Shown: piece after piece, positions 1 through 64,000 of the stretch | Numbering within the stretch: position 1 is the stretch's first letter | Layout of the letters: each line of letters begins with the position of its first letter | Source: Aurantiacibacter spongiae | GTDB lineage: Bacteria; Pseudomonadota; Alphaproteobacteria; Sphingomonadales; Sphingomonadaceae | DNA length: 64,000 nucleotides | Assembly: GCF_003815535.1 (NCBI RefSeq) | Contig: NZ_RPFZ01000001.1 | Coordinates: 1,240,001-1,304,000 of the forward strand | Reading direction: 5' to 3' | Program-made: the position numbers and the translations under genes | Notes under the pieces: generated by a model | Told to the model about the DNA's origin: nothing | Database searches by the model: none | Seen by the model: the letters and a program-made list of their open reading frames with translations, nothing else

Positions 1-24
1 CTTTCCTCGTCCTGGCCCACGGGC

Positions 25-60
25 AAAAAAACAGGCGCCGCCCACGACGGGCGGCGCCTG
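25..60 (-). terminator. Rho-independent terminator after the entericidin gene
   Basis: A perfect 12-bp stem (32-43 pairing with 49-60) with a 5-nt loop is followed on the minus strand by a seven-T run (25-31). It lies just downstream of the small lipoprotein gene that ends at 88. Confidence 0.9.
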
Positions 61-87
61 CTCTGTTCGATCATCTGAAAACGGGCG

Positions 88-222
88 TCAGCAATTCCCT
101 TCGACGCCGTCAGCGCAATCGCCGACCGATTCGACGTCGTCAGCGGCACCGCGGATGGTGTTGCAGGCCGGCAGAAGCACCATCGTGCTGCCCAGGACTA
201 CCAGAGTGAGAACCTTCTTCAT
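88..222 (-). CDS. entericidin-like small lipoprotein
   Basis: A 44-aa protein that begins MKKVLTLVVLGSTM. It has a hydrophobic signal stretch and a lipobox ending LLPAC, so Cys20 should be the lipidated residue after signal peptidase II cleavage. The mature part is short, acidic and contains two further cysteines, as in entericidin A/B-type lipoproteins. It should sit in the cell envelope. The start is the only ATG in frame. A strong terminator follows directly, and the PagL-like gene lies 88 bp upstream on the same strand. The entericidin assignment rests on size, lipobox and the N-terminal pattern; a toxin or antidote role cannot be inferred. Confidence 0.85.
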   Translation of the reverse strand: MKKVLTLVVLGSTMVLLPACNTIRGAADDVESVGDCADGVEGNC

Positions 223-309
223 GTTTTCGTCTCCCCGACCGCGGACACGCAACCGTGCCGCTTCAAGGCAACCAAAACGCTCTTTTCACACGAGAGTTCC
301 GTCCGGTCG

Positions 310-855
310 CTAGAGCCGCCAGTTCATCCGCGCGCCGATCATGTCTATTCCCGGGTTCTGCTCGCCATCGAAGATCTGGCCCTGACTGATATGCATCCAG
401 TGCGCCTCCACGCTGGCCCGGTCCGTCAGGCGATACCCGACGCCGATTTCCGGTTCGAACAGGACGCGGCTGCCCAGGTCGGTACGGTATCCGGTTTCCG
501 GGTTGACGCGGAATTCGGGCGCGTCGTGCACCACCATGCCGATGCCGGGACGTACGTAGACCGGGCCGTCGCCGATGGTCCAGGCAAGTCCGCCCCCGAC
601 AAAGGAGGTGTAGCCATCCGTATTGAGGTTGCCCACGACGTAGGGCGCAGGCGAACCGATGAAATCCAGAGCGTCGATCCGCCCGAAGCGAATGCCGGCG
701 GCAATGTCGAGCGTGCCGCTTTCCGTCGTGTCCAGCGTGAACGGCGTATCGACCGCATGGGCATAGACGCCGCCGAAGATCTCCTGCGCACTGGCGCTTG
801 CGGGAACGGCGAGGGCGGCGATGGCTGCTAAAGCCCGAAGGATAACGTGTTTCAT
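310..855 (-). CDS. PagL-like acyloxyacyl hydrolase, lipid A 3-O-deacylase family
   Basis: About 181 aa counted from the ATG at 855, which opens a clean signal peptide ending ASASA; a longer in-frame start at 888 would put 11 extra residues in front of it. The rest looks like a small outer-membrane beta-barrel. The C-terminal segment has the family pattern HIS, then NPGID, then GARMNW, close to the His-x-Ser and NPG signature of PagL enzymes, which remove the 3-O-linked acyl chain of lipid A in the outer membrane. The catalytic Glu cannot be placed with certainty by eye. Substrate specificity is unproven, and sphingomonads often replace LPS with glycosphingolipids, so the real substrate could differ. 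Confidence 0.7.
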   Translation of the reverse strand: MKHVILRALAAIAALAVPASASAQEIFGGVYAHAVDTPFTLDTTESGTLDIAAGIRFGRIDALDFIGSPAPYVVGNLNTDGYTSFVGGGLAWTIGDGPVYVRPGIGMVVHDAPEFRVNPETGYRTDLGSRVLFEPEIGVGYRLTDRASVEAHWMHISQGQIFDGEQNPGIDMIGARMNWRL

Positions 856-900
856 GCCCGAGCCGCTAATCGCCGGCGGCTTTCGCATTGCTGACCGCGA

Positions 901-1329
901 TCAATCGACCCCCTCGGCGGCCGGGGCCGTCGCGCTGTGCGTCGGCGTCGGAGTTGGAGTCTGCTCTCCGGTCGGACGGGCAGATGCCGATGACCTGGAC
1001 GATGGCCCCGTTGTGGCGGCGCTCGTCGGCGGCGGTCCGGGTACCGGGGTGGCGGGCGGCGGTTCGGACGGGGCCGGTCGTGGTTGGCGGTCCGCGCTGA
1101 CATCGGCCTTGCCGGAGGAGGGATCGCGGTCCACCGGTTCGTTCACGCGAACACCGCTCGCATCCCCGGCACTCCCGGTATCCTCACCGCCAGCCATTTC
1201 CTGCGGACTGGCGGTCAGCACTTCGTCCACCGCGTCCGCATTCCCCGCTTTCTCGCCCCCGCACGCGCCAAGTCCCAGCGCGAGAAAGGCGGCGGAAGCA
1301 ATTGCGAGGCCCGGATGTCTGGTCGTCAT
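901..1329 (-). CDS. proline-rich lipoprotein of unknown function
   Basis: A 142-aa protein with a signal peptide and the lipobox LGLGACGG, so it is probably lipidated and anchored in the envelope. The mature region is low in complexity: an acidic Ala/Gly/Asp stretch, then a Pro/Ser/Thr-rich tail (PPPATPVPGPPP and similar). No enzymatic motif is visible. It is divergent from the MATE gene and upstream of the PagL-like gene on the same strand. The composition suggests a flexible linker-like envelope protein, but no function can be assigned. Confidence 0.65.
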   Translation of the reverse strand: MTTRHPGLAIASAAFLALGLGACGGEKAGNADAVDEVLTASPQEMAGGEDTGSAGDASGVRVNEPVDRDPSSGKADVSADRQPRPAPSEPPPATPVPGPPPTSAATTGPSSRSSASARPTGEQTPTPTPTHSATAPAAEGVD

Positions 1330-1356
1330 GCCGGATGAAGCAAGCCGCGCACCCGA

Positions 1357-2844
1357 TTGGTTCCCGCAGAGCTCTCTTTCCTACAGCGTCGCGAGCGCCT
1401 AACGCGCCTGCTTCGCGTGCGACCCGTTGCCCATCCCCCCACGCCCGGCTGGCGCACCGAGGCCGCGGAAACCTTCCGCCTGTCGTGGCCGCTGGCGCTC
1501 GCCAACCTGCTGCAGATGCTCACCTACGCCATCGACGTCATGTTCATCGCCCGGCTGGGAGCGGACGAACTGGCGGCGTCCAGCCTGGCGGTAGCCCTGT
1601 TCGGCCTGCTGACCTGGTCCCTCCAGGGTCTGACCGGGGCCGTCTCCCCCATCATGGCGGCGGAACTGGGTGCGCGGGCGCCGGCCTTGCGGCCCGTGCG
1701 TCGTTCGGTTCGGATGGCGATGTGGCTTGCGCTGGCGACCGGTGCGGTGGCCATGATCGTGTGCGCCTTCGCGGAAAGCCTGATGCTGCTGACCGGCCAG
1801 CCGCCCCGGATCGCCGCGCTGGCCGGCGACTACATGGACGTCCTGCTGCTCGCGCTGGGGCCGATGGTGATGGCAGGTGTTTTCCGGAATTTCGTCTCGA
1901 CGCTCGGGCGGCCCATCCTCGCCACGCTCATAACCGCCTCCGGCATAGGCGTGAACGCCGCGGCGAACTGGGCCTTCATTTTCGGCAATTGGGGCGCGCC
2001 GGCGCTGGGGCTGCCCGGCGCGGCGGTGGCAACCGTGCTGACCTCGCTGACGATACTGGCGTTCTACGCGCTCGCCATCCGGCTCGATCCGCGCCTGCAC
2101 CGCTATCGCATCTTCGGCTTCGCCTGGCGGCCGGACTGGCCCCGTTTCGCCGAACTGATCCGCATCGGCACCCCGATCGCGCTCACCATTACGGCGGAAG
2201 CCGGAATATTCGGCGCCGCCGCTTTCCTCATGGGGCGCATCGGCGCCACTCCGCTTGCCGCCCATGCCATCGCCCTGCAAATCGTCGCGCTTGCCTTCCA
2301 GGTGCCGTTCGGCGTGAGCCAGGCGGCAACGATCCGCGTCGGCTATTACTTCGGTGCGCGCGATGCGGAGGGGGTGCGGCGGGCCGGCACGGTGGCGCTT
2401 GTGATGGGGACCGGCTTCATGGTGCTGACAGCCCTCGCCCTGCTGCTGGCGCCCGAATATCTTCTGGCTCTCTACATCGACCCCTGGAATCCGGACGAGC
2501 CGGCGGTGGCCGAGTTCGCGCTCGCGTTTCTCGCCATCGGGGCGGCCTTCCAACTGGTCGACGGGTTGCAAGTGGTGGCCGCCGGCGCGCTGCGTGGCTT
2601 GCAGGATACGCGCGTGCCGATGGCCATTGCCATCTTCGCCTACTGGATACCGGGTTTCGGTGTGGCGACCTGGCTTGCCTTTGGTACGGACACCGGCGCG
2701 CGTGGGGTCTGGTTCGGTCTCGCCACCGGCCTCGCGGTCGCCGCCGCCCTGTTGCTGGCGCGCTGGCTCAGCCGCGAGAGACTGGGCCTCATCGCCGCGC
2801 CCGCCCCGAACGATCATCCACACCATTCGCCGGGGCGTGGGTGA
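1357..2844 (+). CDS. MATE family efflux transporter
   Basis: A 495-aa inner-membrane protein with about 12 hydrophobic segments in two similar halves, the size and pattern of MATE (multidrug and toxin extrusion) antiporters. The first helix region reads FRLSWPLALANLLQM, and the second half carries IGTPIALTITAEAGIF and VPFGVSQAATIRVG, typical MATE motifs. These proteins export cationic or hydrophobic compounds using Na+ or H+ gradients; the substrate is unknown here. The annotated start is a TTG with no strong ribosome-binding site, so the true N-terminus may lie up to 30 residues further in. It converges on the HNH gene. Confidence 0.85.
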   Translation: MVPAELSFLQRRERLTRLLRVRPVAHPPTPGWRTEAAETFRLSWPLALANLLQMLTYAIDVMFIARLGADELAASSLAVALFGLLTWSLQGLTGAVSPIMAAELGARAPALRPVRRSVRMAMWLALATGAVAMIVCAFAESLMLLTGQPPRIAALAGDYMDVLLLALGPMVMAGVFRNFVSTLGRPILATLITASGIGVNAAANWAFIFGNWGAPALGLPGAAVATVLTSLTILAFYALAIRLDPRLHRYRIFGFAWRPDWPRFAELIRIGTPIALTITAEAGIFGAAAFLMGRIGATPLAAHAIALQIVALAFQVPFGVSQAATIRVGYYFGARDAEGVRRAGTVALVMGTGFMVLTALALLLAPEYLLALYIDPWNPDEPAVAEFALAFLAIGAAFQLVDGLQVVAAGALRGLQDTRVPMAIAIFAYWIPGFGVATWLAFGTDTGARGVWFGLATGLAVAAALLLARWLSRERLGLIAAPAPNDHPHHSPGRG

Positions 2845-2884
2845 TGCATCCTGACCGCAACGATAAGACCCGTGCGGCGCCGGC

Positions 2885-2989
2885 GGTGACGCAGGCTCGC
2901 GGAAGGGTAACGGGTCGCTTGCGCAAGGTGACGCATTTGCGCGCGCAGGTAACGCAATTCGCTGGCGGGGTGACGAAGGCACGCTTTCC
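2885..2989. repeat. 21-bp-phased GGTRACG array
   Basis: Five copies of GGTGACG or GGTAACG start at 2885, 2906, 2927, 2948 and 2969, exactly 21 bp apart, and the fourth base alternates G, A, G, A, G. The 14 bp between the motifs varies. A related direct repeat, TGTAACACC followed by TGTCACACC, lies just beyond (3002-3019). The array fills the gap between the convergent MATE and HNH genes. I see no reading frame of its own there. Function unknown; 21 bp is two helical turns, so all copies face the same side of the DNA. Confidence 0.8.
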
Positions 2990-3023
2990 GCGCCTGGACC
3001 GTGTAACACCTGTCACACCTTCG

Positions 3024-3042
3024 CCCGGCAACGCCTGCCGGG
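3024..3042. terminator. hairpin between convergent genes
   Basis: A 7-bp perfect stem (3024-3030 with 3036-3042) and a 5-nt loop, ten bases from the end of the HNH gene. No T-run follows on either strand, so intrinsic termination is only possible, not shown. Confidence 0.35.
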
Positions 3043-3051
3043 GCGTGTCGG

Positions 3052-3660
3052 TCACTCCTCCAGTTCGATGTCCCAATACAGCCAGTCGCGCCAGGTTTCG
3101 TGCAGGTAGTTGGGCGGGAAGCTCTTGCCTTGCTGCTGCAACTGCCAGCTGGTCGGGCGGATCGGGCTTACGTGCAGGTGCATCCCCGCCTGCTTCGGCG
3201 TGCGGCCGCCCTTCTTCATGTTGCAGGGCGCACAGGCGGTGGAGATGTTCTCCCACGTCGTCTTGCCGCCCAGCCGGCGAGGCACGACATGGTCGAAGGT
3301 GAGATGCTGCTGGCTGCCGCAATACTGGCAGGAAAAGCGGTCGCGCAGGAACACGTTGAAGCGGGTGAAGGCGGGAAACTCGGACTGCCGGACATACTGG
3401 CGGAGCGCGATGACGCTCGGGATCTGCATGTCGAGGCTGGGCGAGTGGACGGCCCGGTCGTAGCTCGCCACCACGTCCACCCGTTCGAGAAAGATGGCCT
3501 TGATCGCTGTCTGCCACGGCCACAGGCTGAGCGGATAGTAGCTGAGCGGCGTGTAATCCGCGTTGAGCACCAGCGCCGGGCAGCTCTCGAGGCTGCGGGT
3601 CGGATCGTCATGGGCGCTGCGGAAATGCGCGGCGCGTTCGATCAGTTCGGCCTTGAACAC
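3052..3660 (-). CDS. HNH endonuclease family protein
   Basis: Best read from the GTG at 3660 (202 aa), because a good ribosome-binding site (GGAGG, complement of about 3669-3676) lies 9 nt upstream; in-frame ATGs at 3690 and 3705 lack one. Roughly residues 110-155 form a zinc-knuckled HNH module: CQYCG, then TFDHVVPRRLGG, then WENISTACAPCNMKKG, giving both CxxC pairs and the central DH. HNH enzymes cut DNA with one metal ion. This compact single-domain form is common as a chromosomal gene in alphaproteobacteria and its cellular role is not established. It has no methylase or phage partner beside it. Confidence 0.8.
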   Translation of the reverse strand: MFKAELIERAAHFRSAHDDPTRSLESCPALVLNADYTPLSYYPLSLWPWQTAIKAIFLERVDVVASYDRAVHSPSLDMQIPSVIALRQYVRQSEFPAFTRFNVFLRDRFSCQYCGSQQHLTFDHVVPRRLGGKTTWENISTACAPCNMKKGGRTPKQAGMHLHVSPIRPTSWQLQQQGKSFPPNYLHETWRDWLYWDIELEE

Positions 3661-3771
3661 CTTTAGCGTCCTCCCTGATAGCGTCACCATGCACTTGCAC
3701 TTCAAAGCGTCAACCCTGTTACAAACAGCTCATCCACAGCTTCATCCACGAGTCGCCTGCCGGACGATGCC

Positions 3772-4623
3772 ATGATCGTCACCCGCTTCGCCCCCAGCCC
3801 GAACGGCCCGCTGCATCTGGGCCATGCGCTGTCCGCCGTGGTGGCGCACGATCTGGCGAAAGAGGCGGGCGGGCGCTTCCTGCTGCGGATCGAGGACATA
3901 GACGGCGCCCGCTCGCGCCCCGACCTCGCCGATGGCTTCCGCGCCGATCTGGCATGGCTCGGCCTCGAATGGGACGAGGTGACGCCGCAGAGCGCGCGGG
4001 TCGATGCCTATGCCGCGGCGGCGGAGCGGCTGCGCGACATGGGCCTCCTCTACCCCTGCCGCTGTACCCGCTCGCAGATTGCCGCCCTTGCGACCGAGAC
4101 GGGGCCGGACGGACCCGTCTATCCCGGCACCTGCAAGGAAGCGCCCCCGCGCAAGGACGAACCGGTCGCCTGGCGGCTGGACGTGGCGAAGGCGCTTGCC
4201 TTGACCGGACCGCTCACCTGGACCGACCGGTCGGCAGGCGAGCAACAGGCGCGGCCAGACCTGGCGGGCGACGTGGTGCTGGTCCGCAAGGACAAGACGA
4301 CGCCCGCGAGCTATCATCTGGCCGCCACGCTGGACGATGCGGCCGACGGCGTGACCCTGGTGACGCGCGGGACGGACCTGTTCGCCGCTACGCATGTCCA
4401 CCGCCTGCTGCAGGCGCTGCTCCACCTGCCCGTGCCCCGCTGGCACCATCATGCGCTGTTGCTGGATGAGGATGGCCGCAAGCTAGCCAAGCGCCGAGGT
4501 TCGCCCTCGCTTGCCGACCGGCGCGGAGCGGGGGAGGACGGGCGCGCGCTGGCCGATGCCCTGCGCGCCGGCCGATTGCCCGCTGGCATTACCCGGTCAC
4601 GCTCCCTACATGGGACAGCATGA
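3772..4623 (+). CDS. gluQ: glutamyl-Q tRNA(Asp) synthetase
   Basis: A 283-aa GluRS-like catalytic domain without an anticodon-binding domain, the hallmark of GluQ, which attaches glutamate to queuosine in the anticodon of tRNA(Asp). Visible motifs are FAPSPNGPLHLGHA (HIGH-type), a Cys cluster CRC with a later YPGTC for zinc, and KLAKRRG as the KMSKS equivalent. The stop overlaps the next start (ATGA at 4620). It should act on mature tRNA in the cytoplasm. A discriminating GluRS would be about 470 aa, so the length supports GluQ. Confidence 0.9.
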   Translation: MIVTRFAPSPNGPLHLGHALSAVVAHDLAKEAGGRFLLRIEDIDGARSRPDLADGFRADLAWLGLEWDEVTPQSARVDAYAAAAERLRDMGLLYPCRCTRSQIAALATETGPDGPVYPGTCKEAPPRKDEPVAWRLDVAKALALTGPLTWTDRSAGEQQARPDLAGDVVLVRKDKTTPASYHLAATLDDAADGVTLVTRGTDLFAATHVHRLLQALLHLPVPRWHHHALLLDEDGRKLAKRRGSPSLADRRGAGEDGRALADALRAGRLPAGITRSRSLHGTA

Positions 4624-4847
4624 ACACCTTCCTCGTCATCGTCATCGTCCTCCTTGCCATTATGGTGGTGGTTTCCCTGGTGCGCGGCATCGTCGCTTTC
4701 CTGCAGACGACCAAGATCGATCTCGAGGGGCAGGGCGAAAACTCGGTGATGCTGCAGGAGCGTCAGAACAAGGCGATGTTCGCGCGTATCAAATACCAGG
4801 CGCTGGCCATCCTGGTCGTCGGCGTCCTGCTCGCCATCAACAGCTGA
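4620..4847 (+). CDS. HIG1-type twin transmembrane protein
   Basis: A 75-aa inner-membrane protein with two helices (residues 3-27 and 58-74) joined by a cytoplasmic-type loop carrying QERQNKAMFARIKYQALAI. This matches the conserved loop of bacterial HIG1/hypoxia-induced family proteins, whose mitochondrial relatives assist respiratory complexes. It is translationally coupled to gluQ by an ATGA overlap and lies 25 bp before the cobalamin adenosyltransferase. Association with respiration is family knowledge, not shown here. Confidence 0.75.
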   Translation: MNTFLVIVIVLLAIMVVVSLVRGIVAFLQTTKIDLEGQGENSVMLQERQNKAMFARIKYQALAILVVGVLLAINS

Positions 4848-4872
4848 CCGAGCCTCCGGCGCCGGCGCGTTC

Positions 4873-5448
4873 ATGGTCAAGCTCAACCGCATCTACACCC
4901 GCACGGGGGACGAAGGAACGACGGGACTGGTCGACGGATCTCGTCTGTCCAAGCATGCGCCCCGGATGGCGGCGGTGGGCGACGTGGACGAGACGAACGC
5001 CGTCATCGGCCTGGCCATCCGCGAGATGTCCGGGCGGGCCGCGGATGACCTTCGCCGGGTACAGAACGACCTGTTCGATCTGGGTGCCGACCTGGCCACT
5101 CCCGCAAAGGAGGGCGATGACTTCGCGCCGTCGCAGATGGTGCTGCGCATCGTCCCTTCGCAGGTTGAATGGGTGGAGCAGCGGATCGACGCCGTGACGA
5201 GCGAACTCGAACCGCTGACCAGTTTCATCCTTCCGGGGGGCAGCGAAGCTGCGGCGCGGTTGCACCTTGCGCGCACCGTAACCCGCCGGGCCGAACGCGC
5301 ACTGACTGCCCTGGCCGAGCAGGAGCCCGTGAATCCCGCTGCGCTTTCCTACGTCAATCGGCTGTCGGACTATCTGTTCGTGCTGGCCCGCGCTGCGAAC
5401 GACGGTGGGAACGCCGACATTCTCTGGGCCCCCGGCGCCGGCAGGTAG
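4873..5448 (+). CDS. PduO/MMAB-type cob(I)alamin adenosyltransferase
   Basis: A 191-aa protein that starts MVKLNRIYTRTGDEGTTGL, the ATP-binding signature of the PduO-type family, and later contains RRAERALTAL, NPAALSYVNRLSDYLFVLARAAN and the GDVDETNA region. It transfers the 5-deoxyadenosyl group from ATP to cob(I)alamin, giving coenzyme B12 for enzymes such as methylmalonyl-CoA mutase. Length and all conserved blocks are complete. It follows gluQ and the HIG1 gene in the same direction. Confidence 0.9.
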   Translation: MVKLNRIYTRTGDEGTTGLVDGSRLSKHAPRMAAVGDVDETNAVIGLAIREMSGRAADDLRRVQNDLFDLGADLATPAKEGDDFAPSQMVLRIVPSQVEWVEQRIDAVTSELEPLTSFILPGGSEAAARLHLARTVTRRAERALTALAEQEPVNPAALSYVNRLSDYLFVLARAANDGGNADILWAPGAGR

Positions 5449-5505
5449 GCCGGGTGGGAACGCCCGTGCCGGCCCGCCCGTTCTGCCGGAAAGGAGACCA
5501 ACGAC

Positions 5506-5856
5506 GTGACCACAAGCGAAAAACCCGAATCCAAGGAACAGCGCATGGCGGACCAGGCGCCCGAAATGCACAATGACGAGCAGGACGATCACCGCAGTCA
5601 GGCGCAGGAAGTGTCGGAGGAAGCGCAGGCGACCACGCGCAAGACGCGCAGCCCGACCGAAAGCGTCAAGGGAGACAACAAATCGGGACTGCTCAACGGT
5701 TCGACGCAGGACACCGTCGATCACATGCGCGACATGGAAAGTTCGGGCCGTATCGACATGGACGCCTATCGCGGCGAGCCGAATCATGACGATAACGAAG
5801 GCAAGTACGGCAAGCGGCACGAGCCTGACCCCGATCTCACCAACGAGAACGACTGA
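5506..5856 (+). CDS. small acidic hydrophilic protein, unknown
   Basis: A 116-aa protein read from a GTG with a strong ribosome-binding site (AAGGAG at 5491-5496). It is almost entirely charged or polar (Glu, Asp, Lys, Arg, Gln, His), has no Cys or Trp, and lacks hydrophobic stretches, so it is likely intrinsically disordered and cytoplasmic. It has no recognisable domain. It ends 8 bp before the convergent DUF202 gene. The composition resembles stress-associated hydrophilins, but that is only an analogy. Confidence 0.65.
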   Translation: MTTSEKPESKEQRMADQAPEMHNDEQDDHRSQAQEVSEEAQATTRKTRSPTESVKGDNKSGLLNGSTQDTVDHMRDMESSGRIDMDAYRGEPNHDDNEGKYGKRHEPDPDLTNEND

Positions 5857-5863
5857 CGCCGAC

Positions 5864-6289
5864 TTATCCGTTGGCGGAAGCAGCCGCAGTATCGCCGTTC
5901 AGCAGCCACAACGCGACGATCAGCAACGCCGCCCCCGCCGAAATCGACCAAGCTATCAGGCGAATGTTCGGCAATCTGGGCGAATCCACCGCGTGCGATG
6001 ACAGGCGGTGGAACGCCTTGGATGCGCGTCTCTCGGCGCCGATCGCGAAGACGATGGCAAGGGCGATGAAAACGGTTGCGATGGCGCGGGCGAGCCACGG
6101 CGGTTCGAACGCGCCGAACAGCGCGCGAAAGCCGATACCTATAGCGATGGCGGCAAAGGCCGTCCGTATCCAGCCTGCAAAGGTCCGTTCCAGCGCCATG
6201 ATCGTACGATCTTCGGCCCAGTCCGTCCGGTCCTGCGCCCACTTCGTGCTGCGATCGTCGTCCTCGCTGACCGGATCATCCTGCGCCAT
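5864..6289 (-). CDS. DUF202 (YidH-type) membrane protein
   Basis: About 141 aa from the ATG at 6289 (a start at 6325 is also open). An acidic N-terminal tail precedes DRTDWAEDRTIMALERTFAGWIRT, the DUF202 signature, and then three hydrophobic helices (AFAAIAIGIGFRALFG, ARAIATVFIALAIVFAIG, IAWSISAGAALLIVALWLL). These are small inner-membrane proteins of unknown function. It lies downstream of mutS on the opposite side of a short gap, on the same strand as mutS. Confidence 0.8.
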   Translation of the reverse strand: MAQDDPVSEDDDRSTKWAQDRTDWAEDRTIMALERTFAGWIRTAFAAIAIGIGFRALFGAFEPPWLARAIATVFIALAIVFAIGAERRASKAFHRLSSHAVDSPRLPNIRLIAWSISAGAALLIVALWLLNGDTAAASANG

Positions 6290-6336
6290 GGGGAGACAGC
6301 GTAACGATACCGCGGTGCTTGGCAAATTGATCGAGG

Positions 6337-8952
6337 TTAATCCTCTCCCGCTTCTCGCTTCAGCACGTAGAGGAGGTCAAGCGCCTCTCGGGGACTGAGA
6401 GTATCCACGTCGAGCGCGGCCAGGCGTTCGCGCACGGCATCGCACTCCTTCTCCTCCGCTTCGGCAGCGGCTGCGAAGAGCGGCAGTTCTCCCAGACCGG
6501 CCGCGAGGCCCCCTGTCTCCGCGCGCCCTTTCTCCAGCTTCTGCAATACCGATCTTGCGCGGGCCACCACGGCGGAGGGCACTCCGGCGAGTTTGGCCAC
6601 CGCCAGGCCGTAGGACCGATCCGCCGCGCCCGCGGCCAGTTCGTGAAGGAGAACGAGGTCACCCTTCCACTCCTTCGCGCGGACATGGTGGAGAGAGAGG
6701 GCGGGGCACGTCTCCGCGAGCCGGGCCATTTCGTGGTAATGCGTCGCGAACAGGCACCGACTGCGATTGGTTTCGTGGATCGCCTCCGCCACCGCCCAGG
6801 CGAGCGCCAGTCCGTCATATGTCGAAGTGCCTCTCCCGACTTCGTCCAGGATCACGAAACTCCGTGGACCGGCCTGTTGCAGGATGGCGGCCGTTTCGAC
6901 CATTTCCACCATGAAGGTCGACCGCCCGCGTGCCAGGTTGTCCGATGCGCCGACGCGGCTGAAGAGCTGATCCACGAGGCCGATCGTGGCCGAGGCAGCG
7001 GGCACGAAGCCGCCGGCCTGCGCCATCAGAACGATGAGCGCGTTCTGACGGAGGAAGGTGGACTTGCCGCCCATGTTCGGACCGCCGACGAGCCACAGGC
7101 GGTCCGCCTGGGACAGCGTACAGTCGTTGGCGACGAAGCGTTCGCCCGACGATACCAGCGCCGCTTCCACCACCGGATGCCGGCCTTCCCGGATGGCGAG
7201 CGCGGTATCTTCGGTGATGACGGGTCGACACCACTCGCCCTCGCTCGCCCGCTCCGCCTGGCCCGCGACAACGTCCAGCCGGGCCACGGCAGCGGCGGTG
7301 CGCGCGATGGGCTCGGCACGCGCCGCGACTGTTTCCACCAGCTCCTCGAAATGGGCCTCTTCCGCCGCCAGCGCCCTCCCACCGGCCTCGGCTATGCGGC
7401 TGGCTTCCTCATGCAGCCGGAGCGAGTTGAAGCGCACCGCGCTCGCCATTGTCTGTCGGTGGGTAAAACCGCTGTCGGACGTCATCAGGGCGTCGGCATG
7501 GCGAGCTGGCACCTCGATGAAGTAGCCAAGCACACCGTTGTGCTTGATCTTGAGCGAGCCGATCCCCGTCTCATCGCGGTAGCGCGCTTCCATAGCCGCG
7601 ATCGCGCGGCGGGCGTTTCCCGAGACCTCGCGAAGGTCGTCGAGCGCATGATCGTATTCGGCGGCGATATACCCGCCTGATTGGCGTTCGGTCGGCGGAG
7701 AGGGAACGAGCGCGCGGGCAAGAAGGTCGGTCAGTTCGGCATGACCGGCGAGGTCCGGTAGCAAGGTATTTAGCAGTGCCGGGGGATCGGGTCTGTCGCG
7801 CAGCAGGTCGCCTACACGCCGCGCTTCGCCCAGGCCGTCGCGCAACTGACCGAGATCGCGTGGTGAACCGCGTCCCGCCACGAGCCGACCCAGCGCCCTC
7901 CCGATATCGGGCAGTCCGCGCAGCAGGTTGCGCAGATCGCCGCGCAGAAGCGGATCGGCATGAACGTGGTCGACTAGCGCCAGTCGCGCCTCGATTGGGG
8001 CTCGTTCTGCCAGAGGGGCGGCGAGGTCGTCCGCCAGCAGGCGCGCCCCCGCCCCCGTGACGCAGCGATCGATCGCCGCGATCAGGCTGCCGGCGCGCCC
8101 GCCCCGGTGGCTGGACAGAATCTCGAGGCTGGCACGCGTCGCTTCGTCCATCCCCAGGAAGCCGTCCGAACGGCGCACGACCGGTGGCAGCAGCAACGGC
8201 ATCGAACCGCGCCCGGCATGGTCCAGATAGGCCAGCAGCCCGCCCGCAGCGGCCAGCATTGGCCGGGTGAACTGGCCGAACCCGTCCAGCGTCGCCACGC
8301 CGTGCGCGGCCTTGAGAGCACGCTCCCCCGCGTCGCTCGAAAAGTCGCCGGGGGGCCGGGTCACGGCATCGAACGGTACGTCGCGATCCTCTGCCGCCAC
8401 GACTTCGCTAGCGCCGATACGCGCGAGTATGGACGCAAGGGTGCCCGGCTGGCATTCCTCCATTTCCATTCGCCCGGTACTGATATCGCAGGACGCCACC
8501 CCGAATGTCCCGCGCAGTTCGGCTATGGCCGCAAGCACGTTCGCGCGGCGCGGTTCGAGCAGCGTCTCCTCCGTCAGCGTCCCGGCGGTTACGAAACGCA
8601 CGATATCGCGCGACACCAGGGCCTTGGAAACCGCCGTCCCTTCGCGCCTGGCCCGCGCTTTCGCCTCTTCGGGCGTCTCCGTCTGTTCGGCGATGGCGAC
8701 GCGGCAACCGGCCCTGATCAACCGAGCGAGGTAGTTTTCCGCCGCATGCACGGGTACGCCGCACATCGGCACCGGCGCGCCGTCATGCTCCCCGCGACTG
8801 GTGAGAGCGATATCGAGTATCGCCGCCGCCCGCTTCGCATCTTCGAAGAAAAGTTCGAAGAAGTCGCCCATACGGTAGAACAGCAGGCAGTCCCCCGCCT
8901 CGGCCTTGAGGTCGAGATACTGCCGCATCATCGGAGTGGGGGCGTCCGCCAT
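6337..8952 (-). CDS. mutS: DNA mismatch repair protein MutS
   Basis: An 871-aa, full-length MutS. The N-terminal domain carries the mismatch-wedging Phe-x-Glu motif in [10 protein letters not shown] (around residues 26-35). The C-terminal ATPase has Walker [15 protein letters not shown] (about residues 617-630), [14 protein letters not shown] and the ATHYHEMA switch. It binds base mismatches and small loops and recruits MutL in the cytoplasm. The gene is single and divergent from the malic enzyme, with a 113-bp intergenic region for both promoters. Start ATG at 8952 gives the usual [16 protein letters not shown] opening. Confidence 0.97.
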
Positions 8953-9065
8953 AGGTCGACCGGACTAGCGGGGCGCGCGCCGATTCGGGAAGGGCAGCGG
9001 CTCAGCTTTCCCCTATCGCCGGGCGCATTGGATCCGTATGGCGGCCCCTAACAAGGAGACGACGC

Positions 9066-11327
9066 TTGGCCGAAGACAGCAATCCGGGATTCACCGCGCG
9101 CGAGGCGCTGTTCTATCACGAGACGATCCGACCGGGTAAGATAGAGATCATCGCATCCAAGCCGATGACCACGCAGCGCGACCTCAGCCTCGCCTATTCG
9201 CCCGGTGTCGCCGCCCCGGTGGAAGCGATCGCCGAAGATCCCGCGCTCGCGGCAAGATATACCGCGCGATCGAACCTCGTTGCCGTCATCTCCAACGGCA
9301 CCGCGATACTCGGGCTTGGCAATCTCGGTGCGCTCGCCTCGAAGCCGGTGATGGAAGGCAAGGCCGTACTGTTCAAGCGCTTCGCCGACGTCGATTCGAT
9401 AGATATCGAACTGGCGACGGAAGATCCGCAGGCCTTCATCGAGGCAGTCGCGCTGATGGAGCCGAGCTTCGGCGGCATCAACCTCGAGGATATCGCCGCC
9501 CCTGAATGCTTCATCATCGAGCAGGCCCTGCGCGAGCGAATGAACATTCCCGTCATGCACGACGACCAGCACGGCACCGCCATCATCGCGGCGGCCGGCC
9601 TCATCAATGCGTGCCACCTGACGGGTCGCCGGCTGAAGGACTGCCGAATGGTGGTGAACGGCGCGGGCGCCAGTGCGCTCGCCTGCACCGCGCTTATCAA
9701 GGCGATGGGCGTTCCTCACGAAAATGTCATCGTCTGCGACCGATCCGGACCGATCTATCCCGGGCGCGACAATGTCGATCAGTGGAAGAGCGCGCACGCC
9801 GTGGATACTCCGCACCGCAGCCTCGAAGCGGCGCTCGAGGGAGCGGACATCTTCCTCGGCCTGTCGGCCGCCGGCGCGCTGAAGCCCGAATGGGTCGAGA
9901 AAATGGCGGACAAGCCGATCATCTTCGCCATGGCCAATCCCGTGCCCGAGATCATGCCGGACGAGGCGAAAGCCGTGCGGCCCGATGCGATCATCGCCAC
10001 CGGGCGCAGCGATTTCCCGAACCAGGTCAACAATGTGCTGGGCTTCCCCTTCATCTTCCGCGGCGCGCTGGACGTGCGCGCAACGGGGATCAACGAGGAA
10101 ATGAAGATCGCCGCCGCCCGGGCCATCGCCGAACTGGCGCGCGAGCGCGTGCCGGACGAAGTCGCAGCGGCCTACGGCGTCAGCCACCAATTCGGTCGCG
10201 AATACATCATTCCCGCCCCGTTCGATCCGCGCCTGATGGAACGCGTGTCCGCCGCTGTGGCCAAGGCCGCGATGGATAGTGGCGTGGCGCAGGATCCGAT
10301 CGAGGATTTCGAGGAATACCAGTTGCACCTGAAGGCGCGACTCAATCCCACCACCGCCGTGCTCACCCGGGTCTACGAGGACGCCAAGGCCAATCCCAAG
10401 CGGATGGTGTTCGCAGAGGCAGAGGAAGACGTCGCGATTCGCGCCGCGATCCAGTTCCGCGACTTCGGTTACGGCACGCCGATCCTGGTAGGACGCACCG
10501 AAAAGGTGCTCGAGAAGCTGCGCGAATTGCAGGTCGACGACCCCGAAGGGTGGGAAATCGCCAATTCGTTCAACTACGACAAGATCGAGCCGATGGTGGA
10601 GTACTTGTACAAGAGGCTCCAGCGACGCGGCTATACCGAGCGTGACGTGCGCCGCATGGTCAACCAGGAACGCAACGTCTTCGCGGCCCTGCTGGTCGCG
10701 CTGGGCGAGGGGGACGGAATGATTACCGGCCTTACGCGAACATTCAGCCAGTCGGCGCGCGAAGTCGCCAAGGTGATCGACTCCAAACCGGACGCCACGC
10801 CCTTCGGCATTCACATGGTGATCGGCAAGAACCACACCACTTTCCTCGCCGATACCACGATCAACGAACGACCGACCGCCAAGGAACTGGCCTACATCGC
10901 CACCGAGACGGCGGAGGTGGCCAAGCGCATGGGGCACGAACCGCGCGTTGCCTTCCTGTCCTTCTCCACCTTCGGCAATCCGTCGGGGCAGTGGCTCGAG
11001 AACATCCGCGAGGCGGTCGCAATTCTGGACGAGCAGAAACCCGATTTCGAATACGAGGGTGAGATGGCGCCCGACGCGGCGCTCAATCCGAAGGTGATGG
11101 CGCTATACCCGTTCAGCCGCCTGTCCGGTCCGGCCAACGTGCTCGTCATGCCGGGACTACAGAGTGCCAATCTGTCGGCCAAGCTTCTGCGCGAATTGTC
11201 GGGGGATACGACCATCGGGCCGCTGCTGATCGGATCGGAAAAGCCGGTGCAGATCGCCCCCATGACCGCAATCGCGCCCGACGTTCTGACACTGGCCGTG
11301 CTGGCGAGTGCAGGGGTCGTCGGCTAG
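9066..11327 (+). CDS. maeB: NADP-dependent malic enzyme with C-terminal phosphotransacetylase-like domain
   Basis: A 753-aa two-domain MaeB. Residues 1 to about 430 are the malic enzyme (YSPGVAAP, GTAILGLGNLGALASKPVMEGK split by the substrate site, MHDDQHGTA, NGAGASA nucleotide fold, AMANPVPEI). Residues from about 440 to the end are the phosphate acetyltransferase-like regulatory domain (RMVFAEAEEDVAIRAA at its start, NVLVMPGLQSANLSAKLL near its end). It oxidatively decarboxylates malate to pyruvate, making NADPH. The start is a TTG supported by AAGGAG at 9054-9059. Acetyl-CoA inhibition through the C-terminal domain is known for the family. Confidence 0.93.
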   Translation: MAEDSNPGFTAREALFYHETIRPGKIEIIASKPMTTQRDLSLAYSPGVAAPVEAIAEDPALAARYTARSNLVAVISNGTAILGLGNLGALASKPVMEGKAVLFKRFADVDSIDIELATEDPQAFIEAVALMEPSFGGINLEDIAAPECFIIEQALRERMNIPVMHDDQHGTAIIAAAGLINACHLTGRRLKDCRMVVNGAGASALACTALIKAMGVPHENVIVCDRSGPIYPGRDNVDQWKSAHAVDTPHRSLEAALEGADIFLGLSAAGALKPEWVEKMADKPIIFAMANPVPEIMPDEAKAVRPDAIIATGRSDFPNQVNNVLGFPFIFRGALDVRATGINEEMKIAAARAIAELARERVPDEVAAAYGVSHQFGREYIIPAPFDPRLMERVSAAVAKAAMDSGVAQDPIEDFEEYQLHLKARLNPTTAVLTRVYEDAKANPKRMVFAEAEEDVAIRAAIQFRDFGYGTPILVGRTEKVLEKLRELQVDDPEGWEIANSFNYDKIEPMVEYLYKRLQRRGYTERDVRRMVNQERNVFAALLVALGEGDGMITGLTRTFSQSAREVAKVIDSKPDATPFGIHMVIGKNHTTFLADTTINERPTAKELAYIATETAEVAKRMGHEPRVAFLSFSTFGNPSGQWLENIREAVAILDEQKPDFEYEGEMAPDAALNPKVMALYPFSRLSGPANVLVMPGLQSANLSAKLLRELSGDTTIGPLLIGSEKPVQIAPMTAIAPDVLTLAVLASAGVVG

Positions 11328-11343
11328 CGGTGAGCGGCGCTTT

Positions 11344-12030
11344 TTACCAGGGTACGGTCTGACCGTCGTAAGCGATAAAGGCGTGGCGCGGTGCGCGCTC
11401 GCCTTCGAGCACATCGACCATGCCGCGCACGCTGGTATCGACATCGATCAGGGCGTTGGGTCCGCCCATGTCGGTCTGCACCCACCCCGGATGCAGCGAG
11501 AGAACGCCGACGCCGACCTTCTTCGCATGGTCCTCGAAAAGCGATCGGGCCAGCATGTTCTGCGCCACCTTGCTGACGCGGTAGAGGTTGCTGCCGCCCG
11601 AACTGTCTTCGATCGAACCCATCTTGCTGCTCATCATCGCGATGGTGCCCCCCTTCTTCAGCAACGGAAGCAGCGCGGCGGCGGCCTGGATCGGGCCGAT
11701 TGCGTTGGTCATCACGATATCGGCCATGTTTTCCCGTGTGAGGTCGTCGATATTCTGCGGCCGTTCTCCGTAGATTCCGGCATTCAGGATCAGCAGGTCG
11801 ACGCTGCCATCCCTCAGCTTGTCCGCGATTCCGGCGACCGATCCGGTGTCGGTCACGTCGCAAGTGACGATCTCGATGGCCGGTTCGTGTTCCGCTTCGG
11901 CATCGCGCAGTTTTTGGCTCTGGCTGCGTTCGCTGGCGATGACGCGATATCCGCGCTCCGCCAGTTCGCGGGTCAGGCCGAGGCCCAGACCGCGCGAGGC
12001 ACCGATGACGATGGCAGTCCTGTCGCTCAT
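11344..12030 (-). CDS. SDR family NAD(P)-dependent oxidoreductase
   Basis: A 228-aa short-chain dehydrogenase with the nucleotide motif GASRGLGLG (residues 10-18), NAG in the central sheet, and the catalytic YRVSK with an upstream Ser. It resembles the C-factor/sniffer-like carbonyl reductase group in length and in the PGWVQTDMGG loop. Substrate unknown. It converges on the malic enzyme with only 16 bp between them and is divergent from the GFO-type oxidoreductase gene, with a 136-bp shared upstream region. Confidence 0.85.
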   Translation of the reverse strand: MSDRTAIVIGASRGLGLGLTRELAERGYRVIASERSQSQKLRDAEAEHEPAIEIVTCDVTDTGSVAGIADKLRDGSVDLLILNAGIYGERPQNIDDLTRENMADIVMTNAIGPIQAAAALLPLLKKGGTIAMMSSKMGSIEDSSGGSNLYRVSKVAQNMLARSLFEDHAKKVGVGVLSLHPGWVQTDMGGPNALIDVDTSVRGMVDVLEGERAPRHAFIAYDGQTVPW

Positions 12031-12166
12031 GAAAATGTCTCCGTCGCTGTTGAGTCGCGGTCTTCAACGGGGGGCGGCGGCGGGACGTTCCGCCGGTTTG
12101 CACCCCCCCTTGCAGCGGGCCGCGATCTGCCGGACAAGCGGCAAGAACGAGAAACGCAGGATTGCT

Positions 12167-13381
12167 ATGACCTTTGATGATCTGACACGCCGCAACATGC
12201 TTCGAACCGCAGGCATCGCCGCGGCGGCGGCGCTGACCTTGCCCGATTTGGCTCTAGCGCAGGCGGGCGGGCCTCGTGCCGAGGGGCAACCGATGCCCGA
12301 AGGCGTCGATCTGCCCGAAGACCCCCCTGCCGCCCCGCGGGGTCGCAGCCTCGGCATCGCGGTGATCGGCCTCGGGGATTTCGCGCTCAAGCAGATGCTG
12401 CCGCGTTTCGGCGAGGCGCGCCGGGTGCATGTTGCCGGGCTCGTATCGGGCAATCCCACCAAGCTGAACCGCGTCGGCGCGGCATACGGAGTCGGCAGCG
12501 CTTCACGGTATTCCTACGACAATTTCGACCGCATCGCGCAGGATGACGCAGTCGAAGCGGTCTACATCGCGCTGCCCAGCGGACTCCATGCCGAGTGGGC
12601 GGAGCGCGCCTTCGCCGCGGGCAAGCACGTCCTCACCGAAAAGCCGATGGCTCTGTCGAGTCGCGAATGCGAACGGATGATCGCCGCCAGCCGGCGGGCC
12701 GACCGCCGGCTGATGGTTGCCTATCGCTGCCATTTCGAGCCGCATAACCGGCGCGCGATGGCGCTGATGGATCGCGGGGTGGTCGGCCATCTGCGGACCC
12801 TGCGCACCGGGCAGGCCTATCGAACCGGACCGGCGACGCCGCTGACCAACTGGCGTCTGAACCGCGCGCTGGCGGGCGGCGGCCCGCTGGAGGATCTGGG
12901 TATCTATGGCCTGCAGGCCGCGCTATACCTTTCGAACGAGATGCCCGAAAGCATCGCCGCCTCGACCTTCCGGCCCGCCGGCGATCCGCGCTTCGCAGAG
13001 GTGTTCGCGCATGTCGCCTCGCAGTGGCGCTTCCCGTCGGGAGCGGTGGCGCAGCTTGCGACGTCGTACGATTCGCTCGGCAACAATTTCGCCGAGGCCT
13101 ACGGAGACGAAGGCGCGCTCGTCATGAACCCCGCCACGAACTATTCGGATCTCAACCTGCGGGTCGAGGGACGAAACGCGCAGGTTTACGACGAGGGCGA
13201 TGCCACCGTTCAGTTCGCGGGCGAACTCGACCATTTCGCCGATGCGGTGATCGACGGCAGCGCGATCCGCACGCCGGGCGAAATGGGTCTGCGCGACCTG
13301 CGCCTGATCGAAGCGATCTACACCGCCGCCGGAACCGGTCGCACCGTGCAGCTCAATCCGGACGGTACCATGCGCGGTTGA
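12167..13381 (+). CDS. Tat-exported Gfo/Idh/MocA family oxidoreductase
   Basis: A 404-aa protein. The ATG at 12167 is preferred because it opens a Tat signal, LTRRNMLRTAGIAAAAALTL, followed by a hydrophobic core and an Ala-rich cleavage region. The mature part has a Rossmann fold (AVIGLGDFALKQML), then the EKPMAL motif and YRCHFEPHNRRAM. This is the glucose-fructose oxidoreductase group, which binds NADP tightly and works in the periplasm. Sugar specificity cannot be told. An upstream in-frame extension overlaps the SDR gene on the other strand and has no coding character. It ends 3 bp before the convergent trmB stop. Confidence 0.85.
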   Translation: MTFDDLTRRNMLRTAGIAAAAALTLPDLALAQAGGPRAEGQPMPEGVDLPEDPPAAPRGRSLGIAVIGLGDFALKQMLPRFGEARRVHVAGLVSGNPTKLNRVGAAYGVGSASRYSYDNFDRIAQDDAVEAVYIALPSGLHAEWAERAFAAGKHVLTEKPMALSSRECERMIAASRRADRRLMVAYRCHFEPHNRRAMALMDRGVVGHLRTLRTGQAYRTGPATPLTNWRLNRALAGGGPLEDLGIYGLQAALYLSNEMPESIAASTFRPAGDPRFAEVFAHVASQWRFPSGAVAQLATSYDSLGNNFAEAYGDEGALVMNPATNYSDLNLRVEGRNAQVYDEGDATVQFAGELDHFADAVIDGSAIRTPGEMGLRDLRLIEAIYTAAGTGRTVQLNPDGTMRG

Positions 13382-13384
13382 GCG

Positions 13385-14083
13385 TCAGCGACGGCGGTAG
13401 CGGAAGTACCACACCTCGTGTCCCTTGCGCCGGGCCTTGGCTTCGTAGCGCGTTTCGAGCCAGCCCGAGGGGCGGTTCCGAAAGCTCGCCGGGCCTTGCG
13501 CCAGCCACTCGAACCGGTCGGTGAACCGCTGCATCACCATCAGCGCGTGGCGGAGATAGACCGGATGATCGGTGCCGAAGCGAAATTCGCCGCCGGGCTT
13601 GAGCTTGTCGGCGATCATCCTCATCGGCCCGTCATTCATCATCCGCCGCTTCGCGTGGCGTGCCTTGGGCCAGGGATCGGGGTGCAGCAGATAGCACATG
13701 GTCAGCGCTTCATCCGGCACGCGGCCGAGGACGCCCAGCGCATCGCCTTCGTGCAAACGGACGTTCGCAAGCCCCCCGTCCCTGACATGAACCAGGGCCT
13801 GCGCCACGCCGTTGACGAACGGTTCGGCGCCGACGAAACCGTGGTCCGGCAGCAGATCGGCCCGGTAGGCGAGATGCTCTCCGCCCCCGAAACCGATCTC
13901 AAAGTGCAGCGGCCGCTCGTCTCCGAACAGGCGCTTCGCCGTTACCGGCCCTTCCTCCGGTACGGCGATGCGCGGAAGCAGGGTTTCCAGCAGCTCCTGC
14001 TGTCCGGCGCGCAGGGCCTTGCCGACCGAGCGGCCGTACAGCCGGTTCAACGTGGTGGGATCGCCGTGCTTGTGTGCCGTCAT
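13385..14083 (-). CDS. trmB: tRNA (guanine-N7-)-methyltransferase
   Basis: About 232 aa from the ATG at 14083; a longer frame starts at 14137 inside the preceding gene. It carries the SAM-binding HFEIGFGGGEHL, the family motif LLHPDPWPKARHAKRRM and a C-terminal ETRYEAKARRKGHEVWY. The enzyme makes m7G46 in the variable loop of tRNAs. It is complete in length. It follows a membrane-protein gene on the same strand with about 16 bp between them. Confidence 0.93.
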   Translation of the reverse strand: MTAHKHGDPTTLNRLYGRSVGKALRAGQQELLETLLPRIAVPEEGPVTAKRLFGDERPLHFEIGFGGGEHLAYRADLLPDHGFVGAEPFVNGVAQALVHVRDGGLANVRLHEGDALGVLGRVPDEALTMCYLLHPDPWPKARHAKRRMMNDGPMRMIADKLKPGGEFRFGTDHPVYLRHALMVMQRFTDRFEWLAQGPASFRNRPSGWLETRYEAKARRKGHEVWYFRYRRR

Positions 14084-14099
14084 GGCGCGGGCGGTTAGG

Positions 14100-14678
14100 T
14101 CACGCCTGCCGGTCTTGTCCAGTGGCCGCTGCGTCATCGGCCCGCGCGACCTTCCCGAACAGCCACGCGCTCGTCAGCCAGGCAACGGTCCAGATCGCGG
14201 TGACGACCGGGATGAAGGCACCCCAGAAGACGAGCGCCGCGATGAAGATGGCGACCTGCATCACAGCCGTCACCTGCATCGCCTGCGCCAGGCCGCGGGC
14301 GCGGAAGCGGGCGACGAGCGCGCCGATCATCGCCGCGGCGAGCGGAATGGCGAAGAGAATGTTGGCGGGATTGTCCTCGTTGCCGATGATACCGACGGCG
14401 GCGTTGGCCCAGATCGTCACGAAGATCGTCGCCAGCGCGATTCCCCCGGCGGCGCGGTAGGCGAGCTGTCCGCTGGCGCGCAGGATCGTTTCCATCACGG
14501 CGCCGACGAAGGCGAGGATGATGGCGGCGAAGATGAAGTCTTCCGGCCCCCATTTCACCTCTCCGGTGAACTGCATCGCGATAATCGGGGCCAGCATGAC
14601 GAAGGCGGCGAAGCAGGCGAACAGGATGCGCCACAGCGTAGCGTTGTTGATGAAGCGGGCGAAGGCATTGTCGGTCAT
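14100..14678 (-). CDS. multi-pass membrane protein, unknown
   Basis: A 192-aa protein from the ATG at 14678, which has an excellent ribosome-binding site (AAAGGAG in complement, about 14686-14692). It shows five or six hydrophobic helices and no catalytic motif. It is divergent from the winged-helix membrane regulator at 14760, with only 81 bp between their starts, so it is the natural candidate target of that regulator. No function is recognised. Confidence 0.7.
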   Translation of the reverse strand: MTDNAFARFINNATLWRILFACFAAFVMLAPIIAMQFTGEVKWGPEDFIFAAIILAFVGAVMETILRASGQLAYRAAGGIALATIFVTIWANAAVGIIGNEDNPANILFAIPLAAAMIGALVARFRARGLAQAMQVTAVMQVAIFIAALVFWGAFIPVVTAIWTVAWLTSAWLFGKVARADDAAATGQDRQA

Positions 14679-14759
14679 GGGGTCAGCTCCTTTGTCTTTC
14701 CATGCCGTCCGGCCTATCCTGCCCCGCGATGAGCGGCATGAGAAGCGGGTGAGCATTCG

Positions 14760-15887
14760 ATGAAGACTGTAGGAAACCGCTATTTCTTCGCCGATTTCGT
14801 GCTCGATCCGGGCGAACGGCGGCTGCTGCGCGGCGACGCGCCCGTCGAGCTCGGCGCGCGTTATCTCGATGCGCTCGTGCTGCTGGTGGAGGAGGCGGAC
14901 GGGCTCGTCACCAAGGATCGCTTCATGGACGAGGTGTGGCGCGGCGTGCCGGTGACGGACGAGGCGCTGACCCAGGCTATCCGGACACTGCGGCGGGAAC
15001 TGGGAGACGACGCCGCCAATCCGCGTTTCATCGAGACCGTGCCGCGCCACGGCTACCGTTTCGTCGCCGAGGTCGAGTCCCAGCCGGTGCCGGGGCCGGT
15101 TCGGGACAGGCCCGCGGCAACCGGCCCCGCACCCGTCCCGGCTGTTGCCTCCTCCCCTCGCCACGCCATCGTCCGGCTGGGGACGGCCGGTGTCGCGGGC
15201 GGTGCGGTGGCCGGGGCGCTGGGCGGGCTGGCCTACGGCTTCGGCGCGGCGAGCGACGCGGCGACCGGCGGCGCGTCAAGCGTGCTGGCCGTGCTCGCCA
15301 TCACCGTCTTCATTGCCGCGCTGGGCGCGGTGGGCGTCAGCTTCGGCGCGGCGGCGGGGCGGCTGGCGGGCGGAACGGCGGGCTGGACGATCGCGGGCGG
15401 CGCTCTCGGCGGCATGATGGAGGGCGGGTTCGTCAAGCTGATCGGCGTCGATGCCTTCAACCTCGTGTTCGGTCGCGCGCCCACCGGAATGACCGGCGGG
15501 CTGGAGGGGCTGGCGCTCGGCGGCGCGGTCGGGCTGGCCGTCTGGCTCGCCGCGCGCCGCGCCGGCCCGGTCCGGTCCGTGGTTCTGCTCGCCGCACTGG
15601 TCGGCGCGGGGGCCGGCCTCGTCATCGCGCTGGCGGGCGGGGTGCTGATGGCGGGCAGTCTCGCCCTGCTGGCCGCCGCCATGCCCGATTCGCACCTCTC
15701 GCTCGCCCCGCTGGGCGCGCTGGCGGGAGAGGCGGGGTTCGGCCCCCTCGCCAACGCCGTGACCGCGACGCTGGAGGGCGCGCTGTTCGCCGGGTGCGTG
15801 GTGGGCGCGATGGCGTGGAGCGAGAGAACGGCAACGCCCCGGAAGCCGCGGGCCTCCGGGGACGTTCTCACGCCCGCCAGCAACTAG
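14760..15887 (+). CDS. winged-helix (CadC/ToxR-like) regulator fused to a multi-helix membrane domain
   Basis: A 375-aa protein. Residues 1 to about 105 form an OmpR/PhoB-type winged-helix DNA-binding domain (FVLDPGERRLL, VTKDRFMDEVWRGVPVTDEALTQAIRTLRRELGD, ETVPRHGYRFVAEV). A Pro-rich linker follows, then about 230 residues of Gly/Ala-rich hydrophobic helices, probably six or more. CadC-type proteins usually have one helix and a periplasmic sensor, so this layout is different: the sensing part would be buried in the membrane. There is no receiver domain. It is divergent from the membrane gene 14100-14678. Confidence 0.8.
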   Translation: MKTVGNRYFFADFVLDPGERRLLRGDAPVELGARYLDALVLLVEEADGLVTKDRFMDEVWRGVPVTDEALTQAIRTLRRELGDDAANPRFIETVPRHGYRFVAEVESQPVPGPVRDRPAATGPAPVPAVASSPRHAIVRLGTAGVAGGAVAGALGGLAYGFGAASDAATGGASSVLAVLAITVFIAALGAVGVSFGAAAGRLAGGTAGWTIAGGALGGMMEGGFVKLIGVDAFNLVFGRAPTGMTGGLEGLALGGAVGLAVWLAARRAGPVRSVVLLAALVGAGAGLVIALAGGVLMAGSLALLAAAMPDSHLSLAPLGALAGEAGFGPLANAVTATLEGALFAGCVVGAMAWSERTATPRKPRASGDVLTPASN

Positions 15888-15900
15888 GCGACTGCCCTCC

Positions 15901-16602
15901 TCAGGCGGCTTCGGTTTCCTCGGCCGCGTCCGGATCGCGCAGCACGTAGCCGCGGCCCCATACCGTCTCGATGTAGTTGTCTCCGCCGCACGCGCTCGAC
16001 AGCTTCTTGCGCAGCTTGCAGATGAATACGTCGATGATCTTGAGTTCCGGCTCGTCCATTCCGCCATACAGGTGGTTGAGGAACATTTCCTTGGTCAGCG
16101 TCGTGCCCTTCCTCAGCGAAAGCAGCTCGAGCATCGCGTATTCCTTGCCCGTCAGGTGGACGCGCGCCCCGTCGACCTCGACCGTCTTGGCATCGAGATT
16201 GACCGCCAGCTTGCCGGTACGGATGACCGACTGGCTGTGGCCCTTGGACCGGCGCACCACGGCGTGGATGCGGGCGACCAGCTCGTCCCGGTGGAAAGGC
16301 TTGGTCACGTAATCGTCGGCGCCGAAGCCGAAGCTGCGGATCTTGCTGTCCATCTCGGCAATGCCCGACAGGATCAGCACCGGCGTCTGCACCTTGGCGA
16401 CGCGCAGCTTCTTGAGCACGTCGTACCCGTGCATGTCGGGCAGGTTCAGGTCGAGCAGGATGATGTCGTAATCGTACAGCTTGCCCAGATCGAGGCCTTC
16501 CTCGCCCAGATCGGTGCTGTAGACGTTGAACCCCTCGGTCGTGAGCATCAGCTCGATCGCCTTGGCGGTGGTCGGTTCGTCTTCGATCAGCAAAACGCGC
16601 AT
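15901..16602 (-). CDS. ctrA: cell-cycle response regulator CtrA
   Basis: A 233-aa OmpR-family response regulator. The receiver domain has the acidic pair at E7/D8, the phosphorylation site Asp51 ([15 protein letters not shown]) and the KPF loop. The winged-helix domain has [47 protein letters not shown], which is diagnostic for CtrA. CtrA controls polarity, motility and replication genes in alphaproteobacteria by binding TTAA-type sites. Its phosphorylation normally depends on the DivK-controlled phosphorelay, and a divK gene is present at 57912. The start ATG at 16602 gives the canonical MRVLLIEDE. Confidence 0.97.
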
Positions 16603-16654
16603 TGCCCTTGTCCCCTTCGTGCCCTTGGTAACCCCTGTGAAAGAGGTGTTGCCG

Positions 16655-16730
16655 GGAATTAACCACGTCGCTTCTCACCAAAAAAGGTTAACAAACGGTT
16701 TCGCGCGTTAAGACTTTCGTGTGAGTCCTT
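16655..16730 (-). promoter_or_regulatory. ctrA upstream region with CtrA-like half-sites
   Basis: Upstream of ctrA are TTAACC half-sites in opposite orientations (plus strand at 16659-16664, minus strand at 16687-16692), another TTAA at 16708-16711 and a GANTC methylation-type site, GAGTC, at 16723-16727. Autoregulation and CcrM-dependent control of ctrA are known in Caulobacter; use of these sites here is an inference. The 291-bp gap up to the next gene also holds the motif CGAAGTTGACAC twice (16801, 16873) and a perfect palindrome TGACAC-C-GTGTCA at 16807-16819. Confidence 0.45.
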
Positions 16731-16893
16731 TGGGTTACAGTCGCGTGTGCCCTGATGGCCGCGCATCGGGCGCTGCACCCTCGCGCGCCCGATCGCCTGA
16801 CGAAGTTGACACCGTGTCAGGCGCGATCTGACGACGAAAAGCCCCGAACTGCGCCGTTCGGCGGACCGAAGGCGAAGTTGACACATGGCCCGA

Positions 16894-17502
16894 TCACTTT
16901 TTCTCACCCCCGGCGCCAGCCCCGTCGATCTCGTCGATCTCGCGAGCCTCGTCCTCGTCGGCTTCGAACTCGTCCTCGGGCGAATCCCCGTCCTCCTCGT
17001 AGTGCGACAACCGTTCTTCCAGCCAGGTCGCCGGACCGCGCTCGACCCGCTCGACCAGCGGTCCGAAGGCATCGGCGCCGTACATGGCCGAAGGGTCGGA
17101 CGGGTAGGCGGTAAGTGCCGGACGGAAACTCTCGCGCATGGCGAGCAGGGCGACCGTGAGCCGCTCGTCGAACCTGCGCGAGGTGCCGACCACCTCCCCG
17201 CGATGGAAGTGCGGCACCTCCACGCCGTTCAGCGCCCGTTCCATCGCCGCCTCGGCCAGCGCGTCGAACCGGCAGAGGAGCGCCGCGCTCCAGGCCCGGT
17301 CGAACGGTTCGCCCTTCGACCGGGCACGCAGGGCATAGGCCGACTGGCGCGACATGCCGACGGAACGCGCGGCCCGGCTGACACAATGCGTCGCGCCAAG
17401 CTCGCGCAGGAACCGGGCCTGACGATCGGGGGTCCAGCCGTCGTGGCGGGTCACGGTGGTGGATTGCGGGGCGGCGGGGATGATGGGGGTGTGCTGTGTC
17501 AT
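16894..17502 (-). CDS. HTH protein resembling a phage/GTA terminase small subunit
   Basis: A 202-aa protein. Residues 24 to about 120 contain a helix-turn-helix (THCVSRAARSVGMSRQSAYALR) followed by FDRAWSAALL and FDERLTVALLAMRE. These blocks align in the same order with the terminase-small-subunit candidate at 63014 (NVTRAAQACN, SYAYRHR, FRRRWSEALL, FDIASALRLLAAHRE). The C-terminal 40 residues are very acidic (Glu/Asp-rich). No large terminase is next to it; ctrA is downstream on the same strand. It may be a domesticated small terminase or an unrelated transcription factor using the same fold. Confidence 0.65.
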   Translation of the reverse strand: MTQHTPIIPAAPQSTTVTRHDGWTPDRQARFLRELGATHCVSRAARSVGMSRQSAYALRARSKGEPFDRAWSAALLCRFDALAEAAMERALNGVEVPHFHRGEVVGTSRRFDERLTVALLAMRESFRPALTAYPSDPSAMYGADAFGPLVERVERGPATWLEERLSHYEEDGDSPEDEFEADEDEAREIDEIDGAGAGGEKK

Positions 17503-17570
17503 GCCCCCGGGTGAGGCATGGGGCGCGTGTTGTAGGAAAGGGGTTTAAATGGGATCAGATATCTCCTCCT

Positions 17571-17597
17571 CGTCATTCCCGCGAAGGCGGGAATCCA
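17571..17597 (+). repeat. left 27-bp terminal palindrome of the GIY-YIG unit
   Basis: It contains the internal hairpin ATTCCCGCGAAGGCGGGAAT and is the reverse complement of 17924-17950 except at one base. Confidence 0.85.
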
Positions 17598-17610
17598 CTA
17601 GGCCGTGGGA

Positions 17611-17922
17611 ATGCATCAGGACTTCCAACCATGCGTTTATCTCATGGCATCCCGGCGCAACGGGACGCTTTACTGCGGGGTGACTTCCGATCTTCTGCAG
17701 CGCGTTGCCCAACATCGTGATGGAACGTTCGAAGGCTTCACCGCCCGCTACGACGTGAAGACGCTCGTTTGGTTCGAACAGCACGCGACGATGGAATTCG
17801 CGATCCAGCGGGAAAAGCGCAGCAAGAAGTGGAGCCGTGCGTGGAAGCTGCGTCTGATCGAAGAGGGCAATCCCGCCTGGCGCGATCTTGCATGTCATCT
17901 CGGGTTTGCGCCGCTGAGCTAA
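17611..17922 (+). CDS. GIY-YIG nuclease family protein
   Basis: A 103-aa single-domain protein from the ATG at 17611 (a GTG at 17605 is also in frame). It begins MHQDFQPCVYLMASRRNG, continues LYCGVTSDLLQRVAQHR and ends with AIQREKRSKKWSRAWKLRLIE and GNPAWRDL. These are the two Tyr motifs, the catalytic Arg region and the REK glutamate of the small URI/UvrC-N-like GIY-YIG group. The domain should cleave DNA one strand at a time. No DNA-binding extension is present. It sits inside the 27-bp inverted repeat, which suggests it acts on those palindromes; this is an inference. Confidence 0.85.
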   Translation: MHQDFQPCVYLMASRRNGTLYCGVTSDLLQRVAQHRDGTFEGFTARYDVKTLVWFEQHATMEFAIQREKRSKKWSRAWKLRLIEEGNPAWRDLACHLGFAPLS

Positions 17923-17923
17923 C

Positions 17924-17950
17924 TGGATTCCCGCCTGCGCGGGAATGACG
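17924..17950 (-). repeat. right 27-bp terminal palindrome of the GIY-YIG unit
   Basis: Inverted copy of 17571-17597 with one substitution in the hairpin loop. It begins immediately after the GIY-YIG stop codon. Confidence 0.85.
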
Positions 17951-18012
17951 ACTTATCAATGACCAATGATAGGCTGGCTAGCTGCCTTGTCATGTGCGAA
18001 CCAAAGAACGCT

Positions 18013-18267
18013 ATGGACATACGAAACCGAGATTGGATCGAGTTGGTCAAGGCGACCCGGCTGAGGTTCGATGTGTCTATTCAGGGCGCTCATGACTTGA
18101 TCTTTGCCGACGCCGAAATGCGAAAGCTCATAGCGCAGCGCATCAATCGGAACGCAGAGTGTCGCAAGCTGGCTTGGCAAGACATTCGCCGTAACGGCGC
18201 AGCATCGAGATTTGTGAAGGATGGCGACCTTATTCGTTTTCGCCGTAGTGATGGACAACGCCCATAG
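18013..18267 (+). CDS. orphan hypothetical protein of atypical composition
   Basis: An 84-aa protein from the ATG at 18013 (an in-frame ATG at 17959 would add 18 residues). It is helical and basic, rich in Arg, Lys and Ala, with segments RDWIELVKATRLRFDV and RKLIAQRINRNAECRKLAW. I recognise no domain. The DNA around 17959-18270 is visibly poorer in GC than its neighbours, which suggests recent acquisition. It lies between the GIY-YIG unit and the end of rpoN. It could be a spurious frame in acquired DNA. Confidence 0.45.
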   Translation: MDIRNRDWIELVKATRLRFDVSIQGAHDLIFADAEMRKLIAQRINRNAECRKLAWQDIRRNGAASRFVKDGDLIRFRRSDGQRP

Positions 18268-18300
18268 TCCGCAACCTGGTCGATACCGGACGTTCCCCCC

Positions 18301-19752
18301 TCACCCCATCGCCGCCAGCTTCTTCGCCCTTCTCCGCTGCACGCTCGACCCGATGCCGATCGCCTCGCGGTATTTCGCGACCGTCCGCCGCGCGAGGTCG
18401 AAGCCCTCGGCTTTCAGCAGGTCCACCAGGGCATCGTCCGACAGGACCTTTTGCGGGTCTTCCGCGTCCGTGAGCGCCCGGATGCGCGCCTTGACCGCTT
18501 CGGCGCTCGCGCCCTCGCCGTCCTCTCCGCCGCCGGTCCGGCCGACGCCGCTGGTGAAGAAATACTTGAGCTCGAACGTGCCGCGCGGGCAGCTCAGGAA
18601 CTTGTTGCTGGTGACGCGGCTGACGGTGCTTTCGTGCATCTCGATCGCGTCGGCCACCTTCGCCAGCGTCAGGGGTTTCAACTCGCTCACGCCGCGCGCG
18701 AAGAAGCCGGACTGCTGCTTCACGATCTCGGCGGCGACCTTGAGGATGGTCTTCTGGCGCTGGTCCAGCGCCTTGATCAGCCAGTTGGCGTCGGCCAGCT
18801 TCTCCGACAGCCAGCCCCTCGCCCGCTTGCCGGTGCAGCCACGCCTGACTTCGAGGTAGTAGGACCGGTTGACGACGAGGCGCGGCAGCGTCGCCTCGTT
18901 CAGGCGGATGGTCCACCCGCCCTTCTCGCCCGGCGCGATCAGCACGTCGGGGACGACGCCCGCGCTGGTGCCGGGGCCGCCATAGGCGAGGCCGGGCTTG
19001 GGATCGTAGCTGCGCAGTTCGCGCAGCATGTCGGCCATGTCCTCCTCGTCCACGTCGCAGATGCGCCTGAGATGCGCGAAGGCACCCTTGGCCACGAGAT
19101 CGAGATTGTCGATCAGCACCGCCATGCACGGATCGTAGCGGTCGGCCTCCCTGGCTTGCAGCGCGAGACATTCGGACAGCGACCGCGCGCCGACGCCCGT
19201 GGGTTCGAGCGACTGGACGCAGGCCAGCGCCCGCTCGACATGGGCCAGCGGCACGCCGAGAGCCTCGGCCACCTCCCGCAGCGGCGTGGAGAGGTAGCCC
19301 GCCTCGTCCAGCAGGCCGATCAGGTGGCGGGCGATGAAGGCGGAGCGGGCATCGGGCGCGCACGGGCCGATCTGCCGTTCGAGATGTTCGGCCAGCGTCG
19401 GCTCGTCGTCGCCCCGGTTCTCCAGGTCGGGCGCCTCCTGACCGCCGGCCCCGGACAGCGGCGCGGACCAGTCGCCGGTATCGCTGTCGCGGTCGAGCGT
19501 GGCGGGATCGATGTCGAGCGCCTGCTCGCCGTCGCCGGGCGTCGCGTCGTGCGGCTCGGCCTCGGTTGGCGCATCGCGCGTCTCGGCGCGCAGTTCGCCC
19601 GCCTCCAGCAGCGGATTGCTCTCCAGCGCCTCGCCGACGAAACTTTCGATCTCGAGGTTGCTGAGCGCGAGCAGCTTGATCGCCTGCTGCAATTGCGGCG
19701 TCATCACCAGCGATTGCGACTGGCGCAGATCGAGGCGCGGGCCGAGCGCCAT
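18301..19752 (-). CDS. rpoN: RNA polymerase sigma-54 factor
   Basis: A 483-aa RpoN from the ATG at 19752, which gives MALGPRLDLRQSQSLVMTPQLQQAIKLLALSNLE, the activator-interacting region I. An acidic region II follows, then the core-binding region, and the C-terminus has the RpoN box ARRTVAKYRE. It directs polymerase to -24/-12 promoters with enhancer-binding proteins. It lies 31 bp downstream of lptB, a classical arrangement. The usual downstream genes hpf and ptsN are absent; an accessory pocket follows instead. Confidence 0.95.
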   Translation of the reverse strand: MALGPRLDLRQSQSLVMTPQLQQAIKLLALSNLEIESFVGEALESNPLLEAGELRAETRDAPTEAEPHDATPGDGEQALDIDPATLDRDSDTGDWSAPLSGAGGQEAPDLENRGDDEPTLAEHLERQIGPCAPDARSAFIARHLIGLLDEAGYLSTPLREVAEALGVPLAHVERALACVQSLEPTGVGARSLSECLALQAREADRYDPCMAVLIDNLDLVAKGAFAHLRRICDVDEEDMADMLRELRSYDPKPGLAYGGPGTSAGVVPDVLIAPGEKGGWTIRLNEATLPRLVVNRSYYLEVRRGCTGKRARGWLSEKLADANWLIKALDQRQKTILKVAAEIVKQQSGFFARGVSELKPLTLAKVADAIEMHESTVSRVTSNKFLSCPRGTFELKYFFTSGVGRTGGGEDGEGASAEAVKARIRALTDAEDPQKVLSDDALVDLLKAEGFDLARRTVAKYREAIGIGSSVQRRRAKKLAAMG

Positions 19753-19783
19753 GCCGGTTACTGCGAGGGGCAGGCGCGGGGGG

Positions 19784-20599
19784 TCACAGCGTGAATCCCT
19801 CGCCCAGGTAGAGGCGGCGCACGTTCTCGTCCGCGACCAGTTCCTGCGGACTTCCGGCGAACAGCACCTGACCGCCATAGATGATGCAGGCGCGATCGAC
19901 GATCTCCAGCGTCTCGCGCACGTTGTGGTCGGTGATGAGCACGCCGATACCGCGTGTCTTGAGATCCGCCACCAGATCGCGGATGTCGCTGATGGATAGC
20001 GGGTCGATGCCGGCGAAGGGTTCGTCCAGCAGCATGATGGTGGGCTTGGCCGCCAGCGCGCGGGCGATCTCGCACCGCCGCCGCTCGCCCCCCGAAAGCG
20101 CCATGGCCGGGCTGGCGCGCAGGCGGGTGAGGCCGAATTCGTCGAGCAGCCGCTCCAGCTCCGCCGCGCGCACCTGCTTGTCCGGCTCGACCATTTCCAG
20201 CACGCAGTTGATGTTCTGTTCCACGCTCATGCCGCGAAATATGCTGGTTTCCTGCGGCAGATAGCCGAGGCCGAGGATGGCGCGGCGATACATCGGCAGG
20301 CGCGTCACGTCCTCCCCGTCCATCAGGATGCGGCCCGAATCGGGCTTCACCAGCCCCATGATCGAATAGAAACACGTCGTCTTGCCCGCGCCGTTGGGCC
20401 CGAGCAGGCCGAGCACCTCCCCCTTGGCGACCGAAAGCGAGATGTCCGACAGCACGCTGCGCTTGTCGTAGCTCTTGGCGATGGAGACGACTTCCAGCCC
20501 GCCGACCTCGCCCAGGTCGGGCGCGGCGCGGGCCGGCGCCTCCGCCACGGCCTCGGCCAGGGCCTCTTCGTCGAGGAAACTGTCGTCGAGCGCGCTCAT
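19784..20599 (-). CDS. lptB: LPS export ABC transporter ATP-binding protein LptB
   Basis: About 271 aa from the ATG at 20599. It has Walker A GPNGAGKTT, the signature LSGGERRR, Walker B IMLLDEPFAGIDP and the H-loop ITDHNVRET. The sequence SYDKRSVLSDISLSV and the adjacent rpoN identify LptB rather than a generic ABC ATPase. It powers extraction of LPS from the inner membrane with LptFG. An N-terminal extension of about 40 residues precedes the usual start of the domain. It is cotranscribed with rpoN. Confidence 0.93.
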   Translation of the reverse strand: MSALDDSFLDEEALAEAVAEAPARAAPDLGEVGGLEVVSIAKSYDKRSVLSDISLSVAKGEVLGLLGPNGAGKTTCFYSIMGLVKPDSGRILMDGEDVTRLPMYRRAILGLGYLPQETSIFRGMSVEQNINCVLEMVEPDKQVRAAELERLLDEFGLTRLRASPAMALSGGERRRCEIARALAAKPTIMLLDEPFAGIDPLSISDIRDLVADLKTRGIGVLITDHNVRETLEIVDRACIIYGGQVLFAGSPQELVADENVRRLYLGEGFTL

Positions 20600-20768
20600 G
20601 CCCTGCGCATAGCCATGTTGCGCCAGCGAATGAAGGGGGTGTCTGGCAAGATTCGTGCATGGCCGGCGCGCCCGCCTATGCGGATCGGACGGGTCTGCGG
20701 CTGCCGGCATTGCACATGGCGCGCCGATCTGGAATATTCGCGACTCGGGACTGGAAGAGGAGTTGCGC

Positions 20769-21185
20769 ATGAACAGGGCGCTTTCGGATAGCCGGCAACC
20801 GCAGACGCGCGGCACCGCGCAGGCTCCTGCCGATACGGGGCCGGCGGATCGCCGCGCCGCGCTGGACTGGCGCCGCAAGGTCAGTGACCACGTCGCCTTC
20901 GGCCTGCTCGTCTATACCGGCATGCACATCTTCGTCACCATGACCGCGATCAAGGGGCATGGCGGTTCGCTGCTCCCCTACTTCGCGCTCGTCGTGCTGG
21001 TTGCCGCGATCATCCCCGGCTGCCGCCTGATCGAGCAGCGGTGGGAGCGGTTGCCGGACGCGCAGGCCGCGGACCCCGCGCTCGCCCCGGTATTCCGGCG
21101 CGAAATGGCGCTGCTCTGGCTCGCCGCGGTCGGCCTGCCCATTGTCCTCACCATCGCCTTCAAATCGCTCGCCGCGGCGTTCTGA
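20769..21185 (+). CDS. small membrane protein, unknown
   Basis: A 138-aa protein from the ATG at 20769, supported by GAGGAG just upstream (about 20756-20761). A basic cytoplasmic N-terminus of about 40 residues is followed by three hydrophobic segments (HVAFGLLVYTGMHIFVTM, YFALVVLVAAIIPG, LLWLAAVGLPIVLTIAF). No domain is recognised. Its stop overlaps the apparent start of the MscS gene, so the two are probably co-translated. Confidence 0.65.
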   Translation: MNRALSDSRQPQTRGTAQAPADTGPADRRAALDWRRKVSDHVAFGLLVYTGMHIFVTMTAIKGHGGSLLPYFALVVLVAAIIPGCRLIEQRWERLPDAQAADPALAPVFRREMALLWLAAVGLPIVLTIAFKSLAAAF

Positions 21186-22624
21186 GCGGACTTCGCCTGA
21201 CGATCCCGCGCGCCTTTCTGGCCCTGCTGCTGGGGGCGCTTCTGCTGCCTGCCGGCGCGCATGCCGCGGGCGCGCTGCTACCCGAAGCCCCGGCTGAAAG
21301 CCCGGCCCCCGACAGCGCGCCCGCCCCCGCGCCCGGCTCCATCGCGCTCGACCGCGCAGCCGACGCCGACAGCCGGATCGAGCGCTTTCTCAGCGAAACC
21401 TTCGCCAACGTCCCCAGCCTGACCGGCGTGACCGTGACCGTGCGCCAGGGCGTCGTCACGCTGGGCGGCACGGCGGCGGACGAGGAGGCGGTGACGCGCG
21501 CCGAAAGCATCGCCGGCGGGGTCGAGGGCGTCGTCACCGTCGAGAACGATATCGAGCGGGACGTCTCGGTCGATCTGGGGCAGGGCATCGGCGGGGTCGG
21601 CGACAAGGCGCGGCAGGCCGCCCGGATGCTGCCACTGATCGGCGCGGCCATCGTGGTCGCGGTGCTGATCGGGGTGCTGGGCTATCTGCTCGCCTCGCTT
21701 ACCGGCCTGTGGCGGCGGATCGCACCCAATTCCTTCCTCGCCGCGCTGATCGCCAGCGCGATACGCTTCGTCTTCGTCATCGGCGGCATCGTCGTCGCGC
21801 TCGACATGATCGGGGCGGGCGCGCTGATGGGCGCGGTGCTGGGCGGAGCGGGGGTGATCGGCATCGCGCTGGGCTTCGCCATGCGCGACACGATAGAAAC
21901 CTACGTCGCATCCATCATGCTGAGCCTGCGTCAGCCCTTCCGCGCCAACGACCACGTGGTGATCGACACCTACGAGGGCCGGGTCATCCGCCTGACCAGC
22001 CGGGCGACCGTGCTGATGACGCTCGACGGCAACCATCTGCGCATCCCCAACTCCACCGTCTTCAACGCCACCATCCTCAACTATACGCGCAATCCGCAGC
22101 GCCGCTTCGACTTCGCCCTGGGTGTGGACGCGGACGACGACGTGGAGGCGGCCCGGCGGCTGGGGCGCGACACGCTGAAGGGTCTGCCCTTCGTGCTCGC
22201 CGAACCGCCGCCCGAAGCGCGCATTTCCGAAGTGGGCGATTCCAACGTGGTGCTGCAGTTCCTGGGCTGGATCGATCAGACCCAGGCGGACTGGTACAAG
22301 GCCCGCAGCCGCGCCATCGCCGTCACCAAGGCGGCGCTGGAGCAGGCCGGCTTCGCCCTGCCCGAACCGATCTACCGCCTGCGCTTCGACCAGCGCACCG
22401 GCGTGCTGCCGTTCGAGAACGTGGGCGGGGGCGGCGCCAAGGCAGACAGCGCTCCGCCCTCCCCGCCCCAGCCTCCGGCCCCGCCCCCCGCCGCGCCTTC
22501 TGCGGCGGACCACAGCGACGTGGCGCCGGACGATGAAGTGGCGTCGATGGTGGACAGGGAACGCGCGGCCAACACTGCCGGGCAGGAGAAGGATCTGCTC
22601 GATTCCAGCCAGCCCGTCGAATGA
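21182..22624 (+). CDS. mechanosensitive channel of the MscS family with an N-terminal BON domain
   Basis: About 480 aa if it starts at the CTG at 21182, which overlaps the previous stop. No ATG, GTG or TTG lies in frame between the GTG at 21041 and the signal peptide (RLTIPRAFLALLLGALLLPAGAHA). A periplasmic BON domain follows (VTVRQGVVTLGGTAADEEAVTRAESIAGGVEGVVTVENDI). Then come several helices, the MscS pore helix (GAGVIGIALGFAMRDTIE) and the beta domain (PFRANDHVVIDTYEGRVIRLTSRATVL, LRIPNSTVFNATILNYT). The tail is Pro-rich. It should release osmolytes on hypo-osmotic shock. Confidence 0.85.
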   Translation: MSGLRLTIPRAFLALLLGALLLPAGAHAAGALLPEAPAESPAPDSAPAPAPGSIALDRAADADSRIERFLSETFANVPSLTGVTVTVRQGVVTLGGTAADEEAVTRAESIAGGVEGVVTVENDIERDVSVDLGQGIGGVGDKARQAARMLPLIGAAIVVAVLIGVLGYLLASLTGLWRRIAPNSFLAALIASAIRFVFVIGGIVVALDMIGAGALMGAVLGGAGVIGIALGFAMRDTIETYVASIMLSLRQPFRANDHVVIDTYEGRVIRLTSRATVLMTLDGNHLRIPNSTVFNATILNYTRNPQRRFDFALGVDADDDVEAARRLGRDTLKGLPFVLAEPPPEARISEVGDSNVVLQFLGWIDQTQADWYKARSRAIAVTKAALEQAGFALPEPIYRLRFDQRTGVLPFENVGGGGAKADSAPPSPPQPPAPPPAAPSAADHSDVAPDDEVASMVDRERAANTAGQEKDLLDSSQPVE

Positions 22625-23523
22625 CCAGGGCGAGGCGACCGTTCCGGGAGATCGCCGTGCGTCCGATCATGAAGGCCCTGCTGGCCGCCCTGTTCGTCAC
22701 CAGCATCGCGGCCTGTTCCGCCGATTCCAAACCCGCGGACCCCATCCCCGAGCACGACGAACTGACGGTCAGCTCGGATATCCTGGACGAGGACCGGGTC
22801 ATCAACGTCTTCGTTCCGCCGCAATATGACGGGGGGCAGACGGCGTTTCCGGTTGTCTACATGCCCGATGGCGGCATCGACGAGGATTTCCCCCATATCG
22901 CCAACACCCTCGCCGGGTTGATCGCACGCGGCGCCGTGCCGCCTGTCATCCTCGTGGGAATCGAGAACACCGAGCGCGGGCGTGACCTGACCCCGTCCTC
23001 CACGACGGATTACGACCGCGACTACGCCCCGCAGGGCGACGGTGCCCGTGCATTCCGGGCGTTCATCCGCGACGAATTGATGCCCGAAATTGACGCGCGC
23101 TACCGCACCGCCGATGGCCGGACGATCATCGGGGAATCGAGCGCCGGGCTGTTCGTGGTGGATACCTTCTTCCGCGAACCCGGACTGTTCGATCACTACA
23201 TCGCGATGGACCCGGCCCTGTGGTGGAACGATCACGATCTGGTCCGGCAGGCTGCGTCGCGCCTCGCGGCGATGGATGCGGCGGGAAAGTCGCTGTGGTT
23301 TGCAGGGTCCGGCGCGGCCGATATCCAACCGCATACGCGGGCGCTGGCGGACGCGCTCTCACGAAACGCCCCGCAGGGGTTGCGGTGGATCTACCGCGAT
23401 CGACCGGGCGAGCGGCACGACACCATTTTCCGCGCGACCAAAGACGATGCGCTCACATGGAGTCTGGGGGCGCCCGCTTCCGGCAGAACCGCCGACCGGG
23501 CGGCGGACGGGCAGGCATCGTAA
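22621..23523 (+). CDS. secreted lipoprotein esterase (alpha/beta hydrolase, esterase D/Fes-like)
   Basis: About 300 aa from the ATG that overlaps the MscS stop (ATGA); an alternative ATG at 22669 gives a tighter signal peptide, MKALLAALFVTSIAACS, whose Cys is the predicted lipidation site. The domain has VFVPPQYDGG, VVYMPDGG, the nucleophile elbow GESSAG and a C-terminal His in ERHDTIF. This is the putative esterase group that includes enterochelin esterases and esterase D. Substrate unknown. Location is probably the periplasmic face or outer membrane. Confidence 0.75.
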   Translation: MTRARRPFREIAVRPIMKALLAALFVTSIAACSADSKPADPIPEHDELTVSSDILDEDRVINVFVPPQYDGGQTAFPVVYMPDGGIDEDFPHIANTLAGLIARGAVPPVILVGIENTERGRDLTPSSTTDYDRDYAPQGDGARAFRAFIRDELMPEIDARYRTADGRTIIGESSAGLFVVDTFFREPGLFDHYIAMDPALWWNDHDLVRQAASRLAAMDAAGKSLWFAGSGAADIQPHTRALADALSRNAPQGLRWIYRDRPGERHDTIFRATKDDALTWSLGAPASGRTADRAADGQAS

Positions 23524-23548
23524 CGATGCGGCGGGAAAAGGCCGGAGG

Positions 23549-24088
23549 TTAACCCGCCTTGGCCTGCTTCGCGCGTTCGATGCTTTCCAGCACGATGCGC
23601 TTGGCTTCGGCGGTATCGCCCCACTGGCCGACGCGCACCCACTTCTCCTTCTCCAGATCCTTGTAGTGGGTGAAGAAGTGCTCGATCTGCTGGAAGATGA
23701 TGCTGGGCAGATCCTTCGTCTCGCCGACGTCGGAATAATAGGGGAAGGTCGTGTCCACCGGCACGCAGACCAGCTTCTCGTCGCCGCCATGCTCGTCTTC
23801 CAGGTTGAGCACGCCAATGGGGCGCGCGCGTACCACGCTGCCGGCGATGAACGGGCTGCGGGCGATCACCATCGCATCCAGCGGATCGCCATCGGGCGAG
23901 AGCGTGTGCGGAATGAAGCCGTAATTGCACGGATAGCGCATCGGCGTGTGCAGGATGCGGTCGACGAACAGCGCGCCCGATTCCTTGTCGAATTCGTACT
24001 TCACCGGCTCTCCGCCGACGGGCACCTCGATGATGACGTTGAGGCTGTCGGGCGGATTGTCGCCGATGGCTACCTTGTCGATACGCAT
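23549..24088 (-). CDS. ppa: inorganic pyrophosphatase
   Basis: A 179-aa family I soluble pyrophosphatase. It contains VKYEFDKESGALFVDRIL, PCNYGFIPHTLSPDGDPLDAMV (the D-x-D-P-x-D metal site) and LEKEKWVRVGQW. It hydrolyses pyrophosphate made by biosynthetic reactions. Complete and typical in length. It converges on the esterase gene and lies downstream of the M61 peptidase on the same strand. Confidence 0.96.
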   Translation of the reverse strand: MRIDKVAIGDNPPDSLNVIIEVPVGGEPVKYEFDKESGALFVDRILHTPMRYPCNYGFIPHTLSPDGDPLDAMVIARSPFIAGSVVRARPIGVLNLEDEHGGDEKLVCVPVDTTFPYYSDVGETKDLPSIIFQQIEHFFTHYKDLEKEKWVRVGQWGDTAEAKRIVLESIERAKQAKAG

Positions 24089-24207
24089 GGTCTGTCTGCT
24101 TGTCCCGATGTCTGGCCCGGCGCATGGGCAGGGCGTGAATGGCGCGGCGAGCGCCTAGCGTGTTGCAGTGCGAAAAGCGAGGGCCGATCGGCTCGCGGCG
24201 AGCCCGG

Positions 24208-26163
24208 TCAGCGCGTGCGCGCCGCCAGCAACCGGTCGAGACCCTGCTCGCCATCGCCTGTCGGCTCGATCCACGGGAAGCGCAGGCCGCCGTGATAGTC
24301 GATGGCGATGGTGTCGTAGCGCTCGCCCCGCTTGACCAGCAGTTCGATCGGTTCGCGCGAATCCCTGGCTGCCGTCACCGCGTCCCTGATCGTATCGGGC
24401 GCGAATTCCTCGCCGTTGACGGCCACGATCTCCGCCCCGTTGACGATGCCGGCCGCGAAGGCCGGCCCGTCCCACAGCGTCGAGACGACCGTGCCGCTGA
24501 CCGACAGGCTCATGCCCAGCGAATAGAACAGGTCGACATAGTCGCCATTGTCCATCCGGCCCTTGGCGTAGGGGTTGGGCGTGTCCTTCCATACCAGTTC
24601 GTAGCCGGCCATCGCGAGGCCGCGCGTCGGCGCGGGCTGATTCGGCTGGCGCAGCCGGGTGTCGAGGAAGCCGGCCCAGTCATACGGATAGACCCGGTTC
24701 AGCGTCGCGACGACCTCGTCGAAATCGTAGGTCAGCTCGCCCCAGTCGCCGTCGGTCTTGCCGAAGAAATCCCGGGCGAAATCGTCCAGCCCCTTCGCCC
24801 CGCCGGTGCCATCGCGGATGATCTGGTCCGCTTCCAGCCAGGTCAGCGCCCCCTCGACGTAATAGTCCTCGCTGCGCTGGAGCGAGGAATAGGGCAGCGG
24901 GCGCCGCGAATTGACGATGGGGTCGTAGGTCGTGTCCTGCACGCTGCGCCACGCGCGGCCCGGCTGGCCCTCGGAATAGTTGGCGACCGCGTTGGCGAAC
25001 ATGCCGAGCACCGTGTCCTTCTGCTGCAGGCCGGATCGGGCCGCCAGCACCCAGCCCCAGAACTGCGTCTGCCCTTCGTACACCCACAGCAGCGTGTCCT
25101 GCATGGGCGTGCGGTAGTCGGGCGTCCACAATCCCTCGGGCCGGCGGAACTTGCCGTTCCAGCTATGGACGAGCTCATGGGAAACGACGTTGTGATCCCA
25201 GTCCATCGCGTCCCAGTCGGTAAGGGCGGTGGGTTCGTACTGGTTTTCCGCCGAGCGGTGATGTTCGAGGCCGATGCCCCCCATCGTGTCGGTCATGGCG
25301 AGGAGAATGTCGTAATGGTCGAAATGCCGCGCGCCGAACAGCGCGTCGGCTTCTTCCACCAGGTTTTCGAAACGGGCGAGGTTCTCGGGCGCGAGGTCGA
25401 GGTAGTCCGGCTCGTCGGCGATGGCGTCGAGCTGCACGTCCTCGCCCAGCGACCACTGCTGCGAATGTGCGCCGGCGAAGATCGGCGAATCGACCAGCGT
25501 TTCGTAATCGACGTCGTCGAAACGCACCGTGTCGCCGCGCCGCGTCTGCCCGTCGAGCGCGGTGAACACGCGCCAGCCTTCGGGCACCTTGACGCTCGGC
25601 GCGATGGCGATGCGGCGCACGTAATGGCCTTCGGGATAAAGGCTCATCTTCTCCCATTGCAGGTTGAGCATCTCCTGCGTCATGGTCACGCGCCCCTCGC
25701 TGCCGGTGACGGGCGAGGTGTGGATGAAGCTGGCCACCACCTCGCGCGCGCTCGGCGGCACCTCGACCACAAGGCGATAGACGTCGAGCGGGTCGCGGAA
25801 CCAGTTGAGTTCCTCTCCGCCCGCGGTGAAGCGGATGTTCGAAAGCAGGTTGATCGGCCCGCGCGCGGCGTGGTTGCCGGGCAGCCACTCGGGAAACAGC
25901 AAGGCCAGCTGCGTCGTGCCGCGGGCGACGGGGATCGTCTCGGTCACGCGGTAGAGATGGCGGCGCGTATCGGTGGCGTCGATGTCGAGCCGGATGGTGC
26001 CGCCCGGATAGGCCACGTCGCGCGGCAGCGGGGTCGCGTCGTCCAGTTGCGGCGCAACCGGCGCGGAATTGGCGTCGGGCCGGATTCCGGCCTGCTGGGC
26101 CAGCGCGGCAGTGGAGGAAAGGAGAGCGACGGAAAGCGCGATCGGCGCGAGGATGAACTTCAT
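24208..26163 (-). CDS. M61 family metallopeptidase with PDZ domain
   Basis: A 651-aa protein from the ATG at 26163, which opens a signal peptide (MKFILAPIALSVALLSSTAALAQ). The catalytic zinc motif is HELVH in NVVSHELVHSWNGKFR (around residue 328), followed by WVYEGQTQFWG with the third zinc ligand Glu. A PDZ domain lies near the C-terminus (SGTVVSTLWDGPAFAAGIVNGAEIVAVNGEEF). M61 enzymes of this type are glycyl aminopeptidases, active in the periplasm. It is divergent from hisS. Confidence 0.92.
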   Translation of the reverse strand: MKFILAPIALSVALLSSTAALAQQAGIRPDANSAPVAPQLDDATPLPRDVAYPGGTIRLDIDATDTRRHLYRVTETIPVARGTTQLALLFPEWLPGNHAARGPINLLSNIRFTAGGEELNWFRDPLDVYRLVVEVPPSAREVVASFIHTSPVTGSEGRVTMTQEMLNLQWEKMSLYPEGHYVRRIAIAPSVKVPEGWRVFTALDGQTRRGDTVRFDDVDYETLVDSPIFAGAHSQQWSLGEDVQLDAIADEPDYLDLAPENLARFENLVEEADALFGARHFDHYDILLAMTDTMGGIGLEHHRSAENQYEPTALTDWDAMDWDHNVVSHELVHSWNGKFRRPEGLWTPDYRTPMQDTLLWVYEGQTQFWGWVLAARSGLQQKDTVLGMFANAVANYSEGQPGRAWRSVQDTTYDPIVNSRRPLPYSSLQRSEDYYVEGALTWLEADQIIRDGTGGAKGLDDFARDFFGKTDGDWGELTYDFDEVVATLNRVYPYDWAGFLDTRLRQPNQPAPTRGLAMAGYELVWKDTPNPYAKGRMDNGDYVDLFYSLGMSLSVSGTVVSTLWDGPAFAAGIVNGAEIVAVNGEEFAPDTIRDAVTAARDSREPIELLVKRGERYDTIAIDYHGGLRFPWIEPTGDGEQGLDRLLAARTR

Positions 26164-26243
26164 GGAACCGGGCCATGCCCAAGCTGCGCGTGCGAGGCAA
26201 GCGGCTTTCCCGCCCGCCCGCGACGCGCTAGGGGCGCTCACCC

Positions 26244-27581
26244 ATGAGCAAGAGCAACACGCCACAGGCCATTCGCGGCACGCAGGACATCTTCGGCGCG
26301 GACGCGGAAAGCTTCGCCTTCATCGTCGAGACGTTCGAACGCGTGCGCCGGCTGTACCGCTTTCGCCGCGTCGAAATGCCGGTGTTCGAGCGGACCGAGG
26401 TGTTCGCCCGGTCCATCGGCGAGACGACCGACATCGTCTCCAAGGAAATGTATTCGTTCGAGGATCGCGGCGGGGACTCGCTGACGCTGCGCCCCGAATT
26501 CACCGCCGGGATCGCGCGCGCCTTCGTGACGAATGGCTGGCAGCAGCACGCCCCGCTGAAGGTGGCGACGCATGGCCCGCTGTTCCGCTACGAACGTCCG
26601 CAGAAGGGCCGCTATCGCCAGTTCCACCAGATCGACGCGGAGATCATCGGCGCCGCCGAGCCGCAGGCGGACGTGGAGCTGCTGGCGATGGCCGACCAGT
26701 TGCTGAAGGAACTGGGTATCGAGGGCGTGACGCTGCACCTCAACACGCTGGGCGATGCCGACAGCCGCGATGCCTGGCGCGCGGCGCTGGTCGAGTACTT
26801 CTCCGGCGTGCGCGAGAAGCTGAGCGAGGATTCGCAAGGGCGGCTGGAGAAGAACCCGCTGCGGATTCTCGATTCGAAGGACCCGCGCGACCGCGAATTC
26901 GTGGCCGGTGCCCCCCGGATCGACCAGTTCCTGTCCGACGAGGCCCGCGCCTTCTTCGACGCGGTGACCGGCGGGCTGGACGCGGCGGGCGTGAAATGGA
27001 CCCGCGCGGAAAGTTTGGTGAGGGGGCTCGACTACTACCGCCACACGGCATTCGAATTCATTCCCGACGAGGGCTCGGCAGCGGCCGAGGCGCTGGGGTC
27101 GCAAAGCACGATCCTCGGCGGCGGCCGCTACGACGGGCTGATGGAGTCGCTGGGTGGTGCGTCGACGCCGGCGGTCGGCTGGGCCGCCGGGATTGAGCGG
27201 CTGGCTATGTTGGTGCCAGCCGCCAAGCTACGCAATTATCAAGAAGTCGTGGGTGTAATTGCCGAGACCCCTGAAGCGGCGGCTGTAGCACAGGAAATTT
27301 CAACCTATTTGCGATCAAAGAACTTACAGGTAGACCAACTCTACAGCGGTCGTTCGAACAAGGTGCTTAAAAAGCTCCGCGACCGTGGTGTAACGACCGC
27401 ACTTTTCGTTGCCGCACCACCTTTCTCGCGTTTCAAGGCGACCATCAATATCAAGCGTTTTCGTGGCTTCAGGCATGATACCGAAAAGGTTTTTGTCGAA
27501 CGCTTCGCGAGCAAATACGAGTTGACGCTTGACCCGCAGGTCGACGGTTTCTCTTACGATTTCGGTCTCGTCGACGAATGA
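26244..27581 (+). CDS. hisS: histidyl-tRNA synthetase with a compositionally foreign C-terminus
   Basis: A 445-aa class II synthetase. The catalytic core is normal: [11 protein letters not shown], motif 2 [18 protein letters not shown], the HisA loop [15 protein letters not shown] and motif 3 GGGRYDGL with [12 protein letters not shown]. From about residue 320 the DNA changes abruptly: GC falls from about 65-70 % to about 50 % and rare codons such as TTA, GTA, TCA and CGA appear. The tail still carries [11 protein letters not shown], an anticodon-binding-domain pattern, but then [17 protein letters not shown], which I do not recognise in standard HisRS. It attaches histidine to tRNA(His). It overlaps prfA by ATGA. 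Confidence 0.9.
27205..27575 (+). other. compositional break inside hisS
   Basis: Hand counts over five 60-base lines from 27241 to 27540 give 53, 45, 57, 47 and 53 % GC, while the hisS core and prfA on either side are near 65-70 %. The break coincides with the boundary of the anticodon-binding domain and ends at the prfA start. It looks like replacement of one domain by imported DNA without disturbing the reading frame or the downstream overlap. Confidence 0.7.
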
Positions 27582-28645
27582 CCATCCCAGCCGAACGCCT
27601 TCGCCAGATCGCCAACCGCTTCGCCGAGCTCGAGGCGCGCATGGCGAGCGGGCAGCTGGAGGGCGAGGAATTCGTCGCCGCCAGCCGCGACTACGCCGAA
27701 CTGGAACCGGTGGCGAAGGTCGCCGCCGAAGTCTCCGCCATGCGCGAGGAGATCGCGGGGCTCGAGGACATGCTCGCCGACCCGGAGATGCGCGGAATGG
27801 CGGAGGAGGAACTCGCTGCCATCCGCAAGGCGCTTCCCGAGGCCGAGCGCCGTCTCGCGCTCGCCATGCTGCCGCGCGATGCGGCAGACGCGCGGCCCGC
27901 CATGCTCGAAATCCGCGCCGGCACCGGCGGCGACGAGGCGGCGCTGTTCGCTGGCGACCTTTATCGCATGTACGAGAAATACGCCGCCGAGCAGGGCTGG
28001 CGGGTGGAACCGGTCAGTGTCGCGGCGGCCGATGTCGGCGGATACAAGGAGATCGTCGCCAACGTTACCGGCACCGGCGTGTTCGCCAGGCTCAAGTTCG
28101 AAAGCGGCGTCCACCGCGTGCAGCGCGTACCCGTCACCGAGAGTGGCGGGCGCATCCATACCAGCGCCGCGACCGTCGCCGTCCTCCCCGAACCGACCGA
28201 GGTCGATGTCTCGATTGACGAGAATGACCTCAGGATCGACATCTACCGCTCCAGCGGGGCGGGCGGCCAGCACGTCAACACCACCGACAGCGCGGTTCGC
28301 ATCACCCACGTGCCCACCGGCATCGTCGTGGCGATGCAGGACGAGCGCAGCCAGCACAAGAACCGCGACAAGGCGATGAAGGTGCTGCGCGCTCGCCTCT
28401 ACGAAAGGCGGCGCGAGGAAGCGCACGGAGCAGAGGCGGAGGCGCGCCGCGCGATGGTCGGCAGCGGCGACCGCTCCGAACGCATCCGTACCTACAATTT
28501 CCCGCAGGGGCGCGTGACCGATCACCGCATCGGCCTGACGCTGCACAAGCTGCCTGAAATTGTCGCCGGGCCGGGGCTTGGCGAACTGGTCGACGCGCTC
28601 ATCGCCGAGGACGAGGCGAAGCGGCTCGCGGCGATGGCGGATTGA
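27578..28645 (+). CDS. prfA: peptide chain release factor 1
   Basis: A 355-aa RF1. It has the codon-recognition tripeptide PVT in [25 protein letters not shown] (RF1 has PxT; RF2 has SPF) and the universal GGQ in [17 protein letters not shown]. It ends translation at UAA and UAG. Its GGQ glutamine is the substrate of PrmC, encoded next. It overlaps hisS upstream and prmC downstream by four bases each, so the three form one translational unit. Confidence 0.97.
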
Positions 28646-29520
28646 GTTCGCACAGGGAGCGGCAGGTGCGCGTATCGCAGGCCATCCGCGACGCCGCCGC
28701 CGCGCTGGACGCCGAATGGGGCCGACTCGACGCCGAAGTGCTGATGGCCCATGCGCTCGGCACCACGCGGTCCGGCATGCTGCTGGCGCGCATGGACGAT
28801 CCCGCACCCGCCGCGTTCGGGCCGTTGCTGGCGCGCCGGCTGGCCGGCGAGCCGGTCGCCTACATCCTGGGCGAAGCGGAGTTCTACGGGCGGCGCTTTG
28901 CGGTGATGCCCGCCGTGCTGATCCCGCGCGGCGACAGCGAGAGCGTGGTGGAAGCGGCGCTGGCGGCGGTGCCGCAGCCCGGGCGCGTGCTCGATCTCGG
29001 CACCGGGTCGGGCGCGCTGCTGCTGACGATCCTCGGCGAACGGCCCGGCGCCGCGGGTGTGGGCATCGACCGCAGCGAGGCCGCGCTCGCCGTGGCGCGC
29101 GGCAACGCCGAGGCGCTGGGACTGGGCGAACGGGCCGATCTGCGCGCGGCGGACTGGCACGCGCCGGGTTGGGACGAGGGGCTGGGGCGGTTCGATCTCG
29201 TCATCGCCAATCCGCCCTATGTCGAGGAGGATGCCGACCTCGACGCCAGCGTGCGCGATCACGAGCCGCCCGGCGCGCTGTTCGCCGGCGTCGACGGCCT
29301 CGACGACTACCGCGCGCTTGTGCCGCAATTGCCACGGCTGTTGACGAAAAAGGGCGTCGCCGTGCTGGAAATCGGATCCCGGCAGGCCCGCAAGGTCACC
29401 GAAATCGCAGACGACTGCGGCTTCGCGGTCGAAATCCGGCGTGACCTTGCCCGGCGCGACCGCGCGCTCGTTCTCAGATTTGCTCTTGGCAAAGGCGAAT
29501 CAAGCCATTACCTCTCCTGA
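28642..29520 (+). CDS. prmC: release factor glutamine N5-methyltransferase
   Basis: A 292-aa PrmC/HemK enzyme if read from the TTG at 28642 that overlaps the prfA stop; a GTG at 28666 with AGGGAG at 28653-28658 is a credible alternative (284 aa). The SAM fold has [12 protein letters not shown] and the catalytic NPPY ([14 protein letters not shown]). It methylates the GGQ glutamine of RF1 and RF2. Coupling to prfA is the standard arrangement. After its stop, 215 bp without a gene precede the DUF4167 gene. Confidence 0.93.
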
Positions 29521-29735
29521 CAGGTCTCCGATCGCGGCTCGACGCTTCGGGGACGCGCTCCGACAATCGCCTGCGACCGCGGCTTGCGCCGCAACCTTGA
29601 CGGGGCAGGCGATACGGCACGGTGTGGCCGGCGGAGGGGCGAATTGGGGGTCATGGGCCGCGCACCTTGCTGATGCAGATATGGCGGATGCAGAAACGGT
29701 GCCCCAGGCGGTCGCAATGAGGAAGCGAATTTCCC

Positions 29736-30488
29736 TTGAACAGCAATCGTAACAACAATCGTCGGCGCGGCCGCGGCAACAATCGTGGCGGAGGCGGCGG
29801 TGGCAACCAGTCCAACCGCATCGACAGCCGCGCGCGCGGCAACGCGCCGCAGATGCTGGAAAAGTACAAGAAGCTGGCGAACGACGCCGCCTTGAACGAC
29901 GACCGGGTGCAGACCGAATACTACCTGCAGTTTGCCGATCACTATTTCCGCGTCATCGCCGACAACAAGGCGCAGAAGGACGAACAGCGCGCCAGGCGCG
30001 ACGACAACCGTTCGGACAGCGATCCGGACGACGACGACGACGACGATACCGACAACCAGAACCGTTCGCGCGGGCGCCGGAACGACAGTCGCGGCAATCG
30101 CGGATCGGGCCGCGACGACGACAATTCGGGCGAAGACGAGCGCGGCGGCGGGCGGGACGAGGGCGGCAGGAAGCCGCGCAAGCCCCGCCGCGCCAAGGGC
30201 GACGACCTGGCCGAGGGTGTGGAGGGGGATGCCGGCGACCAGTCGGACGACGCCAACCCGTTCACCCGTGATGCCAAGCCGCGCAAGGCGCCGCGCCGCA
30301 GGAAGTCGGACGACGACGATGACGGCCAAACCTCCGCTACGGACGAGGGCGGGCTCAACCCCGACATGCTGCCGCCGTCCATCGCCCGCAGCGACGACAG
30401 CGACGCGGCCGAGGAGAAGCCCAAGCGCAAGCCTCGCGCGCGCAAGCGCCCGGACGACGACGACGGAGCGATGAGCGCCGTCGGCTGA
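29736..30488 (+). CDS. DUF4167 protein with RGG-type and acidic low-complexity regions
   Basis: A 250-aa protein from a TTG. The N-terminus is Asn/Arg/Gly-rich (NNRRRGRGNNRGGGGGG), reminiscent of RNA-binding RGG boxes. The conserved DUF4167 core follows: ARGNAPQMLEKYKKLANDAALNDDRVQTEYYLQFADHYFRVIADN. The remaining 160 residues alternate Asp runs with basic clusters and end in KPRARKRPDDDDG. The family is confined to alphaproteobacteria and its function is unknown. Predicted disorder is strong. A role in RNA binding or condensation is only suggested by composition. Confidence 0.85.
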   Translation: MNSNRNNNRRRGRGNNRGGGGGGNQSNRIDSRARGNAPQMLEKYKKLANDAALNDDRVQTEYYLQFADHYFRVIADNKAQKDEQRARRDDNRSDSDPDDDDDDDTDNQNRSRGRRNDSRGNRGSGRDDDNSGEDERGGGRDEGGRKPRKPRRAKGDDLAEGVEGDAGDQSDDANPFTRDAKPRKAPRRRKSDDDDDGQTSATDEGGLNPDMLPPSIARSDDSDAAEEKPKRKPRARKRPDDDDGAMSAVG

Positions 30489-30529
30489 GACGTCCCGTGC
30501 AGCGTTCATCGCGCGGGGCCGATCCGGGA

Positions 30530-32134
30530 ATGATGCGCGCCTGGCCCGTTCTCGATACCCTGCCGAGCCGGGGATGGCTCTGGGCGCTGGCGCTCGGCCT
30601 GCTGTCGGCCACGGGCTTCCGGCCGCTGGCGCTGTGGCCGGTGGCGTTGATCGCCATCGGTGCGTTCGCCCTGATGGCGGCGCGCAGTTCCGGCTGGCGC
30701 CAGGCCGGCTGGCTGGGCTGGCTGTTCGGTGTCGCGCATTTCACTCTCGGCAATAGCTGGATCGCGACCGCCTTCACCTATCAGGCGGAAATGCCCGCCG
30801 TGCTCGGCTGGGTAGCGGTGCCGCTGCTGGCGCTGTATCTTGCGGTCTATCCCGCGCTGGCCGCAATGGCGGCGCGGGCGCTGACGCGCTCCGGGCCGTC
30901 CTTCGCTTTCGCTCTGGTGTTCGCAGCGGCGTGGATCGGGGCCGAGTGGCTCAGGAGCTGGGTCTTTACCGGCTATGCCTGGAACCCGTTCGCGATGATC
31001 GCGCTGGGTCCGTTCGAGCGGCCCGGCCTCGCCGCCGTCGCTCCGTTTACGGGAACCTACGCGCTGTCGGGCATCATGATCGCTATCGGCGCGGCGCTGG
31101 CGCTGGCGCTGGCGGAGCGGCGCTGGCGGGTCGCCGGCCTCGTCGCGGTATTGCTGACCGTGGGGATGTATCTGCCCGCCGGTGAAGCGCGCCAGGGAAC
31201 GCTGGCGGTCACCATCGTTCAACCCGACCTGACCCAGGATCTGCTCGCCAGTCCGCTGAACTACGAAAGCAATTACCGGCGGCTCGCCGCGCTTTCCGCG
31301 CGCCGGGCGGGGCAGGACGGCCCGCGCATCGTGCTGTGGCCCGAATCGGGCATGGCCGACTATCTGCGCGAAGGCTATCCGCAGCGGTATTACGACCAGA
31401 CCACCGCGCTCGCCAGCCCGCTTTTCGCCCGGCGGCGGCTCGGCGCGACCGTGGGCGAGGGGTCGGTCCTGCTGACCGGCGCGGTCGATCTCGACATCGG
31501 CGCGGACGAGACCGGTTACGCGCGGGCGCTGGCGGCGCGCAACGCGGTAACGGCGCTGTCTTCGAGGGGCGACATCCTCGGCGGCTACTACAAGGCGCAT
31601 CTGGTTCCCTATGGCGAATATCTGCCGATGCGCGGCCTGCTGGAACCGCTCGGCCTGTCGCGACTGGTGGCCGGCACGCTGGATTTCCTGCCCGGCCCCG
31701 GCCCGCGCACGCTCGACCTCGGACCGTATGGCAGGGCCGGTGTGCAGATCTGCTACGAGATCGTCTTTTCCGGTGAAGTCACCGCCGACGGCGCGCGACC
31801 GGATTATATCTTCAACCCCTCGAACGATGGCTGGTTCGGTGCCTTCGGTCCGCCGCAGCACCTGGCGCAGGCCCGCATGCGCGCGATCGAGGAGGGGCTG
31901 CCGGTGCTGCGCGCCACCACTACCGGCATCAGCGCAGTGATCGACCCGCGCGGCGTGGTTCGCCGGCATCTCGGCAAGAACGTGCAGGACCGGATCGATG
32001 CCCTCGTTCCGCCGGCCCGCCCCCCTACCTTGTTCGCGCGGCTGGGCAACTGGCTGGCGCTTGTCTGGGCCGTCGCTTTGCTGGGCGCCGGGCTGCTGTC
32101 GCGGCGCGTTGCAATGCGACGGAGCGGCGGTTAG
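30530..32134 (+). CDS. lnt: apolipoprotein N-acyltransferase
   Basis: About 534 aa from the ATG pair at 30530-30535 (a GTG at 30497 is also open). Six or more membrane helices precede a periplasmic nitrilase-like domain. Its catalytic triad is visible: Glu272 in LWPESG, Lys355 in GGYYKAHLVPYGEYLP and Cys408 in GVQICYEIVFSGEV. The enzyme adds the third acyl chain to lipoproteins, several of which are encoded in this window. Complete in length. Confidence 0.93.
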   Translation: MMRAWPVLDTLPSRGWLWALALGLLSATGFRPLALWPVALIAIGAFALMAARSSGWRQAGWLGWLFGVAHFTLGNSWIATAFTYQAEMPAVLGWVAVPLLALYLAVYPALAAMAARALTRSGPSFAFALVFAAAWIGAEWLRSWVFTGYAWNPFAMIALGPFERPGLAAVAPFTGTYALSGIMIAIGAALALALAERRWRVAGLVAVLLTVGMYLPAGEARQGTLAVTIVQPDLTQDLLASPLNYESNYRRLAALSARRAGQDGPRIVLWPESGMADYLREGYPQRYYDQTTALASPLFARRRLGATVGEGSVLLTGAVDLDIGADETGYARALAARNAVTALSSRGDILGGYYKAHLVPYGEYLPMRGLLEPLGLSRLVAGTLDFLPGPGPRTLDLGPYGRAGVQICYEIVFSGEVTADGARPDYIFNPSNDGWFGAFGPPQHLAQARMRAIEEGLPVLRATTTGISAVIDPRGVVRRHLGKNVQDRIDALVPPARPPTLFARLGNWLALVWAVALLGAGLLSRRVAMRRSGG

Positions 32135-32182
32135 AGCCGCCCGCATATCGACGACCTTCCTAGCCGGGGAATCCCTCACTTC

Positions 32183-33418
<1,236 letters not shown>

Positions 33419-33471
33419 GGCCGCTCTTCGCGAACGGCCTCGATCCTCTCGGCCCGACGGAAGGGCAGCGT

Positions 33472-33491
33472 GATCGCCGTAGCCGGCGATC
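33472..33491. terminator. hairpin between convergent metK and scoB
   Basis: Perfect 7-bp stem (33472-33478 with 33485-33491) and a 6-nt loop in the 88-bp gap between the two stop codons. No T-run, so factor-independent termination is uncertain. Confidence 0.35.
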
Positions 33492-33506
33492 GATGCGGCC
33501 GCTTCG

Positions 33507-34142
33507 TCAGCTTTCGTATTTCGCCGTCGTCTTTTCCGCGACCTCGTCCGCCGAGACGCCGGGCGCGAGTTCCATCAGCCTGAAGGGCGCGGAATGGTCG
33601 GGCCGGCGGAACACGGCGAGGTCGGTGACGATCATGTCCACCACGTTCTGTCCGGTCAGCGGCAGCGTGCATTCGGGGATGAACTTGGGCGTGCCGTTCT
33701 TGGAGGTATGCTCCATGACGACGACGATCTCCTTCACCCCGGCGACCAGGTCCATCGCCCCGCCCATGCCCTTCACCATCTTGCCGGGGATCATCCAGTT
33801 GGCGATGTCTCCGCTTTCGCTGACTTCCATGGCGCCCAGCACGGTCAGGTCGATATGGCCGCCGCGGATCATCGAAAAACTGGTGGCGCTGTCGAAATAG
33901 GCGGAATGCGGTAGCTCGCTGATGGTCTGCTTGCCTGCGTTGATCAGGTCGGCATCCTCTTCGCCCTCGTAGGGGAAGGGTCCGATGCCGAGCATTCCGT
34001 TCTCGCTCTGCAACGTGACCTGCATGCCTTCGGGAATGTGGTTCGCCACCAGGGTTGGAATCCCGATCCCCAGATTGACGTAATAGCCATCCTCCAGCTC
34101 TTTCGCAGCGCGGGCGGCCATCTCGTCTCGGGTCCAGGGCAT
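33507..34142 (-). CDS. scoB: 3-oxoacid CoA-transferase subunit B
   Basis: About 211 aa from the ATG at 34142. The active-site glutamate lies in [12 protein letters not shown], and the family segments [21 protein letters not shown] and [23 protein letters not shown] are intact. With subunit A it moves CoA between succinyl-CoA and acetoacetate or another 3-oxoacid. The partner gene scoA lies upstream on the same strand but is separated by a HAD lipoprotein gene. Confidence 0.92.
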
Positions 34143-34239
34143 GAAAAAATCCTCGTCAGTACAGGGGTGATGGGGTGATAGCGCCAGCGACAAGCAAAGC
34201 CTACCGTCCGAACGAAAGAGTTTGCCGCCACGGCCATGC

Positions 34240-35028
34240 TCATTGCAGCGGAGCCGGCATCAGGAACCAGCCCTCGCCGAGCATCGCTTCGAGCGGGGCG
34301 GCGGAGGACTGGTCGAGCAAGTAGAGGTAGAGATCGTCGAAATCGGCGCGCTCGTCGCCGGCGATGGCGAGCAGGCAGTGCGTTTCGCCGAGCGCCTGCC
34401 GCCTCGCCTGCTTCTTCTCTCCGGGATAGCGCTGGACGAACAGCGGATCGCGGCCCGTCGGATCGAGGCCGGTGTCGCGCAGGCGCGCGCGCACGGCCCG
34501 CGCATCGGACGGTTCGCGGTCGGTCATCCAGGCGACGGTGATCCCCCGGCGGCGCAGATCGCCCAGCAGGCCGACGAACCGGGCGGCGGGGCGCGCCGTC
34601 GGCGAAAGCGGGACCAGGCCCGCCTGCGGGTCGAGATCGACCAGCACCGCCGGACGATGCTCCTCGCACGGCGCGCGCAGAGGCCGGAGCTTTCCGGGAT
34701 CGGCGAGAATGGCGGACCGGCTCCAGTCGCCTTCGGCAAACCTTGCGGCGGCGTAATCGTGAAAGGCGGTGTAACTGGCCGATTGCGGCGCCGGCTGCGC
34801 GGGTTCGGGCAGCGTTGTCGTATCGAGCAGCACGTATTGCGTATCGAGCGGCACGGCTTCCAGGTCGCCGGGGTCGATATCGGTGCCCTCGACGAGCGCC
34901 TGCCGTGTGCGCTCCCCGAACACCGCCGTACGACCGACCATCGCGCCGCTCGCCAGGATCGGGACGGCGGCTAGGGCGACGCAGCCCTGCAGACCGAATG
35001 CCGCGCACAGCGCCGCGGCGAAGCGCAT
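34240..35028 (-). CDS. HAD-superfamily lipoprotein, acid-phosphatase-like
   Basis: About 262 aa from the ATG at 35028, with a signal peptide and lipobox ending LQGC. The second half has a HAD-like motif [13 protein letters not shown], then [22 protein letters not shown], and a late acidic patch [11 protein letters not shown]. This order resembles the class B/e(P4)-type lipoprotein phosphatases of the outer membrane. Motif I has Pro in place of the usual second-position residue after DLD, so activity is uncertain. It lies between the two subunit genes of the CoA-transferase, which is unusual. Confidence 0.65.
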
Positions 35029-35090
35029 CCGCCCGAGGGTCGTCACGTCCCGTCGCACCGAACGCCCTGTGCTTCCTGCCCTGTCGCGCC

Positions 35091-35813
35091 TCAGGCCGCC
35101 TCGCGCTCGCGGGTCGTGACGAACTCGATCTTCTTGTCATAGGGGGCGCCCAGCACCATGCGCTGCACGAAGACGCCGGGCAGATGGATGCAGTCGGGGT
35201 CAAGCTCGCCGGGCTTCACGATCTCCTCGACCTCGACCACGCAGACCCGGCCACAGGTCGCGGCGGGCTGGTTGAAATTGCGCGCGGTCTTGCGGAACAC
35301 CAGATTGCCCGTCTCGTCCGCCTTCCATGCCTTGACGATGGCGAGATCGGCGAAAATGCCATGCTCGAGGATGAAGTCTTCCTCCTCCCCGTCGCGGTTG
35401 GCGAAGCGCTTGACCTCCTTGCCCTCCGCAACCGTCGTGCCGACGCCGGTCTTGGTATAGAAGCCGGGAATACCCGCGCCGCCGGCGCGCATGCGCTCGG
35501 CCAGGGTGCCCTGCGGGCAGAACTCCACCTCCAGCTCACCCGACAGGAATTGCCGTTCGAACTCCTTGTTCTCGCCGACATAGGAAGAGATCATCTTCGC
35601 TACCTGCCTGGTGCGCAGCAGCTTTCCGATACCCTCGTTGTCGATACCCGCGTTGTTGCTGGCGAAGGTGAGGTTCTTCACCCCGCTCTCCTGGATCGCG
35701 TCGAGCAGCCGTTCCGGAATGCCGCACAGGCCGAACCCGCCCGACGCAATCGTCATGCCGTCGCGAAGAAGACCGTGGAGAGCGGATTGCGCATCGGGAT
35801 AGAGCTTTTGCAT
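35091..35813 (-). CDS. scoA: 3-oxoacid CoA-transferase subunit A
   Basis: A 240-aa alpha subunit. Family blocks are GMTIASGGFGLCGIPERLLDAI, LTFASNNAGIDNEGIGKLL, GFYTKTGVGTTVAEGKEVKRF and YRKTARNFNQPAA-like RKTARNFNQPAATCG. Together with scoB it is needed for ketone-body or PHB-derived acetoacetate use. It is the first gene of a minus-strand group scoA, HAD lipoprotein, scoB. Confidence 0.93.
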   Translation of the reverse strand: MQKLYPDAQSALHGLLRDGMTIASGGFGLCGIPERLLDAIQESGVKNLTFASNNAGIDNEGIGKLLRTRQVAKMISSYVGENKEFERQFLSGELEVEFCPQGTLAERMRAGGAGIPGFYTKTGVGTTVAEGKEVKRFANRDGEEEDFILEHGIFADLAIVKAWKADETGNLVFRKTARNFNQPAATCGRVCVVEVEEIVKPGELDPDCIHLPGVFVQRMVLGAPYDKKIEFVTTREREAA

Positions 35814-36009
35814 GGGATCGGGTTCCTCTTTACCGGCAAGGTGGACTGTCGCATTCGCGCATAGGCACTGAGTCAGGCGATGTCACCTCGAAGGCGTGTC
35901 CGGCGCGTTTCGCAGTGCAGCATTGACGGGCGAACAAGGATCGCTTTTACCACGTCCAATGGCCGCCACGCTCCCTGACGGAGTGGATTGTTACTTCAAA
36001 TCAGTTGTT

Positions 36010-36155
36010 TCCTTGCGTGTTGCGCTTTACGCAACGCAACTTGTCCTTTTCGCACTTGCGAGATGGGCGCGGTCCGCGCATATCTCCACCTGCCTTTTCA
36101 GGCATCCTCTCCCAAAACTTCCAGGGCCCGGTCGGCGACGACCGGGCCTTTTTTT
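36010..36155 (+). ncRNA. candidate small RNA with its own terminator
   Basis: The 477-bp gap between scoA and the CDC48 gene holds no credible reading frame but ends in a very strong plus-strand terminator. In front of it are three more hairpins: GTTGCG-CTTTA-CGCAAC at 36019-36035, GCGCG-GTC-CGCGC at 36067-36079 and TGCCT-TTTC-AGGCA at 36091-36104. Between the last hairpin and the terminator is an unpaired pyrimidine stretch TCCTCTCCC, resembling the anti-ribosome-binding-site loops of alphaproteobacterial small RNAs. The 5-prime end is a guess. It could instead be an attenuating leader of the CDC48 gene, whose start is 136 bp further on. Confidence 0.5.
36125..36155 (+). terminator. strong Rho-independent terminator
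   Basis: Perfect 10-bp stem (36125-36134 with 36139-36148), GCGA tetraloop and a seven-T run (36149-36155). No protein-coding gene lies upstream on this strand within 2.7 kb, so it must end a non-coding transcript or leader. Confidence 0.9.
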
Positions 36156-36290
36156 GTCCCCGGCCCGAACCGCCCCGGCGCGGTGTCGCGAGATTTTCGG
36201 CACCATCGTGCCGCTGGCCGGTTTGCAAGGTGGCGGGGTCGTCACCAGATCGCGCACAACGCGAGACAGACAGGCAAGGCGGAATCATTC

Positions 36291-38600
36291 ATGGCGGAAG
36301 CGGATGCGGCTCTGGTCGACGAAGGGACGGTACGGTTGCAGGTTGCCGCGGCCCGGCAGGAGGAATCGGGACGGGGCGTCGTGCGTATTCCGCGAACCGC
36401 GTTCCAGACCCTCGGCATAACGGAGGGCGATCCGGTCGAGATCGAGGGCAAGCGCGTGACGGTGGCGATGGCCGCGCCCGCCTATGACGAGGACGAGGCG
36501 CTTTCGGTCATCCGGCTCGACGGGTTGCAGCGCGGCAATGCCGAAACCGCGAGCGGCGAGCACGTTCTGGTTCGCCGCGCCGAGACGCGTCCGGCCAAGC
36601 GCGTCGTCTTCGCACCCGCGCGCCGCGAGATGCGCTTGCAGGGTCCGACCGAAGCCCTCAAGCGCGTGTTCTTCAAGAAGCCGCTGATGGCCGGCGATCT
36701 CGTCGCCACGCACGGCCAGCAGCCGGTACAAAACGTGCCCCCCGAAGTGCGCCGCATGTTCAATGCGCCCGCCTACGCGCTGACGCAGATCCGGCTTCAG
36801 GTCATTTCCACCAGCCCCAAGGGCAGCGTCCATATCGACGAGAACACCGAGGTCGAGCTGCGTTCCGAGTTCGAGGAGCCGCGCGACGGGCGCGGCACCG
36901 TCAATTACGACGATGTCGGCGGCATGGAGGAAACCATCAAGGCGCTGCGCGAGATGGTCGAATTGCCGCTGCGCTACCCTGAACTGTTCACCCGGCTCGG
37001 GGTCGATCCGCCCAAGGGCGTGCTGCTGCACGGCCCGCCCGGAACCGGCAAGACCCGTCTGGCGCAGGCGGTGGCGAACGAATCGGATGCCGAATTCTTC
37101 GCCATCAACGGGCCCGAGATCATGGGCTCGGCCTATGGCGAATCGGAGAAGCGGCTGCGCGAGGTGTTCGAGGAGGCGGAGCGAAGCCAGCCGGCCATCG
37201 TGTTCATCGACGAGATCGATTCCATCGCGCCCAAGCGCCAGAACGTGCAGGGCGAGGCGGAGAAGCGCCTGGTCGCGCAATTGCTGACCCTGATGGACGG
37301 ATTGCAGGCCCGCACCAATCTCGTCGTCATCGCCGCCACCAATCGCCCGGACGCGATCGACGAGGCGCTGCGACGCCCCGGTCGTTTCGACCGCGAGATC
37401 GTGATCGGCGTGCCCGACGAGAACGGGCGGCGCGAAATCCTCGCCATCCACACCCGCGGAATGCCGCTGGGCGAAGGGGTCGACCTGAAGGAAATGGCCC
37501 GCTCCACCCACGGCTTCGTCGGGGCCGATCTGGCGGCGCTGGCCCGCGAGGCCGCGATCGAGGCGGTGCGCCGCATCATGCCCAGGCTCGACCTCGACGC
37601 GCGGGAAATCCCCGCCGAAGTGCTGGAGGAACTTCAGGTCGAGAAGGAGGACTTTCGCGAGGCGCTCAAGCGCGTGCAGCCTTCCGCGATGCGCGAGGTC
37701 ATGGTGCAGGCGCCGACCGTGGGCTGGTCCGATATCGGCGGTCTCGACGAAGCGGAGGACATGCTGCGCGAAGGGGTCGAACTGCCGCTGAAAAACCCGC
37801 AGGCGTTCGAAAGGCTCGGCATTCGCCCGGCCAAGGGCTTCCTGCTCTACGGCCCGCCCGGGACCGGCAAGACCCTGCTGGCCAAGGCCGTCGCCAAGGA
37901 AGCGGAGGCGAACTTCATCTCGATGAAATCGTCGGACCTGCTGTCTAAGTGGTACGGCGAGAGCGAGCAGCAGATCGCCCGCATGTTCGCCCGCGCCCGC
38001 GCGGTCGCACCGTGCGTCATCTTCATCGACGAGATCGATTCGCTGGTGCCCGCACGCGGCTCCGGCGCGGGCGAACCGCAGGTAACGGCGCGGGTCGTCA
38101 ACACCATCCTCGCCGAGATGGACGGAATGGAGGAGTTGTCCTCGATCGTCGTGATCGGCGCGACCAATCGCCCGACGCTGGTCGATCCGGCGCTGCTGCG
38201 CCCGGGCCGCTTCGACGAACTGGTCTATGTCGGCGCGCCCAACGAGGCGGGCAGGGAACATATCCTGAAGATCCATACGTCCGAAATGCCGCTTGCCGAG
38301 GACGTCGATCTCGCTGCGCTCGCGAAGAAGGCCGAACGCTTCACCGGTGCCGACCTGGAGGACGTGGTGCGCCGCGCGGGACTCAACGCCATTCGCCGTT
38401 CGGACGGGGCGCCCGACAGCGTTACCGCGAGGGACTTCGAGGACGCCTTCGAGGACAGCCGGGCCACCGTCACGCAGAAGATGGAGCAGGAATACCAGAA
38501 GATGAAGGGCGAGCTGAAGAAGCGCGCGATGGAGGTGCGCCCGATCGGCTTCCTGACCGAGGGCATGGTCGAATCGACCCGCGAATCGAAGCACGGCTGA
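36291..38600 (+). CDS. CDC48/VAT-type double AAA+ ATPase
   Basis: A 769-aa protein from the ATG at 36291. Order: CDC48 N-terminal double-psi barrel (LQVAAARQEESGRGVVRIP), the second N subdomain, then two AAA modules. Module D1 has Walker A GPPGTGKT at about 248-255, Walker B IVFIDEID near 303 and ATNRPDAID. Module D2 has GPPGTGKT at about 521, CVIFIDEID near 575 and RPGRFDELVYV. This is the architecture of archaeal VAT and eukaryotic p97, which unfold proteins. The aromatic pore residues of D2 (KWYGESEQ region) are present. No partner gene is adjacent. Confidence 0.95.
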   Translation: MAEADAALVDEGTVRLQVAAARQEESGRGVVRIPRTAFQTLGITEGDPVEIEGKRVTVAMAAPAYDEDEALSVIRLDGLQRGNAETASGEHVLVRRAETRPAKRVVFAPARREMRLQGPTEALKRVFFKKPLMAGDLVATHGQQPVQNVPPEVRRMFNAPAYALTQIRLQVISTSPKGSVHIDENTEVELRSEFEEPRDGRGTVNYDDVGGMEETIKALREMVELPLRYPELFTRLGVDPPKGVLLHGPPGTGKTRLAQAVANESDAEFFAINGPEIMGSAYGESEKRLREVFEEAERSQPAIVFIDEIDSIAPKRQNVQGEAEKRLVAQLLTLMDGLQARTNLVVIAATNRPDAIDEALRRPGRFDREIVIGVPDENGRREILAIHTRGMPLGEGVDLKEMARSTHGFVGADLAALAREAAIEAVRRIMPRLDLDAREIPAEVLEELQVEKEDFREALKRVQPSAMREVMVQAPTVGWSDIGGLDEAEDMLREGVELPLKNPQAFERLGIRPAKGFLLYGPPGTGKTLLAKAVAKEAEANFISMKSSDLLSKWYGESEQQIARMFARARAVAPCVIFIDEIDSLVPARGSGAGEPQVTARVVNTILAEMDGMEELSSIVVIGATNRPTLVDPALLRPGRFDELVYVGAPNEAGREHILKIHTSEMPLAEDVDLAALAKKAERFTGADLEDVVRRAGLNAIRRSDGAPDSVTARDFEDAFEDSRATVTQKMEQEYQKMKGELKKRAMEVRPIGFLTEGMVESTRESKHG

Positions 38601-38618
38601 CCCGCGCGGCGGGCGGTC

Positions 38619-39698
38619 CTATCCCTGCGTGACCCGGGCGTTCGCCGCCTCGACCTCGAGCCGGTGGCGGATCAGCGCTCCCGGCATTTCGCGGCGCAGC
38701 CAGTCGATCATGTGTTCGCGCAGCACGCAGCGCAGCATCCACAGGTCGCCGATGGTCTTGGCGCTGACGGCCAGGCGCAGCTCGATGCTCTCGGGATAGG
38801 CCTCCGTCATCAGCATGAGCGCGGTGCGCTTGTCCCACAGATCCTGACTGTCCATGTAGCGCTCGAACTCGGCGCGGACCGGCGCGACGTCGGTTGCCGG
38901 GTCGAGGTGGAGATAGACCGGGCCCGTCAGCATCTCGTTGGTGCGCGACCAGTTCTCGAACGTCGTTTCGAGCACTTCGCTGGTCGGCACGACGATGGCG
39001 CGTTCGTCCCACGTGCGCACGATGATGAAGGCCATGTGGATCTCTTCCACCCGCCCGACATGGCCGGCTATGTTGACAAGGTCGCCGATCCGCAGCGGTT
39101 CGGTGATGGCGATCTGCAAGCCGGCTATCATGGTCTTGAGCGCCGGCTGCGCGGCGGCGCCCACGGCCAGCGCGGCGATACCCGCCGATGCGAGCAGCGT
39201 CGTGCCGATGTCGCGCACGCCCGGAATCCCCAGCAGGATGAGGCCCACGGTGATGAAGATGATGACGAAGGTCGCCGTGCGCGACAGGATGGCGATGCGC
39301 GTGCGGCGGCTGCGTACGGCCACCGGATCGTCCGCCAGGTCCAGCCGCAACTCCATCGCCGCGGTGAACGCCTTGATGAGCGAATAGACGATCCAGCCGA
39401 GCAGCGCCGGGCGCACGAACCGGGCGACCGGCTCCCAGTACCGGGCGAGGAACGGGTCCGCCTGCGCCGCGATGGTGATGGCGATGGCGACCAGCGCCCA
39501 CTTCACCGGCCGCTTCACCCGATCGAGGACGATGTCGTCGGCGGGAGAATGGGAATGGTGCGCCAGCCGGCGCACGAGGGCGAACACCACCCGGTAGATG
39601 AGCCAGGCCGCGATGACGGCCCCCAGCATCACGAGCGCGCTGATGGCGATGCGCTGCCAGGCGATGGTATCGGGATCAAAGGTGAAGTGTTCGAACAT
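38619..39698 (-). CDS. small-conductance mechanosensitive channel family protein
   Basis: About 359 aa from the ATG at 39698 (GTG at 39707 also possible). Several N-terminal helices precede the MscS pore region (LLASAGIAALAVGAAAQPALKTMIAG) and the beta domain (EPLRIGDLVNIAGHVGRVEEIHMAFIIVRTWDERAIVVPTSEVLETTFENWSR). The cytoplasmic end has the usual alpha/beta domain. This is the second MscS-type gene in the window and lacks the BON domain of the first. It converges on the CDC48 gene with 18 bp between the stops. Confidence 0.87.
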   Translation of the reverse strand: MFEHFTFDPDTIAWQRIAISALVMLGAVIAAWLIYRVVFALVRRLAHHSHSPADDIVLDRVKRPVKWALVAIAITIAAQADPFLARYWEPVARFVRPALLGWIVYSLIKAFTAAMELRLDLADDPVAVRSRRTRIAILSRTATFVIIFITVGLILLGIPGVRDIGTTLLASAGIAALAVGAAAQPALKTMIAGLQIAITEPLRIGDLVNIAGHVGRVEEIHMAFIIVRTWDERAIVVPTSEVLETTFENWSRTNEMLTGPVYLHLDPATDVAPVRAEFERYMDSQDLWDKRTALMLMTEAYPESIELRLAVSAKTIGDLWMLRCVLREHMIDWLRREMPGALIRHRLEVEAANARVTQG

Positions 39699-39760
39699 GG
39701 CGCGCACCTATGGGCGGGCCGGGCGGCAATCAAGCCCGCCCCGGGCCAGACCTCGAACCG

Positions 39761-42658
39761 TCAATGGGCCGCGTCCCAGCTTTCACCGTGGCCGATCTCG
39801 ATGCCGAGCGGAACGGTCAGTTCGACCGAGGGCAGTGCGGCTTCGGTCATGACCCGCTCGATCACCGGACTGGCGAGGGCGACATCGGATTCCGGCATTT
39901 CGAATACCAGTTCGTCATGCACCTGCAACAGCATCCGCACCCCGCGCACGTTGTTCCCGTCTGCGTCCGCCTGAGGGGCGAGCCCGGCATCGGCGAGGGC
40001 CGGCCCCATGCGGACCATGGCTCGCTTGATGATGTCGGCGCTGGTGCCCTGGATCGGCGCATTGATCGCGGCGCGCTCCGACCCGGCGCGTTCGTTCGGG
40101 TTCTTGGCGTTGATGCGCGGGAACCACGTCTTGCGACCGAACAGGGTTTCGGAATAGCCGCGCTCGCGCACCCGTTCCAGCGTATGGACGATGTAGCGCT
40201 GGATGCCGGGAAAGCGATCGAAATAGCGGTCGATCATGTCCTGTGCCTCGTCCGGTTCGACGCCCAGCCGCCCCGCCAGCCCCCAGCGCGATATGCCATA
40301 GAGGATGGCGAAGTTGATGGTCTTGGCCTGCGCGCGGGTATCGCGGTTGACCTCGCCATACATCTCCGTCGCCGTGCGGGCGTGGATGTCCTCGCCCTTG
40401 GCGAAGGCATCCTTGAGCGCGTCCACATCGGCCATGTGCGCCGCGAGGCGCAGCTCGATCTGCGAATAGTCGGCGGCCAGCAGGACATTGCCCTCGTCCG
40501 GCACGAAAGCCTTGCGGATCTGTCGACCGATCTCGGTGCGGATGGGGATGTTCTGCAGATTGGGATCGGTGCTGGACAAGCGCCCGGTCTGTGCGCCGAC
40601 CAGCGAGTAGGACGTGTGAACGCGGTTCGTATGCGGATTGATCGCCGCCTGCAGCGCATCGGTATAGGTGCTCTTGAGCTTGGTCAGCTGACGGTATTCG
40701 AGCACCTTGGTGGCCACTGTCGCCCCGTCGGCGGCCAGGCGTTCGAGCACGGACTGGTCGGTCGAATACTGCCCGCTCTTGCCCTTCTTGCCGCCCTTGT
40801 AGCCGAGCTTGTCGAACAGCACCTCCCCCAGCTGCTTGGGGCTGCCGATGGTGAACCTGGTCCCGGCATCCTCGTGGATCTCGGTCTCGATCCGGGCGGT
40901 CGTTTCGGCGAACTGTTCGGACAGGCGCGCCAGTTCCCCCTTGTCCACCCTGATGCCATGGCGTTCCATGTCGGCGACCACCGGGATCAGCGGGCGGTCC
41001 ACCTGCTCGTAGATGCGGGTCGCGCCTTCCAGCGGCAGCCGGCGATGCAGGTGACGATGCAGCCGCCACGTGACGTCCGCATCCTCGGCCGCGTATTGCG
41101 TCGCCTTGTCTAGCGGCACCTGGCCAAAGGGGATCGCCTTCTTGCCGGTGCCGCAGACGTCCTTGAAGGTCATGCAGGTATGGCCGAGATGGCGTTCCGC
41201 CAGTTCGTCCATCCCGTGGCCGCCGCCGATCCCCGTCTCGCTGCGCCCCGCATCCATCGCGAAGCTCACGATCATCGTATCGTCGACCGGCGCCATGCAC
41301 ACGCCGTTGCGGGCGAGCACGTTGATGTCGTACTTCGCGTTCTGCCCGATCTTCAGGACGGCATCGCTTTCCAGCAACGGCTTGAGCGCGGCCAGCGCCT
41401 CGGCGCGGTCGACCTGGTGCGGCGCCTCGTCGAACATGTCCGATCCGCCATGCGCCAGCGGCACGTAGCATGCGTCGTTGGGGCCGAGCGCCAGGCTTAC
41501 CCCGACCAGGTCGCACAGCATGCAATCGAGGTCGCTCGTCTCGGTATCGACGGCCACCATGTGCGCGGCGAAGGCGCGGTCGATCCAGTGCTGAAGGCGC
41601 TCCATCGTCTGCACCGTCTCGTAGGCGGAGCGATCGACGTCCGGCATTTCGGGCAACGGCTGGGCATTGCCCGCAACAGCGGCGTCCGCTGCCTTCTGGC
41701 TCTGCTTCGCGGGGTTGAGATTGGTCGCCCGGCCCGGGGCGCCAGTGCCGGTCTGCAATCGCTTGAGCAGGCTGTTGAAGCCGTGCGCCGTCAGGAATTC
41801 GGTCAGCGGTTCGGGATCGATGCCGTCCAGCTTCATGTCCTCGATCGCGACGGGCATGGTGCAGTCGGTCTTCAGTTCCACCAGTTCGCGACTGAGAAGC
41901 GCCATGTCGCGCCCTTCGAGCAGCCGTTCCCTCAGCTTCGATTTCTTCATGCCCGTCGCGGAATCGAGGGCTGCTTCCAGCCCGCCATTGTCGGCGATCA
42001 GCTTGCTGGCCGTCTTGGGCCCGATGCCGTAGATTCCGGGGATGTTGTCGACGCTGTCGCCCATGAGGGCGAGCACGTCGCCCAGCTGCTCGGGCGGAAC
42101 GCCGAATTTCTCGACGACTTCCTCGCGGCCGATCCGGGCATCCTTCATCGTGTCGAGCATGTCGATGCAGCCGCCCTCGCTCACCCCCTCCTCGACATCG
42201 GTATCGGCGCACTGGCCGATCAGTTGCATCAGATCCTTGTCCGAACTGACGATGGTCACGTCGAACCCCTTGCGGGTTGCCGCCTTCGCGTAAGTGGCGA
42301 TGATGTCGTCGGCCTCGAAGCCCTCTTCCTCTATGCAGGGAAGGGAGAAGGCGCGCGTCGCCTCGCGAATCAGGGGGAATTGCGGCACCAGGTCTTCGGG
42401 CGGATCGGGCCGATGCGCCTTGTACTCGTCATAAAGATCGTTGCGGAAGGAATGCGAACCCTTGTCGAGAATGACCGCAAGGTGCGTCGGACCGTCAGCC
42501 TTGTCCAGATCGTCCGCCAGCTTCCACAGCATGGTCGTATAGCCGTAAACCGCCCCGACATTGAGCCCCTCGGGATTGGTGAGCGGGGGCAGGCGATGAT
42601 AGGCGCGGAAGATGTAGGCCGATCCGTCGACCAGGTAGAGATGCTGCTTTTCGGCCAT
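39761..42658 (-). CDS. polA: DNA polymerase I
   Basis: A 965-aa complete enzyme. The N-terminal 5-3 exonuclease has LVDGSAYIFRAYH and GDSVDNIPGIYGIGPKTASKL. The 3-5 proofreading domain has the DxE pair in VAVDTETSDLD. The polymerase has LLAADYSQIELRLAAHM (motif A), the O-helix region KTINFAILYGIS (motif B) and LLQVHDELVFE (motif C). It fills gaps in repair and removes Okazaki primers. Divergent from the small lipoprotein gene, with a 220-bp region between their starts. Confidence 0.97.
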   Translation of the reverse strand: MAEKQHLYLVDGSAYIFRAYHRLPPLTNPEGLNVGAVYGYTTMLWKLADDLDKADGPTHLAVILDKGSHSFRNDLYDEYKAHRPDPPEDLVPQFPLIREATRAFSLPCIEEEGFEADDIIATYAKAATRKGFDVTIVSSDKDLMQLIGQCADTDVEEGVSEGGCIDMLDTMKDARIGREEVVEKFGVPPEQLGDVLALMGDSVDNIPGIYGIGPKTASKLIADNGGLEAALDSATGMKKSKLRERLLEGRDMALLSRELVELKTDCTMPVAIEDMKLDGIDPEPLTEFLTAHGFNSLLKRLQTGTGAPGRATNLNPAKQSQKAADAAVAGNAQPLPEMPDVDRSAYETVQTMERLQHWIDRAFAAHMVAVDTETSDLDCMLCDLVGVSLALGPNDACYVPLAHGGSDMFDEAPHQVDRAEALAALKPLLESDAVLKIGQNAKYDINVLARNGVCMAPVDDTMIVSFAMDAGRSETGIGGGHGMDELAERHLGHTCMTFKDVCGTGKKAIPFGQVPLDKATQYAAEDADVTWRLHRHLHRRLPLEGATRIYEQVDRPLIPVVADMERHGIRVDKGELARLSEQFAETTARIETEIHEDAGTRFTIGSPKQLGEVLFDKLGYKGGKKGKSGQYSTDQSVLERLAADGATVATKVLEYRQLTKLKSTYTDALQAAINPHTNRVHTSYSLVGAQTGRLSSTDPNLQNIPIRTEIGRQIRKAFVPDEGNVLLAADYSQIELRLAAHMADVDALKDAFAKGEDIHARTATEMYGEVNRDTRAQAKTINFAILYGISRWGLAGRLGVEPDEAQDMIDRYFDRFPGIQRYIVHTLERVRERGYSETLFGRKTWFPRINAKNPNERAGSERAAINAPIQGTSADIIKRAMVRMGPALADAGLAPQADADGNNVRGVRMLLQVHDELVFEMPESDVALASPVIERVMTEAALPSVELTVPLGIEIGHGESWDAAH

Positions 42659-42866
42659 GAAAGGCCTGCTAGCACGGAGCGGGAGGCGGCGTAACGGACA
42701 ATTTCTCCCGCAACGCCGCGGAATCGGGCATGCCGGGACACATTTTGCCGCATTTTTGCCTTAATCCTCTTGATCGGGGCAGAATGTGGCCTTATTTAGG
42801 CAACGAGCCGGCGGAAAGTCGGCTCCGGGGCGGGCGGATCGCCAGCCTCGGTCATGAGACAAATCA

Positions 42867-42878
42867 AGGATTTATCCT
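42867..42878 (+). promoter_or_regulatory. palindrome covering the ribosome-binding site
   Basis: AGGAT-TT-ATCCT directly precedes the ATG of the small lipoprotein. The purine arm contains the ribosome-binding site, so folding would hide it. The two-base loop makes stable folding in RNA doubtful. A 6-bp stem GAGCCG/CGGCTC (42805-42810, 42820-42825) lies further upstream in the leader. Confidence 0.3.
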
Positions 42879-43151
42879 ATGCGTAAGATCATTCTCGCCG
42901 CCGCGATCGCCGGTTCCGCCCTGACCCTGTCGGCTTGCTCCGAGGGTACCGAGCAGAACGCCGAAGACGCTGCCGAAGGCGCCATGGCCGATACCGAGAC
43001 CAACGCCGAAGCGCTGGGCAACGACATGGAAGACGCCACCGCCGAAGCGGGTGCCGAACTGGACCAGGCCGGTGCCGAGATCGACAACGAAGCCGCTCAG
43101 GTCGAAGGCGACCTGCAGGGCGAGACCACTGCCGAAGCCGAAGCCGACTGA
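42879..43151 (+). CDS. small acidic lipoprotein
   Basis: A 90-aa protein with a signal peptide and lipobox ending LSAC (Cys20). The mature part is almost entirely Ala, Glu, Asp, Asn and Thr, with heptad-like Ala spacing (AEDAAEGAMADTETNAEALGNDMEDA in short pieces), so it may form an amphipathic helix, somewhat like the major lipoprotein Lpp in size. The gene has its own terminator, which suggests high expression. No function is recognised. Confidence 0.8.
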   Translation: MRKIILAAAIAGSALTLSACSEGTEQNAEDAAEGAMADTETNAEALGNDMEDATAEAGAELDQAGAEIDNEAAQVEGDLQGETTAEAEAD

Positions 43152-43179
43152 TCCCGGTTCAGCTTTCGAAGCACGAAAG

Positions 43180-43212
43180 GGGGCGTGGCCAGCGATGGCC
43201 GCGCCCCTTTTT
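43180..43212 (+). terminator. Rho-independent terminator after the small lipoprotein
   Basis: An 11-bp stem with one G-U pair (43180-43190 with 43197-43207), 6-nt loop and a five-T run (43208-43212). Confidence 0.85.
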
Positions 43213-43247
43213 CGTGCGCGGCGATGAGTATCGGGGCCTGCCGGCGT

Positions 43248-44291
43248 TTACTGGGTATAGGCGGGAACGTTGTGCTCGGCATTGGCGTAGCGCCGCGCTT
43301 CCGCCTCGGCATAGCCGTCGTAGATACCCCGGGCGATCGAGGCGATCCGCCGTTCCCGGGCGAGGCGGCTGCCCTGGCCGGTGACGTAAATGGCCAGCGC
43401 GATGGCCCGCCCGTCGGGAGAGGTGAGGATGCCGATATCGCTCGAGGTGTTGTTCAGCGAACCGGTCTTGTGCGCTACGGTCACACCGCCGGGCATCATC
43501 GCCGGAATCCGGCGCGTACCGGTCCGGCAGCGTTCCATCGTGTCGATGATGAACTCCCGGCTCGCCTGGCTCAGCCAGCGTCCCTGATACAGGCCCGCAA
43601 GAAGCTGCACCATCGTTTCGGGCGAAGCGCTGTCGCGTTCGTCGATGAAGGTCGCCGGATCGTGCTCGCCATCGTCGCGCACGAGGGTGGCGATGTCGCG
43701 ATCGAGGCTGAACTCGCTCAGACCTGCGCGGTGCGCCCAGTCATTGACCGCCGACGGCCCGCCGATGGCCTTCAGCAAAGCGTCGGTCGCCTGGTTGGAG
43801 CTGCGCGTAAGCATCAGCTCGATAAGCCGGCGCGCGCTCAGATATTCGCCTTCCCGCACGGGGGCGACCCGCGTCGAGAAGGGTTGCGAGCGAACCGCCC
43901 AGAGCAGCGGAAACTCGCTCGAAAGGCTCCACCTTCCCTGCTCGACCCCTTCCATGAAGGTAGCCGCGATGGCGATCTTGCTGGTGCTGGCCATCGGGAA
44001 GCGCTGATCGCCGAGGATGGAAATGGTCTGCCCCGTAGCCAGATCGACCGCGGCAACCCCGATCCGGCCCTCGCTCCCCTCGGCGAGCTGCGCAATCCGC
44101 AGTTCGAGCTGATTTTGAAAATCCGGAGAATAGTCGCGCGGTTCTCGCAGTTCGGTTCCGAACGCGGAATCGAAGCTCTGTTCGAACCCGGTCGCCTGCG
44201 CCCCGGTCTGCGCTTGCGCCGGAGCGCCCGCGAATGGAGCAACAAGCAACGCCAGCGGCGCAATGAAACGACCGATCCTTTTGATGTTCAT
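43248..44291 (-). CDS. class A beta-lactamase-like serine hydrolase
   Basis: About 347 aa from the ATG at 44291, which opens a signal peptide ending APAQAQ. The penicillin-binding fold shows the nucleophile motif STSK, an SSN loop in LTRSSNQATD and KTG in AHKTGSLNN. The omega-loop reads SLDRDIATLVRDD where class A enzymes have LDRxExxLN; the general-base Glu is replaced by Ile. Deacylation of penicillins should therefore be impaired, so the protein may be a slow hydrolase, a binding protein or act on another substrate. There is no ampR-type regulator beside it. Confidence 0.8.
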   Translation of the reverse strand: MNIKRIGRFIAPLALLVAPFAGAPAQAQTGAQATGFEQSFDSAFGTELREPRDYSPDFQNQLELRIAQLAEGSEGRIGVAAVDLATGQTISILGDQRFPMASTSKIAIAATFMEGVEQGRWSLSSEFPLLWAVRSQPFSTRVAPVREGEYLSARRLIELMLTRSSNQATDALLKAIGGPSAVNDWAHRAGLSEFSLDRDIATLVRDDGEHDPATFIDERDSASPETMVQLLAGLYQGRWLSQASREFIIDTMERCRTGTRRIPAMMPGGVTVAHKTGSLNNTSSDIGILTSPDGRAIALAIYVTGQGSRLARERRIASIARGIYDGYAEAEARRYANAEHNVPAYTQ

Positions 44292-44441
44292 GTCACCACC
44301 CTGCCCGGAACATGCTTTGCAATGGCTTAACAATAGGCGGTCTGACCATAAACCAGCGGCGAACGGTTTGAAATCAGCGGTATGTCGAGGAAGGGAAGCG
44401 GGAACCGACGTCCAGCGCCGGCTCCGACCTCTCCCGTCACG

Positions 44442-44849
44442 TCAGGCGTTCGCCAGCACCTTCTCGATCCTGTCGAGCGGTTCGCTGGTCAGTGCCTTGT
44501 CGACTTCGCCGACCAGCCGCTTTTCCAGTTCCTTGTGATAGTGCCGCCGCATCTCGCCCAATGTCTTGGGGTCGGCAACGACCAGCAATTCCTCGAATTC
44601 GCCGGCGATGGCTTTCGCATTCAGCCATTCAGCCGCCGCCGCGCCGTGAGCCAGTTCGTTGAGATCGGTATTCCCCTTCATTTGTCCCGTCGTGTCCTGA
44701 TGCTTGACGCCGGCGCTGAAATTGGTGGCTTCCAGGGAAGGTTCGGCGATCTTCTTCAGCCTGGGCTCGAATATCTGCCCTTCGTTCCGCAACAGCACGA
44801 AACGCGTACCATCGACGAGGGCGACATGGGCGTTGTGGGGGATTTTCAT
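44442..44849 (-). CDS. host attachment/baeRF-type protein
   Basis: A 135-aa protein that reads MKIPHNAHVALVDGTRFVLLRNEG and, later, FSAGVKHQDTTGQ, FEELLVVADPKTLGEMRRHYH and LERLDRIEKV-type LDRIEKVLANA. This is the family first annotated as required for attachment to host cells, now recognised as related to the bacterial eRF1-like (baeRF) fold. A good ribosome-binding site (GGAGAG) precedes the ATG. True role unknown; attachment is an inherited label. Confidence 0.85.
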   Translation of the reverse strand: MKIPHNAHVALVDGTRFVLLRNEGQIFEPRLKKIAEPSLEATNFSAGVKHQDTTGQMKGNTDLNELAHGAAAAEWLNAKAIAGEFEELLVVADPKTLGEMRRHYHKELEKRLVGEVDKALTSEPLDRIEKVLANA

Positions 44850-44936
44850 TCGCGGTTCTCTCCTGCGTTATCGGTTCTGCCCCACCAACGAGCGCAGGCG
44901 GCGATGGTGCCGCGATGATCTCGCGGCCCGCCCCGC

Positions 44937-45737
44937 TCAGTCCGGTTTGCGCAGGCGCCACGCGAACTGGTCGGTGGAGCCGCGCACGCTGTCGTCGAAC
45001 ACGCTGGCCCTGCGATCGTCGGACGGCCGGGAATAGAGGTCGCTCTCTTCCTCCAGCGTGAAGCCGGCGCCGGTCAAAAGGTCGAGCGCCACCTGCCGGT
45101 CCATCCGGTGAAGATCGTTCGCCGCTGCCGGACCGCTGCCGTCCGCCGCCAGGTGATCGACGACCACCAGCGTGCCGCCGGGTTTCAGCGCATCGAACAG
45201 CATCCGCGCCACGCGCTCGGGCGTGCCTTCGGGCATGTCGTCGAGGTAGAGGTCGTGAAAATTGAGGGCGGTTATGACGGTGTCGAGCGGTTCGGGCCAG
45301 CCGGGCGCATCGATGGGGCCGGTAAGCGGGAACACGCGCACCGGCTCGCCCTGCTGATTGGTGTAGGGGCGGATGGCGGCATCCTGTTCCTGCGCGTATT
45401 CGGGCCGCCGCGCGATGAATTCGTCGGGCTGGAACGCGTAGACCTTGCCGTCCGCACCCACGGCCATGGCCAGCAACCGCGTCACATAGCCACCGCCCAT
45501 GATGAAGTCGCCGACCACGTCGCCCCGGTCGATCTGGGCGAAGGCGAGCAGTTCGCCGGGCTTGCGCGCATCGTCATACCGGCGATCGTCGGTGCGGGCG
45601 ATGTCGGTTATCGCCTGCTGGTATCTGGCCGGCGAGTAGGCCACGGTTTCGCTGGCGGCCGGCGGTTCGGTATCGGCGCAGGCGGCAAGGGCGCACGCCA
45701 TCAGCAGCACGCCCGGTATCGCGATCGATTTTCTCAT
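44937..45737 (-). CDS. exported class I SAM-dependent methyltransferase
   Basis: A 266-aa protein with a signal peptide and lipobox ending LAACAD, followed by a Rossmann methyltransferase domain (DRGDVVGDFIMGGGYVTRLLAMAVG, DTVITALNFHDLYLDD, LKPGGTLVVVDHLA). This is a recognised group of predicted methyltransferases with export signals. It is odd because SAM is not thought to be available outside the cytoplasm. It lies directly downstream of pcm on the same strand, 9 bp apart. Confidence 0.8.
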   Translation of the reverse strand: MRKSIAIPGVLLMACALAACADTEPPAASETVAYSPARYQQAITDIARTDDRRYDDARKPGELLAFAQIDRGDVVGDFIMGGGYVTRLLAMAVGADGKVYAFQPDEFIARRPEYAQEQDAAIRPYTNQQGEPVRVFPLTGPIDAPGWPEPLDTVITALNFHDLYLDDMPEGTPERVARMLFDALKPGGTLVVVDHLAADGSGPAAANDLHRMDRQVALDLLTGAGFTLEEESDLYSRPSDDRRASVFDDSVRGSTDQFAWRLRKPD

Positions 45738-45746
45738 GGCCTCTCC

Positions 45747-46388
45747 CTATCGTCCGTGTTCGCCCACCAGCGGTACGAAGCGTACCCCGCCAAGCGACGT
45801 TTCCCGCCAGTCTTCGGGCCCGGTCCGCTCGATCACGCAGAGCGCCTGCGAGCGGGTATCGCCGAGCGGGATGACCAGTCGCCCGCCGACGGTCAACTGG
45901 CGCTTCAGCGGGTCGGGCGCCTCGTCCACGCCGGCCGCGACGAGAATTGCATCGAACGGCGCGAAGTCGGACAGACCTTGCGACCCGTCCGCGTTGATCA
46001 CGGTCACGTTGCCGATACCCAGTGTCGCCAGTCGCCCACGCGCGAGATCGGCCAGTTCGGCGTGGAATTCGACCGCGTGGACATGGGCGCAAATCTGCGC
46101 GGCGACCGCGGCCGCGTAGCCCGAGCCGGCCCCGACCTCCAGCACGCGAGCTTCGGGTGTCAGCCTCGCGGCCTCCAGCATCAGCGCGACGACATAGGGC
46201 TGCGATATCGTCTGCCCGGCGGCGATGGACAGGGCGCGGTCCTCGTAGGCGCGGGAGCGGTCGTCGTCTTCCACGAACGCTTCGCGCGGAATGGTGGCCA
46301 TGGCATCGAGCACATGAGGGTCGGATATGCCCCTGGCGCGCAACTGGCTCTCGACCATTGCGGAACGCTGGCTTTCGATTGTCGTCAT
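45747..46388 (-). CDS. pcm: protein-L-isoaspartate O-methyltransferase
   Basis: About 213 aa from the ATG at 46388 (MTTIESQRSAMVESQLRARGI). The SAM motif is VLEVGAGSGYAAAV, with ISQPYVVALMLEAARL before it and QLTVGGRLVIPLG after it, as in Pcm. It starts repair of isoaspartyl damage in aged proteins. It is the first gene of a pair with the exported methyltransferase. Confidence 0.9.
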   Translation of the reverse strand: MTTIESQRSAMVESQLRARGISDPHVLDAMATIPREAFVEDDDRSRAYEDRALSIAAGQTISQPYVVALMLEAARLTPEARVLEVGAGSGYAAAVAAQICAHVHAVEFHAELADLARGRLATLGIGNVTVINADGSQGLSDFAPFDAILVAAGVDEAPDPLKRQLTVGGRLVIPLGDTRSQALCVIERTGPEDWRETSLGGVRFVPLVGEHGR

Positions 46389-46436
46389 AAATCGTCGGCT
46401 CCCCGGTGCGCGGATATGACATAGTCGCACACCGCG

Positions 46437-46469
46437 AAAAAGGGCCGGGAGGATCGCTCCTCCCGGCCC
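46437..46469 (-). terminator. groEL terminator
   Basis: Perfect 12-bp stem (46442-46453 with 46458-46469), TCGC loop and, on the minus strand, a five-T run (46437-46441), 34 bp after the groEL stop. Confidence 0.9.
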
Positions 46470-46502
46470 CTTTCGTTCGGCGATGCCGGTGCGTCGGCGG
46501 GC

Positions 46503-48495
<1,993 letters not shown>

Positions 48496-48540
48496 GATAC
48501 TGACCTCTTCCATTGTTATCTAAAGGGTGTTGAACCGTGT

Positions 48541-48567
48541 TTGGCACTCTCCGCACGAGAGTGCCAG
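48541..48567 (-). promoter_or_regulatory. CIRCE operator (HrcA site)
   Basis: TTGGCACTC, 9-nt spacer, GAGTGCCAG: the inverted repeat differs from the consensus TTAGCACTC-N9-GAGTGCTAA at one base in the left arm and two in the right. HrcA represses groE genes at such sites and heat relieves it. The stretch from 48568 to the kynU stop at 48852 shows nothing else that I can support. Confidence 0.92.
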
Positions 48568-48851
48568 CGGCGCGGATATGTTGTCGCGCGTTCAGGCAGT
48601 CAATGGGTCGATCGCGAAAAAATTCGTCGGCTCCGGCGGACCGCCGCGATGGCGGTTCCGGGATGAGCGGGGATCTGCGCCGCGGCGCGGCGTGGAATTG
48701 GCAAGAGGCTCGGGCAGGTCTGCCGCATAATCGGGCGGGCAGTTGAGGCTGTGGGAGGCCATGACATTCGGCAGTTTCGATTACCCCGGTGCGGGCATGG
48801 AACACGATGGCGCAAATCCGACGGTCCGCTTACCGTCCCGAGACCGCGCCC

Positions 48852-50108
48852 TCACGTCACTGCCGCGCGTTCGGCAAACCGCTCCTCCCGCCATGCGCCG
48901 CTGTCGAGGATGTCGCGCAGTTCGCTGACCGCGCGCCAGCAATCGGCGTAGCGGACATAGGCGGGCGCGAACCCCAGGCGCAGGGCGTCGGGGGCGCGGA
49001 AGTCGCCGACGACGCGGCGCTCGATCAGCGCCTGGCACAGTTCGTAGGCATGCTCGTGCCGCCAGGATAGCTGGCTGCCGCGCGCCTTCGGGTCGGCGGG
49101 CGAGATACATTCGAGCTCCGGCACCAGCTCTGCCACCGCGCGGCGGGTGAACTCGGACATGCGGCGCGATTTCGCCACGAGCGCGTCCATGCCGATGCGC
49201 GCGATCAGGTCCACGCCCTCTTCCAGCGCGCTCATCTGGATCACGGGCGGCGTGCCGGCGAGCAGTCGGTCGACGCCCGGCGCGGGGGCGTAGTCGTCCT
49301 CGAAGGCGAAGGGCTGCGCGTGGCCCATCCAGCCCGACAGCGGCTGGCGCAGCGCCCGGTGGTGACGCGGGGCGACGTAGGCGAAGGCGGGCGCGCCGGG
49401 GCCGCCGTTCAGGTACTTGTAGCCGCAGCCGACGGCGAAATCGGCCTGCGCCGCGGTAAGATCGACCGGCACCGCGCCGACGCTGTGCGACAGGTCCCAA
49501 AGCACCAGCGCCCCGGCCTCGTGCGCGGCCCGCGTCAGACGGAGCATGTCGTGCATCGCGCCGGTCTTGTAATGCACATGCGTCAGCAGCAGCAGCGCCA
49601 CGTCCTTGTCCAGCGCCGCTTCCAGATGCTCGCGCGGGGCCAGTTTCCGCGTCGCCAGCCCCTGTCCCTCCAAGCCGTCCACCATGTAGAGATCGGTCGG
49701 GAAATTGCCCGGTTCGCTCAGCACGACCTTGCGGCGGCGGTGGCCGTCGCCGCGAAAATGGGCGAGCGCGGCGCTGACGAGCTTGAACAGGTTCACGCTG
49801 ACGCTGTCCGCCGCGATCACCTCGTCCGGCCCGGCCCCGATCAACGGCGCGATCTTCGCGCCGACGCGCTGCGGCAGGGTGATCCAGTCCGCCCCACCGG
49901 CTCCGTCCGGGTTCCAGCTCGCAATCAGCCCATCGCCCCATTCCCGCCGAACGACCGTCTCGATGCGTTCCGGGGTCGCCCGGGGCAACGCGCCGAGCGA
50001 GTTGCCATCGAGATAGGCCACGGCGTCGTCCAGCAGGAAGTGGCCGCGCCACTTCGCCAGCGGGTCGGCGGCATCGAGGCGGGCGGCTTCGCCGGCGAAA
50101 TCGGTCAC
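48852..50108 (-). CDS. kynU: kynureninase
   Basis: A 418-aa PLP enzyme. It has YLDGNSLGALP near the start, EPGNFPTDLYM, WDLSHSVGAVPVDLTAAQADFAVGCGYKYLNGGPGAPAF (with the PLP lysine in CGYKYLNGG) and GTPPVIQMSALEEG. It splits kynurenine to anthranilate and alanine. It overlaps kynA by four bases. The pathway also needs kynurenine formamidase, not seen here. Confidence 0.94.
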   Translation of the reverse strand: MTDFAGEAARLDAADPLAKWRGHFLLDDAVAYLDGNSLGALPRATPERIETVVRREWGDGLIASWNPDGAGGADWITLPQRVGAKIAPLIGAGPDEVIAADSVSVNLFKLVSAALAHFRGDGHRRRKVVLSEPGNFPTDLYMVDGLEGQGLATRKLAPREHLEAALDKDVALLLLTHVHYKTGAMHDMLRLTRAAHEAGALVLWDLSHSVGAVPVDLTAAQADFAVGCGYKYLNGGPGAPAFAYVAPRHHRALRQPLSGWMGHAQPFAFEDDYAPAPGVDRLLAGTPPVIQMSALEEGVDLIARIGMDALVAKSRRMSEFTRRAVAELVPELECISPADPKARGSQLSWRHEHAYELCQALIERRVVGDFRAPDALRLGFAPAYVRYADCWRAVSELRDILDSGAWREERFAERAAVT

Positions 50109-50899
50109 AGCTGCGTCCTCACCGCCAGCAGTTCCGGAAAGAAACCCAGCTTCAGCACGCCTTCGAGATAGGCCACCCCCGCCGTGCCCCCGGTGCCGCG
50201 CTTGAACCCGATGATCCGCTCCACGGTCTTGAGATGCCCGAAGCGCCAGCGCTGGAAATGATATTCCAGATCGACCAGCTTTTCCGCCAGTTCATACAGA
50301 TCCCAGTAGGTCTGCGGATCGCGATAGACCCGCGCCCAGGCCTGCGTAATCGCATCGACCGGCTCGTGCGGGGCGGCGAGGTCGCGGTCCAGCACGGCAT
50401 CGGGAATGGCGAAGCCGCGCCGTTGCAGGAGGCGCAGCACCTCGTCGTAGAGGCTCGGGCGATCCAGTTCGGCGCGCAGCTTGTCCGCCACGTCGGGCGT
50501 CGCCTCGTGCATGGTCACGTGATCGGGATTGCGCCCGCCCAGAATGAATTCCATCAGTCGGTACTGCGCCGACTGGAAGCCGCTCGAGCCGCCCAGATGC
50601 GGGCGGATCAGCGAATAGTCGTGCGGCGTCATGGTGCTCAGCACGTTCCAGCTGGCGATCAGCTGTTCCTGCGCACGGGCGACCCGGGCCAGCATCTTGA
50701 ACGCCGGATCGAGATCATCGGCCACGATCAGCGCCCGCGCGCCCGACAGTTCGTGCAGGCACAGCTTGAGCCACAATTCACTCGCCTGGTGGACGATGAT
50801 GAACAGGAACTCGTCATGCGCGTCGGACGCGGGATGCTGCGCCGACAGGATGCGGTCGAGATCGAGATAGGAGGAATAGGTGACGTCGGTACGGGCCAT
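50105..50899 (-). CDS. kynA: tryptophan 2,3-dioxygenase
   Basis: A 264-aa heme dioxygenase. Motifs: TYSSYLDLDRILSAQHP, HDEFLFIIVHQASELWLKL (with the substrate-site His), SSGFQSAQYR and FQRWRFGHLKTVERIIGFKRGTGGTAG, which contains the heme-ligand His. It opens the indole ring of tryptophan to N-formylkynurenine. First gene of a two-gene operon with kynU. Confidence 0.95.
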   Translation of the reverse strand: MARTDVTYSSYLDLDRILSAQHPASDAHDEFLFIIVHQASELWLKLCLHELSGARALIVADDLDPAFKMLARVARAQEQLIASWNVLSTMTPHDYSLIRPHLGGSSGFQSAQYRLMEFILGGRNPDHVTMHEATPDVADKLRAELDRPSLYDEVLRLLQRRGFAIPDAVLDRDLAAPHEPVDAITQAWARVYRDPQTYWDLYELAEKLVDLEYHFQRWRFGHLKTVERIIGFKRGTGGTAGVAYLEGVLKLGFFPELLAVRTQL

Positions 50900-50935
50900 G
50901 CGTCAGGCCTTAGCGGCAAGCGGGGTCGGGCGAAA

Positions 50936-51358
50936 CTATCCGTCGATCACCCGCGTTTCGGGGTGGTGCTTGTCGAGGTGCTTCCTGATTATTCTCAGGT
51001 TGCGGGTGTTGGAGCGGAAGAAGAAATCGAACGCATCACCCAGCATGGGCACCGCGCCGACCGCCGAATCGAACGCCACATTGCCGGCCATGCGCGCCAG
51101 CTTCCACTTCGGCATGCGCAGATTGCGCGCCTCCCACACGATCCACGCGCCCATCGCCATGCCGATGACATCGCCCACCACCGGGACCAGCCCGACGATC
51201 GCGTCGAGGCCGACGGGGCGGTTGACGCCGGGGACGGTGAAGCTGCGTTCGAGCACCTGCTCCATCGCCTCGATCCGTCTGCGGACCGCCTGCGGATCGG
51301 TGCCCAGCGGCAGGTCTGGCCTCGGCGGGCGGGGGCGGGCGGTCTGCGGGCTGTCCAT
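50936..51358 (-). CDS. DUF4112 membrane protein
   Basis: A 140-aa protein from the ATG at 51358. The Pro-rich N-terminus is followed by the conserved VPGVNRPVGLDAIVGLVPVVGDVIG and VGAVPMLGDAFDFFFRSNTRNLRIIRKHL, which are DUF4112 features: two glycine-rich hydrophobic hairpins. Function unknown. It starts 5 bp after the solute-binding protein stop, so it shares its transcript. Confidence 0.85.
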   Translation of the reverse strand: MDSPQTARPRPPRPDLPLGTDPQAVRRRIEAMEQVLERSFTVPGVNRPVGLDAIVGLVPVVGDVIGMAMGAWIVWEARNLRMPKWKLARMAGNVAFDSAVGAVPMLGDAFDFFFRSNTRNLRIIRKHLDKHHPETRVIDG

Positions 51359-51363
51359 GCCCG

Positions 51364-52845
51364 TTATCTGGGTATCTCGGCGAGCGGCGGCAAGGGATGC
51401 CAGCCATAGGCGTTGGCCTGATAGCCCTCCAGCCCGCCGCGCACGAGCGTCCAGCGCAGCGGCGCCCCCAGCGGAATGAACACGTTGGCGAGCGTCAGCT
51501 GCGCCTCGGCCTCGGCGAAGCGGACGGCGCGCTGGGCCGGATCGGCTTCGGCAAGACCCTGCGCAACGAGCGTATCGGCGTCGTCCAGGCACGGGCCGCG
51601 CCGCAGCGAGCAGGCGAACTGGTTGAGGAACCAGCGCGGAGCGGGATAGCGGGCCACGGCATCGACCAGTACCAGGTCCGCCGCGCCCGCCTCGCCCGCC
51701 CGTTCGAGCGTTACGCCCACGCTCGCCCATTGCTGTGCGAGGTCGCGGTACAGCAGATCCCAGCCCCGCCCCTCGGGAAGCGCGACGGAAAGGGTGGCCG
51801 ATGCCGGCTCGCCGTCGGCGGCCGCCGCGCGCTGCCAGGTGCCGATGCGGGCGCGCGCCTCCTCCCTCAGTTCCTCGATATCGGCATCGGCCCAACGCTC
51901 CGCGACCAGCCCCGGATCGCCGGGCAGTCCGGGCGCCACGGGGCGCGTCGTCGCCACCCAGCCGCCGATATTGTAGCGCGCCAGCAGCGCCTGCCGGTCG
52001 ATCGCCATTGCCAGCGCCTCGCGCACGCGGTCACTCCCGAGCAACCCCTTGGCGCGGCGAACCCGCAGGCCGAACAGGCCGAAGGTCGAATCGATGCGCA
52101 GCGTGCCGGTCGACAGTGGGCCGGTATCGACCAGCGGCAGCGAGCCGAGATCGCCGCCCAGCACCATCTGCACGCGGTTGTCGTTGAAAAGCGCGATGGC
52201 GTGCCGGGCGTCGGTCACCATCAGGTTCACCGCGCGCACGTCGTCCTGCCAGTCTTCGGGCTGGGGCAGGCCCCGCTCGCCGGGCGGGCGCAGCGCCAGC
52301 TCGGCCGAGCCATCAGTGCGCGCCAAGGTCATCGCTCCGGTGTCGCCGCCCGGCGCCCCGAGCGCGAGTTCAGGCTGGGCGAGCAGTTGCAGCAGATAGG
52401 GTTCGGGTTCGGACAGGCGCAGCTCGACCACCCGCCCGGCCATCGCTCGCACCTCCTCCACCGGCGCGAGATCGAGGCCGAGCGAGGTGCCCTTAAGGTC
52501 TGCCAGCGTCGCCTCGAGTCGGTCGGCGACGCTTTCCGCGGTGAGCGGGCTGCCATCGGGCCAGTCGCTTTCGCGCAGACGGAAGATGAAGGTGCGCCCG
52601 CCATCGGTCACCAGCCAGCGTTCGGCGAGGTCGGGCACGACGTCACCATTGGCGTTGAGCGCGACCAGCCCCGACTGCGTTGCCGCGCGCACGATCTGGG
52701 CGCCGGGCGCAAGGCGCAGGCCATCGGCAAAGACCGTGTCGGGCGATCCGATCAGGGCAACGTCGATCTCGCCCTCTGCCGGCGAATCGCAGGCCGTCAG
52801 GCCAGCGGCGAACGCGAGGGCGAGAAAGGCATGACGGCAACGCAT
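51364..52845 (-). CDS. peptide/oligosaccharide-type ABC solute-binding lipoprotein
   Basis: About 493 aa from the ATG at 52845. The lipobox ends LTAC. It shows the SBP family 5 pattern: PDLAERWLVTDGGRTFIFRLRESDWPDGSPLTAESVADRL, then VREALAMAIDRQALL. These proteins bring peptides, nickel or sugars to DppBCDF-type permeases, but no permease gene is adjacent. It may act with an unlinked transporter or as a chaperone. Followed by the DUF4112 gene. Confidence 0.8.
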   Translation of the reverse strand: MRCRHAFLALAFAAGLTACDSPAEGEIDVALIGSPDTVFADGLRLAPGAQIVRAATQSGLVALNANGDVVPDLAERWLVTDGGRTFIFRLRESDWPDGSPLTAESVADRLEATLADLKGTSLGLDLAPVEEVRAMAGRVVELRLSEPEPYLLQLLAQPELALGAPGGDTGAMTLARTDGSAELALRPPGERGLPQPEDWQDDVRAVNLMVTDARHAIALFNDNRVQMVLGGDLGSLPLVDTGPLSTGTLRIDSTFGLFGLRVRRAKGLLGSDRVREALAMAIDRQALLARYNIGGWVATTRPVAPGLPGDPGLVAERWADADIEELREEARARIGTWQRAAAADGEPASATLSVALPEGRGWDLLYRDLAQQWASVGVTLERAGEAGAADLVLVDAVARYPAPRWFLNQFACSLRRGPCLDDADTLVAQGLAEADPAQRAVRFAEAEAQLTLANVFIPLGAPLRWTLVRGGLEGYQANAYGWHPLPPLAEIPR

Positions 52846-52923
52846 GGAGCCGCCGGCTCTAGGCCGCGCGCCGCGTGCCAGCAATGGCGGATCGTCGGGG
52901 CGGCGGGCCGCCTGACCGATGCG

Positions 52924-53274
52924 TCAGGAATTGCGCATCATGCGGCCCTGGCTGTCATAGGCGGGATGGACGCTGCTCGTGGTCGGCGCGGCGGCGGGGC
53001 CGCGGGCCTGTCTGGGATCGATCTCGTCGACGAAGGCGATGCCGAAGCGGTTGTCCTGCTTCCACGCCACCGTGCCCTCGACCCAGCCGATATTGCGCAA
53101 CTCCACCGCGACCAGCTGGCCGCGCATGACGCGCACGTCGCCTTCCGCCATCATGCCGCCGGTGGACAGGTTGCGCACCTTGACGCGTTGCGCCGCCTCC
53201 TGCCCGTCCACGCGCAGCTGCGCGAGCAGGAACAGGCTGTCGCGGCCAACCTGGCGGGTATCGATTTCGCTCAT
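52924..53274 (-). CDS. PilZ domain protein
   Basis: A 116-aa protein from the ATG at 53274. The c-di-GMP signature is visible: RQVGR (RxxxR, residues 7-11) and NLSTGG (NxSxxG), followed by EGTVAWKQDNRFGIAF. It should therefore bind c-di-GMP in the cytoplasm. A Pro/Ala tail follows. It lies downstream of a CtrA-type box (53385-53399). Confidence 0.85.
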   Translation of the reverse strand: MSEIDTRQVGRDSLFLLAQLRVDGQEAAQRVKVRNLSTGGMMAEGDVRVMRGQLVAVELRNIGWVEGTVAWKQDNRFGIAFVDEIDPRQARGPAAAPTTSSVHPAYDSQGRMMRNS

Positions 53275-53384
53275 CGCGTCGGTCTCAATCCTTGCCTGCC
53301 TTCGTTCGGACCATCCGGTCGCGCCGCGCGGCGGCCTTGCACCGGCCCGCGACCGTGGGGACATGCGCGATGCGGGCCGAATGC

Positions 53385-53399
53385 CTAACGAATCCTTAA
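53385..53399 (-). promoter_or_regulatory. CtrA-type box upstream of pilZ
   Basis: On the minus strand TTAA-N7-TTAG, one base from the full CtrA consensus TTAA-N7-TTAA, 111-125 bp upstream of the PilZ start and after the dksA stop. Confidence 0.45.
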
Positions 53400-53436
53400 T
53401 TCGCGCGTCGAATGGTCCAATGTGTTCCGATATGGG

Positions 53437-53895
53437 TCAGTCGTCGCGGGAGATCTTTTCGCGCCGTTCGTGGGCCGCCTGCGCCTCCACCGTCATGGTG
53501 GCAATGGGCCGGGCGATCAGACGGTTGATGCCGATGGGTTCGCCGGTCATGTCGCACCAGCCATATTCGCCCTCGTCGATGCGGCGCATCGCGGCGTCGA
53601 TCTTGGCGGTCAGCTTGCGCTGCCGGTCGCGCGTCCTGAGCTCGATGCCCCAGTCGGTCTCGCTCGAGGCGCGGTCGTTCAGATCAGGCTCGCGCAGCGG
53701 TCCTTCCTGCAGGTTCTGCAAAGTTCCTTCGGACGCCTGAAGGATCGAGCGCTTCCATTCGAGCAGCAGCACGCGAAAGTAGTTGAGCTGCTTTTCCGAC
53801 ATGTATTCCTCGTCGTCCGAGGGCGTGTAGTCGTCCGGCAACGACCGCTTCGCCTTGGCGAGGATGTCGATATCGTCGTGCATGGCAACAGCCAT
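53437..53895 (-). CDS. dksA: DksA-type RNA polymerase-binding regulator with one cysteine
   Basis: A 152-aa protein; the ATG at 53895 is chosen because AGGAG precedes it by 5-6 nt. It has the coiled coil with the acidic tip residues (LNDRASSETDWGIELRTRDRQRKL) and the globular end YGWCDMTGEPIGINRLIARP. The canonical four-Cys zinc finger is reduced to one Cys, as in some alphaproteobacterial DksA proteins that work without zinc. It modulates transcription together with ppGpp. Confidence 0.9.
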   Translation of the reverse strand: MAVAMHDDIDILAKAKRSLPDDYTPSDDEEYMSEKQLNYFRVLLLEWKRSILQASEGTLQNLQEGPLREPDLNDRASSETDWGIELRTRDRQRKLTAKIDAAMRRIDEGEYGWCDMTGEPIGINRLIARPIATMTVEAQAAHERREKISRDD

Positions 53896-54206
53896 CAGGT
53901 GCTCCTGGTCCCGGTGCGCATTGCCTTCCCTGCGACAGGTGCCGTGTCCGGGTCTGTCGGCGGCCCCGCCAAGGCCATTCGTCGGGCGGGCCTATAGGAG
54001 CGGCGCCAGCGCCGCACAAGCGGCAATCTGGGCCGGGAGACACCTGCGCAAAACCGTGACATTCCGCCCACACGGCGACCTCCTCCACCGGCGCGTTAAC
54101 GATTGCGCGGCGGCGTTAACCATTTCTTGAGCACGTTCGTCAAACATCGTCCCGGCAACGAAACGCCGGACCAGGGGGCCGGTGCGAACACACAGGGGTT
54201 TGGATT
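53896..54206. promoter_or_regulatory. dksA/Sel1 divergent intergenic region
   Basis: 311 bp with no gene. Near the Sel1 side are TTAAC (54096) and the CtrA half-site TTAACCAT (54116-54123), 83 bp before the Sel1 start. No other element is recognised. Confidence 0.4.
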
Positions 54207-54536
54207 ATGGAACTCGCCAGGATCGAGACATTCGTGAAGGTCAGCCCGGCCGACATCGCCGGGATGGACATGCTGGTGGCGACCTGCCTCGCCGACGCCG
54301 CCGATGGTGACGTGGACGCGCTGTACGATCTGGGCGTCGCTTATTCGACGGGAAGCCACGGGGTGAACTGCGACCTGGTCGAAGCGCACAAGTGGTTCAA
54401 CCTTGCCGCCGCCAGCGGGCACGAGGCCGCGCAATGGTGCCGGGCCGACATTGCCGGCGAAATGAGCGCGCGCGAGATCGCCGAAGCGCAGCGCCGCGCC
54501 CGCGAATGGCTGCGTGCCGAGCGGCAGGCCGCCTGA
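54207..54536 (+). CDS. Sel1-repeat protein
   Basis: A 109-aa protein with one Sel1-like unit: GDVDALYDLGVAYSTGSHGVNCDLVEAHKWFNLAAASGHEAAQWCR. Sel1 repeats are helical pairs for protein contacts. No signal peptide, so cytoplasmic. Short N- and C-terminal helices flank the repeat. A CtrA half-site lies upstream. Confidence 0.85.
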   Translation: MELARIETFVKVSPADIAGMDMLVATCLADAADGDVDALYDLGVAYSTGSHGVNCDLVEAHKWFNLAAASGHEAAQWCRADIAGEMSAREIAEAQRRAREWLRAERQAA

Positions 54537-54562
54537 CCGGCCGCGCCCCCGCCGCGCGGCGC

Positions 54563-55705
54563 CTAGTCGCCTTTGCGAAACGGCGTGCGACCGGCCATGT
54601 ACAGCTGATCGACCTCCACCCCGCGCTGCTCCTGCTTCAGGAACTCGGCGACCGCGCGGCGGAAGCCAGGATCGGCAAGCCAGTGCATGCTGGTGGTGAC
54701 GACGGGTTCGTATCCCCGGGCAAGCTTGTGCCCGCCCTGCGCCCCCGCCTCCACCCGATCGAGGCCGAGATCGATGGCGATGTCGATGGCGCGGTAATAG
54801 CACAGCTCGAAATGCAGGAAGGGCTTGTCCACCAGGCAGCCCCAGTAGCGGCCGTAGAGCGCCGACCCGCCGACGAAATTGAGCGCACCGGCGATCGCCC
54901 GCCCGTCCGCGTCGAAGGCCAGCAGCAGCAGCACGCGCTCCCCCAGCCGTTCCCCGAACAGGTCGAACGCCTCGCGCGTCAGATAGGGCGACCCCCATTT
55001 GCGCGCGCCGGTATCCTGGTAGAACAGCCAGAAGGCATCCCAGTGTGCGGGGCGGATATCGTCCCCGCGCAGCGCCCGCACGGTGATGCCATCGTTCGCC
55101 GCGGCGCGTTCCTTGCGCAGATCCTTGCGCTTGCGACTGGTCAGCTCGGCAAGAAAGCCGTCGAAATCCGCGTAGCCGCGATTGTACCAGTGGAACTGGG
55201 TATCCTCCCGCCTTAGCCAGCCCGCATCCTCGAACAGCGCGCGCTGCCGCGGTTCCACGAAGGTCGCGTGCGCGCCCGACCACCCCTCGCGCGCCACCAG
55301 CGTTTCGGCGGCACGCAGGAGCGGCGCGACCAGCGCATCGTCGCGGAGCAGGAGGCGCGGGCCGGTGGCGGGTGTGAAGGGCGCGGCGATCTGCAGCTTG
55401 GGGTAATAATCGCCGCCCGCCCGGTACCAGGCATCGGCCCAGGCGTGGTCGAACACGTATTCGCCCTGGCTGTGGCTCTTGAGATAGCTGGGCAGCGCCC
55501 CCAGCAGCGTCCCGTCGCCGTCCTCGAGCAGAATCGGTGCCGGGGTCCATCCGGTTCCCGGCCCGACGCTTCCCGAATCCTCCAGCGCGGTAAGGAATTC
55601 GTGCGCGACGAAAGGATTGTCGCTGCCGGCGAGCGCGTTCCAGTCGTCGGCGGGTATGTCGCCCACCGCCGAAGCGATCCGAGCCGTCAGTTCGCGATTG
55701 GCCAT
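54563..55705 (-). CDS. GNAT-fold protein of the FemAB-like/COG3146 group
   Basis: About 380 aa from the ATG at 55705. The N-terminal half has DDWNALAGSDNPFVAHEFLTALEDSGSVG, typical of the group annotated as peptidoglycan-related N-acyltransferases. The C-terminal half is GNAT-like, with QDTGARKWGSPYLTREAFDLF, GALNFVGGSALYGRYWG and GGHKLARGYEPVVTTSMHWLADPGF. Substrate unknown. It is the last gene of a minus-strand run from DUF3572. Confidence 0.85.
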   Translation of the reverse strand: MANRELTARIASAVGDIPADDWNALAGSDNPFVAHEFLTALEDSGSVGPGTGWTPAPILLEDGDGTLLGALPSYLKSHSQGEYVFDHAWADAWYRAGGDYYPKLQIAAPFTPATGPRLLLRDDALVAPLLRAAETLVAREGWSGAHATFVEPRQRALFEDAGWLRREDTQFHWYNRGYADFDGFLAELTSRKRKDLRKERAAANDGITVRALRGDDIRPAHWDAFWLFYQDTGARKWGSPYLTREAFDLFGERLGERVLLLLAFDADGRAIAGALNFVGGSALYGRYWGCLVDKPFLHFELCYYRAIDIAIDLGLDRVEAGAQGGHKLARGYEPVVTTSMHWLADPGFRRAVAEFLKQEQRGVEVDQLYMAGRTPFRKGD

Positions 55706-55715
55706 TGCCACCAAT

Positions 55716-56474
55716 CTAGGAACGCGCCGCCCACGCCGCCACCCCCTCGCCTTCCATGATCGGCGTGGCCCCCTCGGCCAGCGCGACGTCCAGCCGCGCG
55801 CCATCGTTCACCGTCCAGGCGAGCAGGGGCAGGCCGAGCCGCCTGAGCGATCGCGCGAGGCGGCTGGGATAGTCGCGCACGTCATAGGCCATGAATTCGG
55901 GCCGCCCCCGCGCCAGTTCCCACAGGCGGTGGAGATGGCCCGCGAAGTCGCGCGCATTCTCCTCCTTCATCACCATTCCCACGGGCAGGCCGGGCATCCG
56001 CTTCGCGAACCAGCGGGCGATCCGCGGGTCGTAGCTCATCACGGCGACCCTGCCGCGGTAGCCTTCGAGATCACGCCGCAGCGCCCGGCAGAGGCTGTGG
56101 ACCGGCCTGTCGCGCCGGGTCTTGCATTCGATCAGCAGCGGGACCGCCCCCGCCACGATATCGAGCACGTCGCGCATGGCCGGGATCGGGTGATCGCCCT
56201 CTTCGTCGGTTGTCGACAGGCGGAGCGCGGCAAGCTCGGCGGCGGAGAGGGCGTCGAACTGCCCCTCCCGCCCCGTCAGGCGCATCATGTCCTCGTCGTG
56301 ATAGACGACGGCCCGCCCGTCGCGGCTGACGCGGATATCGCATTCGATGCCGTAGCCCGCTTCCTTCGCGGCGGCGAAGGCGGCGAGCGAGTTTTCCGGT
56401 ATCGGCCCGCCGTGCAGCCCGCGATGGGCGTATGGCTGCGCGCTCAGCCAGGCCGGCGCGCGATGGCGCGGCAT
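55716..56474 (-). CDS. glycerophosphodiester phosphodiesterase
   Basis: A 252-aa protein with the GDPD signature AHRGLHGGPIPENSLAAFAAAKEAGYGIECDIRVSRDGRAVVYHDEDMMRLTG, which supplies the catalytic His pair and metal-binding Glu/Asp. It hydrolyses deacylated phospholipids to glycerol-3-phosphate. There is no signal peptide, so cytoplasmic. Its start overlaps the ridA stop. Confidence 0.92.
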   Translation of the reverse strand: MPRHRAPAWLSAQPYAHRGLHGGPIPENSLAAFAAAKEAGYGIECDIRVSRDGRAVVYHDEDMMRLTGREGQFDALSAAELAALRLSTTDEEGDHPIPAMRDVLDIVAGAVPLLIECKTRRDRPVHSLCRALRRDLEGYRGRVAVMSYDPRIARWFAKRMPGLPVGMVMKEENARDFAGHLHRLWELARGRPEFMAYDVRDYPSRLARSLRRLGLPLLAWTVNDGARLDVALAEGATPIMEGEGVAAWAARS

Positions 56475-56935
56475 CAGCCCGGCGCGAGGGCGATGACCGC
56501 GTCGACCTCGACCGCGGCGCCCACCGGCAGGGCGGGCACGCCGACCGCCGCGCGGGCGTGGCGGCCCTTGTCGCCGAACACCTCGAACATCAGGTCCGAT
56601 GCGCCGTTCACGACCTTGTGCTGATCGGTGAAACCGGGCGCGCTGGCGACGAAGCCGCCCAGCTTCACGACCCGCTCCACCCGGTCGAGCGGTATCAGCG
56701 CCGCCTTCAGCTGCGCCAGGATCATCAGCCCGCAGGCCCGCGCGGCAGGGATCGCCTCCTCCACGCTCACGCCGTCGCCCAGCGTGCCGGTGAACACCTC
56801 GCCGTCGATGAAGGGAAGCTGGCCCGAGACGAAGGCGAGATCGCCGTGTACCACCACCGGCAGATAGCTGGCGAGAGGCGCGGACACCTCGGGCAGGGTG
56901 ATGCCAAGGCCGGCGAGGCGTGCTTCGATGCTCAT
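56474..56935 (-). CDS. RidA/YjgF family protein
   Basis: A 153-aa protein with GDLAFVSGQLPFIDGEVFTGTLGDGV and RAAVGVPALPVGAAVEVDAVIALAPG, the larger RidA subfamily (about 150 aa). RidA proteins remove reactive enamines and imines. The catalytic Arg of RidA proper is near RAAVGV. It overlaps the GDPD gene downstream and the HAD gene upstream. Confidence 0.9.
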   Translation of the reverse strand: MSIEARLAGLGITLPEVSAPLASYLPVVVHGDLAFVSGQLPFIDGEVFTGTLGDGVSVEEAIPAARACGLMILAQLKAALIPLDRVERVVKLGGFVASAPGFTDQHKVVNGASDLMFEVFGDKGRHARAAVGVPALPVGAAVEVDAVIALAPG

Positions 56936-57564
56936 GCGTCAGTGTCTCCGTGCAGGGTTTCCAGCACCCATGGCAGAGCCTCGTCCCAGCTGTCTATCCG
57001 CGCATGGGCGTGGCCGGCCTCGAGCGCGCAGGGGACGTGCGGGGCGATGGAAGGCTCTCCGCACAGATGCAGCCGATGGACCTCGGGGGCGACGCTGCGG
57101 GCCGACTTGTGATGGATGGCCAGGTCGTCGATGAAGACCGCACGGGTCGCGCCGCGCTCCTCCACGATGCGGCGCAGCGCCTCGCCCTTGGGCCCCTGGT
57201 TGGTGAACACCGGCACGTTCAGGCCAAGCGCGTTAAGCTGCCGCGTGCGCGCCGCATTGCGCTCGTCGGTAAGGTTGGTGAGGACCACCACATCGGCATC
57301 CTCACCCAGCCGCGCCATTGCCTCCAGCGCGCCGGCGATGGGTTGCTGCGTGTCCATCTGCGTGTCGAAGAAGCCCCCGAGCAGGCGCCAGACGTCCTCC
57401 TCGGTCATCGCCTCCTCGCTGCCGCGCCGGCGCATGGACTGGACGAAGGGATTTCCCTCCAGCGCGAACTCCACATCGTGCTCGCTATCGAGCCATTCGC
57501 GGAAATGGCGAACCATGTGCAGCAGCACCTCGTCGCAATCGGTGACGACCAGCGGACGGCTCAT
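56932..57564 (-). CDS. HAD-superfamily hydrolase
   Basis: A 210-aa cytoplasmic protein. Motif I is VVTDCDEVLLHMV, motif II VVVLTNLTDE, the Lys in NQGPKGEAL and motif IV RAVFIDDLAIHH. The DxDE start is atypical (DCDE) but consistent with HAD phosphatases. Substrate unknown. Overlaps ridA and the DUF3572 gene by about four bases each. Confidence 0.85.
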   Translation of the reverse strand: MSRPLVVTDCDEVLLHMVRHFREWLDSEHDVEFALEGNPFVQSMRRRGSEEAMTEEDVWRLLGGFFDTQMDTQQPIAGALEAMARLGEDADVVVLTNLTDERNAARTRQLNALGLNVPVFTNQGPKGEALRRIVEERGATRAVFIDDLAIHHKSARSVAPEVHRLHLCGEPSIAPHVPCALEAGHAHARIDSWDEALPWVLETLHGDTDA

Positions 57565-57857
57565 CGCGCCAGCTCCGCCCGCGCCGCGGCGAGCGTATCG
57601 GGCGGGACGTCGAGCGCCTCCGCCGCGCCCAGCAGGTCCGGCTCGTGCTGAGCGAGGAAATCGAGCACCGCGCGGTGCGTCGCCGGATCGGCGATGGCGC
57701 CGCGCAGCGCGTCGGGCGTAAGGCCGGTCAGGTCGAGGAAGCGCTGCGCGCGCGGCCCGTCCGCCAGGATCCAGCCGAGCGCGGCCAGCGCCAGCGCCGA
57801 AGCATCCTTTACGGAATCTTTATGTGTGTTAAGGATGGTGCATGTCCGTTTGAACAA
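57561..57857 (-). CDS. DUF3572 protein
   Basis: About 98 aa if it starts at the TTG at 57857; the start is uncertain because no ATG or GTG lies in frame near it. The conserved part is ALALAALGWILADGPRAQRFLDLTGLTPDALRGAI and LDFLAQHEPDLLGAAEALDV. The family of unknown function is typically adjacent to divK in alphaproteobacteria, as here. Divergent from divK. Confidence 0.8.
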   Translation of the reverse strand: MFKRTCTILNTHKDSVKDASALALAALGWILADGPRAQRFLDLTGLTPDALRGAIADPATHRAVLDFLAQHEPDLLGAAEALDVPPDTLAAARAELAR

Positions 57858-57911
57858 ATGTGGCAAAAACCCGGTCGAACGACAAGGCCGGGCGGGTCGC
57901 TCGGGGGCTAG

Positions 57912-58304
57912 ATGACGAAGCGAATCCTCGTTGTCGAGGACAACGATCTGAACCGGAAGCTTTTCTGCGACGTATTGCGGGCGAGCGGCTTCCAGGTGGA
58001 GCCGGTTTCGGACGGAAACCTCGCGATAGAGCGGGCCCGCGCCTTCGATCCGAACCTGGTGGTCATGGACATCCAGTTGCAGGAGATCTCGGGTCTCGAC
58101 CTCATCGCCACGATCAAAGGCGACGTCGACCTCTCCGGCGTCCCGGTGCTGGCGGTGACCGCCTATGCCGGCAAGGGAGACGAGCAGCGCATCCGCGAAT
58201 CGGGGGCGGAGGGGTATCTGTCCAAGCCGGTCAGCATCGGCCCGTTCATGGCCGCGGTGCGCTCCCTGGTCGAGGTGCGCCCGGTGACGACCGCTACCGG
58301 CTGA
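57912..58304 (+). CDS. divK: single-domain response regulator DivK
   Basis: A 130-aa receiver-only protein: VVEDNDLNRKLFCDVLRASG, phosphorylation site Asp53 in VVMDIQLQEISGLDL, TAYAGKGDEQRIRESG and the KPV loop. It is nearly identical in layout to Caulobacter DivK, which steers the CckA relay to CtrA. Divergent from DUF3572. pleD, often next to it, is not present. Confidence 0.95.
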   Translation: MTKRILVVEDNDLNRKLFCDVLRASGFQVEPVSDGNLAIERARAFDPNLVVMDIQLQEISGLDLIATIKGDVDLSGVPVLAVTAYAGKGDEQRIRESGAEGYLSKPVSIGPFMAAVRSLVEVRPVTTATG

Positions 58305-58446
58305 CGCGGGCCAAGGGCCGCGCGATCGGGAACGCGCGGGTGCCCTCATTCGCTTGACATTGCACCGCGCGGCAGCTTTCGCCGCCACATCACCCCGTCG
58401 CAGGACGCGGGGGCCGCCCTTTGCACAGGAAAGACAGGACATCCGG

Positions 58447-58689
58447 ATGGACCGCGCCGAAGTCGACAGCAAGATCCGCTCGATCATCGAACCCTTCAAC
58501 AAGAAGGGCGTGACCATCACCGAGGACGCGACCTTCGCCGGCGACCTCGAATTCGACAGCCTGACGGTGATGGATTTCGTGGCCGCGATCGAGGACGAGT
58601 TCGACATCATCATCTCGATGAACCAGCAGGCCGAGATCGAGACCTACGGCCAGCTCGTCGACGCCGTGCACACGCAGACGAAGGACTGA
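58447..58689 (+). CDS. acyl carrier protein for sphingolipid synthesis
   Basis: An 80-aa ACP from the ATG at 58447. The phosphopantetheine Ser38 lies in LEFDSLTVMDFV. It precedes spt by 7 bp. In sphingolipid-making alphaproteobacteria the adjacent ACP delivers the acyl chain to serine palmitoyltransferase; this pairing is established. It is not the housekeeping AcpP (longer and different flanks). Confidence 0.9.
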   Translation: MDRAEVDSKIRSIIEPFNKKGVTITEDATFAGDLEFDSLTVMDFVAAIEDEFDIIISMNQQAEIETYGQLVDAVHTQTKD

Positions 58690-58696
58690 GGCAGGC

Positions 58697-59947
58697 ATGA
58701 GCCAGGGCCCCGTGCAACCGGACCGGCCGGACAGGCCGGAGGGCGGACAGGGCGACCTGTTCTCCAAGTTCGACGACACCATCGCCATGCGCGCCAACCT
58801 GCTGGCGAGCGGCGTGACCGATCCGTTCGCGCTGGTGATGGAGAAGGTTCACTCGCCCACCCGCGCGGTATGCAACGGTCGCGAGACGATCCTGCTCGGC
58901 ACCTACAACTACATGGGCATGACCTTCGATCCGGACGTCATCAGCGCCGGTCAACAGGCCCTGCGCGATTACGGGTCCGGCACCACCGGCAGCCGCGTGC
59001 TCAACGGCACCTATCAGGGCCACCGCGAATGCGAGGCGGCGCTGCGCGAGTTCTACGGCATGGATCACGCGATGGTGTTCTCCACCGGCTACCAGGCCAA
59101 TCTGGGAATCATCTCGACCATCGCGGGCAAGGGCGACTACGTCGTCCTCGACATCGACAGCCATGCCAGCATCTGGGACGGGTGCAGCATGGGCCAGGCC
59201 GAGATCGTGCCGTTCAGGCACAACGACATCGAGGCGATGGAAAAGCGCCTGAAGCGCATTCCCGAAGGCGCGGGCAAGCTGGTCGTGCTGGAAGGCGTCT
59301 ATTCCATGCTGGGCGACGTCGCCCCGCTCGCCGAGATGGTCCGCATCGCCAAGGCCAACGGCGCGATGGTGCTGGTGGACGAGGCGCATTCGATGGGCTT
59401 CATCGGCGAGAACGGTCGCGGGGTGGTGGAGGAGGCGGGCGTCATCGACGATGTCGACTTCATCATCGGCACCTTTTCCAAGAGCGTGGGCACGGTGGGG
59501 GGCTTCTGCGTTTCCAACCACCCCAAGTTCGACATCATGCGGCTCGTCTGCCGCCCGTACGTTTTCACCGCCAGCCTGCCGCCATCGGTAGTCGCCACCG
59601 CCGCGACCTCCATCCGCAAGCTGATGGATGCCAGGGACAAGCGCGAACACCTCTGGAAAAACTCGCGGCGGCTGCATGGCGGACTGAAGGCGCTGGGCTT
59701 TCGCCTGGGCACCGAGGAACCGCAAAGCGCCATCGTCGCGGTCATCATGCCCGACCTCGAACAGGGGGCGAGCATGTGGGAGGCGCTGCTGCGCGAAGGC
59801 CTCTACGTCAACCTCGCCCGGCCACCCGCGACGCCCGCCAACATGACGCTGCTCAGATGCTCGCTCTGCGCCGAACATTCGGACGAGGAGGTCGAGACCA
59901 TCCTCGGCATGTTCGAACGCGCCGGACGGGCGACGGGCATCATCTGA
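58697..59947 (+). CDS. spt: serine palmitoyltransferase
   Basis: A 416-aa alpha-oxoamine synthase. The PLP lysine is Lys262 in IIGTFSKSVGTVGGF, with TYNYMGMTFDPDVI, GSGTTGSRVLNGTYQGH and DEAHSMGFIGENGRGV. It condenses serine with an acyl chain to make 3-ketosphinganine, the first step to the glycosphingolipids that replace or supplement LPS in sphingomonads. Soluble, with the ACP gene directly upstream. Confidence 0.95.
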   Translation: MSQGPVQPDRPDRPEGGQGDLFSKFDDTIAMRANLLASGVTDPFALVMEKVHSPTRAVCNGRETILLGTYNYMGMTFDPDVISAGQQALRDYGSGTTGSRVLNGTYQGHRECEAALREFYGMDHAMVFSTGYQANLGIISTIAGKGDYVVLDIDSHASIWDGCSMGQAEIVPFRHNDIEAMEKRLKRIPEGAGKLVVLEGVYSMLGDVAPLAEMVRIAKANGAMVLVDEAHSMGFIGENGRGVVEEAGVIDDVDFIIGTFSKSVGTVGGFCVSNHPKFDIMRLVCRPYVFTASLPPSVVATAATSIRKLMDARDKREHLWKNSRRLHGGLKALGFRLGTEEPQSAIVAVIMPDLEQGASMWEALLREGLYVNLARPPATPANMTLLRCSLCAEHSDEEVETILGMFERAGRATGII

Positions 59948-59960
59948 CGCGCGGCGCGCC

Positions 59961-61613
59961 ATGAAGGCGCTGCTCGGCTGGCTTGGCCGCACCGGCCTGC
60001 TCTACTTGCTGCTGTGCGCGGCGATCGCCTTCTACCTGTTCGCGTGGCCGTCGCTGTCCGCGCAGTTTTCGGGCGAAAGCCTGCGCACCGACGCGATGAG
60101 CGTGGCGCAAATCCGCGATCGGCTGGCGCAGGACCGGCGCGCGGCGCAAAGCGCGCTGGAGGCGCGCGCCGAGGCGATTCGCGATGACAGCCGCGAGGCG
60201 CTCGACCGGCAACTGGCCAAGAGGCGCGGCGAACGCGCGGCGCTGACCGCCGAGCTTGGCGAAGGTGGCGGCTGGCTCGATTCGGTGCGCCCGTCGCGCA
60301 TCCTGGAGCGAAAGCGGCTGGAATTGCGCCTCGCCGCGCTCGATGCCGAGATCGGCGCGCTGGAGGCGGCGCGCGATGCGCGTATGCGGGCCGACGCGCT
60401 CGCATCCGCCCGGGCCGCGCTCGCGCGTTACGCCCGCATCCCGACCGCGCGCGCCGTGAGCCTGTCGCGGCAGGCCTGCACCCGGGCGGAGCGGGCCCTG
60501 GCGACTTTCGACGCGCGCGAGCCGGTCGATCGCGGTCTGCGCAACGTCTTCCTGCAGGAACGCGCGGCACTCGACGAGGCGCGGCGGGAACGCTGCACGG
60601 CGGCGAGCGAGCGCGCGACGAGGCGGCAGCGCGGCCTGCAGGCCGCCAGCGCCTATCGCCAGGCGAAAGCGCGCGTCGTGCAGGCGGAAGACTGGAGCGT
60701 CGCCGCCCTGCCCGACCCTGCCAGGTCCGTCTCGGACACCACGATCCGCGACATCGCATGGCGCGCGGCACTGGCGCTGCTCGCCATATTGCTGACGCCC
60801 TTCGCCATTCGCACGCTGTTCTATTACGCGCTCGCCCCGATCGCGGAGCGGCGCCCGCCCATCCGCCTTGCCCCTTCCGGCGGGACCGGCGGGGGTCCGC
60901 GAACGACCGGGGTTTCGGAACCGTCGCTTTCGGTAACGCTCGGCCCCGACGAGGAATTGCTGGTCAGACAGAGCTTTCTGCAATCGAGTCCGGTCGGCGC
61001 CCACATGCGCACCCGCTGGCTGCTGAGCTGGCGACGTCCGTTGTCGAGCCTCGCCAGCGGTCTTGCCTTCCTCACCGAGGCGCGCGGCGAGGGGGCCGAA
61101 TTCACCGTATCGGCGCGTGACGATCCCTTCGCCGAGATCGCCCGGATCGACCTCCCGCCGGGCGGGGCGCTGGTGGTGCAGCCCCGCGCGCTGGCGGCGG
61201 TGGTGCAACCGGTCGACCGGCCGTTGCAGATCCGCAGCCGGTGGCGGCTCTTCAGCCTGCATGCCTGGCTGACATTGCAGTTCCGCTACCTCGTCTTCCA
61301 CGGCCCCGTGGCGCTGATCGTCAAGGGCGGGCGCGGCGTGCGCGTGGAGCAGGCGAAGGCGGGGCGGGTGTTCGGACAGGACCAGCTGATCGGGTTTTCC
61401 GCGCACACCGCCTATTCGATCGGCCGCAACGAAACCTTTCAGCCCTACCTGTTCGGCCGCGAGCCGCTGTTTCGGGACCGGGTCGTGGACGACGGCGCCG
61501 CGGCGGACGGCATCCTTGTCATCGAAGAGGCCCCGATGGCCGGGCAGCGGCAGGGCGTGCGCGCGGGGCTGGAGAACGCCTTCGATGCCATGCTCAAGGC
61601 GTTCGGTATCTGA
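59961..61613 (+). CDS. large membrane protein with coiled coil, unknown, next to spt
   Basis: A 550-aa protein, 13 bp after spt. Order: one N-terminal helix (LLYLLLCAAIAFYLFAW), about 220 residues of Arg/Ala/Glu-rich helical coiled coil, a second helix (AWRAALALLAILLTPFAIRTLFYYAL), then a cytoplasmic-type beta-rich domain (residues 310-545) with LPPGGALVVQPRALAAVVQP, FHGPVALIVKGGRGVRVEQA and GFSAHTAYSIGRNETF. The last part resembles the AIM24 fold. No enzyme motif. Close coupling to spt suggests a role in sphingolipid placement. Confidence 0.8.
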   Translation: MKALLGWLGRTGLLYLLLCAAIAFYLFAWPSLSAQFSGESLRTDAMSVAQIRDRLAQDRRAAQSALEARAEAIRDDSREALDRQLAKRRGERAALTAELGEGGGWLDSVRPSRILERKRLELRLAALDAEIGALEAARDARMRADALASARAALARYARIPTARAVSLSRQACTRAERALATFDAREPVDRGLRNVFLQERAALDEARRERCTAASERATRRQRGLQAASAYRQAKARVVQAEDWSVAALPDPARSVSDTTIRDIAWRAALALLAILLTPFAIRTLFYYALAPIAERRPPIRLAPSGGTGGGPRTTGVSEPSLSVTLGPDEELLVRQSFLQSSPVGAHMRTRWLLSWRRPLSSLASGLAFLTEARGEGAEFTVSARDDPFAEIARIDLPPGGALVVQPRALAAVVQPVDRPLQIRSRWRLFSLHAWLTLQFRYLVFHGPVALIVKGGRGVRVEQAKAGRVFGQDQLIGFSAHTAYSIGRNETFQPYLFGREPLFRDRVVDDGAAADGILVIEEAPMAGQRQGVRAGLENAFDAMLKAFGI

Positions 61614-61685
61614 GCGAGCGCGGAACTGCGCCGCGGGGCGAGCCGTTTGCCCGCCGAACCCCCGAAAAACGAGGAGACGACGATC

Positions 61686-62117
61686 ATGGCGAACATCCGC
61701 AGCGGCAGCGCGAAATACGAAGGTCTGGGCAAGGACGGCCAAGGCCACGTATCGACCGAATCCGGCGCGCTAGACAACCAGCCCTACGGTTTTTCCACCC
61801 GGTTCGAGGACGAGCCCGGCACCAATCCCGAGGAACTGATCGCGGCCGCCCATGCGAGTTGCTTCACCATGGCCCTGAGTTTCGCGCTCGCCCGGGCGGG
61901 GCACGAGCGGGGCACGCTGTCGACGACGGCGAAGGTCACGCTGGAAAAGGACGGTGACGGCTTCAAGGTATCGCGATCCGACCTGACGCTGACGGGCGAG
62001 GTCGCGGGGATCGAGAAGGCCGAGTTCGAGACACTGGCGAACGAGGCGAAGGCCAACTGCCCGATCTCCAAGCTGCTCGACGCCGAGATTTCGCTGGATA
62101 CGACGTTCGAGGGCTAG
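61686..62117 (+). CDS. OsmC family peroxiredoxin
   Basis: A 143-aa protein from the ATG at 61686 with GAGGAG upstream. It has GTNPEELIAAAHASCFTMALSFAL and EAKANCPISKLLDAEISLDT, giving the two redox cysteines of OsmC/Ohr proteins. It reduces organic hydroperoxides. It follows the spt-linked gene in the same direction. Confidence 0.93.
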   Translation: MANIRSGSAKYEGLGKDGQGHVSTESGALDNQPYGFSTRFEDEPGTNPEELIAAAHASCFTMALSFALARAGHERGTLSTTAKVTLEKDGDGFKVSRSDLTLTGEVAGIEKAEFETLANEAKANCPISKLLDAEISLDTTFEG

Positions 62118-62130
62118 GGGCGCGCGAGGG

Positions 62131-62778
62131 TCAGCGTAACTGGTCCAGCGAGGTGACGGCGGCGCAGCGGTCGGCGGGGTCGGCCTGCCCGTCGCCGTGG
62201 CCAAGCTGCGTCAACAGCACGAAACCGCCGATGACCAGCACCACGAAGACGGTCGCGACGATGCCGAGATACCTGTCGATCACGCGCTTGATCGGGGCGC
62301 CGAACACGCGGAACAGCACGCCGACCACGATGAAGATCATCCCCCGCCCGACCAGGCTGGCGATGACGAAGGTGGCGAGGTTCATCTTCACGAAGCCCGC
62401 GCTGATCGTCAGCAGCTTGAACGGCACCGGGGTCGACCCGGCGACCACGATTACCTCCCAGTCGAACTCGCGCAGATAGCAGGCGGCCTGCGGGAAGCTG
62501 TCGGACAGTCCCAGCAGGCCGATCAGCCAGGCGCCCACCGATTCGTAGAGGAAGTATCCGATGGCGTAGCCGAACAGGCCGCCCAGCACCGAAAAGGCCG
62601 TGCACAGGATGGCGAAGCGGATCGCCCTTCGCGGTTCGGCGAGGCACATCAGGCCTAACAGGGGGTGGGGCGGAATGGGGAAGAACGAGGATTCGACGAA
62701 GGCGAACAGCGCCAGCCACCATTGCGCCCGGGGGTGCGCCGCCTTGGCCATCGTCCACTCGTACAGCCCGCGCAGCAT
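62131..62778 (-). CDS. YqaA-type VTT/SNARE-associated membrane protein
   Basis: A 215-aa protein from the ATG at 62778: LRGLYEWTMAKAAHPRAQWWLALFAFVESSFFPIPPHPLLGLMCLAEP, AIGYFLYESVGAWLIG and VVAGSTPVPFKLLTISAGF. This is the YqaA branch of the DedA-like group, of which some members move lipids across membranes. Four or five helices. Converges on the osmC gene. Confidence 0.88.
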   Translation of the reverse strand: MLRGLYEWTMAKAAHPRAQWWLALFAFVESSFFPIPPHPLLGLMCLAEPRRAIRFAILCTAFSVLGGLFGYAIGYFLYESVGAWLIGLLGLSDSFPQAACYLREFDWEVIVVAGSTPVPFKLLTISAGFVKMNLATFVIASLVGRGMIFIVVGVLFRVFGAPIKRVIDRYLGIVATVFVVLVIGGFVLLTQLGHGDGQADPADRCAAVTSLDQLR

Positions 62779-62842
62779 CGCCGTCTTCTCCCGCAAGCGG
62801 CGGCCATTAGGCGAGCGTACCATCAGAGGCAAGTCCTACAAA

Positions 62843-62894
62843 ATAACCGTTATGGCACTTTTTTATTGACATCGTGACGCTCTTTGGTTAGAAA
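62843..62894 (+). promoter_or_regulatory. sigma-70-type promoter with upstream palindrome
   Basis: TTGACA (62866-62871), 17-bp spacer, TAGAAA (62889-62894). A short palindrome ATAAC-C-GTTAT (62843-62853) lies upstream and could be an operator. It points toward the terminase genes. Confidence 0.55.
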
Positions 62895-62939
62895 AACGGA
62901 ACATCGCGAAAAACCGAATCGAAACGCATCACGTCATCA

Positions 62940-62968
62940 GGGCGGCCCCGCATCGGGAGCCGCCCTTT
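62940..62968 (+). terminator. terminator-like hairpin before the terminase genes
   Basis: A 7-bp GC stem (62940-62946 with 62959-62965) followed by TTT. It lies about 45 bp downstream of the promoter, so it ends a short transcript or attenuates the terminase genes. Confidence 0.5.
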
Positions 62969-63013
62969 CTCGTGGGTGTCGTTCTTCGCGCCGAGCAGTG
63001 GAGGGGATCGATC

Positions 63014-63493
63014 ATGCCCAAACGGGTCAAGCCACGTCAGGATCAGAAGGGTCAGAACCTCAGGCCGAACTGGAAGGCAATCTTCCTGGAAACGCTGGCC
63101 GAGACGTCGAACGTCACCCGGGCCGCGCAAGCCTGCAACGCCATGCCGTCCTACGCCTATCGGCACCGGCGGCAGGATCCGGTTTTCCGCCGGCGATGGA
63201 GCGAGGCGCTGCTCGAGGGCTACGAGCACCTCGAACTGGAGACGCTCGAGCGCCTGCGGTTCGGTACCCCGCCGGGCGACAGGAAGTTCGACATCGCCAG
63301 CGCGCTGCGATTGCTGGCCGCCCATCGGGAGGCCGCCGCGCGGGAAAAGGCCCGGCAGAGCAAGCGCGACAGGGCAGTGGTCCTCGCCAGCCTGACGAAG
63401 AAGCTCGAAATGATGCGCGAACGCAAGGTCGCTGCCGAAGAAATGCTCCGCAACGAAGGCGTGATACGGCTCGAAGACCATGCCGCGAAATGA
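63014..63493 (+). CDS. terminase small subunit-like HTH protein
   Basis: A 159-aa protein from the ATG at 63014. The helix-turn-helix region is FLETLAETSNVTRAAQACNAMPSYAYRHR, followed by DPVFRRRWSEALLEGYEHLELETLERL and a basic C-terminal coil. It overlaps the large terminase gene by 14 bp, as expected for the small subunit that recognises DNA for packaging. It shares its HTH pattern with the protein at 16894. Confidence 0.8.
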   Translation: MPKRVKPRQDQKGQNLRPNWKAIFLETLAETSNVTRAAQACNAMPSYAYRHRRQDPVFRRRWSEALLEGYEHLELETLERLRFGTPPGDRKFDIASALRLLAAHREAAAREKARQSKRDRAVVLASLTKKLEMMRERKVAAEEMLRNEGVIRLEDHAAK

Positions 63494-64000
63494 TCGCGAC
63501 GCTCTCCTCGCGGGCCTGTGCGCCGGCGAGGCGGGTGGCTTCCTCGCCGGGCTTCGCGAGGATGAGCAGCTCACCCTGCAAGGTCACTGGCCGCTGTGGG
63601 CGCGGGCCGAACAACTGCCGCCCGACGGCGATTGGCGCATATGGCTGATCTGCGCCGGCCGCGGCTTCGGCAAGACCCGCGCGGGCGCGGAATGGGTACG
63701 CCGCATCGCCGAGGACGATCCCGACGCGCGCATAGCGCTGGTCGCCAGCTCGCTTACCGAGGCCCGCGCGGTCATGGTGGAAGGCGAAAGCGGCATCCTG
63801 GCCTGCGACGCCTACGGCGAGGAACCGGTATTCGAACCGTCGCTGCGCCGCGTCACCTGGCCGACGGGCGCGCAGGCCACGCTGTATTCGGCGCACGAGG
63901 CGGATTCGTTACGCGGCCCCCAGCACGGTTACGCATGGTGTGACGAAATAGCCAAATGGGATAATTCCGGTGAGCGGGCAATGACCGCATGGGACAATCT
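63480..64000 (+). CDS. terminase large subunit, 5-prime part
   Basis: Only the first 173 codons lie in the window. Walker A is ICAGRGFGKTRAGAEWVR and Walker B ends in YAWCDEIAKW, as in the large terminase of phages and of Rhodobacter-type gene transfer agents. It is the ATP-driven motor that packs DNA into the capsid. The frame is open to the end of the window. Whether a prophage or a gene transfer agent follows cannot be seen. Confidence 0.88.
   Translation, partial: MPRNDRDALLAGLCAGEAGGFLAGLREDEQLTLQGHWPLWARAEQLPPDGDWRIWLICAGRGFGKTRAGAEWVRRIAEDDPDARIALVASSLTEARAVMVEGESGILACDAYGEEPVFEPSLRRVTWPTGAQATLYSAHEADSLRGPQHGYAWCDEIAKWDNSGERAMTAWDN

What the first reader, a model, noticed from the sequence alone, without database searches (positions are those of the whole stretch)
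27205..27581. hisS carries a C-terminal domain of foreign composition
The catalytic core of HisRS is ordinary for this genome, but at about residue 320, just after motif 3, GC falls from about 65-70 % to about 50 % and codons rare elsewhere in the window (TTA, GTA, TCA, CGA) become common. The switch ends at the prfA overlap. The tail retains an anticodon-binding pattern ([11 protein letters not shown]) but has an unfamiliar end ([17 protein letters not shown]). This looks like an in-frame domain replacement in an essential synthetase. It may be linked to altered tRNA(His) recognition, resistance to an inhibitor or escape from a nuclease.
Basis: partly seen in the sequence, partly recalled or inferred. 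Interest (0 to 1): 0.7.

Follow-up and report, generated by a model that had tools for sequence, protein, structure and literature searches.

The report
Swapped tail domain in histidyl-tRNA synthetase
In one family of bacteria the tail of an essential protein-making enzyme, the part that should grip the tRNA anticodon, appears to have been replaced again and again between species while the rest of the enzyme and the tRNA stayed the same; why is unknown, and it could mark a hidden arms race.

Summary
hisS (26244-27581) drops from 67.7 % to 51.2 % GC after motif 3, and the tail is the lowest-GC 375-bp stretch of the window. It is not a one-off. In 106 distinct HisRS of the window's family, cores are conserved but tails are mostly unalignable. 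Some species with 97-98 % identical cores carry tails as different as shuffled sequence. In several close pairs, silent sites of the tail are saturated while those of the core and prfA (and the upstream M61 gene where held) show a recent split. I conclude that the tail, bounded by motif 3 and the prfA start, is repeatedly replaced as a block. Outside this family nearly all Alphaproteobacteria surveyed have a tail that fits the family profile. ProRS in the same genus is normal. tRNA(His) keeps G-1, C73 and an identical anticodon arm in 30 of 30 genus genomes read, so altered tRNA(His) identity is not supported. The tail still models as a class IIa anticodon-binding fold. No phage or plasmid carrier was found. 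The driver is unproven; escape from a ligand of this domain is my leading guess.

The parts
26244..27203 (+). hisS catalytic core (residues 1-320, motifs 1-3), ordinary for the genome
   Evidence: TIGR00442 429.7 bits, cut-off 286.75; the seven nearest cores are 91-92 % identical
27162..27227 (+). upstream anchor: motif 3 region ending [13 protein letters not shown], conserved in relatives; the swap begins just after it
   Evidence: GC3 change point at 27228
27204..27578 (+). replaced C-terminal (anticodon-binding) domain, residues 321-445, GC 51 %
27578..27581 (+). ATGA overlap of the hisS stop and the prfA start; downstream edge of the swapped block
27578..28645 (+). prfA, downstream anchor, used as a control for vertical descent
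24208..26163 (-). M61-family peptidase gene upstream of hisS (start placed by me at the MKFIL methionine; name from the annotated relative), second control for vertical descent

Best explanation
The 3' end of hisS in Sphingomonadaceae is a site of recurrent allelic replacement. Recombination between the hisS-prfA loci of different sphingomonads, using the conserved motif 3 DNA on one side and the prfA start on the other, exchanges the anticodon-binding domain as a block and leaves core, operon and neighbours in place (block replacement is supported by the silent-site test; homologous recombination and sphingomonad donors are inferred). The replaced domain keeps the class IIa anticodon-binding fold (model) and can change because histidine identity rests mainly on G-1:C73, read by the unchanged core (literature plus constant tRNA here). 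The window's tail is such an import, recent enough to keep foreign codon usage (inferred). What keeps many deep tail alleles in circulation is unproven; I think most likely negative frequency-dependent selection by something that binds this domain, such as a phage protein or a toxin (about 0.4), with tolerated near-neutral exchange close behind.
For: The 52 pairs with cores 95 % identical or more have a median tail identity of 37 %, the lowest tenth at 24 % or below; shuffled tails give a median of 21 %. Fourfold-site mismatch, order M61 / core / tail / prfA: L107-L099 0.24 / 0.19 / 0.65 / 0.19; L038-L020 0.18 / 0.23 / 0.75 / 0.24; L040-L036 0.31 / 0.28 / 0.81 / 0.15 with cores 99 % identical (12-20 tail sites each); tail saturation is 0.70. 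In the four pairs that share a tail at a core mismatch under 0.25, the tail mismatch is 0.27 against 0.21. In the shared tails that I read dN/dS is low, e.g. 0.07 and 0.17. The divergence sits between the [11 protein letters not shown] region and the hisS stop in seven pairs; two controls with shared tails lack it. Tail distances correlate 0.12-0.25 with core and prfA distances, core pieces with whole prfA 0.60-0.74. Orphan tails (24) have a GC3 deficit of 0.26, tails with a close relative (28) 0.02; rho -0.58, p 1e-10 over 106. ProRS is full length in 37 of 40 genus genomes, own included, the others of these 72-80 % identical.
Against: No donor of the window's tail was found: best matches are 38 % over 96 residues (G314) and 33 % over 60 (G230), in two other genera. 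Cross-genus tail pairs are silent-site saturated or nearly so, so recent transfers between fetched loci are not seen. Tail identity in close pairs runs from 0.20 to 0.97 without two clean peaks. In the alignable subset the tail tree needs 3 genus changes against 1-2 for core and prfA, so much of the common tail type is inherited. Tails evolve faster than cores where shared (dN about 4-fold in 20 pairs chosen for like tails), and at core mismatches of 0.25-0.6 even shared tails have more silent mismatch than the core (0.48 against 0.35, 0.59 against 0.46). Not all unlike tails are saturated (L015-L004 0.36 of 11 sites, L012-L004 0.38 of 13). The rank test has noisy controls: rank over 5 in 79 of 103 for the tail, but also in 36 for whole prfA, 40-53 for prfA pieces and 47 for one core piece against another. 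Lower GC3 is also expected of fast-evolving sequence. In E. coli the anticodon matters: a CUA anticodon costs about 20-fold (PMC3875453, passage), which speaks against easy tolerance. No carrier was found. Nothing shows selection by an antagonist.
Confidence: 0.72

Rival explanations
1. No exchange: the anticodon-binding domain is under relaxed constraint in this family and simply evolves very fast in place, losing GC3 as it does.
For: Tail identity varies continuously; dN in shared tails is about 4 times that of the core; the common tail type largely follows genus; silent mismatch of shared tails exceeds that of the core at larger distances; tRNA(His) is constant, so the domain may matter little.
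Against: Silent sites are at saturation in the tail while core, prfA and M61 silent sites show a recent split in the same pairs; the closest shared tails have low dN/dS and silent divergence near that of the core; nearest tails are mostly not in nearest relatives.
Confidence: 0.17
2. Near-neutral exchange: recombination is frequent everywhere, and only here is a loosely constrained domain flanked by conserved anchors, so divergent tails are imported without any benefit.
For: Conserved flanks; lesser role of the anticodon in histidine identity (PMC9976931, passages); constant tRNA.
Against: Neutral alleles should be no older than the rest of the locus, yet tail alleles are far deeper than core or prfA alleles; the closest shared tails have low dN/dS; the anticodon matters in E. 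coli.
Confidence: 0.35
3. A mobile element inserts at the hisS 3' end and supplies replacement tails, as some phages do for other 3' gene ends (recalled); the tails are scars.
For: Low GC3 of orphan tails; in-frame replacement with preserved operon.
Against: prfA follows within 433 bp in 109 of 110 loci, the last being cut off after 84 bases; the 45 gaps over 60 bp hold no tail remnants; no tail was found in phages, plasmids or viral contigs for the tails tried.
Confidence: 0.06
4. The tail carries a lineage-specific second role (binding a partner protein or RNA, regulation of hisS) and co-diversifies with that partner.
For: Tails vary in length from 92 to 147 residues, some with extensions beyond the fold; low dN/dS within the closest tail pairs.
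Against: No partner was looked for genome-wide; the neighbouring genes are conserved where compared.
Confidence: 0.15

Closest known systems
Bacterial histidyl-tRNA synthetase (TIGR00442) with canonical HGTP_anticodon C-terminal domain
   Same: Core, motifs, single copy; fold of the tail by model
   Different: Window tail not recognised by PF03129; the domain is recurrently replaced between species of one family
Alphaproteobacterial HisRS/tRNA(His) co-divergence (loss of G-1, A73; PMC3937112 and PMC9976931, passages read)
   Same: Also a change in the HisRS-tRNA(His) pair in Alphaproteobacteria linked to lateral transfer
   Different: There the enzyme and the tRNA changed together; here the tRNA keeps G-1:C73 and only the anticodon-binding domain is swapped
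Hypervariable loci exchanged between conserved flanks, such as O-antigen genes or restriction specificity domains (recalled, from no call)
   Same: Deep alleles, discordant with the species, often low GC, bounded by conserved anchors
   Different: Those face phages or DNA directly; here it is a domain of an essential translation enzyme with a constant RNA ligand

Membership tests
Histidyl-tRNA synthetase (TIGR00442 equivalog) | Score over the curated cut-off | tested here: met
   429.7 against 286.75 bits; match ends at profile position 387 of 406
Histidyl-tRNA synthetase (TIGR00442 equivalog) | Only HisRS gene of the genome | tested here: met
   one full hit in G000; the second hit is weak and partial, E 0.001, 23 % over residues 23-167
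HGTP_anticodon domain (PF03129) | Sequence match of the tail to the Pfam profile | tested here: not met
   no match for the window up to E 10; 16 of 40 family tails match at E 0.1 or better
HGTP_anticodon domain (PF03129) | alpha/beta anticodon-binding fold of class IIa synthetases | tested here: inconclusive
G-1-lacking alphaproteobacterial HisRS/tRNA(His) type | tRNA(His) without encoded G-1 and with A73 | tested here: not met
   G-1, C73 and CCA encoded in the own tRNA(His); G-1 and C73 in 30 of 30 genus genomes read, own included
Mobile element using the hisS 3' end as an attachment site | element or remnant next to hisS | tested here: not met
   prfA adjacent in the window and within 433 bp in 109 of 110 loci, the other cut off; no tail remnants in 45 gaps

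The most novel reading that the evidence does not exclude
The HisRS anticodon-binding domain of sphingomonads is a polymorphic target in an unrecognised arms race: a widespread phage protein, toxin or competitor molecule binds this domain, and rare tail alleles are favoured, giving trans-species polymorphism in a universal translation enzyme whose own tRNA ligand has not changed.
Probability: 0.33. Interest if true: 0.88.

Novelty: new variant of a known kind. Interest (0 to 1): 0.68.

Why it matters
Aminoacyl-tRNA synthetases are usually regarded as slowly evolving enzymes whose anticodon-binding domains co-evolve with their tRNA (recalled). Here one such domain is exchanged between species with a fixed tRNA. 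That makes directly testable how much of HisRS specificity needs the domain, and it points to a possible undiscovered molecule that targets HisRS. It also warns against using full-length HisRS of this family in phylogenies. I saw no report of it in the listings of nine full-text searches of the open-access library (at most the first 12-20 hits of each were listed); subscription papers and preprints were not searchable.

Tried and rejected
Altered tRNA(His): rejected for the acceptor end and anticodon arm. Two IUPAC patterns for tRNA(His) failed (0 of 1 genome; 0 of 31 genomes); both asked for TTGTGAT, while the genus has TTGTGGT. A covariance search plus ARAGORN found the gene. Shufflon or silent tail cassettes: the window tail has one copy in its own genome. 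Phage, plasmid or virus carrier: no match for the window tail, the L037 tail (82, 84, 85) or the L078 tail (83 viral, 86 plasmids; phages not tried); other tails were not tried. Whole HisRS in plasmids gave 94 records, 15 listed; I opened only H1, which lies in a chromosome-like neighbourhood. The six HisRS-like viral contigs match within query residues 8-326, that is the core only, and were not followed. Weak library hits of the tail (T6PP E 0.07; DUF3144 E 0.01 and ILI bHLH E 0.2) are below their cut-offs and judged chance. The full-length AlphaFold model is poor in the core (pLDDT under 50 at 42-126) and was not used. Intergenic gaps as tail remnants: no hit at E 0.01 of 110 tails in 45 gaps.

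Sampling limits: the 110 loci are 30 unnamed ones of the window's genus, own included (the best of the 60 genomes with a match; 7 genus and 23 order genomes were not fetched), and the best 80 of 570 named relatives, so they are biased to cores like the window's. Four duplicates were dropped, 3 more loci for short or missing sequence, and 13 of 69 for lack of a genus label or prfA. M61 was held for only 50 loci. At low tail identity the alignments behind the silent-site counts are themselves doubtful and rest on few sites. The counts were made by eye, that from a truncated list. The donor of the window tail, strain-level variation and any antagonist could not be tested.

Full report
The window lies in a 2.86-Mb genome (G000:C1:1240001-1304000). 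Its genus group g1 contains genomes whose HisRS, from 60 residues before the junction to the end, is identical to those of Aurantiacibacter xanthus, A. suaedae and A. rhizosphaerae (L008 = L034, L022 = L044, L023 = L037), so I take the organism to be an Aurantiacibacter (Sphingomonadales).

Observation. hisS runs from 26244 to 27581 and overlaps prfA by 4 nt. GC falls from 0.677 to 0.512, GC3 from 0.89 to 0.56, with a GC3 change point at codon 329. No other 375-bp stretch of the 64 kb is as GC-poor.

Not a single case. The tail after GIERL is 92-147 residues long and on average has a GC3 of 0.64-0.69 per 20-codon bin against 0.78-0.84 in the core. Among 52 pairs with cores at least 95 % identical the median tail identity is 37 %; the lowest, such as L009-L010, L104-L111 and L105-L109 (cores 97.5-97.8 %, tails 22-24 %), are at the level of shuffled sequence (median 21 %, 95th percentile 27 %). 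For the window itself no tail in the set is more than 32 % identical. In 396 genomes of the order, own included, two others match its tail: G314 (38 % over 96 residues, E 4.5e-12) and, weakly, G230 (33 % over 60, E 2e-4), both in other genera; none of the other 39 genomes of its own genus does.

Replacement rather than fast evolution. The silent-site test is the strongest evidence. In the pairs L107-L099 (Novosphingobium), L038-L020 (the window's genus) and L040-L036 (Citromicrobium) the upstream M61 gene, the HisRS core and prfA have fourfold-site mismatches of 0.15-0.31, while the tail has 0.65-0.81; tail saturation is 0.70. Over 172 pairs with cores of 93 % or more, the median tail mismatch is 0.71 for tails under 35 % identical (85 pairs; core 0.43, prfA 0.44), 0.67 for 35-60 % (67 pairs; 0.42, 0.41) and 0.52 for 60 % or more (20 pairs; 0.38, 0.37). 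The four closest pairs that share a tail have a tail mismatch of 0.27 against 0.21 in the core; at larger distances shared tails exceed the core more (0.48 against 0.35 in 17 pairs, 0.59 against 0.46 in 13), partly because tails saturate higher. dN/dS of the closest shared tails is low (0.07 in L070-L072, 0.17 in L085-L089). Edges are sharp: in seven pairs with unlike tails the last 300 bp of the core and the first 300 bp of prfA are mostly 0.8-1.0 identical in 30-bp steps (lowest 0.67) while the last 63 nt of the tail are 0.22-0.59; in two control pairs with like tails they are 0.98.

Tail distances barely follow core or prfA distances (Spearman 0.12-0.25, against 0.60-0.74 for core pieces with whole prfA). 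The nearest tail is a median 22nd in core order, against 2-6 for prfA pieces (103 loci); it ranks below fifth in 79 of 103, but so do prfA pieces in 40-53, whole prfA in 36, and one core piece against another in 47. Further results against: in the alignable tail subset (56 loci, 34 labelled) the tail tree needs 3 changes between Aurantiacibacter and Novosphingobium where core, core piece and prfA piece need 1, 2 and 1, so the common tail type is partly inherited; and tail identity in close pairs is continuous rather than two-peaked.

Composition. Tails with no relative in the set (best identity under 0.45; 24) have a median GC3 deficit of 0.26, tails with a relative of 0.7 or more (28) of 0.02; rho -0.58 over 106. 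This fits recent import followed by adjustment, but fast-evolving sequence could also have lower GC3.

How widespread. Order survey with TIGR00442 (397 genomes; counted by eye in a truncated list): in the window's family f1, 87 of 336 genomes have a listed match that reaches profile position 402 or more, in the other families 55 of 61 (two of the 61 have no match). Both kinds are listed within g1, g23, g24, g36 and g48. Class survey (144 genomes): the three f1 genomes end at 381-387; of the listed HisRS over the cut-off from other families only one (G518, 379) ends before position 396; five genomes have no match or none over the cut-off. So the swapping looks like a trait of one family. Canonical tails in Novosphingobium (L074, L080, L090, L095), a Sphingomonadales MAG (L092) and Croceicoccus (L101) suggest that the canonical type is ancestral (inference). 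The control ProRS, which has a PF03129 anticodon-binding domain, aligns over its full length in 37 of 40 genus genomes, own included, the others of these at 72-80 %; two more are split and one has none.

Ligand. The genome's tRNA(His) (L131:1501-1577) is preceded by an encoded G-1 and has C73 and CCA. In 30 of 30 genus genomes read, own included, G-1, C73 and the anticodon arm are identical; only T-arm positions and one acceptor pair vary (these 30 are the best matches of 40 genomes). Published work says that Sphingomonadales keep the normal G-1/C73 type and calls the anticodon the minor determinant in a Thermus structure, though it matters in E. coli (PMC3937112, PMC9976931 and PMC3875453, passages read). 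Hence tail diversity is not co-evolution with the tRNA.

Mechanism. Supported: block replacement of the domain between conserved anchors. Inferred: homologous recombination between sphingomonad hisS-prfA loci. No mobile carrier was found for three tails tried, no tail remnants lie beside prfA and no second tail copy is in the genome. Why: neutral exchange would not by itself keep tail alleles much older than the flanking alleles, so I lean to selection for rare tails by a molecule that binds this domain, but no such molecule is known to me and none was tested. Near-neutral tolerance is almost as likely.

Noticed in passing
hisS-prfA gaps of 45 loci (e.g. L027, L045, L054): Gaps of 70-433 bp often hold palindromes of the form CCTGAACTTGTTTCAGG ... 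CTGAAACAAGTTCAG or CCCGGACTTGATCCGGGG, which look like REP-type elements (name recalled).
   Followed up: partly
L184 6001-8393 (NZ_CP155751.1): Sphingomonas parapaucimobilis YK209 carries hisS-prfA-prmC with M61 peptidase and DUF4167 neighbours on a 425-kb record called a plasmid; either a chromid with essential genes or a mislabelled chromosome piece.
   Followed up: no
L131 1501-1577 and the genus genomes: tRNA(His) anticodon loop is TTGTGGT (G37) rather than TTGTGAT; a pattern with TTGTGAT was absent from all 31 order genomes searched.
   Followed up: partly
27170-27183 and 27586-27599: A 14-nt inverted repeat (93 %) flanks the swapped tail: GGCGGTCGGCTGGG in motif 3 and CCCAGCCGAACGCC at the prfA start; probably chance.
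   Followed up: no
tails of L009, L019, L041, L049, L050, L055: These tails are 132-147 residues long against 92-105 for most, with ends that differ from locus to locus.
   Followed up: no
L178-L183: Six IMG/VR viral contigs encode distant relatives of the HisRS core (31-42 % identity).
   Followed up: no
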